Notes under the pieces: model-generated
Told to the model about the DNA's origin: nothing
The model's database searches: none
Seen by the model: the letters and a program-made list of their open reading frames with translations, nothing else
Program-made: the position numbers and the translations under genes
Shown: in pieces, positions 1 to 64,000 of the stretch
Position numbering within the stretch: position 1 is the stretch's first letter
How the letters are laid out: the number at the start of each line of letters is the position of its first letter
Assembly: GCA_000828835.1 (NCBI GenBank)
Contig: AP014633.1
Span: forward strand, 2,108,001 to 2,172,000
Direction: 5' to 3'
Origin: Thioploca ingrica
GTDB lineage: Bacteria > Pseudomonadota > Gammaproteobacteria > Beggiatoales > Beggiatoaceae
Length of the DNA stretch: 64,000 nt

Positions 1-538
1 CTAAGTCACCACCACGCTGACGGCTAGTGGGATCCAATGATCTTTGCATAGCTAATTGAGCAAAATCTTTGCCTTGCTGAATTTCAGCGATAGTAGCGAG
101 GGCTTCATCTCTCGTTTTGAGCAGAATATGACGAATTTTATATTGGCTAATGGGCTTGAATTTGTTGTGTTCTTCCCGGAGACGTTCATCACCGAGAGGA
201 TGTTTTTCATAATATTTTTCCATGGCGAATTCAAACAATGCTCGAGATTTAAGCTTCTCAAGTATTTTAAGAAAGCCATCGTCTTTATCTAAATTTTGTT
301 TCAGTGCCTCTTGTACGACCAATTCCCGATTGACTAGGTCATTAATAACAAACTCCTGGTTAGGTTGTGATGGAGCACCGGGTGGAATTCCAACATAATC
401 ATTGTAATCTTGCTGAGTAATTGTTTTATCATTAACGGTAGCTAGAACCGTTGCTGAGGTTTCCTCGGCCTGAATGACCATCCCATGGAACGAAATAGCA
501 CCCACTAATAAACTACCAACTAGCCAATGTTTATACAT
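1..538 (-). CDS. Parvulin-type peptidyl-prolyl isomerase, partial (C-terminus outside window)
   Basis: The reading frame runs from an ATG at 538 off the window start, so only the first 179 codons are present. The protein opens with MYKHWLVGSLLVGAIS, a signal peptide that would send it to the periplasm. It continues with a SurA/PpiC-like helical chaperone region (NDKTITQQDYNDYV, then LVNRELVVQEALKQ) and the start of a parvulin rotamase domain (YKIRHILLKTRDEALA, then FAQLAMQRSLDP). The family assists folding of envelope proteins by prolyl isomerisation. A GGAGG Shine-Dalgarno lies about 9 nt before the ATG, which supports this start. The active-site half of the rotamase domain lies outside the window, so catalytic competence cannot be judged. 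Confidence 0.85.
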   Translation of the reverse strand, partial: MYKHWLVGSLLVGAISFHGMVIQAEETSATVLATVNDKTITQQDYNDYVGIPPGAPSQPNQEFVINDLVNRELVVQEALKQNLDKDDGFLKILEKLKSRALFEFAMEKYYEKHPLGDERLREEHNKFKPISQYKIRHILLKTRDEALATIAEIQQGKDFAQLAMQRSLDPTSRQRGGDL

Positions 539-756
539 AGGCTTTTTCCTCCTTGTAATAAAGAAATCAACAGAAAAATTTTTAATAACCGATTTATTGA
601 GTAACCCATCATACTTTCTTTTTAGACGACTTGTGCAAATGACCAACCAATTACTATTAAGAAATGATTAACTCGCTAAACCAACCTAATTATAAAAAAT
701 TGTTTTACCAAAATATAGCTTGGCTTGTTTGATCCAAACTATAAATTTATATCTGG

Positions 757-1047
757 CTACTTATTTTCGGTGAAACTTTTTAATTGTACTTTGTCATTCA
801 GAAATTTGATATCAATGGTCATATTATCTCCTTTCCAAACTGCACTGGTACCAGATACTAAGCCGCCAATACCCGCTGATTTTGACTCAGTGGGTTCACC
901 AATAATAGCCTTAACCTCTTCTAAAGTCATGCCTTTTTGAATTTTCTGGTAATTTTCTTGATTGATTCTGGAAACACAGGCACCTAAAATAAAAAATAAA
1001 CCAATATAAAAAACAGATTTAAATAGTATCTTATTAAAATTACTCAC
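757..1047 (-). CDS. Small BamE/SmpA-like outer-membrane lipoprotein
   Basis: 96 residues. The N-terminal hydrophobic segment ends in a lipobox, FFILGAC, with the lipidated cysteine at about residue 24. The remainder has the BamE/SmpA/DUF3862-type pattern: YQKIQKGMTLEEVKAIIGEPTES, a helix followed by a turn, then a strand-rich part with a conserved tryptophan (VWKGDNMTIDIKFLNDKV). Proteins of this fold are small lipoproteins of the envelope; BamE itself belongs to the outer-membrane assembly complex. This one is smaller and more divergent than typical BamE and is better called BamE-like than bamE. It stands alone, about 220 bp from the foldase gene. Confidence 0.75.
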   Translation of the reverse strand: MSNFNKILFKSVFYIGLFFILGACVSRINQENYQKIQKGMTLEEVKAIIGEPTESKSAGIGGLVSGTSAVWKGDNMTIDIKFLNDKVQLKSFTENK

Positions 1048-1238
1048 AATTATTTTCTCTTACCTGTAAGAAAGATTCTGCAATTTAACAATCACCAGAC
1101 AGTTTCTTGAAAAAAATTATCTATGTCAAGAGGGATTAAAGAATGAGAATGTAATTAGCTAATTTCATTTGCAATGGTGAGCAAAGTGCGTTCTCCCTCA
1201 TATGTCAGACATGGCGTACCTTCGACCCAATCCTTAAC
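1048..1238. other. Intergenic stretch with in-frame extension of the DUF4276 frame
   Basis: No complete gene here. On the minus strand, directly after the TAA that ends the DUF4276 gene (1239-1241), the same frame stays open for 27 codons (VKDWVEGTPCLTYEGERT and onward) to a TAA at 1155-1157. It could be the remnant of a longer C-terminus or of a separate gene. There is no start codon or ribosome-binding site of its own. Confidence 0.4.
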
Positions 1239-1910
1239 TTAATGTAATAAATTTAATTGTTTAAAAGCGTCTCTTAGGTTATTTTTAAATTCTTGATAAG
1301 AAGATATTCTATCTAATTTGCTTAATGCTAATTTCTGTCCAATAATTTGATATAAATCAGAAATATCTAAGCCTTTCCCACGTTTTTGTTTAGTTAAATT
1401 TTCTTTAGCAATGCGAATAGCATTTTTTATAGTGTCTTTGGGATCTGCAATAGTTTCAGGTTCTCGATGAATACCTAAATCGCTATTTGATTTATTGGTG
1501 CCAATTTCACTTTTTAATAGTTCTTTGTCTGCTAACATCCACGCTTCTGTCATTTGAACTGGCACGATGGGTACTGCGATTTTGCAATACGCTTGTTCAT
1601 TTTTTTCATTCAAAGCATTTCTTGCTGGAATTATTTTAGTCTCAAACGCCCTTTGGTGAGTGGCTTCATCGGCATCAGTATGTAGACAAATTAAGGTGAT
1701 CCCATATTCTTCTTTTCCCTTCCTGGAAGCCTCAAGCACTTGTTCAACAAACCCCCGACCGGTTTTATCAATCTCGATAGTTTTAAGTTCGGTTTCTATT
1801 TGTCCTTTGCAGTCGAAAGCCAATTCGTCAAGTGTTCTTTTAACAATACTTTCTAAAAAACGAACATCTGTACGGCCTTCCGTAAACAATCCTGCCAATA
1901 TAAATACCAT
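1239..1910 (-). CDS. DUF4276 family Toprim-like protein, partner of the upstream AAA ATPase
   Basis: 223 residues. The N-terminus (FILAGLFTEGRTDVRFLESI) carries the Toprim-type acidic residue E11 in an EGxTDxxFL setting. A DxD pair, D79 and D81, sits in LICLHTDADE. These are the metal-binding positions expected for a Toprim nuclease/primase fold, and DUF4276 is regarded as Toprim-like. The gene starts 2 bp after the stop of the AAA ATPase gene (1913-3310), so the two are one transcription unit and probably translationally coupled. By analogy with OLD-type and PARIS-type systems, where an ATPase sensor works with a Toprim effector, a defence role is plausible but inferred. The stop codon lies in a repeat-like sequence and the frame continues beyond it (see 1048-1238). 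Confidence 0.75.
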   Translation of the reverse strand: MVFILAGLFTEGRTDVRFLESIVKRTLDELAFDCKGQIETELKTIEIDKTGRGFVEQVLEASRKGKEEYGITLICLHTDADEATHQRAFETKIIPARNALNEKNEQAYCKIAVPIVPVQMTEAWMLADKELLKSEIGTNKSNSDLGIHREPETIADPKDTIKNAIRIAKENLTKQKRGKGLDISDLYQIIGQKLALSKLDRISSYQEFKNNLRDAFKQLNLLH

Positions 1911-1912
1911 TA

Positions 1913-3310
1913 TTAATTGCCTAGATTGAGTTTTTCAAAGTCAGTCGTTTGTAAATATTCTTTTACAGTAGCTAAAGTTAATTTTCGTTCTTGTTCAGAA
2001 AACTCCAATGCCATTTGTTGAGGACTTTTGGTAACGGGGCTGATTTTAGTAATATTCATTTTAAGCCTCTTACCATTAATCTCTGAAGTAGCTGTTCTCA
2101 TCTGTGCGTACCAAATACTTACATTGGGTTCGTTTTGCCATTGAAGCATATTGTTGACCAATACTGGCGAATGTGTATTGATAATAACTTGACGCAAAGG
2201 CATTTCAGCATCATTAAAATTAGTGCTTAAATCTTTGAGTAACTCTGTCATGGCTTTGATACGAAATGGATGTATGCCATTTTCGGGTTCTTCAAAACAT
2301 AACAAGCCCGTGTGTTTATCATCATGTTCCAGAATGCACAACGCTAATATCCGCAACGTACCTTCAGACAACACTCTTGAAGAAAATTCCTTGTTATCTG
2401 CATCTTTGAGTGTTATCAAATATTGTTTATTTTCATTATCTTCTATGACGGAAACTTCTATAAAACTAGGTAGAAAACTATTTAATTTCCTAGAAATCTC
2501 TACCAGACTATATGAATCGACCTGTTGAATTCGATACAAAGTCGCTGCTAAATTCTTTCCGCTTGGCGTGATAGTATCTCCTCCACTGCGTTTATTGGTG
2601 GGTTGGCGCAAATCTTCAGGATTAAGTTGTAAAAACTTCCAACTTTTCATCTCCTCTTTAGCAGCTAATACATGTGGAAAATCAATCGTATCAAAACTGC
2701 TTAATACTGTTCGGGTGGCGTTGTTAAGAGGAAAACGTCTTTTATTTCCAGCCGTACCATCTTGAGGAACTAAAACCGTAAGAATGTCGTGTTCTGTGGT
2801 TGTTTGTATATAGGGTATACCTCTTTTGCCCGTTACTACTTTTGGTCGCCAAAGGTCACGGTTTTGCTTGGGAATAAGTTTGATCCACTTATCATCACGA
2901 TGATTTAATTTCTCTAATTGTTCATAGGTGACAGCTAAATCTTCAAGACCCGATGAATGGGTATACCGCTTAATTTTTAATTCATATCTCAATCTGGTAT
3001 ATTTCAATTCGGCTTCATTACCCCAAGCATCTTTAATTTTACGATTGACCAACATCTCAATCAGAAGATGTATTTCCGGCGCATAGTTACCATCGTCATA
3101 TTGAGTAAAAAGTTCTATAAATTCTCCACGCTGCTCGGTAAATGCTTTCTTCAGATTATCGGTTTCCGCTAACCGTGCTAACAGTTGCAAGGCATCAAAC
3201 AAATTACTTTTTCCGGAAGCGTTTGCACCAGCAATCACCGTAAACGGCGTAAATTCCATTTCAAAGTTATGGAAAGACTTAAAACCGCTTATTTTAATAT
3301 AAGTTATCAT
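1913..3310 (-). CDS. AAA family ATPase of the RecF/OLD-like (AAA_21) type
   Basis: 465 residues. MITYIKISGFKSFHNFEMEF is the typical RecF/SMC-like N-terminal strand pair. The Walker A is GANASGKSN at residues 28-36. A signature-like segment VLSEGTLRILAL, a Walker B LLCFEEPENGIHP and a switch histidine in INTHSPVL follow in the C-terminal half. The domain order is that of ABC-type ATPases with a large central insert, as in OLD nucleases, but there is no fused Toprim domain. The Toprim-like function is supplied by the next gene (DUF4276, 2 bp downstream). The pair probably senses DNA or an invader and activates the partner. This is inferred from architecture; the exact named system is not determined. 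Confidence 0.85.
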   Translation of the reverse strand: MITYIKISGFKSFHNFEMEFTPFTVIAGANASGKSNLFDALQLLARLAETDNLKKAFTEQRGEFIELFTQYDDGNYAPEIHLLIEMLVNRKIKDAWGNEAELKYTRLRYELKIKRYTHSSGLEDLAVTYEQLEKLNHRDDKWIKLIPKQNRDLWRPKVVTGKRGIPYIQTTTEHDILTVLVPQDGTAGNKRRFPLNNATRTVLSSFDTIDFPHVLAAKEEMKSWKFLQLNPEDLRQPTNKRSGGDTITPSGKNLAATLYRIQQVDSYSLVEISRKLNSFLPSFIEVSVIEDNENKQYLITLKDADNKEFSSRVLSEGTLRILALCILEHDDKHTGLLCFEEPENGIHPFRIKAMTELLKDLSTNFNDAEMPLRQVIINTHSPVLVNNMLQWQNEPNVSIWYAQMRTATSEINGKRLKMNITKISPVTKSPQQMALEFSEQERKLTLATVKEYLQTTDFEKLNLGN

Positions 3311-3487
3311 ATGATTTTTATCGATGGTTCAAACAACCCGCATTAGAGTAGAAAATAGTTTAGCCATTTCTTAGGTAGAGTTTATTTGCTTCTGTGCCTT
3401 TCGCTTGGCAGCCAACGTAAAGTGGATTAATGCAGCGTAACCTACCTTTTTCAAATATAATTATCGAAATTCAATGAATTAACTTAA

Positions 3488-4852
3488 TTACTTTTTACGA
3501 GAACGTTGCCAACCCGGAAGGGTTTGTTGCGGGCTACGGCTTAAAGTTAACATTTCCGGTGGCGTATTTTTAGTAATGGTAGAACCCGCACCAATCGTCG
3601 CACCAGCACCGACGGTGATGGGTGCAACGAGTTGCGTATCAGAGCCAATAAACGCACGATCCCCAATAATCGTTTTATGCTTATTAGCACCATCGTAATT
3701 ACAAGTGATCGTTCCCGCACCAATATTGACTTCACTACCCACTTCAGTGTCACCGATATAACTGAGGTGATTAATTTTGCTGTGGTGAGCCACGGTGGAT
3801 TTTTTAATTTCAACAAAGTTACCAATATGAACTTGTTCCGCTAACACCGTTTCCGGACGCAAGCGTGCAAACGGACCAATTCGACAACCGGGACCAATGA
3901 TGACATCTTCAATCACACAATGAGAGAAAATTTCGACTTCATCGGCAATTTGGGCATTTCGAATAACGGTATGGGGACCAATCTTGACTCGATTGCCTAG
4001 CTTAATTTCACCGGCTAAAATCACATTGACATCAATCGTCACATCACGTCCGGCTTGTACTGTACCTCGTATATCCAGCCGGGTTGGATCAATTAGCGTT
4101 ACCCCAGCTTGCATTAATTGAATGGCTTGCTGTTGTTGATAATAACGTTCTAACGTGGCTAATTGCAGACGATCATTGACACCCATAACTTCATAGCTAT
4201 CCGTTGAGCAAGTGGTGTGAATCGTCAAATTTTCCTGCACGGCTAAGGCAACGATATCAGTCAAATAATATTCGCCTTGCGCGTTATTATTATTGAGCAT
4301 CGTTAACCAACGACGTAAATAGGTCGCCGGCGCGATGAGAATACCGGCATTGACTTCCTTAATCTGTTTAACGGTATCATCTGCTTCTTTTTCTTCGACA
4401 ATTCGTGCGACTTGTCCTTGGCTATTTCTAACTATTCGACCATAGCCTTGCGGCTGTTCTAACTTTACGGTGAGGATGCCAAGACTGTGAGGATTGGTTA
4501 TTTGAGCACAAAGCTGTTGCAAGGTGTCTAGACGAGTGAGTGGTACATCGCCACACAGAATTAACACCAGCGCGTCATCGGTAATGTGTGGCATGGCTTG
4601 AGCCACCGCATGTCCCGTACCGAGTTGTTGAGTTTGTTCTACCCCAACAATAGGAAAATGTGCAAGGGTTTGAAGCACTTGTTGACCACCATGACCATAA
4701 ACAATATGGACACTTTCTGGCTGAAGTGCTAATGCGGTATCAACCACATGGTGAATCAGTGGCTTATTGGCAAGGCGATGTAAGACTTTGGGGAGGTCTG
4801 AATACATCCGTTTACCTAGCCCGGCAGCGAGGATAATAATAGCGAGTTTCAT
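3488..4852 (-). CDS. glmU: Bifunctional UDP-GlcNAc pyrophosphorylase / glucosamine-1-phosphate N-acetyltransferase
   Basis: 454 residues, the normal length for GlmU. The N-terminal uridylyltransferase domain shows LAAGLGKRMYSDLPKVL, QQLGTGHAVAQAMP and the metal-binding LCGDVPL. The C-terminal half is a left-handed beta-helix of hexapeptide repeats with NIGAGTITCNYDG and FIGSDTQLVAPI, the acetyltransferase core, ending in a basic tail. It makes UDP-N-acetylglucosamine for peptidoglycan and lipopolysaccharide in the cytoplasm. It is not next to glmS or the atp operon, its frequent neighbours elsewhere. It may be transcribed on its own; about 110 bp separate it from the upstream quartet that ends at 4964. 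Confidence 0.97.
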   Translation of the reverse strand: MKLAIIILAAGLGKRMYSDLPKVLHRLANKPLIHHVVDTALALQPESVHIVYGHGGQQVLQTLAHFPIVGVEQTQQLGTGHAVAQAMPHITDDALVLILCGDVPLTRLDTLQQLCAQITNPHSLGILTVKLEQPQGYGRIVRNSQGQVARIVEEKEADDTVKQIKEVNAGILIAPATYLRRWLTMLNNNNAQGEYYLTDIVALAVQENLTIHTTCSTDSYEVMGVNDRLQLATLERYYQQQQAIQLMQAGVTLIDPTRLDIRGTVQAGRDVTIDVNVILAGEIKLGNRVKIGPHTVIRNAQIADEVEIFSHCVIEDVIIGPGCRIGPFARLRPETVLAEQVHIGNFVEIKKSTVAHHSKINHLSYIGDTEVGSEVNIGAGTITCNYDGANKHKTIIGDRAFIGSDTQLVAPITVGAGATIGAGSTITKNTPPEMLTLSRSPQQTLPGWQRSRKK

Positions 4853-4963
4853 GGGATCTCGTCTTCAATGATGAACAGAAATAAGATTCTAAATCGGCGT
4901 GTGAAAAATCTTATTTTAGCAATTTTGCGTAGTTGAAGCCAAGCTTTTGGCTTGACCGATTCA

Positions 4964-5176
4964 TCAATTTAAGCGACAGTTCCCCGTCTCGGTATACACG
5001 GCCATGATATTTTGTAGCTCTTGTAGTAACAGGGTATTTTGGAAGGGGGTTAAATGTTGGGTTTCTGGTAGGCGCGTGCCTTGTTTTAGTTGTTGAATAA
5101 TCCTATTCACTTGCCGACAGCCTTGCTGACAAATTTGTTCTAAACAGGCTTGAACTTGAGTATCTTCGGTGATCAT
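4964..5176 (-). CDS. Hypothetical 70-aa protein, last gene of the hemerythrin quartet
   Basis: A longer frame opens at 5239, but the ATG at 5176 is preferred. It overlaps the stop of the preceding membrane-protein gene in an ATGA arrangement, giving 70 residues starting MITEDTQVQ. The short protein is mostly helical and contains CLEQICQQGC (three cysteines within ten residues) and one cysteine near the end. I do not recognise the family. Its strict coupling to hemerythrin, DUF2249 and NnrS-like genes suggests a role in the same nitric-oxide/oxygen-related process, and the cysteines could bind metal. That is inference only. Confidence 0.6.
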   Translation of the reverse strand: MITEDTQVQACLEQICQQGCRQVNRIIQQLKQGTRLPETQHLTPFQNTLLLQELQNIMAVYTETGNCRLN

Positions 5177-6516
5177 GAAGTCGGATTCTCCATCGGGGGT
5201 TTGGCGATTAATTGCCGACTGATTGACCAATACAGCCATAGGGCTCGATAAAGGTTATAAGTTAATAACGCAAATGTGAGCATGAGGCTGATACCCACAC
5301 CATAAATTAACTGGGAAGGATATAATGCTACCGTGATGAGAAGAATTAAGCTAATGAAATAAACCCGTAATTGGTAGCGTGCCCATCGATCAGGAATAAT
5401 TTGTTTCATATGCGGAATTTTTACGAGCTGAAGGGGAGTTAAAATATTCAGTTGTTGATTGTGTAAATGTAACCAGATGAGGAAAGGCACTATTTTATAC
5501 AACATCCCTTGGATAACGGGGAGTATAAAACCGGCGATAACCACGATCCCTAACTGAAGCGGATAACGCGGCGTGTGACTTAAATCCGACCACAGCAAAC
5601 CAGCTAACCCTAAAATAAAGCTAAATAATAATCCTATCATGCCCAGTCGCCAATAATCTAAAGTGACATCGGGTAATTTCCGTAATCGCCACTTTTGTAG
5701 TTGTAAAGTAATTAAGGCAAAGAGACTGAATTCAATGCCAATCAAATCCATTAATCCAAATAATATCCAAGAGAGATTAGGGTTAAATAACCAATAAAAT
5801 CCGCTCCAGGCTAATAAAGTTAAAAATATCAACGGTGTTAGCCAACGTTTAACGAGTGCCGGATAAGGTGGCGTCAGTTGGAACATCGGCACAACTTGAT
5901 AGGCGACACCAATAACCAGTAACCCGACCCAGCCGAGTAAACCCCAACTCAGATGTAAGTTAGTCAATTCTGCTAAAGAAGATAAGTTATAACCATACCC
6001 CAATCCAGTTCCGAGTACTAATCCCAGTACGACTGTTATGGCTAACGCTAACAATGCTAAACGCATTGCCGTGACAATCGCTGTGTTACTTTTAGCTCGG
6101 ATTAGACTATAACCGACAATACTAATAAAACCAAAGAAGCTGAGTCCCAATGAAAAAAGTGCAATCTGTATCAATACGACTTGTGTCGTCATCAAACCAC
6201 TGGTTAAGCTTAAACTACCGATAGTCAACAGCAGATGAAGTAAAGTACTAACGAGACGAGGATAAGGTACTGGTGAACCGACTAAAACCGGTAATAATTG
6301 CAAGAGGGCACCAAACATCACCATGCTAATAAAGCCTAAAGTGAGTAAATGAGTGAGCGTGATGACTTCTAGACTCCAGCGGCTACTGAAAATGGTCGGA
6401 CCACTATCCAGTAAAAATAAAGCCGCTAATATTCCAAATAAAGGTGCGGTGAGAAAAAAACGGAACGGGACAGATAAAGGTGGCGTTTGTTCTAGGGCCA
6501 GTTGAGCAGTATTCAT
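5173..6516 (-). CDS. NnrS-like / heme-copper oxidase subunit I-like membrane protein
   Basis: 447 residues with about twelve predicted membrane helices. Histidines lie in or near helices (THLLTLGFISMVMFGALLQLLPVL, LHLSWGLLGWVGLLVIGVAYQ, PFLIWLHLH), the pattern of NnrS and of the small stand-alone proteins related to subunit I of heme-copper oxidases. NnrS proteins are heme- and copper-containing membrane proteins of the nitric-oxide response. The ATG at 6516 overlaps the stop of the DUF2249 gene by 4 bp and the stop overlaps the 70-aa gene by 4 bp. Which of the two families it belongs to was not settled by inspection; the context fits nitrosative-stress relief or denitrification. Confidence 0.65.
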   Translation of the reverse strand: MNTAQLALEQTPPLSVPFRFFLTAPLFGILAALFLLDSGPTIFSSRWSLEVITLTHLLTLGFISMVMFGALLQLLPVLVGSPVPYPRLVSTLLHLLLTIGSLSLTSGLMTTQVVLIQIALFSLGLSFFGFISIVGYSLIRAKSNTAIVTAMRLALLALAITVVLGLVLGTGLGYGYNLSSLAELTNLHLSWGLLGWVGLLVIGVAYQVVPMFQLTPPYPALVKRWLTPLIFLTLLAWSGFYWLFNPNLSWILFGLMDLIGIEFSLFALITLQLQKWRLRKLPDVTLDYWRLGMIGLLFSFILGLAGLLWSDLSHTPRYPLQLGIVVIAGFILPVIQGMLYKIVPFLIWLHLHNQQLNILTPLQLVKIPHMKQIIPDRWARYQLRVYFISLILLITVALYPSQLIYGVGISLMLTFALLTYNLYRALWLYWSISRQLIAKPPMENPTS

Positions 6517-6776
6517 GCCGCATCAGTTTGAACAGCCAATTGAGCTTGGTGGTCATCACTACGCCAAATATAGATTTCAATCAGTGTCGTTTGCCCTGAT
6601 TTCGTTTTCCAGGCATAGCCGGTTCGAGTTAAAATCGGATAAAGTAAATGGGGTTCCATTCGGTGTAACACTTGTAGATATTCACCCGGTTGTAAAGTGG
6701 GAAGGGTAGCCAAAACCCGTTCTAATGGCTCACAGGGTTCTAATTGACTGACATCTAAAATACGCCTAAGCTTCAC
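6513..6776 (-). CDS. DUF2249 domain protein
   Basis: 87 residues. The sequence LDVSQLEPCEPLERVLATLPTLQPGEYLQVLHRMEPHLLYPIL matches the DUF2249 pattern, a small SirA/TusA-like fold often found beside hemerythrin and NnrS genes. It starts with GTG and the start overlaps the hemerythrin stop (GTGA), a translationally coupled junction. DUF2249 proteins have no settled biochemical role. The fold relation suggests a small carrier or regulator, possibly of sulfur or of heme-NO chemistry. The assignment to the family is firm, the function is not. Confidence 0.8.
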   Translation of the reverse strand: MKLRRILDVSQLEPCEPLERVLATLPTLQPGEYLQVLHRMEPHLLYPILTRTGYAWKTKSGQTTLIEIYIWRSDDHQAQLAVQTDAA

Positions 6777-7219
6777 ACTTTATTTCCGGGTTGATGGAGT
6801 TGCTCAAGCAAAGCAGGGAATTGGTGGCTTAACAAATTATCACTCATCGGGTAAAGGATTTGTTCCTCTTTGGCATTATGTTGTTGCATCAATATTAACA
6901 AAGTTTCCGCCAATCCTAAATACTGTTCTTGATCCGAGTGCGTAATACACGCTGCCATTTCAGTAAAAATTTGGCGCATTTGTTCATGTTCCATGCGCAT
7001 CACCGCCGTTGGTCCCCCCGTATGCCCCATATGATTTTCAACCTGAGGAAACAAGATTTGTTCTTCTCTGGTAAAATGTTGTTCCATAGCGGCTAGAAAA
7101 CGGTCAAAATCAGTAGTAGCGCGTTCCCATTGTGTTGTGGCTACACTCGCCTCGGTTTGAGCAAATAGCTTGTCACAATCATGGTGTTGCTGGCTAAGTA
7201 AAGTCGTAATGGTTTCCAT
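6773..7219 (-). CDS. Hemerythrin HHE domain protein
   Basis: 148 residues forming a four-helix-bundle hemerythrin-like domain. The iron ligands are visible: LLSQQHHDCDKLF, then FTREEQILFPQVENHMGH, MRMEHEQMRQIF and LMQQHNAKEEQILYPM. Such proteins carry a non-heme di-iron site and bind oxygen or nitric oxide, or repair iron centres damaged by NO, as YtfE does; this one lacks the extra N-terminal domain of YtfE. It is first of four overlapping genes that share a divergent promoter region with the Dnr-type regulator. The Dnr/FNR box at 7276-7289 lies about 60 bp upstream of its ATG and probably controls it. Confidence 0.88.
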   Translation of the reverse strand: METITTLLSQQHHDCDKLFAQTEASVATTQWERATTDFDRFLAAMEQHFTREEQILFPQVENHMGHTGGPTAVMRMEHEQMRQIFTEMAACITHSDQEQYLGLAETLLILMQQHNAKEEQILYPMSDNLLSHQFPALLEQLHQPGNKV

Positions 7220-7275
7220 TTTGTTATTCCTTAAATCAGAGAGTCACAGCATAAAAAAATACTGTAGAAGCAACC

Positions 7276-7289
7276 TTGATTCAAATCAA
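7276..7289. promoter_or_regulatory. FNR/Dnr-type operator between hemerythrin quartet and dnr
   Basis: TTGAT-TCAA-ATCAA is an exact match to the TTGAT-N4-ATCAA consensus for Fnr/Anr/Dnr regulators. With one extra base on each side it forms a 16-bp perfect palindrome. It lies midway between divergent start codons at 7219 and 7342, so one bound dimer can serve both directions. The neighbouring Dnr-type gene makes autoregulation likely. Confidence 0.88.
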
Positions 7290-7341
7290 GTCAATGAACT
7301 GTCGATATGATCCTGTCGCTGACTGCTATTAGGAGATCGTC

Positions 7342-8106
7342 ATGCAATCGCAATCTTGTTCGCAACTACCTTTAGTTGATCAAGAACTTAAACGTGTTTA
7401 CTTATTTGCTGGTTTGAATACACAGCAGTTAGAAAAAATTAAACAAAGTATGCGCCACTTGCTGCTGGCGGAAGGCGAAAGTTTATTTGAACAGGGTCAA
7501 CGGGCGGAACGCTTTTTTTTAGTGCGAGAGGGTCATATTAAATTACTGCGTTTGTCTTTAGAAGGCAGTGAAAAGGTTTTTGAAGTGATTGCCCCAACAC
7601 AAACGTTTGCTGAAGCCATTATGTTTATGCCCAATTCGATTTATCCAGTCTCTGCGCAAGCTATTGAACCAACTTCATTATTGACTTTTGAAAATAGAAT
7701 ATTTGTGGAAATTCTCAAAGAATCTTCTGACACTTGTTTTCGGTTAATGTTTCACATGAGTCGTCGTATTCGTCATTGGATCAATGAAGTCGATAATTTA
7801 ACCTTACAAAATGCCACCTATCGTCTTATCAGCTATATTTTATATCATATTCCCAATAATCACCAAGACTCCTATGAATTTAACTTGCCGATACCTAAAC
7901 AAGTCATTGCTTCGCGCTTATCCATTAAACCAGAAACTTTTTCGCGGATTTTAAATAGTCTCTGTCAAGAAGGCTTGCTGACGGTGACTGGACGGACTAT
8001 TCATATCCATCAAGTTGAGAAACTACGTTTATATGGTCAATCTGCATTGGTACCTAATGAACATTATGAAATTACTTGTCGGGATGGCTTATTGTCAAAG
8101 AAATAG
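7342..8106 (+). CDS. dnr: Crp/Fnr-family transcriptional regulator, Dnr type
   Basis: 254 residues. The cyclic-nucleotide-type sensor domain spans roughly residues 15-140 (GESLFEQGQRAERFFLVREGHIKLLR, then TFAEAIMFM). A dimerisation helix follows, and a winged helix contains IPKQVIASRLSIKPETFSRILNSLCQEGLL, the recognition helix with the E..SR type half-site contacts of Fnr relatives. The N-terminal cysteine set for an oxygen-labile FeS cluster is absent, which fits Dnr (heme-based NO sensing) rather than Fnr. AGGAG precedes the ATG. The adjacent perfect box and the divergent hemerythrin/NnrS-like genes support control of an NO or denitrification response. The effector is inferred. Confidence 0.85.
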   Translation: MQSQSCSQLPLVDQELKRVYLFAGLNTQQLEKIKQSMRHLLLAEGESLFEQGQRAERFFLVREGHIKLLRLSLEGSEKVFEVIAPTQTFAEAIMFMPNSIYPVSAQAIEPTSLLTFENRIFVEILKESSDTCFRLMFHMSRRIRHWINEVDNLTLQNATYRLISYILYHIPNNHQDSYEFNLPIPKQVIASRLSIKPETFSRILNSLCQEGLLTVTGRTIHIHQVEKLRLYGQSALVPNEHYEITCRDGLLSKK

Positions 8107-8628
8107 GCACTTATTTCGCTTAGCGCGCAGAGAAGGCGTCAATGCTATTAACTCAAGCCGGCGCACCGTCTTAATCTCATTTGGTTTCCCAAACGGGGCG
8201 TGAGACGCAACCTATCTTAACTAACCCGCCCTACGCGATCAATAAGGAGAGTTTCCCACAAATGAGACAGTTCCTTTGCCCGTCACTGCATCCCACATCT
8301 ACTGATTCATAGTTAACACTTAATTATCAATCAGGGTGGGCATTGCCTACCCTACTTAGCCACCTAGCTTAATGGCATTGCAGTGTAGGGTGCATTAATA
8401 ACGCACCAAAAACATTTAAAATAAACATTAACTGGTGTTTGACTAACTGGATTGAATGACGGTTTTGAATGGTGCGTTACAGCTAACGCCTAACGCACCC
8501 TACACTGGCTACATTGGCTCGAATAATTTCTAAACTCGCTGTAATTGCAGCATTCCTCTATTCCGATTTGAAGCTTACTCAAGACTCAGTTACGCTATAA
8601 TCGTTTCCAAATGATAAGGTAAAAACTG
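8107..8628. other. 520-bp gene-free stretch rich in dispersed repeats
   Basis: No convincing gene. It contains a partial copy (about 8366-8380) of the AGCTTAATGGCATTG motif that also borders the palindromic elements at 27682 and 56916, and the long inverted repeat at 8382-8506. Short G/C-rich hairpin sequences occur elsewhere in the stretch. Confidence 0.6.
8382..8506. repeat. Inverted-repeat element of the GTAGGGTGCGTTA type
   Basis: The left arm (8382-8407) begins AGTGTAGGGTGCATTAA and ends in ACGCACC. The right arm (8471-8506) begins GGTGCGTTA and ends AACGCACCCTACACT. The arms bracket about 63 bp of unique sequence. Fragments of the same motif recur near 56893-56912 and 59551-59576, so it is a dispersed family. 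No coding capacity; perhaps a miniature mobile element. Confidence 0.75.
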
Positions 8629-8916
8629 ATGAGCTTCGATGAACTGTCTAAAGAACAACAAGTTATGGTCACTATGCGTAAAGTCTTGACCACCATTATT
8701 CGAGAAATAACCCCTCAACCTGGAGAAAAATACCCGTTATCTGAGCAAACGGTTGAAGATGTTCGTTTGTGCTTGACGCTAATTACGGCTCGGGAAAGAG
8801 AATTAGCCGAAGCACACGGAATAACTAATCTGGCTCGCCCTTATTATACTGATGAAGTACCCACTACTCAGACCGTCCCTTTTGACCAAATTCAACGTCC
8901 TAAAAAAGAACATTAG
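8629..8916 (+). CDS. Small conserved cytoplasmic protein upstream of murJ
   Basis: 95 residues: MSFDELSKEQQVMVTMRKVLTTIIREITP, then LSEQTVEDVRLCLTLITARERELAEAHG. It is helical with no membrane segment or signal peptide. Similar short proteins in gammaproteobacteria are sometimes labelled segregation/condensation protein A, but it lacks the length of ScpA (about 250 residues), so I do not transfer that function. An AAGG sequence lies about 12 nt before the ATG. A strong hairpin follows 24 bp after the stop and separates it from murJ. Confidence 0.65.
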   Translation: MSFDELSKEQQVMVTMRKVLTTIIREITPQPGEKYPLSEQTVEDVRLCLTLITARERELAEAHGITNLARPYYTDEVPTTQTVPFDQIQRPKKEH

Positions 8917-8940
8917 ACGAGTTAACTTTCCTGCATTTAT

Positions 8941-8967
8941 CGTTTCTCTCCGGTCTGGGGAGAAGCG
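8941..8967 (+). terminator. Strong hairpin after the 95-aa gene (no U-tract)
   Basis: The arms CGTTTCTCTCC and GGGGAGAAGCG pair over 11 bp (two G-U) with a 5-nt loop. It sits 24 bp after a stop codon but is followed by AAATAATCC rather than a T-run. It may therefore be a 3-prime-end stabiliser or a weak terminator. Confidence 0.45.
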
Positions 8968-9107
8968 AAATAATCCACAAGAAATTGAGCGCTAGAAAAA
9001 ATACCTCAAGATTACTTTAAATTTAACTTAAATAATGGTAACTTCGTGGCAATAAAGTTATTTATTCATGTTTTTCTTCACTTAATTTGACAAAATAAGG
9101 TATTTAT

Positions 9108-10655
9108 CTGAGCAAAAGACTTCTTAAATCAACCGCCTTGGTCGGTGGATTAACCTTAATTTCCCGCATCTTGGGTTTTATTCGTGATATGGTCATTGCC
9201 CATGTGTTTGGAGCGAGTGTCAGCACTGATGCTTTTTTAGTCGCTTTTAAAATTCCTAATTTTATGCGCCGCTTATTTGCGGAAGGTGCTTTTTCACAAG
9301 CTTTTATCCCGATTCTGAGTGAATATAAAACGCGGCAAGATATTTCAACCGTAAAACAACTGGTGGATCGGGTTGCGGGTAGCCTTGGCAGTATCTTGTT
9401 ACTGATTACTTTACTGGGCATATTAGGAGCACCGTTATTAGTCGTGATTTTCGCCCCCGGTTTTATCCAGTATCCGGACAAATATGCGTTGACTTTGGAG
9501 ATGCTCCAGATTACTTTTCCTTATTTGTTATTTATTACTTTAACTGCCTTAGCCGGGGCGGTATTAAATACTTATGGGCGCTTTGCTGTACCAGCGCTGA
9601 CGCCAGTCGTACTCAATCTCGTTCTCATTGGCGCCACCATTTGGTTGGCACCCTATTTTAAGCAACCCATCGTGGCGTTAGCTTGGGGCGTTTTATTAGC
9701 CGGGATTGTTCAACTGGCTTTGCAAGTGCCTTTTTTATATCGCTTACATTTGTTACCTAAACCGCAGTTAAATTGGCATGACGAAGGGGTTAAACGCATT
9801 CTACATTTGATGATACCGGCACTGTTTGGCGTATCGGTTTCGCAAGTTAATTTGTTAGTCGATACGTTGATGGCTTCTTTCTTAGTGACTGGCAGTGTTT
9901 CGTGGTTATATTACTCTGATCGAGTCATGGAATTCCCGGTGGGGGTATTTGGCTTAGCATTAGCAACGGTCACGTTACCGAATTTATCCAAATCAGTCGC
10001 TCGTCATGATATCTCCAGTTATAATCGTACTTTAGATTGGGCACTCCGTTGGGTTATTTTAATCGCTACACCCGCTATGATAGGCTTAATCACTTTAGCA
10101 CAACCGATATTAATGACCTTATTTTATCGAGGTGCCTTTGGTGAGAGTGATGTCATCATGACGACGCGGAGTTTAATTGGCTATGCGGTAGGATTAGTGG
10201 GATTTGTGTTAGTTAAAGTATTAGCTTCCGGTTTCTATTCCCGTCAAGATACCCGCACGCCCGTAAAAATTGCAGTCATCGCGATGATAACGAATATATC
10301 GCTCAATCTGATGTTCATTTGGCATTTTCAACACGCCGGCTTAGCGCTAGCCACGTCTTTGGCGGCATTATTAAATGCGGGTTTGTTGTATCATGGCTTG
10401 CGCCAACAAGACGTATTTCAACCCTTAGCTGGGTGGAAGCCATTCTTATTAAGAGTGAGCCTAGCCAATATTGGTATGGCGATATTTCTCTGGTGGAGTA
10501 GTGGTACTTTAGCCATTTGGTTAGAATGGCGTACTTTAACCAGGGCTTGGCATTTATTTAGCTTGATAAGTAGCGGCATGTTGATCTATTTGGTGAGTTT
10601 ATGGCTATCCGGTTTTCGGTTACAACATATCCATTTAAACTTAACAGAAGATTAA
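9108..10655 (+). CDS. murJ: Lipid II flippase MurJ (MviN)
   Basis: About 515 residues with 14 predicted membrane helices. LISRILGFIRDMVIAHVFGAS and FMRRLFAEGAFSQAFIPILSEYK are hallmark MurJ segments carrying conserved arginines. The protein flips lipid II across the inner membrane for peptidoglycan synthesis. The family N-terminus (SKxLLKSTAxV) is encoded upstream of the first standard start at 9138 (TTG). The frame reaches back to CTG at 9108, which has AAGG 7 nt before it, and an in-frame TAA at 9096 closes it. CTG 9108 is therefore the likely start, giving SKRLLKSTALVGGL. The ATT at 9102 is the only other option. ribF follows 62 bp later, a common gene order. Confidence 0.95.
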   Translation: MSKRLLKSTALVGGLTLISRILGFIRDMVIAHVFGASVSTDAFLVAFKIPNFMRRLFAEGAFSQAFIPILSEYKTRQDISTVKQLVDRVAGSLGSILLLITLLGILGAPLLVVIFAPGFIQYPDKYALTLEMLQITFPYLLFITLTALAGAVLNTYGRFAVPALTPVVLNLVLIGATIWLAPYFKQPIVALAWGVLLAGIVQLALQVPFLYRLHLLPKPQLNWHDEGVKRILHLMIPALFGVSVSQVNLLVDTLMASFLVTGSVSWLYYSDRVMEFPVGVFGLALATVTLPNLSKSVARHDISSYNRTLDWALRWVILIATPAMIGLITLAQPILMTLFYRGAFGESDVIMTTRSLIGYAVGLVGFVLVKVLASGFYSRQDTRTPVKIAVIAMITNISLNLMFIWHFQHAGLALATSLAALLNAGLLYHGLRQQDVFQPLAGWKPFLLRVSLANIGMAIFLWWSSGTLAIWLEWRTLTRAWHLFSLISSGMLIYLVSLWLSGFRLQHIHLNLTED

Positions 10656-10717
10656 TATTTATCATACGGATTATTCGATCCTAACGTTCAGTAATTTAAT
10701 CGCAACTATACTTAACA

Positions 10718-11644
10718 ATGGAATTGATTAGAAATCAATCGCAACTCCGTCCTCATCATCAAAACTGTGTTGCCACCATCGGTAATTTTGATGGTGTCCA
10801 TTTGGGACACCAAGCGATTTTGAGGCAATTAATGCTGCAGGCGCAACAACGACAATTGCCCGCAGTGGTCATTATTTTTGAACCGCAACCGCCAGAATTT
10901 TTTGCTCCGCAACAAGCGAATGCCCGCTTAACTCGATTACGCGAGAAACTCATGGCGCTGCGTCGTTATGGTGTAACCAGAGTGTTATGTTTGCACTTTA
11001 ACACTCAATTAGCGGCCTTATCTGCCCATGAGTTTATAGAAAAAATCTTAGTGCAAGGACTGCAAATACAACATCTCGTGGTGGGAGATGACTTTCGTTT
11101 TGGACGAGATCGTCAAGGTCATTTTGGGTTGTTACAACAACTGGGTCAGCAATATGGTTTCACCGTAGCCAGCCAACCGACTTTTATTATCGAGGGTGAA
11201 CGAGTGAGCAGTACCCGAGTTCGACAAGCGCTAGAACAGGGAGATATGCCAACGGCGCAACAACTCTTAGGCAGACCTTACACGCTGTGTGGACGGGTTC
11301 GTTATGGACAACAACGGGGACGTAGTATAGGCTTTCCAACGGCTAATATTTTTCTGCATCGTCCAATTTCCCCACTCACCGGGGTATTTGCAGTGACTCT
11401 ACATGGCATTCATCAACAACCTTTACCGGGGGTTGCGAATTTGGGAACTCGCCCAACGGTGGATGGTACCCAATTCTTGTTGGAAGTACACTTATTTGAT
11501 TTTCAAAAAACCATTTATGGACAGTATGTTGAAGTTGAATTTATTTGCAAATTAAGAAATGAACAACGCTTTAATTCTTTTGAAGCCTTAAAACAACAAA
11601 TTGTGCAAGATGTACAAGTTGCCAAGGCCGTATTTTTTAGTTGA
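10718..11644 (+). CDS. ribF: Bifunctional riboflavin kinase / FAD synthetase
   Basis: 308 residues, normal length. The N-terminal nucleotidyltransferase domain has ATIGNFDGVHLGHQAIL, FEPQPPEFF, GDDFRFGRDRQG and SSTRVRQALEQGD. The C-terminal flavokinase domain has GRPYTLCGRVRYGQQRGRSI, GFPTANIFL and GVANLGTRPTVDG. It converts riboflavin to FMN and then FAD. No FMN riboswitch precedes it. It lies between murJ and the dynamin-like gene, with 9 bp to the latter. Confidence 0.96.
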   Translation: MELIRNQSQLRPHHQNCVATIGNFDGVHLGHQAILRQLMLQAQQRQLPAVVIIFEPQPPEFFAPQQANARLTRLREKLMALRRYGVTRVLCLHFNTQLAALSAHEFIEKILVQGLQIQHLVVGDDFRFGRDRQGHFGLLQQLGQQYGFTVASQPTFIIEGERVSSTRVRQALEQGDMPTAQQLLGRPYTLCGRVRYGQQRGRSIGFPTANIFLHRPISPLTGVFAVTLHGIHQQPLPGVANLGTRPTVDGTQFLLEVHLFDFQKTIYGQYVEVEFICKLRNEQRFNSFEALKQQIVQDVQVAKAVFFS

Positions 11645-11653
11645 GGAACCATT

Positions 11654-13117
11654 ATGTCAGCAGCGACTCAAATCGAAAACCGACTTAAACAGTTAGAGTC
11701 TCATCTCCAAGAAGAAAATGATGTGCTTCAAGAAGTGGTCCAGAGCTTTCGGGAACTGGATAAAATTGCTTATCAATTAGGTATTTTAGCGACAGAACAA
11801 TCTTATGCTACCCGCGTGTCCTGGTGGCCCATGATTTCTATACTCGGCACTTTTTCCGCCGGTAAATCTACTTTTATCAACTATCATTTGGGCTACGAGC
11901 TACAACGAACCGGTAATCAAGCGGTTGATGATAAATTTACAGTCATTTGTTTTAGTGGTGATAATCAGACCAGTATTCTCCCCGGTATCGCCCTAGACGC
12001 TGATCCCCGCTTTCCTTTTTATCAAATTAGCCGCGATATTGCCACGATAACGGCGAGTTCCGGACAAGGCGTTGATGCCTATTTGCAGTTAAAAACTTGC
12101 GCTAGTGAACAATTACGCGGCAAAATTTTAATCGATTCCCCGGGTTTTGATGCGGACAGTCAACGGACTTCCACTTTACGAATTACTAAATATATTATTG
12201 ATTTGTCTGATTTAGTCCTGGTTTTTTTTGATGCGCGTCATCCGGAACCGGGTGCCATGCGGGATACGTTGGAATATTTGGTAGCCAATACTATGGGTCG
12301 CACTGACTCGAATAAATTCCTGTATATCCTTAATCAAATGGATACCACCGCGCGAGAAGATAATCCCGAAGAAGTCGTCGCCGCTTGGTTACGTTCATTG
12401 GCACAAGCGGGCTTAACGGCGGGGCGTTTTTATCGAATTTATAATCCGAATGTTTGCATGCCTTTTCAGGATTCTCAAGTCAAAGAACGCTTTGATAGAA
12501 AGTGTCAAGCCGATATGAAAGAGATTCGGGAACGCATGGACCAAGTGGGGATAGAACGGGCTTATCGGATCATTGGCGTGCTGGAACAAACCGCTAAGAA
12601 TATTGAACATAAAATCGTTCCGCAATTACAAGAATTAATTCAACGTTGGAAAACGCGCGTGATTCGCACTGAGATTGTTCTTGGAATCACTTTAGCTATC
12701 CTAGCCGGGGTTGGATTAGCAACCACGAATATCACTTTAAATTATAATTGGCAATCGCCGCTGACGCAGGGAGTAATCGGCTTAATTATTGTGGTAGCGA
12801 TATGGATACATTTTAAGATAAGTAAAATGATTGCTAATCGAATTCTGCGCCGACTTCAACATGAACCACTCCGTGAAGAAGAACGAGAAGGTTTGATACG
12901 TGCCTTTCGGAAAAATGCTTGTTTTTGGCGAATATTATTGGTTTGGTTTATTAATCAACCGGTGGGTTGGCGTGAGAAAACTCGCCAGCGAATTTATCAC
13001 ATTTTAAATGGAGTTGATAACCACGTCCAGAAGTTGAATAATCGCTTTACCAATCCCTCTGGCAAAAAAACGCCCTCAGCACCCGCCAGCCACTCTGAGC
13101 CAATGAAATCACCTTAA
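11654..13117 (+). CDS. Dynamin-like GTPase with C-terminal membrane anchor
   Basis: 487 residues. An N-terminal coiled coil (ENRLKQLESHLQEENDVLQEVV) precedes a GTPase domain. G1 is GTFSAGKSTFIN, G3 is IDSPGFDAD and a G4-like NQMD follows in LYILNQMDT. After a helical stalk come two membrane segments (EIVLGITLAILAGVGLA and GVIGLIIVVAIWIHF) and a basic C-terminal region. This is the layout of bacterial dynamin-like or YfjP-type proteins that act at the inner membrane. GAGGA precedes the ATG. It starts 9 bp after ribF and is followed by DUF1841, so the three may be co-transcribed. The cellular role is unknown. Confidence 0.8.
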   Translation: MSAATQIENRLKQLESHLQEENDVLQEVVQSFRELDKIAYQLGILATEQSYATRVSWWPMISILGTFSAGKSTFINYHLGYELQRTGNQAVDDKFTVICFSGDNQTSILPGIALDADPRFPFYQISRDIATITASSGQGVDAYLQLKTCASEQLRGKILIDSPGFDADSQRTSTLRITKYIIDLSDLVLVFFDARHPEPGAMRDTLEYLVANTMGRTDSNKFLYILNQMDTTAREDNPEEVVAAWLRSLAQAGLTAGRFYRIYNPNVCMPFQDSQVKERFDRKCQADMKEIRERMDQVGIERAYRIIGVLEQTAKNIEHKIVPQLQELIQRWKTRVIRTEIVLGITLAILAGVGLATTNITLNYNWQSPLTQGVIGLIIVVAIWIHFKISKMIANRILRRLQHEPLREEEREGLIRAFRKNACFWRILLVWFINQPVGWREKTRQRIYHILNGVDNHVQKLNNRFTNPSGKKTPSAPASHSEPMKSP

Positions 13118-13141
13118 GTAGCGACAAAGTAAGCGAGCGAT

Positions 13142-13567
13142 ATGTTTGGACAAGATCGAGAAAAGCACCGCCAATTTTTCGCGAGAGCCTGGGATAAACA
13201 TCAACAGGCTCAAATTTTAGAACCGTTGGAAACAATGGTAGTCGAGGTCATTTCTATCCATCCCGAATACCATTGTTACTTAATTGCACCCCATTTAGAT
13301 CAAGATTTTTTCCCGCAACAAGGTCAAACGAATCCCTTTTTACATCTCGGATTACACCTTGCTCTCCGTGAACAACTGAGCATTGATCAACCCAAAGGGA
13401 TTCGTCATCTTTATCAATCCTCGGTTTTGAAAGGTGACAATAGCCATGATTTAGAACACCGCATGATGGATTGTTTGGCAGAAATTTTATGGACTTCACA
13501 ACGTGATGGAGTACCCCCAAATGAACAGGCTTATATCGATTGTCTGACTCAGGGTTTAAGGCAGTAA
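13142..13567 (+). CDS. DUF1841 family protein
   Basis: 141 residues: MFGQDREKHRQFFARAWDKH, then NPFLHLGLHLALREQLSIDQPKGI, HDLEHRMMDCLAEILW and a final DGVPPNEQAYIDCL. This is the full DUF1841 pattern, a proteobacterial family of unknown function. The conserved histidines of LHLGLHLALREQ and HDLEHRMM could bind metal, but nothing is proven. It lies 25 bp after the dynamin-like gene and ends convergent to the GGDEF gene at 13732. Confidence 0.85.
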   Translation: MFGQDREKHRQFFARAWDKHQQAQILEPLETMVVEVISIHPEYHCYLIAPHLDQDFFPQQGQTNPFLHLGLHLALREQLSIDQPKGIRHLYQSSVLKGDNSHDLEHRMMDCLAEILWTSQRDGVPPNEQAYIDCLTQGLRQ

Positions 13568-13731
13568 CAAATTATTTATAAGGATCGCTAATTTATTCCG
13601 AAATCAAGAAATTTCCCCCGATTCATTTATTCATTTTGGGAAAACCATTTTCCATAAGTATTTTTAGCCACAAAATCGGTTTTTCCAAAGAATGCGATAA
13701 TCTGACAACTATCCAAATGACTCAATGTTAG

Positions 13732-16122
13732 CTAAATGGTTTTTATTATAATACGATTTCTTCCTTGTTCTTTGGCTTCATAAAGTGCTTTATCAGCAAA
13801 ATTAATCAAGGTTTCTGGGCAACAAGTTTGACTGGGTATAATACTAGAAACACCAATACTTAAAGTGAGGTAACCAAATGGCGAGCGACCATGAGGCATT
13901 TGCAATTGTTGGATTTCTTGTTGAATTTCAACAGCAACATGCCAAGCACCGTCAGGATGAGTATTGGGCATAATAACGGCAAATTCTTCTCCGCCATAAC
14001 GGGCTACTAAATCTGCCGGACGTTTGCTCGCTCGATTCATAGCTAAAGCCACTTGCCGTAAACATTCATCTCCAGCGATGTGACCATAGGTATCGTTATA
14101 AAGTTTGAAATAATCAATATCACAGAGAATGAGAGACAAAGAGAGTTGTTCTCGACGGAGTATCCGCCATTGTAAGTCCAGCGTTTCATCAAAGCTACGA
14201 CGGTTAGCGATTTGGGTTAAACCATCTAACCGCGCTAATTTTTGTAATTCTTGATTAGCTTGTTCTAAGGCGACCGTTCGTTCGAGGACTTTTTGTTCTA
14301 AGGTATGTGAATATTCTTCTAGTTGTTTATTTAATTGTGCCAATTTTTCGGTGAAGCGGCAGCGAGTAGTCTCGGCTTGTTTCCGCTCGGTGATGTCTTG
14401 AAAAGCAATAATCGCATAATCGAGTTGGCCGCTATCATTAAAAATAGGACTTCCCCATACTTCTACCGGTATCGTTTTATCGACTCGATGAATTGCTACA
14501 TCATCAACGGTACTCGGTTCTCCTTGCAATGCGCGCAAGAGCGGTTGGCGATCGAGTGGATAAAGTTGATCGGTGCCCACAATATAGGTATGATAAATTT
14601 CAGGTAAATCCTCACTTTTAGCACCTTTGATAATTCCTTTGCCTAAAATTTGCTGGGCAACCTGATTCATATAGTAAGGTTGTGCTTGTGCATCTAACAC
14701 AAATATTCCTACCGGTAAGGTCTCTAACCATTTGATTAAATTATTTTCGGTTTTCCGTAATTGGGCATTCTTCGTTTCTAGTTCAGTAAAGGAATGTTTT
14801 AATTGTTCAACCATCTTACTAAAAGATTTGGCTAAATTACCAATTTCATCATGACGCTCGGTGGGTAAAGTTTGATCCCATTTACCCCCCGCTAATTGTT
14901 GAGCCGCCATATCTAACCATTGAATCGGTTGAACAATCCAACGTGCGGTAAGAATACCAATCAAGGTCGCTAAGATTAAAGCCATTATGAACAGGAGTAG
15001 GACGACTTGACTATTGGTATGAATAGTTTCCATAAAATCAGTTTCTGGTACCACCACGACAATTAACCAATCGAGTCCTAATTGATCTTGAAAAGGAACG
15101 ACTTGTAAAAATTGCAATTTACCTTGATGCAGGAAGCTGAGTTGTTGATTATGATTAATATATTTTAAGTCACCAAATTGCTGCATTAAATAATTCACGG
15201 TAGCACTGGTTAGCGCATTACGGCTGGCGATGGCTTTGAGTGGTTCTGCTTGTTGAGTGACTTGATTGATGGTATAGGGTTCTTCGGTGGTTGAAGTCGC
15301 TATCAAACCACCCAAACGAGTCATAATAAACGTTTGGCCATGTTGACCGACATTAAGAGAATTTAGAAATTTGCTAATTTTCAGCAGGGTTATATCGGCA
15401 CTCGCCACCGCAATCAAGTGACCTTGTTGATTGTAAATGGGATGATTAGCCGAAATACCCATACCAGCGCCAGAAAAATAAACAAAAACATCACTCCATA
15501 TCGGTTTGCCTGCTTGGACAACGGCTTGATACCAAGGACGATCACGTGGATCATAATTGTTGAGGATTTGCTTGCGCTTCGTTCGTTGCCCCTGCGCGTT
15601 GGTATTCCATATTTCTAAATGACCTTGTGTGGTTTCATCCAGGATTTCTAAATAAAAAATATTTTCTGCCGGCGTTTGGGTACCGATATAAGAAGGTTTT
15701 TCAGTGGCAATCGCAATGTAACTCAAAGTATCAAATTGTTTGATTTGATTCCAAAGATAACGTTCTAAATACGCTTGATCGGTTAAATCTAATAAGCCTA
15801 AACGAATGGCTTCTGCATTCAGTTGATTAACCAACAATGGAACAGCCATATGGTTTTTCAGATGTTGTTGAATGCGAGCGGTGCTTTCATTGCGTAATTG
15901 AGTAGCTAATTCTGCAACCGCATGTTGCCCATTATAAAATAATAGCCAAGCGGTTAATCCCATTGCCGCAATAACTTGGCTAACAAAAGCGACAATAAGA
16001 ACCGTGCGAAGTGAATGTTTTCCTGAGAGTGGGGAAGAAAAGAGATTAATGGCTTTAATTAGCATGTTAATAATGGCTTGCGGTGAAATTGATGGGTAAT
16101 TTTTTCTCCGGTCCAATATCAC
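13732..16122 (-). CDS. Membrane diguanylate cyclase: dCache-HAMP-PAS-GGDEF
   Basis: 796 residues. Membrane segments near residues 40-65 and 370-395 flank a periplasmic double-Cache sensor (TLSYIAIATEKPSYIG, DPRDRPWYQAVVQAGKPIWSDVFVY, GMGISANHPIYNQQGHLIAVASADITL). Next come HAMP (QPIQWLDMAAQQLAGGKWDQ), PAS (LETLPVGIFVLDAQAQPYYMN) with a PAC tail (IAFQDITERKQAE), a coiled coil and GGDEF. The active-site motif is GGEEF in VARYGGEEFAVIM. The RPAD five residues before it is an intact inhibitory RxxD site. It should make c-di-GMP in response to a small-molecule signal. The physiological ligand is unknown. The gene is followed by the convergent DUF1841 gene. Confidence 0.93.
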   Translation of the reverse strand: MILDRRKNYPSISPQAIINMLIKAINLFSSPLSGKHSLRTVLIVAFVSQVIAAMGLTAWLLFYNGQHAVAELATQLRNESTARIQQHLKNHMAVPLLVNQLNAEAIRLGLLDLTDQAYLERYLWNQIKQFDTLSYIAIATEKPSYIGTQTPAENIFYLEILDETTQGHLEIWNTNAQGQRTKRKQILNNYDPRDRPWYQAVVQAGKPIWSDVFVYFSGAGMGISANHPIYNQQGHLIAVASADITLLKISKFLNSLNVGQHGQTFIMTRLGGLIATSTTEEPYTINQVTQQAEPLKAIASRNALTSATVNYLMQQFGDLKYINHNQQLSFLHQGKLQFLQVVPFQDQLGLDWLIVVVVPETDFMETIHTNSQVVLLLFIMALILATLIGILTARWIVQPIQWLDMAAQQLAGGKWDQTLPTERHDEIGNLAKSFSKMVEQLKHSFTELETKNAQLRKTENNLIKWLETLPVGIFVLDAQAQPYYMNQVAQQILGKGIIKGAKSEDLPEIYHTYIVGTDQLYPLDRQPLLRALQGEPSTVDDVAIHRVDKTIPVEVWGSPIFNDSGQLDYAIIAFQDITERKQAETTRCRFTEKLAQLNKQLEEYSHTLEQKVLERTVALEQANQELQKLARLDGLTQIANRRSFDETLDLQWRILRREQLSLSLILCDIDYFKLYNDTYGHIAGDECLRQVALAMNRASKRPADLVARYGGEEFAVIMPNTHPDGAWHVAVEIQQEIQQLQMPHGRSPFGYLTLSIGVSSIIPSQTCCPETLINFADKALYEAKEQGRNRIIIKTI

Positions 16123-16196
16123 TCCTCATTAATATGATTCTTGTTTATAAAAAACCCGCTTGGCTATTTTCCGGTTAAAGTTCATTTTTTAGCTAA

Positions 16197-16228
16197 AGAC
16201 CTTCGCTGTTTTACAACCCGAAAGGTCT
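16197..16228 (-). terminator. Candidate hairpin after the propeller kinase gene
   Basis: AGACCTT and AAGGTCT pair around an 18-nt loop, 66 bp after the kinase stop on the minus strand. Only a short T-run follows, so it is at best a weak terminator. It lies in the 171-bp gap between the kinase and the GGDEF gene. Confidence 0.35.
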
Positions 16229-16293
16229 CAGTTAAAAAACTTTATCTCATTATTAATTAGAGATTTCATTAAATTATTTATATTAGCTATTAG

Positions 16294-19200
16294 TTATTTT
16301 ATTGGAAATTGCACAATAAAAATAGCACCTTGTCCTAATTCACTTTCACACCAAACCTGGCTATTCATCGCTTCAACTAATTTCTTGACAATAAATAAAC
16401 CCAATCCAGTAGAATGTTCACCGCCGGTGGGTTTAGCTGTTAAGCGGTTGAATTTACCAAATAATTTCTTCTTATCTGCTTCGCTCAAACCGGGACCTTC
16501 ATCTTGGATTTCACAACGAATATATTGCTCCGGTTGGGCAAGACGAACCGTAATATTTTTACTCGGTGGTGAGTACTTAACCGCATTGGAGATCAAGTTG
16601 TCTAACACTTGATGAGTAGTATTTTCATCAACAACGGCTTGATATTGTGAATGGGTAACCACAAATTGTAGGGTAATATTTTTCGCTTTAGCTCGTTCAC
16701 GATAATGATCAACCAATGATTGTACAATGGGTAGGATATCAACAATCTGTAAGGAAATATTCATTTTTCCGGATTCAATCGCGTTGACATCCAATAAATT
16801 AGTAATTAAATCAAACATTTTTTTAGAGCTGGTTTGGATCAGTCCAGCTATTTCTACCACTTCTTCTCCTGACATCTCGCTGAAAGCTTCCTGAATTTCC
16901 TCAGCATAACCACGAATAGCTGACAGCGGATTTTTTAAGTCGTGAGCGGCAATGCCTAAAAATTCGTTTTTCTCTTGATTAAGGACAATGAGCGCCGTAT
17001 TTTTTTCTTGCAATTCTTGAGTCCGTTCGTTGACTTTTTCTTCTAGAACTAAGTTAAGGCGAGCACTTTCACGTAATTTATTTTTCTGGATTCGAATGTA
17101 ATTTAAAACGATAGCTAAGATAAAGATAATATACAAAGTATATGCCCACCAGGTTTTCCACGGTGGTGGCGTAATCGTGATGTTAATGGCGACTCCGTCT
17201 TCATTCCAGATGCCATCATTATTTGAGCCTTTTACTTTAAAAATATAATCACCCGCATCCAAATTCGTATAGGTTACAAAGCGACGGCTACTGTCAACAT
17301 GAGTCCAATGCTCATCAAATCCTTCTAATTGATAAGCGTATTGATTTTTGTGTGACTGCAGGTAGTTTAAAGCCACAAATTCAAAAGAAAAAACCGATTC
17401 TTTATAAGAAAGCGTAATTTGTTTAGCTTTATCAAGCGGATTTAATAAAATAGCATTTCGACCGGCTTTAATCGATTGATTAAAGATTTTAAAATCAGTA
17501 ATAGCCATATTGGGTGGGGAAGGATTATCTTTGATTTGAGCCGGATTAAAGCGATTAAACCCATTAATACCACCAAAAAAAAGTTCGCCATCATGGGTTT
17601 TCAAATAAGCACCGAGGTTAAACTCGTTACTTTGTAAGCCATCGCCAATATCGTAGTTTTTAAAAGTTTTCGTCTGCGGATTAAATCGGGACAACCCGTG
17701 ATTAGTACTTAACCACAAATAGCCTGGTTCGTCTTCTAAAATGCCATAAACCGTGTCATTAGCTAAACCGTCCTTTTCTCGGTAGTGAATAAATTTTCCG
17801 GTCGCTGGGTTAAATTGGTTTAAACCACTCAAGGTACCTATCCAAAGAATCCCTCTTCGATCTTCATAAATGGACAAAATACCATTGTCGCTTAAACTAT
17901 TGGGATCGTTGGCATAATGTAAATAATGGATAAATCGACCGGTGAGTCGCTCAAACTGATCTAAACCTTCATGAGTACCAATCCATAATTGACTTTTGCT
18001 ATCTTCATAAATAACCTTGACATTATCATTAATTAAACTATCGGGATTATCGGGTTCATTGCGATAATTTTCAAACCGATCGGCTTGCGGATCAAACTGA
18101 TTAAGACCACCCCCATAAGTTCCGATCCATAGCCTACCCCGACTATCTTCGGTAATAGCGCCAACATTGTTACTACTTAAACTATCTGGATTGTCTGGAT
18201 TATAAACATAATGCTTAAATTGATTCGTTTGGGGATCAAATTGGTCTAAACCATTGCCATAAGTCCCAATCCATAAGTGACCCCGACTATCTTCGTGAAT
18301 ACTCCGAACATTATTCTGACTCAGTGAATTAGGATTGTGTGGATCAGAGCGATAAATTTGAAATTGGTCAGTTTGTCGATCAAACCGGTTTAAACCTCCA
18401 CTATAAGTCCCGATCCAAATAATTCCTTGGCTATCTTCATAAATCGCTCTTACATTATTATCGCTTAAACTGGTTTGGGGATGATGGGGATCATATCGGT
18501 AGTGCCTAAATTGTTTACCTTGCCGTTCAAACTTATTGATCGCACCAAAGGCGCCTACCCACATCATCCCGGTTCGATCTTCGTAGATTGACCAAACCAC
18601 ATTGTGACTTAAACTAAAAGGATTATAGGCATCATATTGATAGTGGGTAAATTGCCCGGTTTGAGGATTCAATTTATTTAGACCACCCTGGGTACCAATC
18701 CATAATAGACCCGCTTGATCTTCATAAATAGCGACGACTTTATCGTGACTTAAGGTATTCGCATTATTTGGATCGTTGCGGTAACTCACAAATTTTTCTG
18801 TTTGGGGATTAAATTGGTTAAGACCCCCTTCCTCAGTTCCAATCCAGAGGATACCTTGTTTATCTGCATAAAGGGACAGGATAGTATCATGACTCAAACT
18901 GTTTGTATTATTTGGATCGTGATAGTAGCGCTTAAAAGTTTCCGACTTCGGATCAAATCGATTAAGACCTTTATAAGTTCCTATCCACAGAATACCCGTT
19001 GGATCTTCAACAATAGACCAAACGGTATTATGACTGAGTGTATTAGGATTATTCGGATCATGAAGATAATGCTTAAAACTGTTTTGTTGGGGATCAAAGC
19101 GGTTAAGTCCACCACTTTCAGTACCAATCCACAGAATACCATGATGGTCTTCATAAATGGATAACACGATATCGTGACTCAAACTGTTGGGATTATTTGG

Positions 19201-19575
19201 ATCATGATGATAATGAGTAAAAGTTTCCCATGAGGGATCAAATCGATCGATTCCCCCACCTTCAGTACCAATCCAAAAAATCCCATGACGATCTTCATGC
19301 ATCGTATTGATCCAATTTTTACTTAAACTTTGCTTATTTTGCGGTATATGCCGGTAAACAGTAAATTTATAACCATCATACTTGTTTAACCCATCTTCAG
19401 TACCAAACCACATAAAACCACGCTGGTCTTGTAAGATGCACATCACCGTTCCTTGTGATAAGCCATCTTGCAATGACAAATGTTCAAATTTGATATCTTC
19501 TTGTTGTCCATACAGTTTTGTTATGATAAACATCATCATGATGGTCGAAATAATGGTCTTAAGCACAATGTTCAT
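16294..19575 (-). CDS. Two-propeller sensor histidine kinase (Reg_prop / Y_Y_Y / HisKA / HATPase)
   Basis: 1093 residues. A signal peptide (IISTIMMMFIITKLYG) is followed by 14 blade motifs of the LWIGT..GGLNRFDPQ type, matching two seven-bladed propellers. A Y_Y_Y domain follows (YAYQLEGFDEHWTHVDSSRRFVTYTNL), then one membrane helix (TLYIIFILAIVLNYI). The kinase core has the phospho-acceptor in FLGIAAHDLKNPLSAI and the ATP site in NLISNAVKYSPP, DEGPGLS and STGLGLFIVKKL. In well-studied relatives the periplasmic propellers bind oligosaccharides. Unlike those hybrid proteins it has no receiver or AraC output domain, so its response regulator must be separate, and none is adjacent. Confidence 0.94.
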   Translation of the reverse strand: MNIVLKTIISTIMMMFIITKLYGQQEDIKFEHLSLQDGLSQGTVMCILQDQRGFMWFGTEDGLNKYDGYKFTVYRHIPQNKQSLSKNWINTMHEDRHGIFWIGTEGGGIDRFDPSWETFTHYHHDPNNPNSLSHDIVLSIYEDHHGILWIGTESGGLNRFDPQQNSFKHYLHDPNNPNTLSHNTVWSIVEDPTGILWIGTYKGLNRFDPKSETFKRYYHDPNNTNSLSHDTILSLYADKQGILWIGTEEGGLNQFNPQTEKFVSYRNDPNNANTLSHDKVVAIYEDQAGLLWIGTQGGLNKLNPQTGQFTHYQYDAYNPFSLSHNVVWSIYEDRTGMMWVGAFGAINKFERQGKQFRHYRYDPHHPQTSLSDNNVRAIYEDSQGIIWIGTYSGGLNRFDRQTDQFQIYRSDPHNPNSLSQNNVRSIHEDSRGHLWIGTYGNGLDQFDPQTNQFKHYVYNPDNPDSLSSNNVGAITEDSRGRLWIGTYGGGLNQFDPQADRFENYRNEPDNPDSLINDNVKVIYEDSKSQLWIGTHEGLDQFERLTGRFIHYLHYANDPNSLSDNGILSIYEDRRGILWIGTLSGLNQFNPATGKFIHYREKDGLANDTVYGILEDEPGYLWLSTNHGLSRFNPQTKTFKNYDIGDGLQSNEFNLGAYLKTHDGELFFGGINGFNRFNPAQIKDNPSPPNMAITDFKIFNQSIKAGRNAILLNPLDKAKQITLSYKESVFSFEFVALNYLQSHKNQYAYQLEGFDEHWTHVDSSRRFVTYTNLDAGDYIFKVKGSNNDGIWNEDGVAINITITPPPWKTWWAYTLYIIFILAIVLNYIRIQKNKLRESARLNLVLEEKVNERTQELQEKNTALIVLNQEKNEFLGIAAHDLKNPLSAIRGYAEEIQEAFSEMSGEEVVEIAGLIQTSSKKMFDLITNLLDVNAIESGKMNISLQIVDILPIVQSLVDHYRERAKAKNITLQFVVTHSQYQAVVDENTTHQVLDNLISNAVKYSPPSKNITVRLAQPEQYIRCEIQDEGPGLSEADKKKLFGKFNRLTAKPTGGEHSTGLGLFIVKKLVEAMNSQVWCESELGQGAIFIVQFPIK

Positions 19576-20264
19576 CTTATTTAGTCATGACAAAATGATT
19601 TTTAATTTGAGCGAATAAAATAGTTATTAGACTTTAGTGGCAATAAAGGTAGACACTGATTTTGCATGAGGTCATTCACTGAGTTTATAACCACTCAGGT
19701 TATTACCGATAATGTCTATTAACCGAGTTAGGATTGAATGTTGTTACAGTATTGTAATATAACAACAGTAAATGAATAGAACTTAAGCAGTCAAATGAAT
19801 AATTTGTTACAGCCGGTTGGCTATGAGAAAATTTTTGTCTAACCACATAGGGTTGTCCTGCACCGGTCGTGCTCCTGATACCAAGAAACATCATGCGACC
19901 AATGAGAAAGTACTCCCGTTTTATCACTACCTCATAAAATAGCTCAATAAAACCGGTTTGGAACAGCAATTAGCATCATTATTCAATAGCTTCTTTACCT
20001 CATCTTATTATAGTCATTTTGCTAATATTATAAAGTTATGTTACGCAGCTAAAGAAGGTTAGTTTCGACAACTAATCTGAGTTGCAAAAAGCACCGCTAA
20101 CTGGTTTGGTTTGGAAATTTTCAAAGAAAATCATACTTCCAAGCGAGTAATACTAAAGTGCTTGCAAGAGAATAGAGAATTAAGAAGACAGACACCTGGA
20201 TCTAGGGTATTTTGAGGCAAATTTAGTCAAGTCGATCTGACTAAATACAGCGTATACAACCAAT
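19576..20264. other. 690-bp gene-free stretch between nasA and the propeller kinase
   Basis: No gene with coding character is visible. One minus-strand frame at 19703-19969 lacks a ribosome-binding site and any recognisable domain. The only structure noticed is the hairpin at 20221-20246 next to the nasA stop. The stretch presumably holds the promoter of the kinase. Confidence 0.5.
20221..20246 (-). terminator. Hairpin just after nasA
   Basis: ATTTAGTCA and TGACTAAAT form a perfect 9-bp stem with an 8-nt loop, 19 bp after the nasA stop on the minus strand. The following sequence (TTGCC) is not a strong U-run. It probably marks the end of the nas transcription unit. Confidence 0.55.
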
Positions 20265-22958
20265 CTAAGCCACTTCTCGTCCCTTGGCTTCAATTAATAA
20301 CGCTTTCAATTCCGGAATGCACGAACCACAGCCAGTACCCGCTTTCAATGTTTCCCCAATTTGTTGGTAATTCACTAAACCATGTTGACGAATGGCGGCC
20401 AAAATCGTTTCGCGTCCAACTGCGTGGCAAGCGCAAATCACTTCACCACTCGCCGCTGGTGCAGAGTTGGGTTCACCGGTCAGCAAGCGAAGACGTTCTA
20501 CTGGGTCTAAGGTTTTACCAAACAGACTCATTAAGGGCTTACGTGAGGTGAGGCGAGCTTCAGCACCAATGAACAAACAAATATTCAGTTGTTCGTTGAC
20601 AATATTGGCACAGCGATAACGCCCTTGCGCCCGGTCTTGGAATTCTAACCAATCTTCAGTACCCAATTGCTGGCGTACCCAAAGTGACCAGTCAATCCGC
20701 CGCTGGCCGGCGAGTTCATACCGCCAACCAGCCACTTCTCTGACCTTAACCCAGTAGTCAGCTACCTCATGTAAGGTGATTTTACTAAACGGTTGGGCAG
20801 AAGTTTCTTGGTTTGAAGGGGCGTCTAACTCAGTACTGGAGAGTAAAAATCCATACCAGGCCGGTTGATAACGCTCCACTTTGACTGGCGTGTGTTTAAA
20901 CTCGGGTTGTCCCGAGATCGGATCCGTTACTGGCGGAATTAAGGCACCAACTCGGGCTTGACTGCTGTTTTGTCCATTCCAGTGCATGGGAATAAAAACG
21001 TTGCCGGGTTGTTGATGGTCAGAGATTTTTACTCGAACCACGACTTGCCCTAATTCACTGCTCACCGTGACTAAATCTCCCACTTGAATTCGCAATAAAC
21101 CAGCATCTTGGGGATGAATTTCCACGTAAGACTCACTAGTATGCGACAATAATCGCGCCGATTTGCCGGTACGAGTCATGGTATGCCATTGATCGCGAGT
21201 TCGGCCGGTATTGAGGATGAAGGGATAATCACGGTTGGGGAGATGAACTGGAGCGCGGGGCATAATAGCGATCAAATGGGCTTTGTTATCGGCAGTGAAG
21301 AATTGATAATCACTGAATAACCGTGTGGTACCCACTTCGGTAGGACTTTTCAGGGGCCATTGTACTGGCGATAACCGCTGATAATCCGCATCACTCAGAT
21401 TAGCTAACCCACTGATATCAAAATCCCGGGTGCCCTTATTCTGCTCACCAGATAATGCCGCATATTCGCGGAAAATGTCAGCACTGCTTTGATAAGCAAA
21501 CGCTGTTTCAGCAAATCCCAGCCGTCGAGCGACTTCGGTTATAATCCACCAGTCCGGTTTGGCGTCACCGGGGACTGGTAAAAAGGCTCTCTGCCGCGAA
21601 ATACGTCGCTCTGAGTTGGTTACAGTCCCCTCTTTTTCTCCCCAAGCTAAAGCGGGTAATAACACATGGGCAAATTCGGTGGTATCGGTGTAGCGCACAC
21701 AATCAGAAACGACGACTAATTCGCACATTCCTAGCGCTTGTTTGACTTTATCGGCATGAGGTAAGCTAACGACGGGATTAGTTGCCATAATCCAAATCGC
21801 TTTGATTTGACCAGCGACTATCGCATCATATAATTCGACTGCTTTTAAGCCCGGCTGTTGCGCAATGACTGGGGATTGCCAAAATTGTTGCACTAAAGCC
21901 AGATGTTCTGGTTTAAAATCGAGGTGCGCTACCAGTTGATTGGCCAATGCGCCGACTTCACGTCCACCCATCGCATTGGGTTGGCCGGTGACGGAAAACG
22001 GGGTAGCACCGGGTTTGCCAATTCGTCCCGTGGCGAGGTGACAGTTGATAATGCTATTGACTTTATCGGTACCGGCGCTGGATTGATTGACGCCTTGCGA
22101 GTACACTGTCACCGTTTTGTCGGTTTTAGCGAATAAGCGGTAAAACTCGGCAACATCCATTTCGGTTAAACCGCATAACTGCGCAATTTGTGGAATAGTA
22201 GCGGCTGATTCCCGTGCCGATTTTAAGGCCGCACCGGCACCGTGGGTGTGAGCCTCTAGAAATTCATAGTCCAGATGATCATGAGTGCGCAGAAAATTTA
22301 ATAAGCCATTAAATAACCAGACATCGGTGCCAGAACGAATCGGTAAATGTAAATCGGCTATGTCACTAGTCGCCGTATAACGGGGATCAATGACAACAAT
22401 TTTTAAGCGCGGCCGTTGTTCTTTGGCGGCTGCTAAGCGTTGATAGAGGACAGGATGACACCAAGCGAGGTTAGAACCAACGAGTACCACCAAATCGGCT
22501 AATTCTAAATCTTCATAGCAACCTGAGACCGTGTCGCTACCAAAGGCTCGTTTGTGTCCAGCCACGCTGGAGGCCATGCACAAGCGCGAATTGGTGTCGA
22601 TATTGGCCGTGCCGAGGAATCCTTTCATCAATTTATTGGCGACATAATAATCTTCAGTCAGTAATTGACCAGAAACATAAAATGCAATAGCATTTGCACC
22701 GTGTTCGCGAATAATTCGTTTGAATTCGTTAGCTACTTTGGTTAACGCTGTTTCCCAACTGACCCGTTGGTGATGTAATTCTGGATATAACAAGCGATCA
22801 TTTAAATCCAAAGTATCGGCGAGTGCAGCACCTTTAGAACACAACCGCCCGAAATTGGCCGGATGGGTTTTATCACCTTTAATGGTGACAGTGTGTTGAT
22901 TGACTTCGGCGGTTATTCCGCAGCCAACTCCGCAATAGGGGCATGTTGTTTGAACCAT
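20265..22958 (-). CDS. nasA: Assimilatory nitrate reductase catalytic subunit with C-terminal BFD-like domain
   Basis: 897 residues. The N-terminal 4Fe-4S motif is TTCPYCGVGCG (C6, C9, C13) with C40 in RLCSKGAAL. Bis-molybdopterin guanine dinucleotide oxidoreductase domains follow, with DTNSRLCMASSVAGHKRAFG and GQPNAMGGREVGALANQL typical of NasA/NarB. The C-terminal 60 residues (EVICACHAVGRETILAAI and TGCGSCIPELKALL) are a BFD-like 2Fe-2S domain. It reduces nitrate to nitrite in the cytoplasm. GGAG precedes the ATG. The gene is separated from nirBD by two secreted-protein genes, and the 7-bp repeat array at 22983-23199 lies immediately upstream, in or over its promoter. Confidence 0.95.
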   Translation of the reverse strand: MVQTTCPYCGVGCGITAEVNQHTVTIKGDKTHPANFGRLCSKGAALADTLDLNDRLLYPELHHQRVSWETALTKVANEFKRIIREHGANAIAFYVSGQLLTEDYYVANKLMKGFLGTANIDTNSRLCMASSVAGHKRAFGSDTVSGCYEDLELADLVVLVGSNLAWCHPVLYQRLAAAKEQRPRLKIVVIDPRYTATSDIADLHLPIRSGTDVWLFNGLLNFLRTHDHLDYEFLEAHTHGAGAALKSARESAATIPQIAQLCGLTEMDVAEFYRLFAKTDKTVTVYSQGVNQSSAGTDKVNSIINCHLATGRIGKPGATPFSVTGQPNAMGGREVGALANQLVAHLDFKPEHLALVQQFWQSPVIAQQPGLKAVELYDAIVAGQIKAIWIMATNPVVSLPHADKVKQALGMCELVVVSDCVRYTDTTEFAHVLLPALAWGEKEGTVTNSERRISRQRAFLPVPGDAKPDWWIITEVARRLGFAETAFAYQSSADIFREYAALSGEQNKGTRDFDISGLANLSDADYQRLSPVQWPLKSPTEVGTTRLFSDYQFFTADNKAHLIAIMPRAPVHLPNRDYPFILNTGRTRDQWHTMTRTGKSARLLSHTSESYVEIHPQDAGLLRIQVGDLVTVSSELGQVVVRVKISDHQQPGNVFIPMHWNGQNSSQARVGALIPPVTDPISGQPEFKHTPVKVERYQPAWYGFLLSSTELDAPSNQETSAQPFSKITLHEVADYWVKVREVAGWRYELAGQRRIDWSLWVRQQLGTEDWLEFQDRAQGRYRCANIVNEQLNICLFIGAEARLTSRKPLMSLFGKTLDPVERLRLLTGEPNSAPAASGEVICACHAVGRETILAAIRQHGLVNYQQIGETLKAGTGCGSCIPELKALLIEAKGREVA

Positions 22959-22982
22959 AGCTATAATTCTCCGACTAAATTG

Positions 22983-23199
22983 TCACTGGCAACTGGAAAT
23001 TTGTCACTTTTAATGATAATACTGTCAGTTTTAATAGGCCTATTGTCACTTACTATTGGTCAACCGTCACTTTTAACTGATCTATTGTCTCTTATAATGA
23101 GAATATTGTCACTTTTAACTGGTCAATTGTTATTTGTAACTGGTCAATTGTTATTTGTAACTGGTAATCTGTCATTTGTAATTGGTAATTTCTAATTTA
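22983..23199. repeat. Array of about 31 degenerate heptamers (21-bp higher-order unit) upstream of nasA
   Basis: Read in steps of 7 from 22983, the phase never slips. TAACTGG occurs 3 times, TCACTTT 3 times, TCAATTG twice, TTATTTG twice, and TAACTGA, CAACTGG, TCACTGG and TAATTGG once each. Three heptamers make a 21-bp unit. The array begins 25 bp upstream of the nasA ATG. Because 21 is divisible by 3, it produces a fake heptapeptide-repeat frame on the plus strand. TAACTGA direct repeats have been described in marine Beggiatoaceae; this array is similar but degenerate. Confidence 0.85.
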
Positions 23200-23317
23200 T
23201 ATCTAAGTTAATGCGCTAATGTTATAAAATAGTAGGAAGCTGTATTGCTAGTGTTGCGTAACATTACTTTTTATCACATGCTATTTCATATAAACTAGAA
23301 AACAACAAATTTCTATT

Positions 23318-24307
23318 TCAATGAGAGACTAAAGAAAATGTTATTGGTGTCGGTTGCAATTGAGTAGCACTACTCACTGTAAAAGTACTGCCATTAAAAT
23401 TCATCGTTGCAGAATATAAAGATTCGACATGATTCCTCAGATCTAGAACTTTGAGCATTAGTAAGGTGAGAGTGGTACCAGCATAGCGAGCCGGTTGACT
23501 TGATCGGTTACCAGTACGGTTAAATGTTCTTAATGAAAAGGCATTATCACCATCAAAATCATCTAAGGTTGCTGTATAAGAAACTCCACTCACTATAACA
23601 ACAGGTATTTCAAGGAGCTTGGAAGGAGAAGTGTATCTTGGAATATTTCCATAATATGTTTGAACAGTCAAAATATCAATGTTACTCAAATTGCCATTCC
23701 CATTCCAATTAGGATTACAATAATTCATAACGGAATTATTATCCCAATCAGTAAATATGATATTACCCATAGTTCCTTGGGGTTCCAAGGTACAGGTAGT
23801 AGGCGTATCATGCCGATTTTGCTCATGAGCAAAACCTAAAGCATGACCAAATTCATGAACAGCCGTCCATCTTACACAAGAAGTTAGCCCATGATTGGTT
23901 ATACAATTAGGATCCCAAGAGACAAAAGTAAAATTCAATATCATACCACTCACTCTACCCCTTAATTCATTACCTAACCTTTCTGTATAAGGTCCAACAT
24001 CATTAACACCTATTCTTATTCCAGCAAATGTTCCGGTTGGACATTGACCCCAACCAGTAAAATCAACTTGAGAATTCGCTTCCCAAGTAGTAGTAACCGC
24101 ATTCTGAACTTCATTGCGTAAATTTGCATCGGTACTAAGACTCTCCCAACATACTGGGATATTGGTATTTGCCCAGATTACCGTATCTAATGGGAAAGAT
24201 CGAGAAGATAAATTAGATTGATTCCCATCAAATGGAGAAGCCAATAGTGATGATGTAAGCATTAAAATAGAGGAGGCAATTAATGGGTTAAATTTAGGTA
24301 ATATCAT
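23318..24307 (-). CDS. Secreted astacin/metzincin-type zinc metalloprotease
   Basis: 329 residues. A signal peptide (LIASSILMLTSSLLA) precedes the protease domain. The zinc site HEFGHALGFAHE has H151, E152, H155, H161 and a following E162, the HExxHxxGxxHE signature of astacin-like metzincins. The Met-turn is SVMNYC with M194. Several cysteines suggest disulphides in an exported protein. About 80 residues of beta-rich sequence follow the catalytic domain. It is not part of nitrogen metabolism, yet it lies with the next gene between nirD and nasA on the same strand. Substrate unknown. Confidence 0.88.
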   Translation of the reverse strand: MILPKFNPLIASSILMLTSSLLASPFDGNQSNLSSRSFPLDTVIWANTNIPVCWESLSTDANLRNEVQNAVTTTWEANSQVDFTGWGQCPTGTFAGIRIGVNDVGPYTERLGNELRGRVSGMILNFTFVSWDPNCITNHGLTSCVRWTAVHEFGHALGFAHEQNRHDTPTTCTLEPQGTMGNIIFTDWDNNSVMNYCNPNWNGNGNLSNIDILTVQTYYGNIPRYTSPSKLLEIPVVIVSGVSYTATLDDFDGDNAFSLRTFNRTGNRSSQPARYAGTTLTLLMLKVLDLRNHVESLYSATMNFNGSTFTVSSATQLQPTPITFSLVSH

Positions 24308-24359
24308 TAAAAAGTCCTCGTAATACTAATAAAAGTGTCGTGTCTTAGGTGGGTAGCTA

Positions 24360-24668
24360 TTATCTGTTAATAGTGTCAGATGGTTGACTATAATTCGGAA
24401 TGATATCATCTTCCTGAATGTGAGAATCTTCGACTGTTGTTAATTCCACCACAAGAGTATTTAGATTAGGAAAAGTTACTTTCTTCAAGTTAACAGTAAG
24501 TATTTTGCTGTATAACTCCCCATTTTCATCACGATAGTCCAAACAAGGAATGTGTAATTCTCCAGTTTCCTCTGAATATCTCGCTACGCAATCAGAAGTG
24601 GTATCGGCATACCCTATTGAGCACACAACGATAGTAATTAAACCACTGACTATTCTTCTTACGAACAT
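24360..24668 (-). CDS. Hypothetical small exported protein
   Basis: 102 residues. MFVRRIVSGLITIVVCSIGYADT is a signal peptide. The mature part has two cysteines (TSDCVARYSEETGELHIPCLDYRDENG), probably one disulphide, and a beta-rich acidic remainder. I do not recognise the family. It ends 52 bp before the metalloprotease ATG on the same strand, so the two may form a unit, for example a protease with a secreted partner or inhibitor. That relation is only suggested by position. Confidence 0.65.
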   Translation of the reverse strand: MFVRRIVSGLITIVVCSIGYADTTSDCVARYSEETGELHIPCLDYRDENGELYSKILTVNLKKVTFPNLNTLVVELTTVEDSHIQEDDIIPNYSQPSDTINR

Positions 24669-24707
24669 AATGTTTTCCTTAAATGAATATTTGAATGAGA
24701 AAAATCG

Positions 24708-24749
24708 CCACTGACAACGGCAAAATTGTCACTGACAATTCAAATTAGG
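24708..24749. repeat. Short heptamer-phased repeat between nirD and the 102-aa gene
   Basis: Two 21-bp units beginning CCACTGACAA and TCACTGACAA, in the same 7-bp phase and word family as the array at 22983-23199. It overlaps the last codons of nirD and lies upstream of the 102-aa gene. Together the two arrays bracket the inserted secreted-protein genes. Confidence 0.65.
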
Positions 24750-25089
24750 TCAACTGCAATGCTTGCTTATACGTTTCCGGTATTCCCAATAACAGTTGAC
24801 CGGTCTCAATGACTTTAACAGGATAGCTGTGAGTACAACCTTTATCTGGCGCAAGCACTTGACCGTCAGTTAAATTGATTTGCCGATTGTGCAAAGGACA
24901 AGTGACCACCTTGCCATGAACAATTCCCTGCGATAACGGGCCACCCCGATGGGGACAACGATCATCTAAAGCCCATACTTCATCACCGGCAGTACGAAAT
25001 ATGGCGATATTGCCCCAGTCGGTTGTCACTACCCGCGCACCTAAGCGGGGAATATCCTGCAAGTGACCGATTTCAATCCACTGTATCAT
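24745..25089 (-). CDS. nirD: Nitrite reductase (NADH) small subunit, Rieske type
   Basis: 114 residues, normal length for NirD. The Rieske-type 2Fe-2S ligands are C45 and H47 in DDRCPHRGGPLSQG and C64 and H67 in VVTCPLHNRQINLTDGQ. It is the small subunit of the cytoplasmic assimilatory nitrite reductase. The start codon shares one base with the nirB stop (TAATG), so the two are translationally coupled. Confidence 0.95.
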   Translation of the reverse strand: MIQWIEIGHLQDIPRLGARVVTTDWGNIAIFRTAGDEVWALDDRCPHRGGPLSQGIVHGKVVTCPLHNRQINLTDGQVLAPDKGCTHSYPVKVIETGQLLLGIPETYKQALQLT

Positions 25090-27581
25090 TACGCAACCTC
25101 CTCTTCAGGTAAGGCAACTACTTTGATTTCACTGGTAGTTACTTGTTTAAGCGGTTTAAATTCATGGGCATCTAGGCCACCGAGCGCCCGCGCTATCCAC
25201 GGATCTTCTGCTTGGGCAAAGTGTTGGGATTCTAGAAAGCGCCGGAATAGGCTTTGTCGGTTGTCATTGTCAGCTACGAGTTGCTGTTTGACATAATCTA
25301 AGCCAACTCGTTCAATCCAAGGTGCAGTGCGTTCTAAATAGCGGGCATTTTCACGATAGAGTTGCATAAAAGCACCACAATATTCTAATACTTCCTCTGG
25401 CGTGGTGACTTTGCAAAGTAAATCGGTTACCCGCACTTTGATGCCGCCGTTGCCACCGACATGAATTTCCCAGCCAGCTTCAACGCCAATGACCCCAAAG
25501 TCTTTAATGGTGACTTCGGCACAATTACGTGGGCAACCGGAGACGGCCATTTTAAATTTATGCGGTGTCCAGGAGCCCCAAGTCATTTTTTCCAACTTGA
25601 CGCCCAGCTCCATTGCCGGTTGAGTGCCAAAGCGACACCATTCTGATCCAACACAGGTTTTTACGGTGCGCACCGCTTTGCCATAAGCATAGCCAGAGAC
25701 GAGACCAGCCTGATTTAAATCGGCCCAGACGGCGGGTAAATCCGTTTTTTTCACGCCTAATAAATCAATGCGTTGGCCTCCGGTCATTTTCACTGTCGGA
25801 ATATTGAATTTTTCTACGACATTAGCGATTGCCCGTAGTTCTTGGGGATTGGTTAAACCGCCCCACATCCGTGGTACTACTGAATAAGTCCCATCTTTTT
25901 GAATATTGGCGTGGACTCTTTCGTTGATAAAGCGGGATTGGTAATCATCTTTTACCTCAGCGGGGAAGTGTGCTAGCAGGTAATAATTCAGTGCTGGGCG
26001 ACACACTTGGCAGCCGTCCGGATTTTTCCAAGCGAGTTGGTCGAATATCTGCGCAATGCTGGTTAAATGCTGTTGTTTAATTGCCGTTTGGACTTCATCA
26101 TGGCTTAATTCAGTGCAGTGGCACATGGCTTTTTTCTTCGGGGCGGTATTATGGTAGTCTTTAACGGTAATCGCTAAAATTTGTTCTACCAAATGACTAC
26201 AAGAACCACAAGAAGCCGACGCTTTGGTATGCAAGCGCACTTGTTCTAAGGTCGTTAAACCTTCATTGGTAATAGTTTTGACAATCGTGCCCTTACAAAC
26301 ACCATTACAGCCGCAAATTTGGGTATCATCGCTCATCAGGGTAACTGCACTGGCTGCTGTACCACCGAGTGCCGATCCCAACGCGTAAGCTTGCCCAAAA
26401 AGGAGTTTGTCGCGGATATGACCAATATCAGCTTGTTCACGCATGAGTTGCAAGTACCACGCGCTATCTACAGTATCGCCGTACATTACCGCGCCTTTGA
26501 TATAATTGTTGTGAACGACTAATTTCTTGTAAATGCCTTGGGCGGGATCTTGGAAGATAATCTCTTCGGTTTTCCCATTGCCGAGGAAATCACCGGCAGA
26601 AAATAACTCTATCCCGGTGACTTTCAAGCGCGTCGACACGACCGAACCACTATAACGCGCAATTCCCATATCAGCTAAATGATTGGCACAGACTTTGGCT
26701 TGTTCGTAGAGCGGCGCGACTAGACCGTAGGCTTGGCCACGATGTTGGACACATTCTCCAACCGCATAAATACGCGGATCGTAGGTTTGCATGGTGTCAT
26801 TGACGATAATACCCCGCTCACAATAAATCCCAGCGGCTTTAGCCAAAGTGGTATTGGGACGAATTCCCACCGCCATGACTACAATATTCGCTGGAATTTC
26901 CAGCCCATCTTTGAAGCGTACTGCAGTAACCTGTTCCGTTCCAATAATTTCGGCGGTTTGTGCCTCCATAAGGAACTTTATGCCACGTTGTTCGAGCGAA
27001 GTTTTCAACAAAGTGGCCGCCGGTTTGTCTAATTGTCGCTCCATCAGTGTATCGAGTAGATGCACTACCGTGACATCCATGCCTTGTTTCATTAAACCAT
27101 TAGCCGCTTCTAAACCGAGTAAGCCACCACCAATGACGACAGCGTATTGACCGTGACGGCTAGCGGCTAACATGGCTTCCACATCCGTAATATCACGGAA
27201 GCTCACTACACCCGGGAGATTGTGACCAGGTATCGGGATAATAAAAGGATTAGAACCGGTCGCAATAAGTAAGCGATCATATTTGATGGTTACATCTTGA
27301 TCGCTGGTAATCTCGCGTTTAATCCGGTTAATTTGGGTAACCGTATGGCCAGTGTAGAGAGTGATGCCATTTTGATCGTACCATTCCTGACTATTTAAGA
27401 TAATATCATCGATATTTTTTTCACCCGCTAATACCGGTGATAACAAAATGCGGTTGTAATTTCCATACAGCTCGGTACCCAATACGGTAATGTCATATTT
27501 TTCTGGATCGAGTTTAAGTAATTCTTCCAGAGTGCGGACCCCAGCCATACCGTTGCCAATACAGACTAGTTTTTCTTTCAT
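25089..27581 (-). CDS. nirB: Nitrite reductase (NADH) large subunit
   Basis: 830 residues. The N-terminal FAD/NADH oxidoreductase domain (residues 1-310) shows VCIGNGMAGVRTLEEL, YAVVIGGGLLGLEAANGL and YAVGECVQHRG. BFD-like 2Fe-2S motifs follow (CGCNGVCKGTIV and SCGSCSHLVEQIL), then siroheme ferredoxin-nitrite reductase repeats. The siroheme-4Fe4S ligands are in TCVGSEWCRFGT and SGCPRNCAEVTIKD. It reduces nitrite to ammonium with NADH. AGGAG lies 8 nt before the ATG. A 224-bp palindromic element separates it from narK, so read-through from narK may be modulated there. Confidence 0.97.
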   Translation of the reverse strand: MKEKLVCIGNGMAGVRTLEELLKLDPEKYDITVLGTELYGNYNRILLSPVLAGEKNIDDIILNSQEWYDQNGITLYTGHTVTQINRIKREITSDQDVTIKYDRLLIATGSNPFIIPIPGHNLPGVVSFRDITDVEAMLAASRHGQYAVVIGGGLLGLEAANGLMKQGMDVTVVHLLDTLMERQLDKPAATLLKTSLEQRGIKFLMEAQTAEIIGTEQVTAVRFKDGLEIPANIVVMAVGIRPNTTLAKAAGIYCERGIIVNDTMQTYDPRIYAVGECVQHRGQAYGLVAPLYEQAKVCANHLADMGIARYSGSVVSTRLKVTGIELFSAGDFLGNGKTEEIIFQDPAQGIYKKLVVHNNYIKGAVMYGDTVDSAWYLQLMREQADIGHIRDKLLFGQAYALGSALGGTAASAVTLMSDDTQICGCNGVCKGTIVKTITNEGLTTLEQVRLHTKASASCGSCSHLVEQILAITVKDYHNTAPKKKAMCHCTELSHDEVQTAIKQQHLTSIAQIFDQLAWKNPDGCQVCRPALNYYLLAHFPAEVKDDYQSRFINERVHANIQKDGTYSVVPRMWGGLTNPQELRAIANVVEKFNIPTVKMTGGQRIDLLGVKKTDLPAVWADLNQAGLVSGYAYGKAVRTVKTCVGSEWCRFGTQPAMELGVKLEKMTWGSWTPHKFKMAVSGCPRNCAEVTIKDFGVIGVEAGWEIHVGGNGGIKVRVTDLLCKVTTPEEVLEYCGAFMQLYRENARYLERTAPWIERVGLDYVKQQLVADNDNRQSLFRRFLESQHFAQAEDPWIARALGGLDAHEFKPLKQVTTSEIKVVALPEEEVA

Positions 27582-27681
27582 CGGTGTTCTCCTGATATAG
27601 TAATATTAACTCACGTTACACACCCAACGAGTTCTCTCTTGTCTTTTCCCATTTAACAAAGTGGGATTAGGAATCGATCGT

Positions 27682-27905
27682 TACCAAGCTTTGCTTGGTA
27701 ATGCCTGTTAGCCAAGCTCTGCTTGGCAGGTTTAACGAAGCGGAACTTCGGGTCAATGCCATTAAGTTAAGGGCAGACACGCCGGTCTGCCCCTACCAAA
27801 TGCCACGTATGTAGGGGCGAACCTACGTGTTCGCCCTAACACCCAATTGCTTAACTTAATGGCATTGGAGCTTCGGGTACAGATACTACCAAGCAGAGCT
27901 TGGTA
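27682..27905. repeat. Composite palindromic element, copy 1
   Basis: A chain of perfect or near-perfect palindromes: TACCAAGCTTTGCTTGGTA (27682-27700), GCCAAGCTCTGCTTGGC (27711-27727), CGAAG/CTTCG (27736-27750), GGGCAGAC/GTCTGCCC (27771-27792) and TACCAAGCAGAGCTTGGTA (27887-27905). CAATGCCATTAAGTTAAG (27754-27771) and its exact reverse complement (27850-27867) form an inner inverted repeat. The same words in related order recur at 56916-57138. Non-coding. Confidence 0.85.
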
Positions 27906-27920
27906 GCGAGCGTAAACAGC

Positions 27921-29288
27921 TTAAACCTCAACCATAGCTGGTTTTAGCGTCCCCACGGCAGCCTCTCGTTCGGCTAAGGCCCGGTGCAAAGCGTCATTCT
28001 CTTCTTGAACTTTCTCCGGAGAGAAACGGATTGCCAAAATGAAGAAGGATGACAAGATCACCGCAATGCCGAGATAAAACAGTGCCTCTTGGGTAGTCAA
28101 TGCTTCCGAACGGAACAGGAAACCGGCCATCACGGCACCAACATTACCCCCAGCACCGACAATTCCCGCCACCGCACCTAAAGCCTTTTTATTGACAAAA
28201 GGTACAATTCCAAAACTGGCTCCGGTGGACATTTGCACAAATAAGCTAAAGATGAGTAAGGTGATAATGGCTAAGCTTAAACTGTTCATTTGGGAGAATA
28301 TCAATAACGCGATGCCTTCTAATAATAGGACGGCAAAGAAAAATTGGACTCTCCCCATAAAGCCATGATGTTTAGCGAATAGATCGGAGCAAACGCCGCC
28401 TAAAGTACGGGCAAAGATATTTATTAAACCGAATAAGCTGGCAATTAAACCTGCAGTAGTAACATCTAATTCAAATTTATCGTGAAAATACAGTGCCGCA
28501 ATGTTATCGATAGTGAGTTCCACGCCAAAACAAGTTGCATAGGTGAGAAATAGAATCCACACCCGATAATCTTCAACTGCGGCTATGAAAGAAGCTAAGG
28601 CACTATTTTCTCCAGCGGCTGCTTCTAACTCGCCGCGCGCACGTAATTCATCAAAATTACCATTGGGGGTGTCTTGAGTTAATAACCAATAAGCGATACC
28701 CACCGTGAATAATATAATACCCGGAATCACCATCGCAATCCGCCAGCCGAGAGATTGTTCGGCGACAAACATCATCACTACCGCCAACACCATCGGCATA
28801 ACCATCTGGGTAACACCACCACCAACGTTGCCCCAACCGGCAGTAGTCGCATTAGCGGTACCAACACAATTAGGCGCAAACATTAAGGAAGTGTGATATT
28901 GCGTAATCACGAAAGAAGCGCCAATCGCTCCAATCGCCAAACGAAATAACAAAAAGCTTTCATAACTATCCGCTAAACCGATACACATCACCGGAATAGA
29001 GCCTAAAATTAATAAGCCAGTATAAGTTTTCCGTGGCCCATACCGATGTGATAGTGGCCCAATTAATAACCGGACAATGATGGTGATAGCAACCGAGGCG
29101 ATAATGGTATTACCAATTTGAGTTTTGGTCAGTTGTAAGTCATCACGTACGATAGCCATCAGCGGTGCGATACCAAACCACCCAAAGAAGCAAGAGAAGA
29201 AAGCAAACCAAGTCACATGAAATGCCCGCATGGGTGGACTAGAAAAATCAAGTAAATTAATGCGCGTGGCTTTGTTTTTGATATCCAC
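27921..29288 (-). CDS. narK: Nitrate/nitrite MFS transporter
   Basis: About 455 residues with 12 membrane helices. FFSCFFGWFGIAPLMAIVRDDLQLTKTQIG, the loop RYGPRKTYTGLL and the glycine-rich TTAGWGNVGGGVTQM and VAGIVGAGGNVGAVMAGFLF are NarK/NasA-type nitrate signatures. A longer frame begins at TTG 29342, but GTG at 29288 is preferred. It has AGGAG 8 nt upstream and gives the usual start VDIKNKATRINLLDF. It imports nitrate for the assimilation genes around it. It is followed by the palindromic element and nirB and preceded by nasS. Confidence 0.93.
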   Translation of the reverse strand: MDIKNKATRINLLDFSSPPMRAFHVTWFAFFSCFFGWFGIAPLMAIVRDDLQLTKTQIGNTIIASVAITIIVRLLIGPLSHRYGPRKTYTGLLILGSIPVMCIGLADSYESFLLFRLAIGAIGASFVITQYHTSLMFAPNCVGTANATTAGWGNVGGGVTQMVMPMVLAVVMMFVAEQSLGWRIAMVIPGIILFTVGIAYWLLTQDTPNGNFDELRARGELEAAAGENSALASFIAAVEDYRVWILFLTYATCFGVELTIDNIAALYFHDKFELDVTTAGLIASLFGLINIFARTLGGVCSDLFAKHHGFMGRVQFFFAVLLLEGIALLIFSQMNSLSLAIITLLIFSLFVQMSTGASFGIVPFVNKKALGAVAGIVGAGGNVGAVMAGFLFRSEALTTQEALFYLGIAVILSSFFILAIRFSPEKVQEENDALHRALAEREAAVGTLKPAMVEV

Positions 29289-29398
29289 AGCGATATCTCC
29301 TATAATACTTAAGTTGCAATAAACCAACTCGTGATTGCTCAATCACGAAACTTTAATACGTCTGCTAAACGTATTAATCCTTTAAGGCGGATACCGGA

Positions 29399-30670
29399 TT
29401 AGTGGGTATTCGCCTTGTTTAAGTCAGCCAAGGTCACTAACCGACGCTGAATGCGAAAAGCAGCGATGTAATCCATTAACTGGTGCGGATCGTAGCTTTG
29501 GCCATCAAAAAATCGGTCAGCACCCATTGTCAGCGGTGATGTTGCCTCAGTGAATTCCCAAGCCGTCGCGTGGTTGCCTTCGATTTTGTTATCCAGCAGT
29601 GGACTAGCCATACTCAAGGCGTCTGCGGCTTGGCGATATAAATCCGGACGATACACTTGTTGCGCAACCGCATGAATATCTATTGCGGTTTCAATATCTC
29701 CCCACCGGAGCATTTGGCTTAAGAACCAGGCTGCTTGTGATCGCCAGGGAAAATTGGCCGCATAACGATAAAATACATTAAAATCCGGCAGATTTTGTGG
29801 TTCCTGGTCGGGGTGATATTGAAAGGTGCCTAACAGAGACATCTTTATCACCTCCAACGAAGCACCCACGTAGTGGGGTTGTGCTAACCATTGCGCCGCT
29901 GTCAACCGATTCTCCGGTTGGTCCAACCACTGACAAGCGGCTAACAGTGCTTTTAACACCGATTGATGAGTGTGTGGATAACTTTCTGCCCATTCCTGAT
30001 TCACACCGAACACTTTTTCTGGCATGTTGTTCCAGATTTCGTAATTCGTAATCAAAATGTGTCCAATACCTAGTTTTACTGCCTGGGCATTCCAGGGTTC
30101 TCCCACGCAATAACCGTGGATGTTACCGGCTTGTAACTGCGTCACCATTTTTGGCGGTGGCACCACGACTAAACGCACATCTTTATCGGGATGAATACCG
30201 GCGGCGGCCATCCAATAGCGTAGCGCGTAATTATGAGTAGAGACCGGAAACACCATCGCAAACGTCATGCAGTCTTTACCCGCTGCTTTATCCGCATCAA
30301 TCACTTGTTTTAATGCCCGCGCTGAAATTGGCCGGGTTTGCATCGCTACGGGGTCAGCGGCTAATAAGCGTTGATACAGTGCATTACTGACGGTAATGGC
30401 ATTTCCGTTCAAATCTAAATTAAATGCCGTGATAGTCGGTTTAGCGATACCATTAATGCCTAACGTGGTTGCTAATGGCATTGTGGCTAACATTTGGGCG
30501 CCATCTAGCTCACCAAATAACACCTTATCACGGATATTCGCCCATGAAGGTTCTCTGGATAAGGTAACATCCAGTCCCTGTTGCGCAAAAAAACCACCTT
30601 CTCTCGCTACCACCAATGGTGCACAATCGGTTAAGGGGATAAATCCAAAAGTTAACTGTGTTTTTTCCAT
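29399..30670 (-). CDS. nasS: Nitrate sensor NasS (NrtA/CmpA-like binding protein without signal peptide)
   Basis: About 423 residues. The fold is that of the nitrate/bicarbonate-binding proteins NrtA/CmpA: FGFIPLTDCAPLVVAREGGFFAQQGLDV, GELDGAQMLATMPLA and GYCVGEPWNAQAV. No signal peptide or lipobox is present and no nrtBCD genes are near, so it is a cytoplasmic sensor rather than a transport component. In known NasS-NasT systems NasS holds NasT inactive until nitrate or nitrite binds. The frame extends to TTG 30682, but ATG 30670 gives the natural start MEKTQLTFGFIP. It lies directly downstream of the leader RNA at 30735-30822 and nasT. Confidence 0.9.
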   Translation of the reverse strand: MEKTQLTFGFIPLTDCAPLVVAREGGFFAQQGLDVTLSREPSWANIRDKVLFGELDGAQMLATMPLATTLGINGIAKPTITAFNLDLNGNAITVSNALYQRLLAADPVAMQTRPISARALKQVIDADKAAGKDCMTFAMVFPVSTHNYALRYWMAAAGIHPDKDVRLVVVPPPKMVTQLQAGNIHGYCVGEPWNAQAVKLGIGHILITNYEIWNNMPEKVFGVNQEWAESYPHTHQSVLKALLAACQWLDQPENRLTAAQWLAQPHYVGASLEVIKMSLLGTFQYHPDQEPQNLPDFNVFYRYAANFPWRSQAAWFLSQMLRWGDIETAIDIHAVAQQVYRPDLYRQAADALSMASPLLDNKIEGNHATAWEFTEATSPLTMGADRFFDGQSYDPHQLMDYIAAFRIQRRLVTLADLNKANTH

Positions 30671-30734
30671 GGTTATACTCAACCGCTACGGTAAAATGGT
30701 GTTGCAATTCCTGGTTGCGACTTTTTTCAGGCAT

Positions 30735-30822
30735 AAAAAAAGGTGTCAATCCGCCCGCTGTAATAAAACACCGGTGGAAAGACACCTTTGTCTAGCCACT
30801 TAAACCATCATTAGTTCAAGTG
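30735..30822 (-). ncRNA. NasT-responsive (ANTAR) leader with alternative terminator, upstream of nasS
   Basis: On the minus strand P1 (30822-30797) is a 10-bp stem, arms CACTTGAACT and GGTTTAAGTG, with hexaloop AATGAT. P2 (core 30793-30780) has arms AGAC and GTCT with hexaloop AAAGGT. Both loops have A at position 1 and G at position 4, the ANTAR-recognised pattern. The P2 loop and arm overlap the 5-prime arm of a terminator: AAAGGTGTC (30789-30781) pairs with GACACCTTT (30747-30739), followed by seven Us (to 30735). ANTAR binding to P1-P2 would block the terminator and let transcription enter nasS-narK-nirBD. It starts 4 bp after the nasT stop. Confidence 0.82.
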
Positions 30823-30826
30823 AACA

Positions 30827-31405
30827 TTATTCTAACAACTGCGTGACAGCAATCACACTCTCTGCGACTTCTGCCAACCGTAAATTCCGATCCATTGCCA
30901 TCTTCCGCAAGGCGTGATAGGCACTGGCTTCATCAATGCCTTTTTGTTTCATCACAATGCCTTTGGCACGTTCAATCACTTTGCGCTCAGCCAGTTGGTT
31001 GCGCGTTTTATCTAATTCCGCTCGCATGGCTTGATATTCACGAAAGCGGGCAATCGCCACTTTCATGATAGGCTTCAAGCGTTGATGACTTAACCCGTCA
31101 ACGACATAAGCACTAACACCGGCTTTAATGGCGGCTTGAATGATAATATTGTCATCATTTTCCGCAAACATCACAATCGGTTTCGGGCTTTCGCGATTTA
31201 AGGTGCTCAGATACTCTAAAGTATCTCGATCGGGCGATTCTAAATCGATGAGGATCACGTCGACGGGTGTTTCTTGTACTCGCTTAAGGATATCCGCATC
31301 ATCATGTAATACCGCCACCACCTCATAATGAGCATCACGTAATGCTTGTTGCAAGAGTGCAGCCCGTCCACGATTGTCATCAATCAGCATGACCCTGAGT
31401 TTCAT
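30827..31405 (-). CDS. nasT: Nitrate-responsive antiterminator NasT (receiver-ANTAR)
   Basis: 192 residues. The N-terminal receiver-like domain (LRVMLIDDNRGRAALLQQAL, DVILIDLESPD) has the expected acidic residues. A helical linker (QAMRAELDKTRNQLAERKVIERAKGIVM) leads into the C-terminal ANTAR domain (KQKGIDEASAYHALRKMAMDRNLRLAEVAESVIA). ANTAR proteins bind paired hexaloop RNA hairpins and prevent termination, and such a leader lies 4 bp downstream, before nasS. The sigma-54 site at 31448-31462 is 43 bp upstream of the ATG. No clear ribosome-binding site is visible before the start. Confidence 0.95.
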   Translation of the reverse strand: MKLRVMLIDDNRGRAALLQQALRDAHYEVVAVLHDDADILKRVQETPVDVILIDLESPDRDTLEYLSTLNRESPKPIVMFAENDDNIIIQAAIKAGVSAYVVDGLSHQRLKPIMKVAIARFREYQAMRAELDKTRNQLAERKVIERAKGIVMKQKGIDEASAYHALRKMAMDRNLRLAEVAESVIAVTQLLE

Positions 31406-31447
31406 ATTTTATTTGGTGAGTGCGTCGTTACACTCGTCAACTATAAC

Positions 31448-31462
31448 GCAATTGATGTGCCA
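31448..31462 (-). promoter_or_regulatory. Sigma-54 promoter upstream of nasT
   Basis: The minus strand reads TGGCAC-ATCAA-TTGC, a full match to the -24/-12 consensus TGGCAC-N5-TTGC. It predicts transcription from about 31436, leaving a 30-nt 5-prime leader to the nasT ATG at 31405. Nitrogen control through NtrC is expected. No clear NtrC site was found. Confidence 0.82.
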
Positions 31463-31754
31463 TGGTTCGGCAAAAAAAAATGGCTTTAAAAATAGCTAAT
31501 TAACAAATATAACTTTCAATTAACAAGGAAATTAATCGACACGACTACACTGAAGGATACCGCTTAACTACCTCGTTTTGGCAAGGTAAATCGCTACTTA
31601 GGAAGGAATTGTCGCGAACGTGACAAAGTATTAGATTAGTATGATTTCTTACAAACTGACTGGGCATTATAACTTCCGGGCAAACAGGAACCACGTCAAT
31701 TCAAATGATTAGCTAATTCTTTCTAAACAAGAGTTGCTGTTTGAAATTCATTCC

Positions 31755-31783
31755 TTGACAATTAAATTAAATAAATCTATATT
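31755..31783 (+). promoter_or_regulatory. Sigma-70 consensus promoter, duplicated copy 1
   Basis: TTGACA at 31755-31760 (6/6 match), a 17-bp AT-rich spacer, and TATATT at 31778-31783 (5/6). Plus-strand orientation. An identical copy lies 134 bp downstream. The nearest downstream gene is the fibro-slime gene at 32362, leaving a long untranslated leader or an unrecognised RNA. Confidence 0.72.
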
Positions 31784-31888
31784 TTATATCAATTAATGAT
31801 ACATCATATTGTTACAATAGAGTGTTTGGTCTTTACAAATGATTAGCCAATTCTTTCTAAACAAGAGTCGCTGTTTGAAATTCATTCC

Positions 31889-31917
31889 TTGACAATTAAA
31901 TTAAATAAATCTATATT
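31889..31917 (+). promoter_or_regulatory. Sigma-70 consensus promoter, duplicated copy 2
   Basis: Same sequence as copy 1: TTGACA at 31889-31894, 17-bp spacer, TATATT at 31912-31917. Transcripts from it would cross about 440 bp of gene-free AT-rich DNA before the fibro-slime ATG at 32362. Confidence 0.7.
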
Positions 31918-31969
31918 TTATATCAATTAATGATATATCCTATTGTTACCATAGAATGTTTGGTCTTTA

Positions 31970-32361
31970 CAACCGATTTTTAGCCATGTAGAGGCAGACA
32001 AGTGTATCTGCTCTCTATCTAGATAGTGAAGAACGTTTTCCCCAAACAGCGAGGATAAAGTAGGTTACTTGATAAATAAATAAAAATTATTCTTTAATAA
32101 AATACTAGTAGTAAATTATTAAATTGTCATTAATTTTTTTATAAATTAAGGTAATTACTGAGATAGAATAAGATAATTACTGATATTAAACCACGCATAA
32201 GTCACTATAATTCTATTAAGTTAACCGATTATATTTATTAATAAAAATTTTTAACCTTAGACAGACCTTAATCTGAGATAAAAATAAATTGGGTCCAGTT
32301 AGGTTTTAGGAGAAATCAAGGCGCTTCCAACGCAACAACATGATCAATTAAGGAAATAACG
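31970..32361. other. AT-rich gene-free leader before the fibro-slime gene
   Basis: No gene seen in these 390 bp. The sequence is strongly AT-rich and would be the untranslated leader of transcripts from the duplicated promoters. An AAGGAAATAACG sequence supplies the ribosome-binding site for the ATG at 32362. Confidence 0.5.
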
Positions 32362-33579
32362 ATGAAACATAAACTACTAGCAATACCACTTTTGATAGCC
32401 AATGTCATGGTATATGCACACACGATTGAATTAAACGGGATAATCAGAGATTTTCCTAGTACCCATCCTGATTTTTATGGAATGGTTACCGGTTTGCAGA
32501 CGGGTTGTATTCAAAAGGTCATTGCCGACGGTGGAATTCCCATTGCCAGTGATAGTGTTAGCAATTGTGCCATATATCAATTAGAAGATTGGTATAGTGA
32601 CACTCATCCGACTGGCTTTGTTAAAACTTATACTCTCACCTTAGATAACGGACAAAATAAGCAAGGTGGTGTTTATCAATTTAAAGATAATAGTTTTTTC
32701 CCTTTTGACAACGAAATAAGTGATATTAAAAAAGGTAGCTACCGTAAGCATCATTTCAGCTTTGATGAAGGCAGAGACCATAATTATCAGTTCACCTTTG
32801 AAGCACGCTTTATGTTTGCTTACCAAGCCGGACAAACTTTAGCGGTTAATGGTAATGATGATATATGGGTTTTTATCAACAACCAACTTGTTATTGATTT
32901 AGGAGGTGTACATACCCCTGCCGGTGCTCAAGTCGCATTACAAAATTTAGCCTCAACACTCGGGTTAGTGGAAGGAAAAGTTTATCCTTTCGCCTTGTTC
33001 TTGGCACAGCGTCAGACGGTTATTTCTCCTCTCAGTCTTGGGTTGGGTAATATCATTCCTTCCTCGGCTGGAACCGAAGCTGGACTGACAGAGATGTTAA
33101 AAGTAAATGAGAAAACTTGTCTGTTGTTAGGCGTGGAATGTAATCGACTGAACGAGCGAGCAGTTAATATCTGGGCTAACGTCAAATTGCCAAGAGATAA
33201 GGGTATTGATGAGTTATTAAGCGATCGGGTTATTACCTACCAAAATTTTGTTGATACCCTTCGTGACAATAATACTCTCGTTCAAGTCTTACACAACAAT
33301 GTTAAGGAAACATGTAGCTATATGGCTCAAAATCCTAGAGTAGCCCAGTCCTCAAATTCCCAACAACAAGCCATTGATTTTTGTGAAAGTGGTCTTTACG
33401 GCAGAATTGAACAAATGCTCTGGGATGGCTGGTTTGAGCGTTCACCAACCACCGCTGAAGTCAGTCAAATGTTACCTTTCCTTAAAGCTAACTTTGATCT
33501 TGGTCATTTTATAAAGACGCAAGCTGGTAATACACCGCCCGTATGTCCGTGGGACTGCATATGTGGACACTGCTACTAA
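32362..33579 (+). CDS. Fibro-slime domain (PA14-like) secreted protein
   Basis: 405 residues. A signal peptide (LLAIPLLIANVMVYA) precedes a fibro-slime domain of about 200 residues: GIIRDFPSTHPDFYG, DNSFFPFDNE, FTFEARFMFAYQAGQTLAVNGNDDIWVFINNQLVIDLGGVHTP, LGLVEGKVYPFALFLAQRQ. The domain belongs to the PA14-like carbohydrate-binding group found in surface proteins of slime-forming and fibrolytic bacteria. The C-terminal 180 residues are unrecognised, helical and end cysteine-rich (CPWDCICGHC). A role in sheath or slime adhesion is plausible for a gliding filament former. The neighbouring orphan TpsA protein is convergent. Confidence 0.83.
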   Translation: MKHKLLAIPLLIANVMVYAHTIELNGIIRDFPSTHPDFYGMVTGLQTGCIQKVIADGGIPIASDSVSNCAIYQLEDWYSDTHPTGFVKTYTLTLDNGQNKQGGVYQFKDNSFFPFDNEISDIKKGSYRKHHFSFDEGRDHNYQFTFEARFMFAYQAGQTLAVNGNDDIWVFINNQLVIDLGGVHTPAGAQVALQNLASTLGLVEGKVYPFALFLAQRQTVISPLSLGLGNIIPSSAGTEAGLTEMLKVNEKTCLLLGVECNRLNERAVNIWANVKLPRDKGIDELLSDRVITYQNFVDTLRDNNTLVQVLHNNVKETCSYMAQNPRVAQSSNSQQQAIDFCESGLYGRIEQMLWDGWFERSPTTAEVSQMLPFLKANFDLGHFIKTQAGNTPPVCPWDCICGHCY

Positions 33580-33605
33580 ACTGGTAGTGAAGTTAGCACT
33601 GTGGC

Positions 33606-33632
33606 AACAAGGGGTTGCAACCACCCCTTGTT
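33606..33632. terminator. Perfect hairpin between convergent fibro-slime and TpsA genes
   Basis: AACAAGGGGT and ACCCCTTGTT form a 10-bp perfect stem with a 7-nt loop, 27 bp after the fibro-slime stop. It lacks a T-run on either side, so termination may be weak. It may serve either strand. Confidence 0.5.
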
Positions 33633-33700
33633 ACCCTAACCTTACTACGATTAACAACCGCAATATTGAATTTCAAGTAGATTACGCACCTTATCAAGTT

Positions 33701-36136
33701 TTAACTGGTTGCTGATGGTTTAGTACAATTAACGTGCAGAAGTTTTTTTGAGTTCTTAACGGTGAGGCGTGATGGAAAAGGGGCGGAGGTATTTGTACTC
33801 GTTTGTTGTGCAATGGATAAAGAAGTACTCGGTTGCCAATCTGCTGGTGAAAGCGAACTACCTACGAGAGGAACAACTACAAAAGTATTGGATTTTTCTT
33901 CCGCTGATCGAAGATTACTACAAATATTTTGGAGCAAATGACTCGCATCTAAGAACTCAGATTGTAAAATGATCAAGGATTCGTTTAATTGAGCATCGGG
34001 TGAATTGACCGTTATTTCACCATTGATGCCATATTGAGAAGAGGCTTCTATAACACTGGGGGAAAGTTTATAAAGCCCCGTAACCGTAATATCAATATTG
34101 CCACCATTACCTTCAAAGGCATTGGCTTGGATAAGGGCATTATTGAGTAGAATAAATTCGGGTTTAAGCGTAATATTGCCGCCATCCCCCTTCTCGCCCT
34201 GAACGCTCGTGGTAATTTGACTTCCTACTAAATATAAATAGCCCGGTGAGGTGATAATGATACTGCCTCCATCCGCTTGTTGTGTCTTAGTTTCAATCAC
34301 ACTGTTTTGCATACGGAGTGACTCACCGATATTCAATTCCACTTGTCCGGCGTCGCCTTGATCGCTACTAGCTGCTGAGATGGTACTGGCTCCCTTGAGG
34401 TTAACTTGGTTAGCTTGTATCTGAATATCTCCCCCTTTTTCTTTCCCAAAAGTCATGGCTATTATCTGACCACTTTCTTGCAGAATTAATTGCTGGCTGC
34501 GTAATATTAAATCCCCGGCTTTGCCGTTGGTTGAAATAGTAGAAATGCCACCACCACCAGAAATATTGAGATCGCCGGCTATCTCAATATGGATGGTACC
34601 GGCTTGACCTACATTTTGGGTAGACGCATCGATGATTCCACCTGCTTTCAATTGCAATTCACCGGCGGTTAAGTCAAGATTTCCCCCTTGACCTTGATCA
34701 AAGGAAGTAGTAGAAATACTGCTACGTTGTTGAGAGATTCTACCAGAAGAAGTGGTACGAGGTTTGCCACGACCGGCGATGATAATTTCTTGAGCAACTT
34801 TAATATCGATTTGACCACCTTGACCTTTCCCTAAAGTAACAGCCAGTATTCGAGCACCATCTTGAATATGTAAGCGACGAGTTGTTAAGAGAATGCGTCC
34901 GGCGTTACCGGCACTGTCGGTTTTGCCTTCAGCATCTGCAATGATACCGCTGGTAAAAAGCCCACTTTGATTATCACCGGTTAGCTGAGTATCTCCGTTA
35001 ATGGTCAAGAAAAGATTACCGCCTTGACCGGTACCAAAAGTGGTTGAACTAATTTGCGCACCCGCCGCTAAATTTAATTGTTTTGCTTCTAATACAATAT
35101 TACCGGCATTACCAGCATTTTTAGCGTCCTTATCAGTTGGACTACCGGATTGTGCCTGAATACCGCTTAGCTTACCTTCACTATTTTCGCCACTGAAAGT
35201 CACACTACCCGTCGCGTTGATTTGCACTTTACCCCCGGTTCCCGTTCCCAAAGTAGAGCTAGACAAATATCCCCCGCGAGAACCGGCTAATTCATCCACT
35301 TGCACGTCTATACCTTGAGCAGCCGTTGCCCCTAAAGTATTCGCCGTTACCTGCGTGTTATCAAGGAGTAATTGACCGGCACGAATATAAATGGCGCCAC
35401 CCCCTTCGCCACTGGTACTAATCTGAGAATCTAAGGCGGTTATTTTGCCACGCGGTGCCGATAAAGTTAATTCATGGTCTTGTAACCCGACTTTGCCTTT
35501 ACCAGCGATACTCGCTAAATTGAGATAACCTGAAGGTGAAGTCAGTTGAGCATGGCTAAAAGAAAAATTGTTTCCTATCAAAGATAGGGTTTTTCCTACC
35601 GGAACCGTCAAATGGCTACTGTCAATGGATAAATCGGCTGGCGAATCGGTAAAAAATCCAAAAGCCGTAATAGGCGCAATGGTTAAGGAACTGTTATTCG
35701 GTTGACTCGCGTTAAATTCATTGCCATCTTGAAAAAGTAAGGCATTCGCTGTACTGATATGAAAAGAACCTTGAACATCCAATGATGCTTGTGGACCAAA
35801 CACCAGACCCGCCGGATTGATAAGGTAAAAATCAGCATGAGGTAGGGTGGAACGAATTAATCCATTAATATTTGAAGGATAACCGCCGGTTACTCGACTA
35901 AAAATATTGGAGATATTTTCCGGACCTGAAAAAGTAGCGCTTTCATCCGAATTAAGATTAAATTGACTAAAGCTATGAAATAAATTATCCCCGAGTTGTT
36001 GACCCAGTTCTGCACCGATTGCATAATGCGGACCGGGTAAAGCACCCGATGTTCCCAAGGTACCATCCAGAGTAATTTCTGCATAAGCCCAAGAAATGCA
36101 AAGAAATAAGCTGGTAAAATAAAGAATTAGTTTCAT
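33701..36136 (-). CDS. Two-partner-secretion exoprotein (haemagglutinin N-terminal domain), TpsA-like
   Basis: 811 residues. After a signal peptide (LILYFTSLFLCISWAYA) comes the TPS secretion domain, roughly residues 20-150: GTLGTSGALPGPHYAIGAELG, LFHSFSQFNLNSDESATFSG, FSRVTGGYPSNINGLIRST and DFYLINPAGLVFGPQASLDV. The rest is a repetitive right-handed beta-helix with many GQGGNL/GNAGRI-like turns. The protein should be exported through a TpsB outer-membrane pore and act as an adhesin or sheath component. No tpsB gene is adjacent. It is short for the family and ends in a non-repetitive tail with two cysteines. Confidence 0.88.
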   Translation of the reverse strand: MKLILYFTSLFLCISWAYAEITLDGTLGTSGALPGPHYAIGAELGQQLGDNLFHSFSQFNLNSDESATFSGPENISNIFSRVTGGYPSNINGLIRSTLPHADFYLINPAGLVFGPQASLDVQGSFHISTANALLFQDGNEFNASQPNNSSLTIAPITAFGFFTDSPADLSIDSSHLTVPVGKTLSLIGNNFSFSHAQLTSPSGYLNLASIAGKGKVGLQDHELTLSAPRGKITALDSQISTSGEGGGAIYIRAGQLLLDNTQVTANTLGATAAQGIDVQVDELAGSRGGYLSSSTLGTGTGGKVQINATGSVTFSGENSEGKLSGIQAQSGSPTDKDAKNAGNAGNIVLEAKQLNLAAGAQISSTTFGTGQGGNLFLTINGDTQLTGDNQSGLFTSGIIADAEGKTDSAGNAGRILLTTRRLHIQDGARILAVTLGKGQGGQIDIKVAQEIIIAGRGKPRTTSSGRISQQRSSISTTSFDQGQGGNLDLTAGELQLKAGGIIDASTQNVGQAGTIHIEIAGDLNISGGGGISTISTNGKAGDLILRSQQLILQESGQIIAMTFGKEKGGDIQIQANQVNLKGASTISAASSDQGDAGQVELNIGESLRMQNSVIETKTQQADGGSIIITSPGYLYLVGSQITTSVQGEKGDGGNITLKPEFILLNNALIQANAFEGNGGNIDITVTGLYKLSPSVIEASSQYGINGEITVNSPDAQLNESLIILQSEFLDASHLLQNICSNLRSAEEKSNTFVVVPLVGSSLSPADWQPSTSLSIAQQTSTNTSAPFPSRLTVKNSKKLLHVNCTKPSATS

Positions 36137-36407
36137 TTTCTTTCCAATATTTCTGTTAGCAATTTTGTTTATTTACTTTGACGAAGTTGTCTAAAATAAA
36201 CAAGTACCCAATGCTTTTTTAATGAATTTAAGAAAAAATTTTATAGATAAATCTGGTTAAAAAATACCGAGGTTCTTTAAATTTGATTTTTAGTCGTGTC
36301 AAAGAGAGGATGATTTTAATGTAACCAGCGGTTCAATCGCTCATTGCAATATGGCTTATATTACTATAAGCATAGCACTACCGGATTTTTTAGTTGGGGT
36401 TGAACGA

Positions 36408-36863
36408 TTATTTGAACAATTCATCAATCGGTATACCTATATCCAGCGTCTTATCAATGAGGTCACCGGTAGTAAAGGTCTGTGCATTATCAGGAGAACT
36501 AAAAACCACGACTGAACCTTGCAATGGATCGACTAACCAACAGGATTTAATTCCACCTTGAAAATACACCTGGAATTTATTAACAATTTCTAGAGTTCCT
36601 TGGGTTGGAGAAAGAATTTCAATAGCCAATAGCGGCATTTCTGTCGTTTTAACAATATCGTGTAACCGATTGATTTTTCTTTGAGGATAAACACTAATAT
36701 CTGGGATATATTCTTTACCATCAATTTCTATAGAGATGGCACTGACCACAGAAAAATTATCTTGCTGACGTAGTGCCATACCGATACTGAGTTGAAAATA
36801 GCCATGATTAAAAGAAGGCAAGGTATTTTCCCCTGGTTCTGGAGTTAAGTATTCAATATTCAT
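36408..36863 (-). CDS. Uma2 family (DUF820) putative endonuclease
   Basis: 151 residues. IPDISVYPQRKINRLHDIVKTTEMPLLAIEILSPTQGTLEIVNKFQVYFQGGIKSCWLVDP carries the PD-(D/E)xK-like core of Uma2: the D of PDISVY, the E of AIEILS and the K of NKFQVY. Uma2 genes are abundant in cyanobacteria and sulfur bacteria and their biological substrate is unknown. The usual N-terminal part is shorter than in full-length relatives (about 190 residues), but the catalytic core is intact. A second family member lies at 59654. Confidence 0.8.
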   Translation of the reverse strand: MNIEYLTPEPGENTLPSFNHGYFQLSIGMALRQQDNFSVVSAISIEIDGKEYIPDISVYPQRKINRLHDIVKTTEMPLLAIEILSPTQGTLEIVNKFQVYFQGGIKSCWLVDPLQGSVVVFSSPDNAQTFTTGDLIDKTLDIGIPIDELFK

Positions 36864-37179
36864 AATAATCTTTTATAACAAAAATTTTAAATTAATTAAT
36901 TATTCTGGTATTAAGCCCAATTTTGATTGCATTAAATACTAGCTCAGGTTAACAATTATTCATTAATAAAATAAACCCGGTTAAGCTTATCTTAGTGAAA
37001 TACTCTTTTATTTAGTTTTGCTCGAGGGTTTATTTGCAAAATAAAAACAACTTTGCAAATTACGATGCAAAATGCAAAAGAAGATTGAACTTTAAGTACC
37101 TAATTAATTAAATATCTTTAATTACAGTCAATTAATAAAAATTAAAAGATTGGAACGGTATATGCTTCATATAGAGCAG
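36864..37179. other. AT-rich gene-free stretch before the candidate small RNA
   Basis: No gene recognised. A weak promoter-like pair (TTGAAC at 37085, TTAAAT 17 bp later) faces the candidate RNA at 37180-37260. Confidence 0.35.
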
Positions 37180-37260
37180 ACGTGAAGCCCACACGTTCTA
37201 TTAAAATCCTCCTTTCCTCCTCTGGGGTGGGTTTCCCTAACCCACCCGCCTATTTTTTTT
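37180..37260 (+). ncRNA. Candidate small RNA with CU-rich linker and intrinsic terminator
   Basis: A plus-strand hairpin ACGTG/CACGT (37180-37196) is followed by a CU-rich stretch (37207-37223) with two CCTCC anti-Shine-Dalgarno-like words. A terminator hairpin follows: GGGTGGG (37225-37231) paired with CCCACCC (37241-37247), then TATTTTTTTT to 37260. The T-run is on the plus strand and no plus-strand gene lies upstream. The terminator overlaps the last codons of the ABC ATPase gene on the other strand. The RNA start and promoter are uncertain. Confidence 0.4.
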
Positions 37261-38025
37261 AATGTCAAATAGATAGAATGATTTTTCCATCGTTCCTAGC
37301 GTAATTTTTTCTACCTGAACACCAAATACTTTTGCTATGATCTTTTCTGTCAGTACCTCATCCGGTAACCCGACAGCAACAATATGATTATTATGCACTA
37401 ATACGACTTGATCGGCATAGCGGCTGGCTGTATTGAGATCGTGTATTGAAAACGCTACGGTTTTACCGGCTTGAGTTAACTGTTTTAATAAGTTTAGAAT
37501 TTCCAGCGCATGAGCCACATCTAAATTAGCAGTTGGCTCATCTAATAAAATTATTTTAGCTTCAGTCGCTAAACTTCTAGCAATCAGAACGCGTTGCTGT
37601 TCACCACCGGATAACTCGGTAATCGGCCGCTGAGCCAAATAAGCGATATCTACTTTAAGCATCGCTTGTTCTACACAATAATAATCATAATCAGTTGGGG
37701 GTTGTAAACGTCTTAAATGAGCATGGCGTCCCATCATCACGACTTCTTTAACCGTAAACGCAAAATTTATGGTGGTATTGTGGGGTACAAAAGTAAGATA
37801 TTGAGCAAGCTGACGCCGCCGAAATTGAGATAATTCACAGTCATTTAATTTGACATTACCCTTGGTGGGTTGCCAAAGCCCAACTAATAAACGCAGTAAA
37901 GTCGTTTTACCAGCACCATTTGGTCCAAGAATAGCAGTTAATTGTCCTGAAGACAATACTAAGGAAGCCGCTTGCATAAGCCAATGACCATCCATAGCAA
38001 ATCCGACATTTTGCAAAGTCAGCAT
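37237..38025 (-). CDS. ABC transporter ATP-binding protein, FecE/BtuD type
   Basis: 262 residues. Walker A GPNGAGKTTLLRLL, Q-loop in VPHNTTINFAFTVKEVVMMGRHAH, signature LSGGEQQRVLIARSL, Walker B IILLDEPTANLD and switch H in FSIHDLNTAS are all present. The MGRxxH word and the Fec-type partner gene mark it as the ATPase of an iron-siderophore, heme or cobalamin importer. It follows the permease gene by 7 bp. No periplasmic binding protein or TonB receptor lies within the window, so the substrate cannot be named. Confidence 0.92.
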   Translation of the reverse strand: MLTLQNVGFAMDGHWLMQAASLVLSSGQLTAILGPNGAGKTTLLRLLVGLWQPTKGNVKLNDCELSQFRRRQLAQYLTFVPHNTTINFAFTVKEVVMMGRHAHLRRLQPPTDYDYYCVEQAMLKVDIAYLAQRPITELSGGEQQRVLIARSLATEAKIILLDEPTANLDVAHALEILNLLKQLTQAGKTVAFSIHDLNTASRYADQVVLVHNNHIVAVGLPDEVLTEKIIAKVFGVQVEKITLGTMEKSFYLFDIKKNRRVG

Positions 38026-38032
38026 ATTGTTA

Positions 38033-39076
38033 TCAATAATCTATCTTTTGTCGCTCCTGCAATAAGAGATACAGGAAGAACGGGGCACCACCAATCGCGG
38101 TGATAATACCGAGACGTATTTCCTCAGGGCGGTGTAAAGTACGCGCTAATAAATCAGCCAGGATTAAAAAAATGGCACCGATTAGGGCGCTGGCCGGAAT
38201 TAAATAACGGTGTTTAGGTCCAATAAGCAGACGAACAATATGAGGAATGATTAAGCCAACAAAACCAACTATGCCACTAACAGCGACTGCTGTCCCCGTT
38301 AAAAGAGCACTACTCATTAAAATCATCCGTTTAACCGGTTCAACCTCGACACCCAGTGAATATGCCGTATCAGTGCCCATCAGCAAAATATCTAATTCTC
38401 TCGTATACCATAATGCCATAGCAATTCCCAGCAAAGTCCCAGGTAATGCTATCCACACATGATTCCACGTTCGATTTTCTAATCCACCCATCAACCAGAA
38501 AATAATCTCTCTAGCCACTTCGTGTTGTACCCAAGCTAGGGTAATCAAAAAAGAAGTCATCGCTCCAATTAAAGCATTTAGAGCGATACCCGCTAAGAGT
38601 AAGGTTGCAATCGGTGTCATATGCCGCTGAGTGGCAAATCCATAAACCACTAATAAACTAAACAGGGCGCCTAAAAAAGAAAAAATTGGCAAATAAAATA
38701 ATGAGTTACTTGCTAACCCCGTTGCTAACGCAATAACAGCACCTAACGCACTACCCGAACTCGTCGCTACAATATCTGGTGAGGCCAATGGATTTTGAAA
38801 CAAGCCTTGCATTTGAGCACCGGCTACCGCTAAAGCCGCACCCACTAAAGCGGCAACTATCACTCGCGGAATACGAATCAACCAGATGATCACCACTTGT
38901 GATTCTGGAATAGGAAGATGAGCTACCCAATGATGAGGTACTATTTTTGAGAGTATAATAGACAATATCGTGTCAATGGGTATGGAGACACTGCCAATGA
39001 TTATACTGGCTAAACCGGTCAATATAAGTAGAGTGAAAGTGATGGTAAAATAAAGTGTTATTCGTTGTTCATTCAC
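38033..39076 (-). CDS. ABC transporter permease, FecCD/BtuC family
   Basis: 347 residues with nine to ten membrane helices. The family words RIPRVIVAALVGAALAVAGAQMQGLFQNPLASPDIVATSSGSALG and GIVGFVGLIIPHIVRLLIGPKHRYLIPASALIGA are present, the second including the conserved coupling-helix region. It should form a dimer with the ATPase encoded 7 bp downstream and move iron chelates, heme or cobalamin into the cytoplasm. It is the first gene of the pair; the 430-bp AT-rich region upstream must hold its promoter. A clear Fur box was not seen. Confidence 0.92.
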   Translation of the reverse strand: MNEQRITLYFTITFTLLILTGLASIIIGSVSIPIDTILSIILSKIVPHHWVAHLPIPESQVVIIWLIRIPRVIVAALVGAALAVAGAQMQGLFQNPLASPDIVATSSGSALGAVIALATGLASNSLFYLPIFSFLGALFSLLVVYGFATQRHMTPIATLLLAGIALNALIGAMTSFLITLAWVQHEVAREIIFWLMGGLENRTWNHVWIALPGTLLGIAMALWYTRELDILLMGTDTAYSLGVEVEPVKRMILMSSALLTGTAVAVSGIVGFVGLIIPHIVRLLIGPKHRYLIPASALIGAIFLILADLLARTLHRPEEIRLGIITAIGGAPFFLYLLLQERQKIDY

Positions 39077-39505
39077 CCCAATTGGCCATCCTGGTATTTA
39101 TAACTTTCTAATTCTGAAGTTAATTCTATTTTTTTTATCCTAAAGTAAGCGGTTTAGTTCTAGCTTGATAAAATAATTTTATTTCAAATCAGTTATGTTT
39201 AAAAATTCAGTTTGCTTTTATATTTTTTATAATCTATTTTTTATTATAGATAAATTATTTTCATTTTGATATCCCCTTATCAATAAAACCTGAGAAATCG
39301 TTATTCGTTTTAATGCTAAAACTTTCAACAATATCCAAAATAGTTAAGATAAATGAGATAACTTGGCACACCTTGAGCTATTATTCTCTATAACCTGTCC
39401 CCTCGATTTTTTTAATGCGATGACCACTTGTTGATAAACATTAATTGAATACTGGTGGAAGAAAAAAATGTAATAACTAAAAATAAGGCTTAGTAAAGGT
39501 TACTT
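39077..39505. other. AT-rich divergent intergenic region
   Basis: 430 bp between the FecCD permease and the giant surface protein, which diverge here. Extremely AT-rich with poly-T/A runs. A TGGCAC word at 39364 is not followed by a properly spaced TTGC. No gene, repeat or convincing operator seen. Confidence 0.5.
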
Positions 39506-42500
39506 ATGATAATAAAATGCTATTATGGTGTTAAATATTTTGTTTGTTGGCTTAATAACTTTTTTTATAGTTATAATACTAAAAATAATTATTTAAAACA
39601 TAAACAAAGTATATTTAATTTAAATATTTTTTTAAAATGGGTTATGCTTGGTGTGTGGATAAGCTTGACACCCAACATGAAAGCATTCATGCCCGTGGAA
39701 AAGTTTTCGCCTCAGTTACTAGCAAAACCACTTATACCGGAATCATTTTATAATAATTCAATTTATTCTTCTAATCCTTTAGAAATTGTCATTATTGATC
39801 AACAAATAAAAGATTATCCGCAATTAATCGCTCAAATTTCCCCAGGAAAAACCATAATCTTGTTGGATCCTAATCAAGATGGGATTAAACAAATTACGCC
39901 CATTCTCTCTCGGTTGAAAAATATTCAAGCGGTTCATATTTTTTCTCATGCAGCCGCCGGTCATCTTCAACTCGGAAGCGCTTGGCTAAGTCCAGCCACT
40001 TTGCCGAATTATCAAGCCGATCTAGCTCAGTGGTTTGCTTCGACTTCAGTAAAATCTCATCGTCCCGATTTACTTTTCTATGGTTGTCAATTTTCTGGCG
40101 ATCCAGTTGGACAACAATTAATACAAAGGGTTAGCGAATTAACTGGTGCTGACGTAGCCGCTTCTCGGGATCTGACCGGTTATGCTCCATTGGGTGGTGA
40201 TTGGGACTTAGAGTTTACTACGGGTACAATCGAAGCCACTTTACCTTTTGCTAAAACGATTGAACCAAGCTATCAGGGGGTTTTAGCTCTTATCGAAGTC
40301 ACCACCCCCATAGATGAAAATGATGGCATCGGTGTAGGTACGGGAACTTCCTTGCGAGAAGCCATTATTGAAGCCAATCAAAACATGGATTCAGAAGATA
40401 CTATTCAGCTACAAAATGGTTTGACTTATTCCTTAAACCAACTGATTTTGCCCGATGAAAATGATGCCAAACAAGGCGATCTGGATATCAATAATGGCAC
40501 TATCACAATAGTAGTGAAAGACAATGGCATAGCAACGATTGATGGTAATAAAACGGATAGAATATTTCATCTCCGCAATAGCGCTAATTTAACGCTTTCT
40601 AATTTAATTATTACTAACGGCAAAGTTCAAGGTAGTTCTGGTTCTAATGGCAGTATGACGGGTGCTGGCGGTGGCGGTGGCGGTGGTGCTGGTTTAGGCG
40701 GTGCTATCTTCCACGAAGGGGCAGGTATTCTCACGGTAAAAGATTCTACTTTCTCCGATAACCAAGCGATAGGTGGTCAAGGCGGACCAGGATTTTCAAA
40801 GGGAGGTGATTTTAATGGCACCGGCGGTAATGGGGGTGGCAATAACGGTGGCATCGGTGGTGGTCCGGGTATGCCTGGGACTCCAGGTGGATTTGGTAGT
40901 GGTGGCGGTGGCGGTGGTGGTGCTTCGAATATGGGTGGTGCTGGTGGACCTGGTGGTTTTGGCGGCGGTGGTGGCGGTGGTGGTGGTCAAACTCAAGGTA
41001 ATGATGGTGGCTTAGGTGGTCCTAGTAGTTTTGGCGGTGGCAAAGGAGGGCAAGCAAAGTTGAGTGATGCCGCCGGTGGCGGTGGCGGTGCCGGACTAGG
41101 TGGTGCTATTTTTGTCAAACAGGGTCAACTTACCCTCGAAGGCAAGATTCTTTTTGAAAATAATTCAACCCTCGGTGGTAATGGTGGAAAAGGGGCGCGT
41201 GCAGCATTACTGGAGGATGACGGTCAATCTGGTCAAGGCAAAGGCGGTGCTTTTTTTCTCAACACCGGTTCTATTTTTAATTTAACGGCTACGGTTGACT
41301 ACAACAATAATTCTGCTAGCGATGATACCATTACTTCAACGGATAACGATGATATTTACAACCAATCTACTCCAGAAGTTGTGTTGTTAAATGATAGCGT
41401 TGAAGTCCCGGATGAAGCAGTGGATGTCGATTTAGGTAACACTCCATTAAATACTGATTTGATTAAAATTTTTACCATTAAAAATATCGGTGGTGCCAGC
41501 TTAATACTCACCGATCCGCCGAGTGTGACTGGGATCGGCTTTAGTTTAAAAAATAGCTTTGGTAAAACTTTTCTTTCGCCAGGTGCTATCACCACTTTTC
41601 AAGTCAAACTCGATGCCAGTCAGGCGGGTAATTTTACGGGCGATATCAGTTTTGCCAACAATGACAGCAATGAAAATCCTTATAACTTTTCTATCAAGAG
41701 TATGGTCACCACACCTAAACTTGAAGTTTTAGAGAGTACTATTCCGATCTCCAATCCATCTGATCCAATTGACTTTGGTTTTACGATAGTAGGAACTCCC
41801 GTTATTAAAACCTTTCAGATCAAAAATACTGGCACTGCCGATCTAACCTTGAAACTTCCAATTAATCTCAATGGTACTGGATTTAGTTTAGCCAGTCCTT
41901 TTGGCGCCACAACATTGTTGCCTGGAGAAACGACTACTTTTGAAATTCAACTCGATGCGCTTACTGGCGGCGATTTTAATGGAAAAGTTACTTTCAGTCA
42001 TAATGATACTAATAACAGTCCCTTTACTTTTGCTATCCAAGGTACGGTAATGGTAGGTGCCCAATATGCTTCAACGCCAGCACTTTCTAGTACGCTCAGT
42101 TTTGGTGGTACCCCGGTGGGTACGGCTAAAACCTTAACTTTAGATATTAAAGAAAGGGGTGATTCACCATTAGAAGTGTATTTCGGTAAAATAAGTGGCG
42201 AGCAGGCGAATGAATTTGCTGTTATATCCAATTCTTTTCCGATGACGATTGAAGATGGGGCTCCTGCTCAAACGGTCACTTTACAGTGCACCCCTTCACA
42301 AGCAGGTCAACGCACGGCAGTTTTAGAATTAAATAGTAATGATCGAGATCACACAGTCATTACCTATCCTTTAAAATGTCAAGGAATTTCCCCAGTTGAT
42401 CCCAATACGCCGGTTGATCCGACAGTTCCTTCTAATCCTTCTAATCCAACTGATCCTTCCAATCCGGTTGATCCTTCTACTCCACTTATGCCACGTTATT

Positions 42501-45499
42501 CTTCTACGCCAGCACCGAATCACTCGATTACAATGGGCAGTAGCCTGATTAACCAACCCCGAACCCAAACGCTCCAAATTCAGGAACAAGGCAATACGAC
42601 GTTAAAAGTCAATTTTGTGGCGATTACCGGTAGCCATGCTCAAGAATTCAGTTTACTCAATACTTCATTTCCGCTGATGATTTTTGATGGAGATTTACCA
42701 CCAGCTATCACCATACAATGTCTACCTGCTGCTGAAGGAGAACGGACTGCTTTCTTAGAACTGAGCAGTAATGACCCCAATTATCCAACCATTACTTATC
42801 CATTAACGTGTTTGGGTAAAACTTTGCCAACCGCGAGTTATGCTTCGACACCATCACCAGGTGAGACCATTGCTGTTGGGCAGACTCCAGTTGGTGTTCC
42901 AGTGAGTTACACTGGATTCATTGCCGAACAAGGTGATGCTGATTTGCAGGTAGATTTAGTCGGAATCACCGGAATTCATGCTAAGGACTTTAGCATTACC
43001 AATCCTATTTTCCCAATTAAGATTAACAATGGTAGTGCTAAGCAATCCATTACCGTGCAATGTCTACCTTCTGCTCCAGGAACTCGAACAGCACAATTGG
43101 AGTTACAAACCAATGATCCGGATAATTCTTCTCTGACTTATCCGTTGACTTGCCAAGGAACTTCAGCAGCTAATCAAGCAGGCTATTCAACCACTTTAGC
43201 CAATAACACTCTCGACTTTGGTCAAGCTTTGCTTGGTGCTGCTGTTACCCAAAGTTTTGATATCATTGCCACCGGTCATGGCGATTTAGCAGTGAAACTG
43301 GTGGAGATCGAGGGCGAAGCGGCTCATGATTTTACTATTATTTCACCAACTTTTCCGCTGATAATGACAGCTAATGGAACCGCGCAGACGCTCACTTTCC
43401 AATGTATCCCAACTAAAACTGGTTTACGAACGGCACGGTTGCAACTCCAAAGCAGTGATCCTTTAAACGCTTTGCTTACCTATACTTTGACATGCCAAGG
43501 TGTGGCTGACACAGCGATTTATTCTTCCATCCCGCCACCCTCGCAGGGAATTGATTTAGGCAGCACCGCAATGGGGCAGGCGGTAACCACTGAACTTCAA
43601 ATAGTCAATCAAAGCAATAAAACGCTGGAAGTGTTAACCAGCCAACTCATTGGCACTCAAGCAGCGAGTTTCACTTTGACTCAAGGTGCAGCACCGTTTT
43701 TATTAGCCAAGGGTAGTTCGGTTCACCACTTGGAAATACAATGCTTGCCTCATGATGTGGGTAGTCAAACCGCGCAATTGTTACTCACGACCAATGATCC
43801 GAAGCATTCGACCGTGACTTATTCTTTAACTTGTACCAGTCTAGCACCCGTTAATCACCCCCCGGTGAATATCAGCTTATCTCAATCTCATGTTGCTGAA
43901 GATGCCCCCGGTGGTACCTTAATTGGTGAGTTCACGACGGTTGATCCAGGCGATCAAAGCCATTATTACACGTTACTCGATAATGCGGGGGGTTTATTTG
44001 TCATCCAGGGGGAACAACTTTATTTATCCCCAATGGCGCAACTGGATTTTGAAACCATCCCGCACTATCACATTACCGTGCGAAGTACTAATAGCGCGGG
44101 ATTGTTCCTTGATAAAACCTTGCTTATCCAAATCGACGACGTTTATGAAGCCCAATTTTTAGGCAAAATGAGTAACGCGGATAATACCCAAGTGGGTAAA
44201 CGGTTGAGCATTGATGCTCCGGAACTGATTAAAATGACGGGCTATTTACGACCCAGTTTAAAACACATTGGTCAATTGGCTGACATTATTATGACTTACC
44301 ATTGGACACCTGACAGCGGGGGTCAAACTTCGACATTCCCAATTACTATTGCTTCTCAGCAACGCTTGCAACCCGATATGGAAATCAGTTTATTTGAAGG
44401 TTATTTCATCGGTTTAACCGGTCAATTTGCTATCAGTTTAGGTTATCAATTACAGCAGCATGAGTTGATTTCGGCGCCAATCTTGAATCTCGAAGTTCGT
44501 CCGAATCGATTACCAACCGATATTGAGTTGTCGAATCAAACGGTAGTGGAATTCAGTCCCACTAATACTCTAGTTGGTGCTTTCACGACTACTGATCTGG
44601 ATAATCAGGACCAATTTGATTATGGTTTAATTGAAAATCCAGGTGAATATTTTAAAGTCGTTGGCAACGAACTACGGGTTAATTACCCTTTACCGAGCAT
44701 CAAAACCAAGGCTCTCTATCCAATTACCGTGCGGAGTGTCGACAAAAGTGGTGGATATTTAGAAAAACAATTCGTCATCCAAGTAACCGACGCTAAGACT
44801 CAACCCCGAGAAATTCACTTAACTCACCAAACTGTATTTGAAAATAGCCTGGAGGGTACGATTGTCGGTCGTTTGTGGACAATTGATCCAGAACCAAGTC
44901 AATATTCTTATGAACTCATTGATAATGCTCAAGGTCGGTTTAAGTTGGTTGGCGATTTACTTTTAGTCGCAGAAACGAGGTTACTCGATTATGAAACCCA
45001 ATCTCGTCATACCATTACCGTACGCGCTCGGAAACTAAAAGATGCGTCCTATTTAACAGCGACTTTTACCATCGAATTATTAAATAAAATTGATGTCCAA
45101 GTTTGGGGGGAAGTACAGACAACCCGTCGGGCTCAAGTACTCGATCCGACTAACCTACCAGCGGCAGATGACGTCATGGTAAAAATACATCTGGTTCCAG
45201 AACAAACTCATCAAGGCAAACCAGCCGAACTGATTTCAGTGGCAGTTTGGAAACCGCTAATTGATGGTGAAACGAGAATGTATCGGCGAGCAGATAAACG
45301 TTGGATTCCATGGAATGGTGATTTTACCAATCTGCTCAGCAATCAATCTTTAACGCTTAATAGCCACAATGAATTGACTATTTGGCAAGGTCAACTTACT
45401 TATTTAAGTAACAGCGAAGTAGAACTGTTAGTCGGTTATCAATTAGCCACCGGAGAAGTGGTCTATTCTACGGTTCCTTTCATTATCAGAGTACATTAA
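39506..45499 (+). CDS. Giant DUF4347 / Gly-rich / choice-of-anchor / cadherin surface protein
   Basis: 1997 residues. An extended signal-like N-terminus (IFLKWVMLGVWISLTPNMKA) is followed by DUF4347 (about residues 90-260; FSHAAAGHLQLGSAWL, LLFYGCQFSGDPVGQQLI). Next is a CSLREAI-like segment (GTGTSLREAIIEANQNMDSEDTI), then a glycine-rich block (about 375-530). At least six choice-of-anchor-D/ASH-type beta domains follow, interrupted by a Pro/Thr/Asp linker near residues 960-995. Cadherin-like repeats begin near 1450 (NISLSQSHVAEDAPGGTLIG, VEFSPTNTLVGAFTTTDLDN, VFENSLEGTIVGRLWTIDPE). A similar 110-residue beta domain occurs twice, near 1550 and at the C-terminus. Probably a secreted adhesin or filament-surface protein. 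No PEP-CTERM, LPxTG or RTX signal is seen, so its secretion route is unclear. Confidence 0.85.
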   Translation: MIIKCYYGVKYFVCWLNNFFYSYNTKNNYLKHKQSIFNLNIFLKWVMLGVWISLTPNMKAFMPVEKFSPQLLAKPLIPESFYNNSIYSSNPLEIVIIDQQIKDYPQLIAQISPGKTIILLDPNQDGIKQITPILSRLKNIQAVHIFSHAAAGHLQLGSAWLSPATLPNYQADLAQWFASTSVKSHRPDLLFYGCQFSGDPVGQQLIQRVSELTGADVAASRDLTGYAPLGGDWDLEFTTGTIEATLPFAKTIEPSYQGVLALIEVTTPIDENDGIGVGTGTSLREAIIEANQNMDSEDTIQLQNGLTYSLNQLILPDENDAKQGDLDINNGTITIVVKDNGIATIDGNKTDRIFHLRNSANLTLSNLIITNGKVQGSSGSNGSMTGAGGGGGGGAGLGGAIFHEGAGILTVKDSTFSDNQAIGGQGGPGFSKGGDFNGTGGNGGGNNGGIGGGPGMPGTPGGFGSGGGGGGGASNMGGAGGPGGFGGGGGGGGGQTQGNDGGLGGPSSFGGGKGGQAKLSDAAGGGGGAGLGGAIFVKQGQLTLEGKILFENNSTLGGNGGKGARAALLEDDGQSGQGKGGAFFLNTGSIFNLTATVDYNNNSASDDTITSTDNDDIYNQSTPEVVLLNDSVEVPDEAVDVDLGNTPLNTDLIKIFTIKNIGGASLILTDPPSVTGIGFSLKNSFGKTFLSPGAITTFQVKLDASQAGNFTGDISFANNDSNENPYNFSIKSMVTTPKLEVLESTIPISNPSDPIDFGFTIVGTPVIKTFQIKNTGTADLTLKLPINLNGTGFSLASPFGATTLLPGETTTFEIQLDALTGGDFNGKVTFSHNDTNNSPFTFAIQGTVMVGAQYASTPALSSTLSFGGTPVGTAKTLTLDIKERGDSPLEVYFGKISGEQANEFAVISNSFPMTIEDGAPAQTVTLQCTPSQAGQRTAVLELNSNDRDHTVITYPLKCQGISPVDPNTPVDPTVPSNPSNPTDPSNPVDPSTPLMPRYSSTPAPNHSITMGSSLINQPRTQTLQIQEQGNTTLKVNFVAITGSHAQEFSLLNTSFPLMIFDGDLPPAITIQCLPAAEGERTAFLELSSNDPNYPTITYPLTCLGKTLPTASYASTPSPGETIAVGQTPVGVPVSYTGFIAEQGDADLQVDLVGITGIHAKDFSITNPIFPIKINNGSAKQSITVQCLPSAPGTRTAQLELQTNDPDNSSLTYPLTCQGTSAANQAGYSTTLANNTLDFGQALLGAAVTQSFDIIATGHGDLAVKLVEIEGEAAHDFTIISPTFPLIMTANGTAQTLTFQCIPTKTGLRTARLQLQSSDPLNALLTYTLTCQGVADTAIYSSIPPPSQGIDLGSTAMGQAVTTELQIVNQSNKTLEVLTSQLIGTQAASFTLTQGAAPFLLAKGSSVHHLEIQCLPHDVGSQTAQLLLTTNDPKHSTVTYSLTCTSLAPVNHPPVNISLSQSHVAEDAPGGTLIGEFTTVDPGDQSHYYTLLDNAGGLFVIQGEQLYLSPMAQLDFETIPHYHITVRSTNSAGLFLDKTLLIQIDDVYEAQFLGKMSNADNTQVGKRLSIDAPELIKMTGYLRPSLKHIGQLADIIMTYHWTPDSGGQTSTFPITIASQQRLQPDMEISLFEGYFIGLTGQFAISLGYQLQQHELISAPILNLEVRPNRLPTDIELSNQTVVEFSPTNTLVGAFTTTDLDNQDQFDYGLIENPGEYFKVVGNELRVNYPLPSIKTKALYPITVRSVDKSGGYLEKQFVIQVTDAKTQPREIHLTHQTVFENSLEGTIVGRLWTIDPEPSQYSYELIDNAQGRFKLVGDLLLVAETRLLDYETQSRHTITVRARKLKDASYLTATFTIELLNKIDVQVWGEVQTTRRAQVLDPTNLPAADDVMVKIHLVPEQTHQGKPAELISVAVWKPLIDGETRMYRRADKRWIPWNGDFTNLLSNQSLTLNSHNELTIWQGQLTYLSNSEVELLVGYQLATGEVVYSTVPFIIRVH

Positions 45500-45741
45500 T
45501 GAGTAGTGGTGTACGTAATCATAATACCCAATCTTAACCGAAATAATCCTCAAATAAACTAGGATAAGCGGTTTGAGGTTCACGCGCACGATGGACGCGC
45601 AGATTATAGTGCTTCAGTTTTATAAATAGATTACTATTTAACGTCATATAATACTTATGGCATCCAGTAAAAATTTTCGGTTAGGTGTAGTAATACCAAT
45701 AATTAATTGAATTAACCCTTATCTAACAAATGAGAACCTAA
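45500..45741. other. Gene-free stretch between the giant protein and the IS630 remnant
   Basis: No gene. Contains a G/C-rich patch (CACGCGCACGATGGACGCGC) and AT-rich sequence. Possibly the outer end of the decayed insertion sequence, but no terminal inverted repeat was identified. Confidence 0.4.
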
Positions 45742-46620
45742 CTAATCTAAATCAGCACTTAACAGCCGTTTACCGGTGAGAGCCGCGAAGAATTCCGTCG
45801 TGGTCTGAGTTAAAATCTCCGCCAATCTTTGTTTAAGCTCCTCTAAGTTATCAAATAATTTCCAAGCCAATTTCCTCTTAAGCCAAGCCCAGAGTCGTTC
45901 AATGGGATTACAATCTGGTGAATGAGGCGGTTGAAACCATAAAATGATATTATCCGGTAAGACTAAACTCTTGGCGGTGTGAAACCGAGCATTATCGAGT
46001 TGGATGAGAGGTAAGTCATGGGGGTAAGCTGAAGAAAATTCCTGGAGAACAGCCGGAAAACCTTACTACACCAGTAACGGATGGGTTGAGGCTCAGAATG
46101 ATAAAGAGCCGCCATCTGACTTAACCGTAAGGCTTGTTTTTTCAAAGTCGATGGCTTTAGATTCATCACGGTTGGCACTTTGAGGACGTACCACTTTCGG
46201 GCTAACCTTCAACCGCGGGTGAACAATACCATGAAGTGTTGAGTAATAAAGTTTAACTCCATAGGTTTCTTCAAGCCAAACTTGAATGTCTTCGTAATTC
46301 TCAAATCCTTGTGGCGGTTGGAGACGTTTATCTAGGGCTTCGAGACTGTTTGGAGATAAGGACAAAGTTCTTCCTCCACCAGGTTTTAGTTTGAGGAGTT
46401 CATGGAGTCCTCTTTGACGGTATATCCTTAACCATCTCTTTACGGTTGAATAGTCGCGTCCAATTAGAGTTGCTCTGGGGAACGCGGTTTTGGCCGGTTG
46501 AGTTTTTAATAGATATAAAGCTTGTACACGTTCTTTTCTTCGACCACTCTTTTGCTGGGGTAATAACTTTTTTAGATCGGGTACTGTTTCTTTGATATTA
46601 ATGTCTCATTTTCGAGCCAT
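45742..46620 (-). pseudogene. Decayed IS630-family transposase
   Basis: Piecewise translation on the minus strand gives an IS630-type transposase. The N-terminal part (KKLLPQQKSGRRKERVQALYLL, LIGRDYSTVKRWLRIYRQRG) is the helix-turn-helix region. A central part runs FENYEDIQVWLEETYGVKLYYS. A C-terminal part in another frame reads LIQLDNARFHTAKSL, LWFQPPHSPDCNPIERLWAWLKR, the DDE-domain end with D and E. Lesions are a TGA at codon 5 after MARK, a stop after GGSLSF, and a deletion or frameshift that removes the middle including the first catalytic Asp region. It cannot make an active enzyme. Terminal repeats were not found. Confidence 0.88.
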
Positions 46621-46675
46621 TTTGTAATCTATCCCTAGCCATTTCTTTCTTTATTATATTATAAGGATTATTACA

Positions 46676-46798
46676 ATGGGTAGTTGGTATAAATAACGTC
46701 AAACCGGGGATGAAGCGGTAGAACTATTCCGAATCAGCCGTCAAACTTTGTCCAAATGGCTGATAAGGGCGGAGACTTATCTGACCCGCCTCAAGTAG
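46676..46798 (+). pseudogene. N-terminal fragment of a second transposase (IS630-like helix-turn-helix)
   Basis: From ATG 46676 the frame reads MGSWYK, a TAA, then RQTGDEAVELFRISRQTLSKWLIRAETYLTRLK and a TAG. The helix-turn-helix is that of IS630-type transposase N-termini. Only about 40 codons remain, with two stop codons, next to the larger IS630 remnant on the opposite strand. The region is a small insertion-sequence graveyard. Confidence 0.65.
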
Positions 46799-46867
46799 AA
46801 AGTGGGATTGTTAGCGATTTTAAACCCATTATCAAAATTAATTGATTGATTCTTAAAAGGATAAACT

Positions 46868-47395
46868 ATGATTCCCGATAATAACCAGCCGAAAAACCAC
46901 TTAATCGTTGCTTATCAACAAATGATGAGCCGAGTAAGAGAAACTTTGGGACAAGCCAGTCATAAAACCTTACAACAACATATTGAAGCCGCTCAAGAAA
47001 AAGCAGTTGAGCTTAACGAGCTGAGCCGTGAAGAAGCCGAGCGAGTCGGTAATTACCTCTCTCGTGATTTGCAGGATGCTGCTGAATTTATCATTACCAC
47101 AGAGCAAGCTTTAGTCAATTGGATGCGTTTTGATCTAGAGTTAATTGAGGATCGGTTGCTGGCGATGTTTAGTTTGATGGTTGATCATACGCGGCAAGAG
47201 TTGGAAAACCTAGCTGAACGTGCCCGACAAGCCACTGAATGGTATAGTGGTGAAATCACCGGACCTGGGACTTTATCCTGTGATAGTTGTGGCAAAACTT
47301 TACATTTCCATCAGCCCGATTATATTCCCGTTTGTCCTAATTGTGGTGCCACTCTGTTTAAGCGGGTTAGCGAAGAAGATGAAATCGTTGAATAA
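46868..47395 (+). CDS. DUF1451 zinc-ribbon protein
   Basis: 175 residues. A long amphipathic helical region (LIVAYQQMMSRVRETLGQASHKTLQQHIEAAQEKAVELNELSREEAERVGNYLSRDLQDAAEFI) is followed by a C-terminal zinc ribbon, SCDSCGKTLHFHQPDYIPVCPNCGATLF, with four cysteines. This is the DUF1451 family of proteobacteria, whose function is unknown. AGGA lies 7 nt before the ATG. Its last 29 bp overlap the convergent lnt gene, which is unusual and would produce overlapping 3-prime ends. Confidence 0.88.
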   Translation: MIPDNNQPKNHLIVAYQQMMSRVRETLGQASHKTLQQHIEAAQEKAVELNELSREEAERVGNYLSRDLQDAAEFIITTEQALVNWMRFDLELIEDRLLAMFSLMVDHTRQELENLAERARQATEWYSGEITGPGTLSCDSCGKTLHFHQPDYIPVCPNCGATLFKRVSEEDEIVE

Positions 47396-48896
47396 AGTTG
47401 CCGATGATAATCATGAGAAATAAACTAATTATGCTCAAGTTATTACCAAACCGAACATAAGGCGTAGTCCCTTGATAAGGTTGAGCGGCTGCGCGTAAGG
47501 CAATGATTTTAAATTGTGGTGTTTGTTCAACAACTCGACCTTGAGCATCAATGATGGCTGAGATACCGGTATTGGTGGTGCGCAATAGATAGCGACCACT
47601 TTCTAATGCTCGCATTCTGGCAATTTCTAAATGTTGATAAGGTGCAATCGAGGAACCAAACCAAGCATCGTTACTGACATTAACCAGTAAAGTAGCCGCT
47701 GGTAAACTGTAACGGATGAGATCACCAAAGGCATCTTCGTAACAAATTGAAACTCCAATCGCTTGACCAGAACTCAACAAAGGGGGTTGGGATAATTGAC
47801 CGGCAGAAAACTCTGAGAGGGGAACATCGAGCCATTTCAGTAAATTACCCAGCCAAGCTTGTAAAGGAATATATTCACCAAAAGGCACCAGATGATGTTT
47901 ATAGTAAAAACTAGGTCGGTTACTGACACTCATGACACTATTAAAATAAGTTTTACTATCCGTTGTCATGACGGGAATACCAATTAAAAAATCGGTGTGA
48001 TAAGTTTGTTGTTCTAAAGCTAATTGTTCCCAAAAATCAGGCACATAAATTGATACATCCTGGTAAAACAAAGGAATGGCGGTTTCCGGCCAAATAATGA
48101 GATCTGCATCACGATTAGCTTGGCTTAATTGAAGATAACGCTCTATACTCGGGAGTTGATAACCTGACAACCATTTGAATTCTTGTGGAATATTACCTTG
48201 TAGTAAAGCTACTTGAATGGGGTTACCGATCGGTTGAGTCCAAGACTGGTGAGAGAGTAGCCAACCACCGACCCATATCGCTATTCCTATCAAGCCAATG
48301 CGCCAATCTAATTTCTTTAAGTGAACACTGTAAGCGAATAAGCCAGCCGTTAAGACCACCAGCCAGCTTAGTCCGTAAACACCTAATAATGGCGCAAATC
48401 CACGGAGTGGCGAATCAATTTGACTATAACCTAAACTTAACCAAGGAAAACCGGTGAATAACCAGCCTCTTAGCCATTCAATTAAAGTCCAACTGGCCGG
48501 TAAAATAAGTACGAAGGTAAGTAACGCATGACGATTGGGAACCCAACGAATTAATAAGCCACCTAATAGTGCAATATAAAGCGCCATGATGATGACAAAA
48601 GCAGCCGTTAGCGCGATTGCCCCAAGTAAGGGTATTCCGCCAAATTGGTGAAAACTCACCAAAACCCAGGATACGCCAAAACCAAACATCCCGATTCCAA
48701 ATAACAAGCCTCTGCCAAAAGCACGGCGTGGCGAAGTGGTATGGTACCAAATGGTAAATAAAATAGCGGGGGCAATTATGGCTAGCGGAAACCAAGCAAA
48801 AGGCGCAAAAGCCAGGAATACGCTACTCCCGGCTAATAAACTTAGAATATCATTTCCATAAGATCGCCACGATGAAATAGTCAGCACGAATGTCAA
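47367..48896 (-). CDS. lnt: Apolipoprotein N-acyltransferase
   Basis: 509 residues. Six or so N-terminal membrane helices precede a nitrilase-like domain with the catalytic triad: Glu in IIWPETAIPLFY, Lys in HHLVPFGEYIPL (with the nearby HH) and Cys in VSICYEDAFGDLIR. It adds the third acyl chain to lipoproteins at the inner membrane. The start is TTG at 48896 with AGGA about 6 nt upstream; GTG at 48887 is the alternative. In many gammaproteobacteria it directly follows ybeX; here the CZB gene is inserted between them. Confidence 0.95.
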   Translation of the reverse strand: MTFVLTISSWRSYGNDILSLLAGSSVFLAFAPFAWFPLAIIAPAILFTIWYHTTSPRRAFGRGLLFGIGMFGFGVSWVLVSFHQFGGIPLLGAIALTAAFVIIMALYIALLGGLLIRWVPNRHALLTFVLILPASWTLIEWLRGWLFTGFPWLSLGYSQIDSPLRGFAPLLGVYGLSWLVVLTAGLFAYSVHLKKLDWRIGLIGIAIWVGGWLLSHQSWTQPIGNPIQVALLQGNIPQEFKWLSGYQLPSIERYLQLSQANRDADLIIWPETAIPLFYQDVSIYVPDFWEQLALEQQTYHTDFLIGIPVMTTDSKTYFNSVMSVSNRPSFYYKHHLVPFGEYIPLQAWLGNLLKWLDVPLSEFSAGQLSQPPLLSSGQAIGVSICYEDAFGDLIRYSLPAATLLVNVSNDAWFGSSIAPYQHLEIARMRALESGRYLLRTTNTGISAIIDAQGRVVEQTPQFKIIALRAAAQPYQGTTPYVRFGNNLSIISLFLMIIIGNFIQRFHLLR

Positions 48897-48954
48897 TTAA
48901 ATCCTATCTTAAGTTGAAAATCCGAGTTCTTTCCTTTACATAGATAGAGTTTAA

Positions 48955-49308
48955 TTAAACTTTGTCTGATGTCTCTAGATCGGAAAGTTTATTGACTAAT
49001 TTAGCCGTTAGCTGACCAAAATAACTACCCAATTGCATTCTGATCTGGGCTTCCGACTGTTTGCCCGCTAAGGCCAATTTCAATATATCCGCTGCTTCTT
49101 CATGAAAATCTTGATGAATTTTATTAATTTCCGCATAACCGGGTAAAGCTTTGCCAGCCGCTGAATCAAGCCACTTACCTAACTCACAGCGATGAGCATT
49201 TTTGACCTCATCAACAGTAGTAGGACTTTTACCCGTTTTAATGGCTTGTTGTAGGTTATATTTCCAATGGCTGTGGGTGGTAATCGCTTTTTGTAATACT
49301 TCTTTCAT
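48955..49308 (-). CDS. Stand-alone CZB (chemoreceptor zinc-binding) domain protein
   Basis: 117 residues consisting of a single CZB domain. The zinc ligands fit the pattern Hxx[W] (H12, W15), CxLGxW (C41 in RCELGKWLDSAAG) and HxxxH (H65, H69 in KIHQDFHEEA). CZB domains normally sit at the end of chemoreceptors or diguanylate cyclases and report zinc or hypochlorous acid. Here nothing else is attached. It lies between lnt and ybeX on the same strand, where other genomes have none, so it may act in trans on a receptor or cyclase encoded elsewhere. Confidence 0.88.
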   Translation of the reverse strand: MKEVLQKAITTHSHWKYNLQQAIKTGKSPTTVDEVKNAHRCELGKWLDSAAGKALPGYAEINKIHQDFHEEAADILKLALAGKQSEAQIRMQLGSYFGQLTAKLVNKLSDLETSDKV

Positions 49309-49432
49309 AGTTAGTTTCTGTGTTCAAGCAAAGTCCTAGACCCGCTATCAACTCTAATTCGTTAAATAGCTTATCTTGGTTAGCAATCCTTTGCCGATAT
49401 CTTGAAGGAATTTATCAGGATTGTAAAATGAG

Positions 49433-50302
49433 TTATGAATGAGTTTTAGAAAGGTGTATCGCCATCGGTTTGACTCGTAATAAAGTAATCCGTCGCCCAT
49501 TGGCACGCAGAATTTCAAAGTGGAACCCACCGATTTCTACAGTTTCACCGCGTTTAGGGAGATGTTTAAAAGCTTGTAACAGTAAACCACTGATGGTATC
49601 AAATTCTTCATCATTCAATTGAGTTTTGAAATAATCATTGAATTCTTCAATCGGCGTCAAGGCTCTGACTAAATAATAACCTTGTTGGGTGGGTTTAATA
49701 AAAATTTGATCATCAATGTCATATTCATCATCGATGTCACCGACAATTTGTTCAATCACATCTTCAATCGTCACTAAACCGGCTACCCCACCATATTCAT
49801 CGACTACAATCGCCATATGATTACGGCTAGTGCGAAATTCACGTAGCAACACATTCAGACGTTTACTTTCGGGGATAAAAACGGCAGAACGCATGACTTC
49901 TCGCATGTTAAATTGGTCAATGATTCCTTTGGCATAATAATCGAGTAAATCTTTTGCTAAAAAAATACCTTGAATATCATCACGATGTTCGCCAATGACC
50001 GGAAAACGCGAATGTCCTGATTCCACAATAATTTTAATTAAGGTGTCCGGTTGGGCATCTAATTCCAATACCACCATTTGCGCTCGTGGAATCATCACAT
50101 CACGCACATGCATTTCGGCCATTTGCAAGGCGCCTTCAATCATACTTAAGGTATCAACACTAATCACATCACGTTGGTGGACCTCATGTAATAAAGTCAT
50201 TAATTCTTTTTTATTTTGTGGTTCATGCGCAAAAGCTTGGATAACGCGATTAAACCAAGACATGGATGGTGTCGGATGAGAAGAAGAAAAAGTAAAATTC
50301 AT
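49433..50302 (-). CDS. ybeX: CorC/HlyC-type CBS domain protein (YbeX)
   Basis: 289 residues. Tandem CBS domains span roughly residues 70-195 (VRDVMIPRAQMVVLELDAQPD, IIVESGHSRFPVIGEHRDDIQG, MAIVVDEYGGVAGLVTIEDVIEQIVGDIDDEYD). The C-terminal CorC_HlyC domain has YYLVRALTPIEEFNDYF and TISGLLLQAFKHLPKRGETVEIGGFHFEILRANGRRI. The family is linked to magnesium/cobalt resistance and ribosome maintenance. It follows ybeY by 8 bp in the conserved miaB-ybeZ-ybeY-ybeX order. Confidence 0.93.
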   Translation of the reverse strand: MNFTFSSSHPTPSMSWFNRVIQAFAHEPQNKKELMTLLHEVHQRDVISVDTLSMIEGALQMAEMHVRDVMIPRAQMVVLELDAQPDTLIKIIVESGHSRFPVIGEHRDDIQGIFLAKDLLDYYAKGIIDQFNMREVMRSAVFIPESKRLNVLLREFRTSRNHMAIVVDEYGGVAGLVTIEDVIEQIVGDIDDEYDIDDQIFIKPTQQGYYLVRALTPIEEFNDYFKTQLNDEEFDTISGLLLQAFKHLPKRGETVEIGGFHFEILRANGRRITLLRVKPMAIHLSKTHS

Positions 50303-50310
50303 GGTATTGG

Positions 50311-50811
50311 TTACACAAAGTAATAAGGGTTAGGATAGCCTAAATAATGTAATGCCTGGATTTCTATCTGTTCCATCTGTTGTGCTTGAACTTCATCCAG
50401 ATGATCATAACCAAGAAGATGAAGGGTACCGTGAATAACGAGATGCGCCCAATGGGCATCAAGTGACTTTTGTTGTTGCTCCGCTTCACGAATGACCAAA
50501 GGAGCGCAAATGACAATATCTCCTAATATCGGTAAAGTGATACCGGGCGGATTTTCAAAGGGAAAAGATAATACATTGGTGGGACCCGTTTTTTTTCGCC
50601 AAGTTTCATTCAGTTGTTGGCTTTCTGCTGCATCAACAATGCGGATGGTTAATTCTAAGGAGGGGTTAAATTTGATCCGCTCATTTAAAGGTGAGCCAGA
50701 GTCCGATTGGCATTGTAAAGCCGTACTGACCCACTTTGCTAGCCGCCGTTTATCGGGTAAATCAGGTTCATCGCTGACATATTGTACTTCTACCATAATA
50801 CCGGGGGTCAT
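50311..50811 (-). CDS. ybeY: Endoribonuclease YbeY (16S rRNA 3-prime maturation)
   Basis: 166 residues. The metal site HLVIHGTLHLLGYDHLDE has the three histidines of the H-x3-H-x5-H motif. LNETWRKKTGPTNVLSFPFE is the other signature. YbeY is a metal-dependent endoribonuclease needed for rRNA maturation and ribosome quality control. The first ATG overlaps the ybeZ stop by 4 bp (ATGA); a second Met five codons in is an alternative start. Confidence 0.95.
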   Translation of the reverse strand: MTPGIMVEVQYVSDEPDLPDKRRLAKWVSTALQCQSDSGSPLNERIKFNPSLELTIRIVDAAESQQLNETWRKKTGPTNVLSFPFENPPGITLPILGDIVICAPLVIREAEQQQKSLDAHWAHLVIHGTLHLLGYDHLDEVQAQQMEQIEIQALHYLGYPNPYYFV

Positions 50812-51857
50812 GACGACTTACCTGGGTTTGGTATTTTCTCTCGTTTCGACGCTTCCAAACGTTCATAAGCGGCGATAATGCGTGCCACAATGGGATGACG
50901 TACCACATCTTTGGCGTTAAAAAAAGTGAAACTCACACCTTCAACCTCTTTAAGTATATGAATAACTTGTTTTAAACCCGATTGACTTTCGCGGGGTAAA
51001 TCAATTTGAGTAATGTCACCGGTTACCACCGCCGTAGAACCAAAGCCAATCCGGGTTAAAAACATTTTCATTTGTTCTACTGTGGTATTTTGGGCTTCAT
51101 CGAGAATAATAAACGCTTCGTTCAAAGTTCGCCCACGCATATAAGCTAACGGCGCGATTTCAATAACATTTCTATCGATTAACTTGGCCACTCGTTCAAA
51201 ACCCAACATATCATAAAGCGCATCATACAAAGGACGCAAATAGGGATCGACTTTTTGAATTAAATCACCGGGTAAAAATCCCAAACGTTCGCCGGCTTCT
51301 ACCGCTGGTCTGACTAAAATCAAGCGGCGAACTTGTTCACGTTCTAAAGCTTCAATCGCACAAGCCACACCCAAATAAGTTTTGCCGGTGCCGGCGGGAC
51401 CAATCCCAAAGTTAATATCATGTCGAACGATATTGTTTAAATATTGACGTTGATTGGGACCTCGACCTTTAACGATACCGCGGCGAGTACGAATAACGAC
51501 TTCTGCGCCTTCAACAGGTTCAGTTGTGTCAGTAGCGAATTCGGTTGCGGCAGCCGCTAATAAAGCGTCAATATTGGATTCCTGGGAAAATAAATGCACC
51601 CGAGCTGGATTGAGCACTTCTTCACAAGTAGCCGTGTATAATTGATTCAGAACTTGAGTGACGCTCTGCACGGCATGAGTTAGCCCAATGACTCGAAATT
51701 GATGGCCGCGGTTATTAATTTCCACGCTAAACCGCTGTTCCAGTTGACGTAAATGTTCATCAAACTGACCGCATAAATTAGCTAACCGTTGGTTATCCTG
51801 CGGTTCTAAAGTAAAGTCGCAGCTGATCAGGTGATTCGAAGCAGAACTTTTATCCAA
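50808..51857 (-). CDS. ybeZ: PhoH-like ATPase (YbeZ)
   Basis: 349 residues. Walker A is FGIGPAGTGKTYLGVACA, Walker B is AFIILDEAQNTTVEQMKMFLTRIG, and GSTAVVTGDITQIDLP is typical of the PhoH family. YbeZ works with YbeY in ribosome-associated RNA processing. It lies between miaB (52 bp upstream) and ybeY (4-bp overlap). The N-terminal 110 residues are the usual family extension. Confidence 0.95.
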   Translation of the reverse strand: MDKSSASNHLISCDFTLEPQDNQRLANLCGQFDEHLRQLEQRFSVEINNRGHQFRVIGLTHAVQSVTQVLNQLYTATCEEVLNPARVHLFSQESNIDALLAAAATEFATDTTEPVEGAEVVIRTRRGIVKGRGPNQRQYLNNIVRHDINFGIGPAGTGKTYLGVACAIEALEREQVRRLILVRPAVEAGERLGFLPGDLIQKVDPYLRPLYDALYDMLGFERVAKLIDRNVIEIAPLAYMRGRTLNEAFIILDEAQNTTVEQMKMFLTRIGFGSTAVVTGDITQIDLPRESQSGLKQVIHILKEVEGVSFTFFNAKDVVRHPIVARIIAAYERLEASKREKIPNPGKSS

Positions 51858-51909
51858 AATAACTAAAAAACCGATTAATAGTCAATTATTTAGCTGTTTC
51901 ATTTATCAA

Positions 51910-53232
51910 TCACACCAATTCACCACGGAGGGAATTAGGTAGCGCTTGAGTAATTTTAACATCGACCAATTGTCCTATCAAATTGAGCTCGCCACTCAAA
52001 TTAACAACCCGATTATTTTCAGTACGCCCGGCTAATTCTTGCGGGTTTTTACGGGAAGGTTGTTCTATTAAAATGCGTTGTATCGTACCAACCATCGATT
52101 CGCTAATCGCTAAAGCCATCGCATTAATTCGCTGTTGTAATTGGCTAAGCCGCTGTTTCTTGACGGTGAGTGGAATTTCATCCGGAAAACTGGCAGCGGG
52201 TGTCCCCGGTCGCGGACTATAAATAAAGCTAAAAGCTTGATCAAACCCAATTTCTTCAATGAATTGCATCGTGGCTTGAAAGTCCGCTGCGGTTTCTCCT
52301 GGAAACCCGACGATAAAATCAGAAGACAAACTTAATTGCGGACGAGCGGCGCGTAATTGCTGGACTTTTTGCTTATATTCCCTAGCGGTATGTCCTCGTT
52401 TCATTTGAGTTAAAATTCGATCCGAGCCACTTTGTACCGGTAAATGTAACTGACTGACTAACTTCGGAATTTGGGTATAGACTTGAATGAGGTTATCCGA
52501 TAATTCTACGGGATGAGAAGTGGTATAACGAATTCGTTCTATTCCCTCAATAGCCGCGACATAAGTAATGAGCAGTGCTAAATCGGCTATTTCCCCATCC
52601 ACCATGCGTCCGCGATAGCCATTCACATTTTGACCCAGTAAAGTGACTTCTTTGACACCTTGGTTAGCCAAAATAGCCACCTCAGCGATGACGTCATCAA
52701 AAGGGCGACTGATTTCTCTGCCACGCGTATAGGGAACCACACAGAAAGTACAATAATGACTGCACCCTTCCATAATCGCAACAAAGGCGGTTACACCTTC
52801 GGCTTTCGGTTCGGGTAAACAATCAAATTTTTCAATTTCCGGGAAGGAAATATCAATGACGGCTTGACGACGATCGCGGACTTCATCGAGTAAATGCGGT
52901 AACCGATGTAATGTTTGGGGACCAAAAATCAAATCAACATAAGGAGCACGCCGCAGAATCGCTTCACCTTCTTGACTCGCCACACAGCCACCGACTCCAA
53001 TCACAATCTCTGGTCGCCGTTTTTTTAATTCTCGCCATTGACCTAACTGTGAAAACACTTTTTCCTGCGCTTTTTCACGAATCGAGCACGTATTCAGTAA
53101 TAAGACATCGGCTTCATTCGGATCAGCAGTTGGCTCCATTTGATGTGAGATAGCCAGTGTTTGAGCCATTCTGGATGAATCATATTCATTCATCTGGCAA
53201 CCAAAGGTTTTAATATAAAGTCTGGGTCCCAT
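51910..53232 (-). CDS. miaB: tRNA-2-methylthio-N6-isopentenyladenosine methylthiotransferase MiaB
   Basis: 440 residues. The N-terminal UPF0004 domain has three cluster cysteines ([30 protein letters not shown]). The radical-SAM core has [17 protein letters not shown], the CxxxCxxC cluster. A TRAM domain is at the C-terminus ([26 protein letters not shown]). It methylthiolates adenosine 37 of tRNAs. It is first gene of the miaB-ybeZ-ybeY-ybeX series. Confidence 0.96.
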
Positions 53233-53593
53233 GTGTGTTTAACGAAATAAAGCGACTAGTATAGATTATATTTTAGCAAGCTATCTTACTTAGGCCAGTT
53301 AGCTTCTCGAAGAGATTGTTGAGTGATAGTAAAATTTGTCATCCGTTTAATTTTAATAATCCTACCTGTTAGTTACTTATTAATCAATAGAAAGTTGCAA
53401 TCGCTTCCCGTCACTAGAAACGACCAAGTTCATTAGCGAAAAATAGCTAATGACAGTAAGTATAAGGGTAAAGAAATAAGTTTTTCCTTGAAAATAAAGT
53501 TTTAGAGATATATTAAGTGGATAAGCAACCGAAATGTATTCCATCAGAAAATAGGTTGCCTATTACTTCAAGTATTGTCACTTCAAACAAGAG
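53233..53593. other. AT-rich gene-free stretch upstream of miaB
   Basis: 360 bp without coding character. It presumably holds the miaB promoter (minus strand) and possibly the start of the candidate RNA described next. Confidence 0.45.
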
Positions 53594-53716
53594 AAGAAAC
53601 TATGCTCCTGCGACCGCAATCAGGATGGCGTGATTGACGCGCAAGAAAAGAAACTATGCCCAGTGTGATTGACTAAAGCCAAGAAGGTGCGCGCCGCGTT
53701 TTTTGGCGGTGCGTAC
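53594..53716 (+). ncRNA. Candidate structured RNA region with duplicated unit and strong hairpin
   Basis: AAGAAACTATGC occurs at 53594-53605 and again at 53648-53659, each followed by GTGATTGAC. A strong hairpin follows (53687-53716), arms GTGCGCGCCGC and GCGGTGCGTAC with an 8-nt loop, 11 bp including two G-U. A bidirectional terminator stands 14 bp later. No coding frame. Could be an RNA gene on the plus strand, but the 5-prime end and identity are unknown. Confidence 0.35.
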
Positions 53717-53730
53717 ACGGTTAACCGGTA

Positions 53731-53772
53731 AAAAATCCTATCCGATTACTTTATTCAGATAGGATTTTTTTT
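53731..53772. terminator. Bidirectional intrinsic terminator
   Basis: AATCCTATC pairs with GATAGGATT across a 15-nt loop. A run of T follows on the plus strand (to 53772) and a matching A-run precedes it, giving U-tracts on both strands. It can end pstS transcription (stop at 53874, minus strand) and any plus-strand transcript from 53594-53716. Confidence 0.82.
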
Positions 53773-53873
53773 ATTCAACCTGTCCTATTTCCCGCTATGA
53801 TTTTCCCTAATCATTCCTCCTCGAACATTGTTATCACCTTTTCCAGCTTGCCCATTGATAGAATGTCAAACAA

Positions 53874-54830
53874 CTATTTTAATTTAGCTAGTTCTTGTTC
53901 AAGAATTTTAGTTGGCAATGAAATATAACCATCTTTTTCTACAATTTCTTGACCGGTTTTGGAAAGAACCATTTTGAGAAATTCAGTTTCTAAAGGAGGT
54001 AAGGGTTTATTGGGATCTTTGTTGACATAAATGTATAAAAATCGTGCGAGAGGATACTTACCAGAAATCACTTCTTTTTCTATCGGGCGAATGAAGTCTT
54101 GACCTTCTTCCTTAGCTAAAGCCAGCGCTTTTACGCCGGAAGTCTTATAACCAATTCCAGAATAACCAATGCCATTGATGGAAGCCGTTACTGCTTGTAC
54201 CACGGCAGCAGATCCCGGATTTTCATTAACGGTGTTTTTATAATCCCCTTCACATAAAACTTTTTCTTTAAAGTAACCATAAGTACCGGACACCGAATTA
54301 CGTCCGTAGAGTTGAATTCCTTTATTTGCCCATTCACCCCCGAGTCCAACTTGTCCCCAAGTGGTGATCTCTTCCGAAGCACCACATTTTCTAGTTGCCG
54401 AAAAGATCGCATCCACTTGTTTAAGCGTCAGATGCTCAAGCGGATTATCTTTGTTCACATAAACAGCTAAGGCGTCAATAGCCACTCGAATCTGAGTGGG
54501 TTTATAACCATATTTTTTTTCAAAGGCTTCTTCTTCTTTATCCTTCATCTGTCGGCTCATTGGACCTAAATTAGCTGTACCTTCCGTTAAAGCTGGGGGA
54601 GCAGTCGAAGAACCCGCCGATTGTACTTGAATATTTACATTGGGATACAAACGCTTATATTCCTCAGTCCATAATGTCATTAGATTAGACAGCGTATCTG
54701 AACCCACACTGGATAAATTACCAGAAACACCCGTGTTCTTTTGGTAATCTGGTAAGTTAGCGTCAATGGCTATCGCTGTAGACACGGATAAAGCGTTAAC
54801 CATAAAACTCACCACAAGTAATTTTTTCAT
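53874..54830 (-). CDS. pstS: Phosphate ABC transporter substrate-binding protein PstS
   Basis: About 318 residues. The start is ATG 54830, with GAGGA 9 nt upstream, giving the signal peptide [21 protein letters not shown]; the frame extends 8 codons further but without support. The phosphate-binding segments [56 protein letters not shown] and [13 protein letters not shown] are present. It is a periplasmic high-affinity phosphate-binding protein. pstCAB and phoU are not adjacent. The terminator at 53731-53772 follows. Confidence 0.93.
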
Positions 54831-54919
54831 GAAATTATTTTCCTCTTGGCTCATGAATGATAGTTATAAGCCGTGTTAGTATGCTTAGAAAATATGACCG
54901 GATGATGACAGTCATGAGT

Positions 54920-55663
54920 TTAATCTTCCGCAGCGGCTGGTTGGGTCATCAACGGTCGCATCGCCTGTAAAAGATTTTTAAATAGATATTGATGTTGACT
55001 TTCTTCATGAGCTAACCAAGATTTAATATGAGTCCGTTGGGTGGGCTGGGCAAAACAAGCCGGACAACTATCGGCAATCACCGGTAATTGGGCACTTTGG
55101 GCAAAAGCGGCTGTTTGTCTCTCACGCACATAAATCAAGGGTCGAATAACTCGAATATCTCCAGTGTCATTGGTGTAGTGGGCTTTCATCGTTTGGAGGT
55201 GACCGGCATACAAAGCGGACATAAAAAAACTTTCTGCTAAATCATCGAGATGCTGCGCCAAGGCTAATACATTGTAACCCTGTTGACGTGCCGTCGAATA
55301 CATGATACCTCGTTTCATGCGGGCACAATAAGCGCAAAATGATTTACCATGCAGGTGTTGTTGCGCTTCTACCATAATGGCTTGAGTTTTATAAAAATAA
55401 GGTATTGCTAAATCGGCAAAATAAGCTTTTAAGGGTGAGGGGTCAAAACCAGGAATTTGGGGATCAATGGTAATCACACCCAACTGAAAATGCACCGGGG
55501 CATAACGTTGCAAATGTCTTAATATAGCTAATAAAGAGAGAGAATCTTTACCACCAGACAAGCCTAATAAAATATTATCTCCCGCTTGAATCATGGTGTA
55601 ATCAGCAATGGCACGTCCCACCGCACGCATAAGCGATTTAGGCGGTTGTTTGAACTGGTTCAT
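54920..55663 (-). CDS. ttcA: tRNA 2-thiocytidine biosynthesis protein TtcA
   Basis: 247 residues. The PP-loop SGGKDS is at residues 36-41. The cluster/catalytic cysteines lie in SFCAYCARMKRGIMY, and a third cysteine pair in ADSCPACFAQPTQRTHIK. LAQHLDDLAESFFMSALYAG is the second ATP-pyrophosphatase signature. It thiolates cytidine 32 in tRNAs. It is shorter than the roughly 310-residue E. coli protein but keeps all catalytic elements. Confidence 0.92.
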   Translation of the reverse strand: MNQFKQPPKSLMRAVGRAIADYTMIQAGDNILLGLSGGKDSLSLLAILRHLQRYAPVHFQLGVITIDPQIPGFDPSPLKAYFADLAIPYFYKTQAIMVEAQQHLHGKSFCAYCARMKRGIMYSTARQQGYNVLALAQHLDDLAESFFMSALYAGHLQTMKAHYTNDTGDIRVIRPLIYVRERQTAAFAQSAQLPVIADSCPACFAQPTQRTHIKSWLAHEESQHQYLFKNLLQAMRPLMTQPAAAED

Positions 55664-55780
55664 ATCCGGTTATCTTCGTTTTAAAATGAAATAGCTCTGA
55701 TATATTTTTAAATGGTAAAATCGATATTTTAGCCAAAGTAGAGTAACCTTGAAATTTCTATTCGACAAGGAGAGTTAACG

Positions 55781-56218
55781 ATGAGTGATTCTGGTGTAAT
55801 TTCAATTACCCCTCAAGATGCTTGGCAAATGTTGCAAGATAATCCCAAGTCGGTGTTAGTTGATATTCGTTCAGAGATGGAATACTTATTCATTGGTCAT
55901 CCCAAAGGATCAGTACACGTCCCTTGGATCGATGAACCGGATTGGAAAGTGAATCCACGTTTTGCCGCGGAAGTGCGGAAAGTGATGTTAGGGGGAGTGG
56001 TCTATGATCCACAGGATAGTGATGTTGACGCTGTTCCGGTATTGTTAATCTGTCGCAGTGGTCGTCGTTCTTTAGAGGCCGGAAAAAACCTGGTTAAAGA
56101 AGGATTTACTAAAGTCTACAATATATTGGAAGGTTTTGAAGGGGCTTTAGATGCTAATCACCACCGGAGCATGTTGGGTGGTTGGCGTTTTCATGGCTTA
56201 CCTTGGGAACAATGTTAA
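55781..56218 (+). CDS. Rhodanese-like domain protein
   Basis: 145 residues forming one rhodanese domain: VLVDIRSEMEYLFIGHPKGSVHVPW, with the active-site loop LLICRSGRRSLEAG containing C91, and GFTKVYNILEGFEGALDANHH. The active cysteine is intact, so it can carry a persulphide, which fits a sulfur-oxidising organism, although the physiological acceptor is unknown. AAGGAGAG lies 7 nt before the ATG. It diverges from ttcA. Confidence 0.9.
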   Translation: MSDSGVISITPQDAWQMLQDNPKSVLVDIRSEMEYLFIGHPKGSVHVPWIDEPDWKVNPRFAAEVRKVMLGGVVYDPQDSDVDAVPVLLICRSGRRSLEAGKNLVKEGFTKVYNILEGFEGALDANHHRSMLGGWRFHGLPWEQC

Positions 56219-56381
56219 AAGTTGATATTATGAAGTAAGTAGTGGCGCCACGCTACTGGTAATATCATAGTAGAATTTGCACCTATCTTTTTATTTTGTA
56301 AACCATTTCATGCCGTGATGTTGAAAATCGGGTGGTCAACGATAAACCGCGTTGCTCACCCGACAAACTTGAGAGATAAAG

Positions 56382-56858
56382 ATGATAGACCAAACAACGA
56401 CTATTTATGAACAAGACTTTTATGGTTGGATTCAACATAATATTACCTTATTGCAACAAGGGCGGTGGGCTGATATTGATATCAATATTTTGATTGAGGA
56501 ATTGGATGGCATGGCGAAACGTGATAAGCATGAGTTGGTAAGTCATCTGATTATCTTGATAGCGCATTTGTTAAAATGGCAGTTTCAACTTAAGCAACTA
56601 TCTAATTACCGGGAATCTTGGCAAGGAGGCAGTTGGCAAGCGACTATTATTGAACAGCGGCTTCAGATTATTCGCCAGTTAGAACTTAGCCCAAGCTTAA
56701 AACCTCACCTACCGGAAGCTATCAGTAAAGCTTATCCGGCTGCTGCTATTTTGGCAGTGAAAGAAACTCTTTTACCTAAGTCAACGTTTCCTGATACCTG
56801 CCCTTATTCTCTGGAACAATTGTTAGATGATGAGTTTTATCCAGAGCAAAGCGTGTAG
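56382..56858 (+). CDS. DUF29 family protein
   Basis: 158 residues: YEQDFYGWIQHNITLLQQGRWADIDINILIEELDGMAKRDKHELVSHLIILIAHLLKWQFQ, then RESWQGGSWQATIIEQRLQI and the C-terminal CPYSLEQLLDDEFYP. This is the complete DUF29 pattern, a family of unknown function common in cyanobacteria and filamentous sulfur bacteria, often in many copies. No catalytic motif is obvious. It stands alone and is followed by a repeat-rich stretch. Confidence 0.88.
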   Translation: MIDQTTTIYEQDFYGWIQHNITLLQQGRWADIDINILIEELDGMAKRDKHELVSHLIILIAHLLKWQFQLKQLSNYRESWQGGSWQATIIEQRLQIIRQLELSPSLKPHLPEAISKAYPAAAILAVKETLLPKSTFPDTCPYSLEQLLDDEFYPEQSV

Positions 56859-56915
56859 AAATCGAACAATGGAAAGGGTGTTATAAAAAACCCGCACCTA
56901 ACGCACCCTACGTTT

Positions 56916-57138
56916 CAATGCCATTCAGTTAAGAAAAAGTTCCCCTCTCCTTTTTAGCTCGCTACCAAGCTCTGCTTGGTAGTGTCTGCACACGAAGCTT
57001 GGCTTCGTTAAGTCGTTCGCCAAGCTGAGCTTGGCTGGTAGGCATTACCAAGCAGAGCTTGGTAACGAGCTAAACCACCCCCTTCCCCTCCGGGAGTGAG
57101 GGGTGGTTATCGACTTGATCCTTAACTTAATGGCATTG
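56916..57138. repeat. Composite palindromic element, copy 2
   Basis: Contains the same words as 27682-27905: CAATGCCATTCAGTTAAG (56916-56933) at the left border, TACCAAGCTCTGCTTGGTA (56963-56981), CGAAG/CTTCG (56993-57007), GCCAAGCTGAGCTTGGC (57019-57035), TACCAAGCAGAGCTTGGTA (57046-57064) and CTTAACTTAATGGCATTG (57121-57138) at the right border. 223 bp against 224 bp for copy 1, and non-coding. The GTAGGGTGCGTTA-type motif lies just to its left (56893-56912). Confidence 0.85.
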
Positions 57139-57270
57139 ACCCTACGAGCTAATTTGGCACAACCCTTTGCCTTTCTAGTTATTCTCTATTCATTCCCAAA
57201 ATCTTCCGCTCGGTGCGTTATAATTAACGCCCCATTCACCCGGTTATCGTGATTATTTCGCCAGCCATTT

Positions 57271-59469
57271 ATGATCCTACAAATTGCTATTCCTAAGCCA
57301 GTTTATACTCATTTTGACTACCTGCCACCACCCGGAATCGAAATGAGCCGCTTACAACCCGGCATACGGTTACGGGTACCCTTTGGAAAAAATCAAAGTG
57401 ATATAGGAATACTTCTGGCGATTGCAGAAAATAGCGCCATTGCAAGTCATAAGCTTAAATTTGCCGAAGTCATTCTTGATAATACGCCCATTTTACCCCC
57501 CGATATCTTGCAGTTATTGCAGTGGGCAAGCGACTATTATCATCATCCGATTGGTGAGGTCATCTCAACCGCTTTACCTACGCTATTAAATCAGGGACAT
57601 CCGGCGATTATTCAAACCATGCAAGGTTGGAAACTGACCGCCAGTGGACAAGAACAGTTAGCTAGCCTAGCCAAAACGGCTCACCGACAACAAGCGGTTT
57701 TACAGTTATTACAAGAACATCCCCATGGCTTGAGTCATGTCACTTTAAGCAACAGTTTATCTAATATCGTTCCGGTATTGCGAACCTTGGAAAAGAAGAA
57801 TTGGATAACGCCTCATCTGGTTGAACCCACTCATCTGGTCAAAGCAGTTCAATCGATTTCTTTACCATTACCATTGAATGCTGCCCAAACTCAAGCGGTT
57901 AATCGAGTTTGTCAGCATCTCAATCGTTTTTATCCCTGTTTATTAGATGGCGTCACCGGCAGCGGCAAAACCGAAGTCTATTTACAAATTATTCAACAAG
58001 TTCTGAACCAAAATCGTCAAGCTTTAGTGTTAATTCCGGAAATCAATTTAACCCCACAAATGGTTAATCGATTTCAGCAACGTTTTTCAGTCCCTTTAGC
58101 GATATTTCATTCTAAACTCACTCCACATGAGCGCCTACAAGCTTGGCTACTCGCAAAAGAAGGCATTGCTCCCATTGTGATAGGAACGCGTTCGGCTGTC
58201 TGGACACCGTTAGCGCGTCCAGGTTTATTTATCGTGGATGAAGAACATGATCCCGCTTACAAACAACAAGATGGATTCCGTTACTCGGCACGCGATATGG
58301 CCGTAGTACGGGCACAACGTGCTCAAGTGCCCATTTTGTTAGGGAGTGCTACCCCGTCTTTGGATAGTTTATACAATGCGCAACAACAGCGTTATCAACA
58401 TTTAATTTTGCCCGAACGCGCTGGTACCGCAGTGCATCCCCGTTTTCAGGTGGTTGATATGCGCCCACAGTCACGCCAAAGCCTGTCATGGCAACTGGTG
58501 CAAGCCATTACCCTTCGCCTCGCCAAACAACAACAAGTATTGTTATTTATTAACCGACGAGGTTATGCTCCCACCTTGATGTGTTATCACTGCGGTTGGG
58601 TAGCGTATTGTCAACATTGCGATGCTCCACTCACCTATCACCAAACTAATCAGAATCTTTGTTGTCATTATTGTGGAGCCACTCGATTACGAGATACGCG
58701 TTGTCCGGATTGCCATCAAGAACAATTGTTTTTATTAGGACAAGGCACTCAACGAATTGAAGAACAATTACAACAACAATTTTCCCAAGCTCGGATTTTG
58801 CGCATAGACAGTGATAGTACCCGGGGTAAGAATGCCATGCACACTTTACTAGAACACATTCATGGTGGTGAAGTGGATATTTTGGTAGGAACGCAAATGC
58901 TGGCGAAAGGGCATCACTTTCCTAAAGTGACTTTAGTGGGCGTTATTAATATCGATAGTGGTTTATACAATGCCGATTTTCGCGCGCCGGAACGCATGGC
59001 CCAATTATTAGTTCAAGTGGCTGGACGTGCCGGTCGTGCTGAGGAACCGGGGGAAGTCATCATTCAAACTTATCATCCGGATCATCCCTTACTGAACTGC
59101 TTAATTCGAGAAGGTTATCCGGCTTTCGCGCAAGTGGCTTTACAAGAACGCCAACTAGCACAATTTCCACCTTACACCCGCTTAGCATTGCTCCGTGCGG
59201 AAGCTAATCAAGTCGAGTTGCCTTTGCAATTTCTTCAAGCCGCTAAAGAACAAGCTTTACAATTAACGGCTCAGGAAGTTCAACTCTGGGGACCCGTTCC
59301 CGCACCGATGGCTAGAAGAGCTGGCTGGTATCGCGCGCAATTATTACTGCAATCGACTCAACGTGAAGTTTTACATCGATTACTTTCCCAATGGTTACCT
59401 TGCTTGGCTAGTTTAGCCGGTAGAAAAGTGCGCTGGTCATTGGATATTGATCCACAAGAATTATTATAA
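57271..59469 (+). CDS. priA: Primosomal replication helicase PriA
   Basis: 732 residues. The N-terminal 3-prime-DNA-binding domain starts ILQIAIPKPVYTHFDYLPP. The helicase core has Walker A LLDGVTGSGKTEVYL, LVLIPEINLTPQMV, DEEH box FIVDEEHDPAYKQ and SATPSLDSL. Eight zinc-binding cysteines follow in CYHCGWVAYCQHCDAPL and CCHYCGATRLRDTRCPDC. C-terminal motifs are VDILVGTQMLAKGHHFP and VQVAGRAGRAEEPGEV. It restarts replication at stalled forks. Confidence 0.96.
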   Translation: MILQIAIPKPVYTHFDYLPPPGIEMSRLQPGIRLRVPFGKNQSDIGILLAIAENSAIASHKLKFAEVILDNTPILPPDILQLLQWASDYYHHPIGEVISTALPTLLNQGHPAIIQTMQGWKLTASGQEQLASLAKTAHRQQAVLQLLQEHPHGLSHVTLSNSLSNIVPVLRTLEKKNWITPHLVEPTHLVKAVQSISLPLPLNAAQTQAVNRVCQHLNRFYPCLLDGVTGSGKTEVYLQIIQQVLNQNRQALVLIPEINLTPQMVNRFQQRFSVPLAIFHSKLTPHERLQAWLLAKEGIAPIVIGTRSAVWTPLARPGLFIVDEEHDPAYKQQDGFRYSARDMAVVRAQRAQVPILLGSATPSLDSLYNAQQQRYQHLILPERAGTAVHPRFQVVDMRPQSRQSLSWQLVQAITLRLAKQQQVLLFINRRGYAPTLMCYHCGWVAYCQHCDAPLTYHQTNQNLCCHYCGATRLRDTRCPDCHQEQLFLLGQGTQRIEEQLQQQFSQARILRIDSDSTRGKNAMHTLLEHIHGGEVDILVGTQMLAKGHHFPKVTLVGVINIDSGLYNADFRAPERMAQLLVQVAGRAGRAEEPGEVIIQTYHPDHPLLNCLIREGYPAFAQVALQERQLAQFPPYTRLALLRAEANQVELPLQFLQAAKEQALQLTAQEVQLWGPVPAPMARRAGWYRAQLLLQSTQREVLHRLLSQWLPCLASLAGRKVRWSLDIDPQELL

Positions 59470-59653
59470 CCTAAAATTAAGAGAGCAATATTTAATTTTC
59501 AGGAGGATGCGTTAAAAGATAGTCGTGAAACACTGATTTTAAAAAGCCAAAATGCGTTACGTTGCGCTAACGCCCTCGACATAAAATCAATTACTTATAG
59601 AAACTGTCTGAACCATTATTAGAAAATACTAACGATTTTTGGAGTATCACTTG
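59470..59653. other. Short gene-free gap with a repeat fragment
   Basis: Contains a fragment of the GTTACGTTGCGCTAACGCC-type repeat (59551-59576). Otherwise nothing recognised before the Uma2 gene. Confidence 0.5.
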
Positions 59654-60412
59654 ATGACAATTGCAACCGAACTCTCTCCACCGAGCAAAAATGACAACTT
59701 GCCAAATGAACTGGACTTTGAAGCACCACCTCAACTCTTAGACCCCGCTGATTGGCCCAAAATTGACCACCTTATCACAGAGGATGATACCCCAGTGGAT
59801 AATATTCCCTCAGCCAAACAACAACGCTTATTAGTTGAATCTTTATACACTTCTTGGCGTGGCACAGGAACTACACCCGCGTTTATAGCCGATGCCAATA
59901 TTGGGATTTTCTTTGCGGTTGGCTCTCCGGCTCTCGTACCCGATATGTTTCTCAGTTTAGATGTCCAAGTCGCAGAAGAGTGGTGGCATAAACGCCATCG
60001 CTCCTACTTTCTCTGGGAATTTGGCAAACCACCCGAAGTCGTCGTTGAAATCGTTTCCAATAACAAAGGCGGCGAAGATACTACCAAAATGCGCAACTAT
60101 GCCCGAATTAAAATCGCCCATTACGTTATCTTTGATCCACAAGCACAGTTAAGTACGGAACCGTTGCAGATTTACGAATTGGTTCAAGGTCGATATGTCA
60201 AACAAAATAATAATATCCTAGCCGAAGTTGGATTAGGTCTTACCCTGTGGAACGGTCAATACGAAGACAAAGAAGCCGTTTGGTTACGCTGGTGTTATCC
60301 GGATGGTCGTCTCATTTTGACCGGTACCGAACGTGCCGAACAGGAATATCAACGCGCTGAACGTCTCGCGGCTAAGTTACGGGAATTAGGAATTGATCCT
60401 GACTTGGTGTGA
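59654..60412 (+). CDS. Uma2 family (DUF820) putative endonuclease
   Basis: 252 residues from ATG 59654, which has GGAG 9 nt upstream; the frame extends 5 codons further to a TTG without better support. The Uma2 core is complete: LVESLYTSWRG, VPDMFLSLDVQ, PPEVVVEIVSNNKGGEDTTKMRNYARIKIAHYVIFDPQAQ, with the acidic residues and lysine of a PD-(D/E)xK-like site, followed by a coiled-coil tail (EQEYQRAERLAAKLRELGIDPDLV). It belongs to the same family as the shorter gene at 36408. Function unknown. Confidence 0.88.
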   Translation: MTIATELSPPSKNDNLPNELDFEAPPQLLDPADWPKIDHLITEDDTPVDNIPSAKQQRLLVESLYTSWRGTGTTPAFIADANIGIFFAVGSPALVPDMFLSLDVQVAEEWWHKRHRSYFLWEFGKPPEVVVEIVSNNKGGEDTTKMRNYARIKIAHYVIFDPQAQLSTEPLQIYELVQGRYVKQNNNILAEVGLGLTLWNGQYEDKEAVWLRWCYPDGRLILTGTERAEQEYQRAERLAAKLRELGIDPDLV

Positions 60413-60896
60413 AGTGAACTTATAAGGCAACCCCAGCGAAGAATAACGCGTTTTTAGTGATTTTCCATGCGGCGTATGGCGCTACGCTTATACGCCCTAC
60501 GCGGGCTAACCCCACCTCTTTTGCCACGTCCCTTAGCAGCCCAACGTATTTTTCTTAACCCACCGGTGCCTTGAATCAGATCGCCCGCATCAAGTCGTTG
60601 CATCGGAAAGGTCTGTAAGTCCTGATATTAATTATCAGAAAGATATAAGGGTAAGTAACGAGAAAACACCGGGTAGGTCGGGTTAGGCGCGTCTGTTTGC
60701 GCCGTAACCCGACAAAACGAGGCATGAAATGCCGGGTTACGCTACCGCTAACCCGACCTACTTGGCTTAAATCCTTTTATAGTAATCTGTTCTAGCGGCT
60801 TTTTCATCACGCGCTCCTTAATGGGTTATTTTTTTATTTTATCCTTACTTACTCTTTTTCTTCCACAATTTTTACTTCTTCCGCCGTCGTTCTTTT
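60413..60896. other. Repeat-rich gene-free stretch before nif
   Basis: About 480 bp without a gene. It contains short G/C-rich repeat fragments and the inverted repeat at 60673-60761. It ends where the nif regulatory region begins. Confidence 0.55.
60673..60761. repeat. Inverted repeat GTAGGTCGGGTTAG
   Basis: GTAGGTCGGGTTAG (60673-60686) and its exact reverse complement (60748-60761) flank further hairpin-forming GGGTTACG/CGTAACCC sequences. A dispersed miniature repeat with no coding capacity. Confidence 0.75.
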
Positions 60897-60912
60897 TGTC
60901 GCTACTCCTACA
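60897..60912. promoter_or_regulatory. NifA upstream activator site
   Basis: TGT-N10-ACA, an exact match to the NifA site pattern. It lies 94 bp upstream of the sigma-54 promoter of nifH, the usual spacing. The pattern is short, so chance occurrence cannot be excluded. Confidence 0.68.
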
Positions 60913-61005
60913 AATTCCAAACTTTGTCGCGTCTCTCCCCGACCTCATTGACGTAAATCCAAAAAATATGATTTAAAATTCAAACCCTTATATTTTAATT
61001 TTAAC

Positions 61006-61020
61006 TGGCACATCGCTTGC
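61006..61020 (+). promoter_or_regulatory. Sigma-54 promoter of nifHDK
   Basis: TGGCAC-ATCGC-TTGC, a full -24/-12 match, 61 bp before the nifH ATG. It predicts transcription from about 61032. Confidence 0.92.
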
Positions 61021-61044
61021 CCAGTAGAAGTAGAAAGTTATTAA

Positions 61045-61968
<924 letters not shown>

Positions 61969-62032
61969 GCTTACTAACCGGTTGAAATAAATTAGTTATT
62001 TACAGGTCGCATACCTTCAAAAGGAACAATTT

Positions 62033-63508
62033 ATGTCGGCATTGACACGCGAAGAAACGCAGGCACTCATTCAAGAAGTACTGGAAGTTTATCCAGAAAA
62101 GGCCCAAAAAGATCGGGCTAAACATTTAGCAGTGAATAATCACGTTGTTGAACCATCGAAGAAATGTATTGTCTCTAACCGCAAATCGCTACCGGGGGTG
62201 ATGACCGTTCGCGGATGTGCCTACGCCGGTTCCAAAGGGGTGGTCTGGGGACCCGTTAAAGATATGGTTCATATTTCTCATGGCCCGGTGGGATGTGGTC
62301 AATATTCGCGGGCTGGTCGGCGTAATTATTACGTTGGCACGACTGGGGTCAATACTTTCGGGACGATGAATTTTACTTCCGATTTTGAGGAACGGGATAT
62401 CGTTTTCGGTGGTGATAAAAAACTCGCGAAGATTATCGATGAGATCGAAATGCTTTTCCCGCTGAATAAAGGTATTACGGTTCAGTCTGAATGTCCAATT
62501 GGTCTGATTGGCGATGATGTTGAAGCCGTGGTTAAACGGAAAGCCACTGAAACCGGTAAAGCCATTGTGCCGGTACGTTGCGAAGGGTTTCGCGGGGTAT
62601 CGCAATCACTTGGGCATCATATTGCCAATGACTCCATCCGTGACTGGGTTCTCGCTAAGCGGGATGGTCAAGCGTTTGAATCCACGCCTTATGACGTAAC
62701 GATTATTGGTGATTACAACATCGGTGGTGATGCGTGGTCTTCTCGAATTTTGTTGGAAGAAATGGGGTTACGGGTGATTGCGCAATGGTCGGGTGATGGC
62801 ACTCTCGCTGAAATAGAAAATACCTCTAAAGCGAAACTGAATCTGATCCACTGCTATCGTTCCATGAACTACATTGCTCGCCATATGGAGGAAAAATATG
62901 GGGTTCCGTGGTTAGAGTATAACTTTTTTGGCCCCACCAAGATCGCCGAAAGTCTTCGCAAGATTGCCGCTTGTTTCGATGAGCAAATTCAAGCTAAAGC
63001 TGAACAAGTGATTGCCAAATATCAACCAATGATGGCCGCGATCATCGCCAAATATAAACCCCGGTTAACCGGTAAAAAAGTCATGCTGTACGTTGGCGGC
63101 TTGCGTCCACGCCATATCATTGGGGCTTATGAAGATTTAGGGATGGAAGTTGTCGGTACCGGCTATGAATTTGCCCACAATGACGACTACGATCGGACGG
63201 TTAAGGAAATGCCTGATGCAACCTTGTTGTACGACGATGTGACCGGTTTTGAACTTGAAGAATTTGTTAAGCGGATTCGACCGGATCTCATCGGTTCTGG
63301 GATTAAAGAAAAATATATTTTCCAAAAGATGGGGATTCCTTTCCGGCAAATGCACTCTTGGGACTATTCTGGGCCTTATCACGGTTACGACGGGTTCGCT
63401 ATTTTCGCCCGCGACATGGATATGACTATCAATAATCCCTGTTGGAACAAGTTAACGCCGCCTTGGCTAGCTAAGTCAAAGGACGATGCCTTAAATAAAG
63501 CGGCTTAA
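62033..63508 (+). CDS. nifD: Nitrogenase molybdenum-iron protein alpha chain
   Basis: 491 residues. Cluster and cofactor ligands are visible: [35 protein letters not shown] (P-cluster side), [11 protein letters not shown] (FeMo-cofactor Cys) and [16 protein letters not shown] (FeMo-cofactor His). It is 65 bp after nifH, with AAGGA before the ATG. The iron-molybdenum type is indicated by close similarity of these segments to NifD. The alternative nitrogenases VnfD and AnfD carry different flanking sequence. Confidence 0.97.
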
Positions 63509-63539
63509 CTTAACCATTATTTCGAGTGAATTAACCAAG

Positions 63540-63570
63540 CGCTTACATCCGCGGATGGGCGGTGTAGGCG
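63540..63570 (+). promoter_or_regulatory. Stem-loop in the nifD-nifK gap, abutting the nifK ribosome-binding site
   Basis: CGCTTACA pairs fully with TGTAGGCG (one G-U), then a single bulged T, then CCGC with GCGG around a 6-nt loop. It ends at 63570; the AAGGAG of nifK begins at 63571. Confidence 0.72.
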
Positions 63571-63583
63571 AAGGAGATTATCA

Positions 63584-64000
63584 ATGCAGATTGTTGACGA
63601 TATCAAACCGTGTTACCCCTTGTTCGGTGAAGATGCTTATAAAGCAACCCTCGCCCGCAAACGGGAAGAATTTGAAGAATGTCATCCCGAAGACAAAATT
63701 GCGGAAACTTTTTTGTGGACTACCAGCGAAGAATATAAGGAACTGAACTTTAAACGCGAAGCCTTGACCGTTAATCCCGGTAAAGCTTGTCAACCGCTCG
63801 GCGCCGTCCTGTGTGCTTTGGGTTTTGAAAAGACGTTGCCTTATGTTCATGGCTCGCAAGGATGTGTGGCTTATTTTCGTACCTACTTCAACCGCCATTT
63901 TAAAGAACCGATTGCATGTGTTTCTGATTCCATGACCGAGGATGCTGCCGTGTTTGGTGGGCAGAAGAATATGTTTAGTGGTTTGGAAAATGCCCGTGCG
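63584..64000 (+). CDS. nifK: Nitrogenase molybdenum-iron protein beta chain, partial
   Basis: The first 139 codons are present; the gene runs past the window end. The ATG at 63584 follows AAGGAG by 7 nt. The P-cluster ligands are in GKACQPLGAVLCALGFE and HGSQGCVAYFRTYFNRHFKEP. SDSMTEDAAVFGGQKNM follows, matching NifK. The later cysteine and the rest of the chain lie outside. Confidence 0.96.
   Translation, partial: MQIVDDIKPCYPLFGEDAYKATLARKREEFEECHPEDKIAETFLWTTSEEYKELNFKREALTVNPGKACQPLGAVLCALGFEKTLPYVHGSQGCVAYFRTYFNRHFKEPIACVSDSMTEDAAVFGGQKNMFSGLENARA

Follow-up and report, generated by a model that had tools for sequence, protein, structure and literature searches.

A probable NasT-responsive antitermination leader between nasT and a nasS-like gene in Thioploca ingrica

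The nitrate-assimilation operon of Thioploca ingrica is probably headed by an ANTAR antitermination leader that responds to NasT, and the first gene behind this leader would encode the cytosolic nitrate sensor and antagonist of NasT itself. The leader lies between nasT and a nasS-like gene in a stretch of 64,000 nucleotides of contig AP014633.1 (the window; all coordinates count from its first letter). The original prediction had placed it at 30735-30822, and our analysis confirms it there, on the minus strand. The mechanism of this leader is ordinary; the order of the genes around it is unusual.

ANTAR targets are recognized by two hairpins of at least 3 bp each, with hexaloops that carry A at position 1 and G at position 4 and with proper spacing between the loops; the A1/G4 pair and its spacing are defined in PMC3369931. 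Two successive A1/G4 hexaloop hairpins, the second overlapping the 5′ arm of an intrinsic terminator that ends in seven Us, had been predicted 4 bp past nasT, and all of these elements are present at the positions given for them. The first hairpin, P1 (30796..30823, minus strand), is seen in the fold, the motif scan and the covariation, and its arms (30823-30813 and 30806-30796) form 11 pairs, including G-U, around the loop AAUGAU (30812-30807). Without the outer U-G pair, P1 has 10 bp and begins 4 nt after the nasT stop codon (30829-30827); with that pair included, the distance is 3 nt. The antiterminator hairpin P2 (30780..30793, minus strand; fold and motif scan) consists of four pairs between AGAC (30793-30790) and GUCU (30783-30780), closing the loop AAAGGU (30789-30784), and the A1 of P1 lies 23 nt from the A1 of P2. 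The terminator (30735..30789, minus strand; fold and motif scan) pairs AAAGGUGUC (30789-30781) with GACACCUUU (30747-30739) in a stem of 9 bp and ends in the U-run 30741-30735. Its 5′ arm, AAAGGUGUC, is common to P2 and the terminator; the terminator stem takes over the loop and the 3′ arm of P2, and the two structures are mutually exclusive. The minus-strand leader folds with -43.7 kcal/mol (z -6.72), a value equalled by 0/200 shuffles. P2 by itself folds weakly (z -0.94; equalled by 39/200 shuffles), as would be expected of a hairpin that is stabilized by a protein.

Upstream of the leader, nasT (30827..31405, minus strand) encodes a protein of 192 aa with a receiver (PF00072) and an ANTAR domain (PF03861), the only ANTAR match found in a genome that consists of a single contig of 4,810,005 bases. 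A sigma54-type -24/-12 promoter, TGGCAC-N5-TTGC (31448..31462, minus strand), begins 57 nt upstream of the ATG of nasT; exact matches to it number two in the 64-kb window, against 0.10 expected, and the other stands at 61006-61020 on the plus strand. The nearest named relative among the loci compared, the MAG Thioploca sp. SL_4_0 (locus G001/L107; nasT 95% and nasS 88% identical), carries the same promoter sequence 58 nt before nasT. An NtrC-site pattern gave two distant matches at three mismatches against a chance mean of 5.38, and we claim no NtrC site. Further upstream, 31695-31962 is a tandem direct repeat of 2 x 134 nt (copies 93% identical), each copy with a plus-strand TTGACA-17-TATATT promoter-like site, before a gene at 32362.

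Downstream, all on the minus strand, follow the nasS-like gene for a nitrate-binding protein (29399..30670, 423 aa, no signal peptide, ATG at 30670; PF13379 and trees), narK for a nitrate/nitrite transporter (27921..29342, start uncertain; TIGR00886 above cut-off), nirB (25089..27581; TIGR02374 above cut-off), nirD (24745..25089; TIGR02378 above cut-off) and a nasA-type assimilatory nitrate reductase gene (20265..22958) with molybdopterin and BFD domains, whose matches to Fdh-alpha and NasC fall short of the cut-offs. The leader scan that includes the terminator found no second leader near the nasA-type gene. An astacin-like metalloprotease gene (23318-24307) lies between nirD and nasA; the corresponding ORF is absent from the shorter nirD-nasA gap of the sister genome L107.

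The gene after the leader had been called nasS, and this identification is favoured by the absence of a signal peptide and of an NrtB ortholog, by its standing as the sole full-length relative in the genome and by its place in the trees. By function it is probably a NasS, of uncertain descent. PMC3795266 describes NasS as NrtA-like, having the nitrate residues but no signal sequence. The window protein matches PF13379 (NMT1_2) at E 3.1e-94, and its best PDB matches are C-terminal domains of NrtC/CmpC, followed by NrtA. Its ATG at 30670, preceded by an in-frame stop six codons upstream, coincides with the start of the conserved core, a few residues past the presumed signal cleavage site of exported relatives, and the sister gene starts with TTG, a Leu codon at the position of the window's ATG, with GGAG before it. 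Two other relatives in the genome are partial, at 32-33%, and no NrtB ortholog was found there (best match 24%). In a tree of 87 rows, the window protein, L032 and L111 group with 26 rows of mostly signal-less NasS (support 96/89), beside the exported family type, and the placement on the NasS side keeps a support of 91/87 in a tree of 59 rows, from which 28 long-branched and near-identical rows had been removed. Conserved columns such as W43, H146, P171/P172 and K219, candidate residues of the nitrate pocket, are kept in the window protein and are each present in 74/74 rows once divergent rows are dropped.

An unlikely alternative is that the switch is a genuine NasT target and its first gene a decayed nrtA, which has lost its signal and its ABC partners and encodes no antagonist of NasT; NasT would then not be regulated by nitrate, or would be regulated by something else. 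The sister genome and G015 aside, the nearest proteins by distance are Tat-exported and of NrtA type. At the same locus, four family relatives (G006, G010, G025 and G028) carry a twin-arginine signal on the gene, whose product is 58-62% identical to the window protein, and behind the exported gene stand two genes of nrtB and nrtC size (Pfam was applied to those of G028, and the NrtB match is 86% in G010); in the window, narK takes the place of these two genes. An AU test does not reject a clade that unites the exported type and the window protein (p-AU 0.17, or 0.32 without L111). Against decay, however, stand the 88% identity to the sister genome, the same start place and the conserved columns, which point to purifying selection, and the fact that the window gene is the only candidate sensor of its type found in the genome. 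In the genomes of the four relatives, a second relative of the exported protein was not found.

Comparison of sequences further suggests that NasS may have arisen from exported proteins more than once. Signal-less NasS-like proteins adjoining nasT fall inside the Ralstonia-type exported clade in the tree (L046, L051 and L057) or, by BLAST only, have their best match in it (L169-L173, L187 and L188); in L171, the NasS-like gene precedes nasT. Behind nasT of L111 (G015) stands a signal-less relative that retains a remnant of the signal end, and no nrtBC adjoins.

A further alternative is that the hairpins are an ordinary terminator of nasT with a chance likeness to ANTAR targets, behind which the operon would have its own promoter. 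Judged by the terminator alone, a constitutive terminator past nasT would look alike; this explanation is nevertheless very improbable, since the hexaloop pair, its spacing and the overlapping terminator were found together in 0/3000 dinucleotide shuffles of the intergenic region, loop positions 1, 2 and 4 (A, A and G) of both loops are invariant in 26 aligned rows, among which the scan itself demanded A1 and G4, and the architecture recurs in the sister genome and, within the family, in four more loci from three other genera. Over both strands of the window, the motif with terminator matches twice, the other match (40501) lying antisense inside a long plus-strand ORF. Rfam gave no match at gathering score across the whole window and, at E up to 10 across 30500-31900, eight matches, none over the leader on the minus strand. 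A 12-base P2 pattern was tried as a probe in five genomes and dropped, as it gave little information.

The original prediction proposed covariation of P1, P2 and the terminator in relatives as a check, and it is seen both in the 26-row set of P1 and P2 and in six leaders of the family. The 26 rows are 28 scan matches minus L040:4313 and L067:3131. They show changes on both sides in 10/13 pairs, a count that is partly circular because the scan demands stems and A1/G4; 90.8% of cells are paired, against 24-46% in controls slid by 1-3 columns. The four P2 pairs are kept in 26/26 rows, which were selected for such stems, and the innermost P1 pair is U-G in the window versus C-G in 24/26 rows. The A1-A1 spacing is 22-23 nt in 21/26 rows and 20-24 nt in the other five, within a scan range of 19-25; in other loci it is 28-34 nt. 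The six family leaders keep 91.7% of the cells of P1 and the terminator, with seven pairs changed on both sides, and the 9-bp terminator stem by itself keeps 96.3% in these six sequences, with three pairs so changed.

Among loci chosen by nasT, the same device occurs in family relatives and far outside the family. An ANTAR protein is encoded in 8/42 family genomes searched, and in six of these eight (the window, L107, L108, L109, L110 and L112) the leader separates nasT from the following NasS/NrtA-type gene. In G015 (L111), no leader was found between nasT and its relative gene, and in G030 (L113), nasT and nasS adjoin, with one leader before nasA and another after nasS. The double leader of G030, before nasA-nasT-nasS and after nasS, means that nasT itself may be controlled by NasT there. 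The leader model R1 matches the window genome once (150 of 793 first-look candidates scored), and G010, G025 and G030 have weaker extra matches (E 0.04-0.8). For a model built from 19 sequences outside the family, the window leader is the best match in the window but a weak one, with 10.4 bits and an E of 1.1 in 180 kb; in a target of 501 bases the model finds it at E 0.003; at genome scale it did not recover the leader among the 150 of 1016 candidates scored. This model being too weak genome-wide, independent support comes from anatomy and synteny. The initial description as an ANTAR leader is supported by anatomy, covariation, the position kept in relatives and the sole ANTAR protein of the genome. 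Control of nasS translation or RNA stability instead of termination, as proposed for ANTAR RNAs without a terminator (PMC3369931), is likewise very improbable, since a strong U7 terminator overlaps P2 and nasS starts 65 nt beyond the last U.

Several known systems resemble the device. NasT of Paracoccus binds the nasA leader RNA (PMC3795266), and nasTS/nasABGHC of Paracoccus denitrificans likewise combine NasT, a signal-less NasS and a hairpin leader before nitrate genes (PMC3795266, PMC5424462); nasS, however, precedes the leader there and is cotranscribed with nasT, whereas in the window it follows the leader. The Klebsiella nasF leader, which precedes a nitrate operon, similarly has A1/G4 loops and an overlapping terminator (PMC3369936), but its regulator NasR senses nitrate with its own NIT domain, while the NasT of the window needs a separate sensor. 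The eut leaders of Enterococcus faecalis have the same dual hairpin with A1/G4 and an A1-A1 distance of 24 nt (A29, A53) versus 23 (PMC3369931); unlike the window's NasT, EutV is activated by phosphorylation and serves other genes. In Pseudomonas aeruginosa, the antagonist gene amiC likewise belongs to the controlled operon amiEBCRS, behind the amiE leader of AmiR/AmiC (PMC3795266, PMC3369936), although amiR also lies behind that leader and the ligand differs, while in the window nasT is upstream and only the antagonist would be leader-controlled. By gene order, and by analogy with amiEBCRS, NasT would thus control its own antagonist.

The extent of the transcript, the binding of NasT to the leader and of NasS to NasT, and the response to nitrate are, we infer, as follows. 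Transcription would probably start at the sigma54-type promoter under nitrogen limitation and run through nasT, reaching the leader 3-4 nt on. This gap is too short for a leader promoter, unless the promoter lay within nasT, and one transcript therefore probably carries both nasT and the switch; in several other taxa, a sigma54-type site stands directly before the leader (e.g. 29-30 nt upstream in L082, L087 and L089). By default, the 9-bp terminator would form and the transcript would comprise nasT only. Free NasT dimers on the loops of P1 and P2 would let P2 tie up AAAGGUGUC, which would disable the terminator and allow expression of nasS-narK-nirBD. In the absence of nitrate, NasS would build up and bind NasT, closing the loop; with nitrate, NasS would release NasT and read-through would be full. 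For NasS:NasT capacities between 1.5 and 10, a toy steady-state model puts uninduced read-through at 0.09-0.65 if nasS follows the leader and at no more than 0.0044 if nasS precedes it. With nasS after the leader, the model thus predicts that uninduced read-through should settle near the ratio of NasT to NasS synthesis, not near zero. An antagonist placed behind the switch of its target would make a simple inducer circuit self-limiting, with the testable prediction that the uninduced level reflects the synthesis ratio and not leak.

How unusual this order is can be seen from 75 loci, each represented by its best nasT (L114 and L041 are one and the same place, and a few loci have a second nasT copy outside this table). 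A signal-less gene of NasS type follows nasT within 170 nt in 27 of them, L044 being scored ambiguously, and among these 27 two have the leader between both genes (the window and L032, which belong to the same genus) and 12 have it behind the second gene; in the other 13 no leader was detected. The first such gene is exported in 41 loci, with the leader between nasT and the exported gene in 31. Five loci showed no NasS/NrtA-type gene within the stretch compared. Thus, the place of the leader at the operon head is usual, and the unusual part is a cytosolic sensor as head gene. Two further loci, L039 and L049, have a signal-less relative deeper in the leader-controlled operon, 3.7-4.2 kb after nasT, in the order nasT, leader, MFS transporter, PP2C-protein kinase fusion, signal-less NasS-like gene and nirB; L049 has a globin gene besides. 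No report of nasS after the leader, or of an internal nrtA start, was found in the open-licence literature, which is weak evidence.

The loci with an exported head gene raise a question more interesting than the leader itself, and the answer offered here is partly supported. Tentatively, and at somewhat less than even chances, some bacteria with nasT and a leader and without nasS may use an internal ribosome-binding site and start within nrtA, making a signal-less cytosolic sensor besides the full-length exported protein; the window and, separately, G015 would be end states that keep the sensor only. If true, this would explain nasT without a nasS gene, by one gene with two start codons that yields a transporter part and a cytosolic sensor. 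As such a gene would stand behind NasT's own leader, self-limitation would then be the common state. A second relative was absent at E 1e-12 from 14/15 genomes checked that have nasT and an exported relative, the exception being L038, whose NrtC carries a fused NasS-like domain (59% to the window protein). The long NrtC-like ATPases of L061, L051 and L057 (577-595 aa) have no NasS-like match.

The criterion for an internal start was at least 5 nt of Shine-Dalgarno at proper spacing before an in-frame ATG or GTG inside the signal. Among loci without an adjoining nasS, 20/33 exported genes pass, versus a sum of about 2.8 for the synonymous-shuffle probabilities over the 33; the idea came from L108, L109 and L112, all among the 33, and these three are no test of it. 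For 20 of the 33, a genome-wide search found no second relative, and 11 of these 20 pass. The criterion is passed by 0/16 exported NrtA genes from loci with a separate nasS, by 0/7 behind nasR, which needs no NasS, and by 1/12 with no regulator seen in the flank. Candidates with a conserved internal start in the Tat signal are L070-L072, L074-L085, L087-L090, L096, L108-L110 and L112.

Within these candidates, internal Shine-Dalgarno and start are found in 11/11 genes of a Ralstonia type and in 9/9 of a Moraxellaceae type. In the former, which are close kin and have other invariant codons in the same stretch, Gly at -24 is GGA in 11/11 versus 0/309 other Gly codons (not counting Gly -23), and ten genes have GTG as the start and one has ATG, a change of Val to Met that keeps the start. 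In the latter, which are related rows (so that Fisher values are not probabilities) and include L071 and L096 from MAGs labelled otherwise, Gly at -19 is GGA in 9/9 versus 9/300 elsewhere and Met at -15 is kept in 9/9, whereas the remaining eight four-fold sites of that stretch at which the amino acid is conserved vary. The leader was found in 11/11 loci of the Ralstonia type; in the Moraxellaceae type it is clear (E up to 0.01) in 2/9 and weak in six more. The four family relatives have an internal ATG at -17 in 4/4, with GGA before it, and the G015 gene starts at Met -21 and keeps the remnant VYAG. A rival reading, that the internal Shine-Dalgarno is a slowdown signal for export, leaves the kept start codon unexplained.

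As a general feature of nrtA, the internal start was rejected: it is clade-bound. With the criterion unchanged, the best 30 loci from 104 matching genomes and eight stretches of 394 matching plasmid records gave 2/11 passes among nasT-linked exported genes, both in genomes already used, hence 0/9 by locus, and truly new loci are fewer than nine, as the signal sequences of L176 and L157 are those of L040 and L047. The criterion scan found no internal start in L042, L055 and L093 (all three Methylophilales) or in L064, L040 and L050, nor in five NasS-less loci (L061, L066, L092, L116 and L117). When TTG starts are admitted, 2/9 of the new loci pass (L157 and L159). At codon level, GGA-GGC/T and TTG are kept in all five of L041, L045, L047, L157 and L159, though two of these genes, L047 and L157, look alike.
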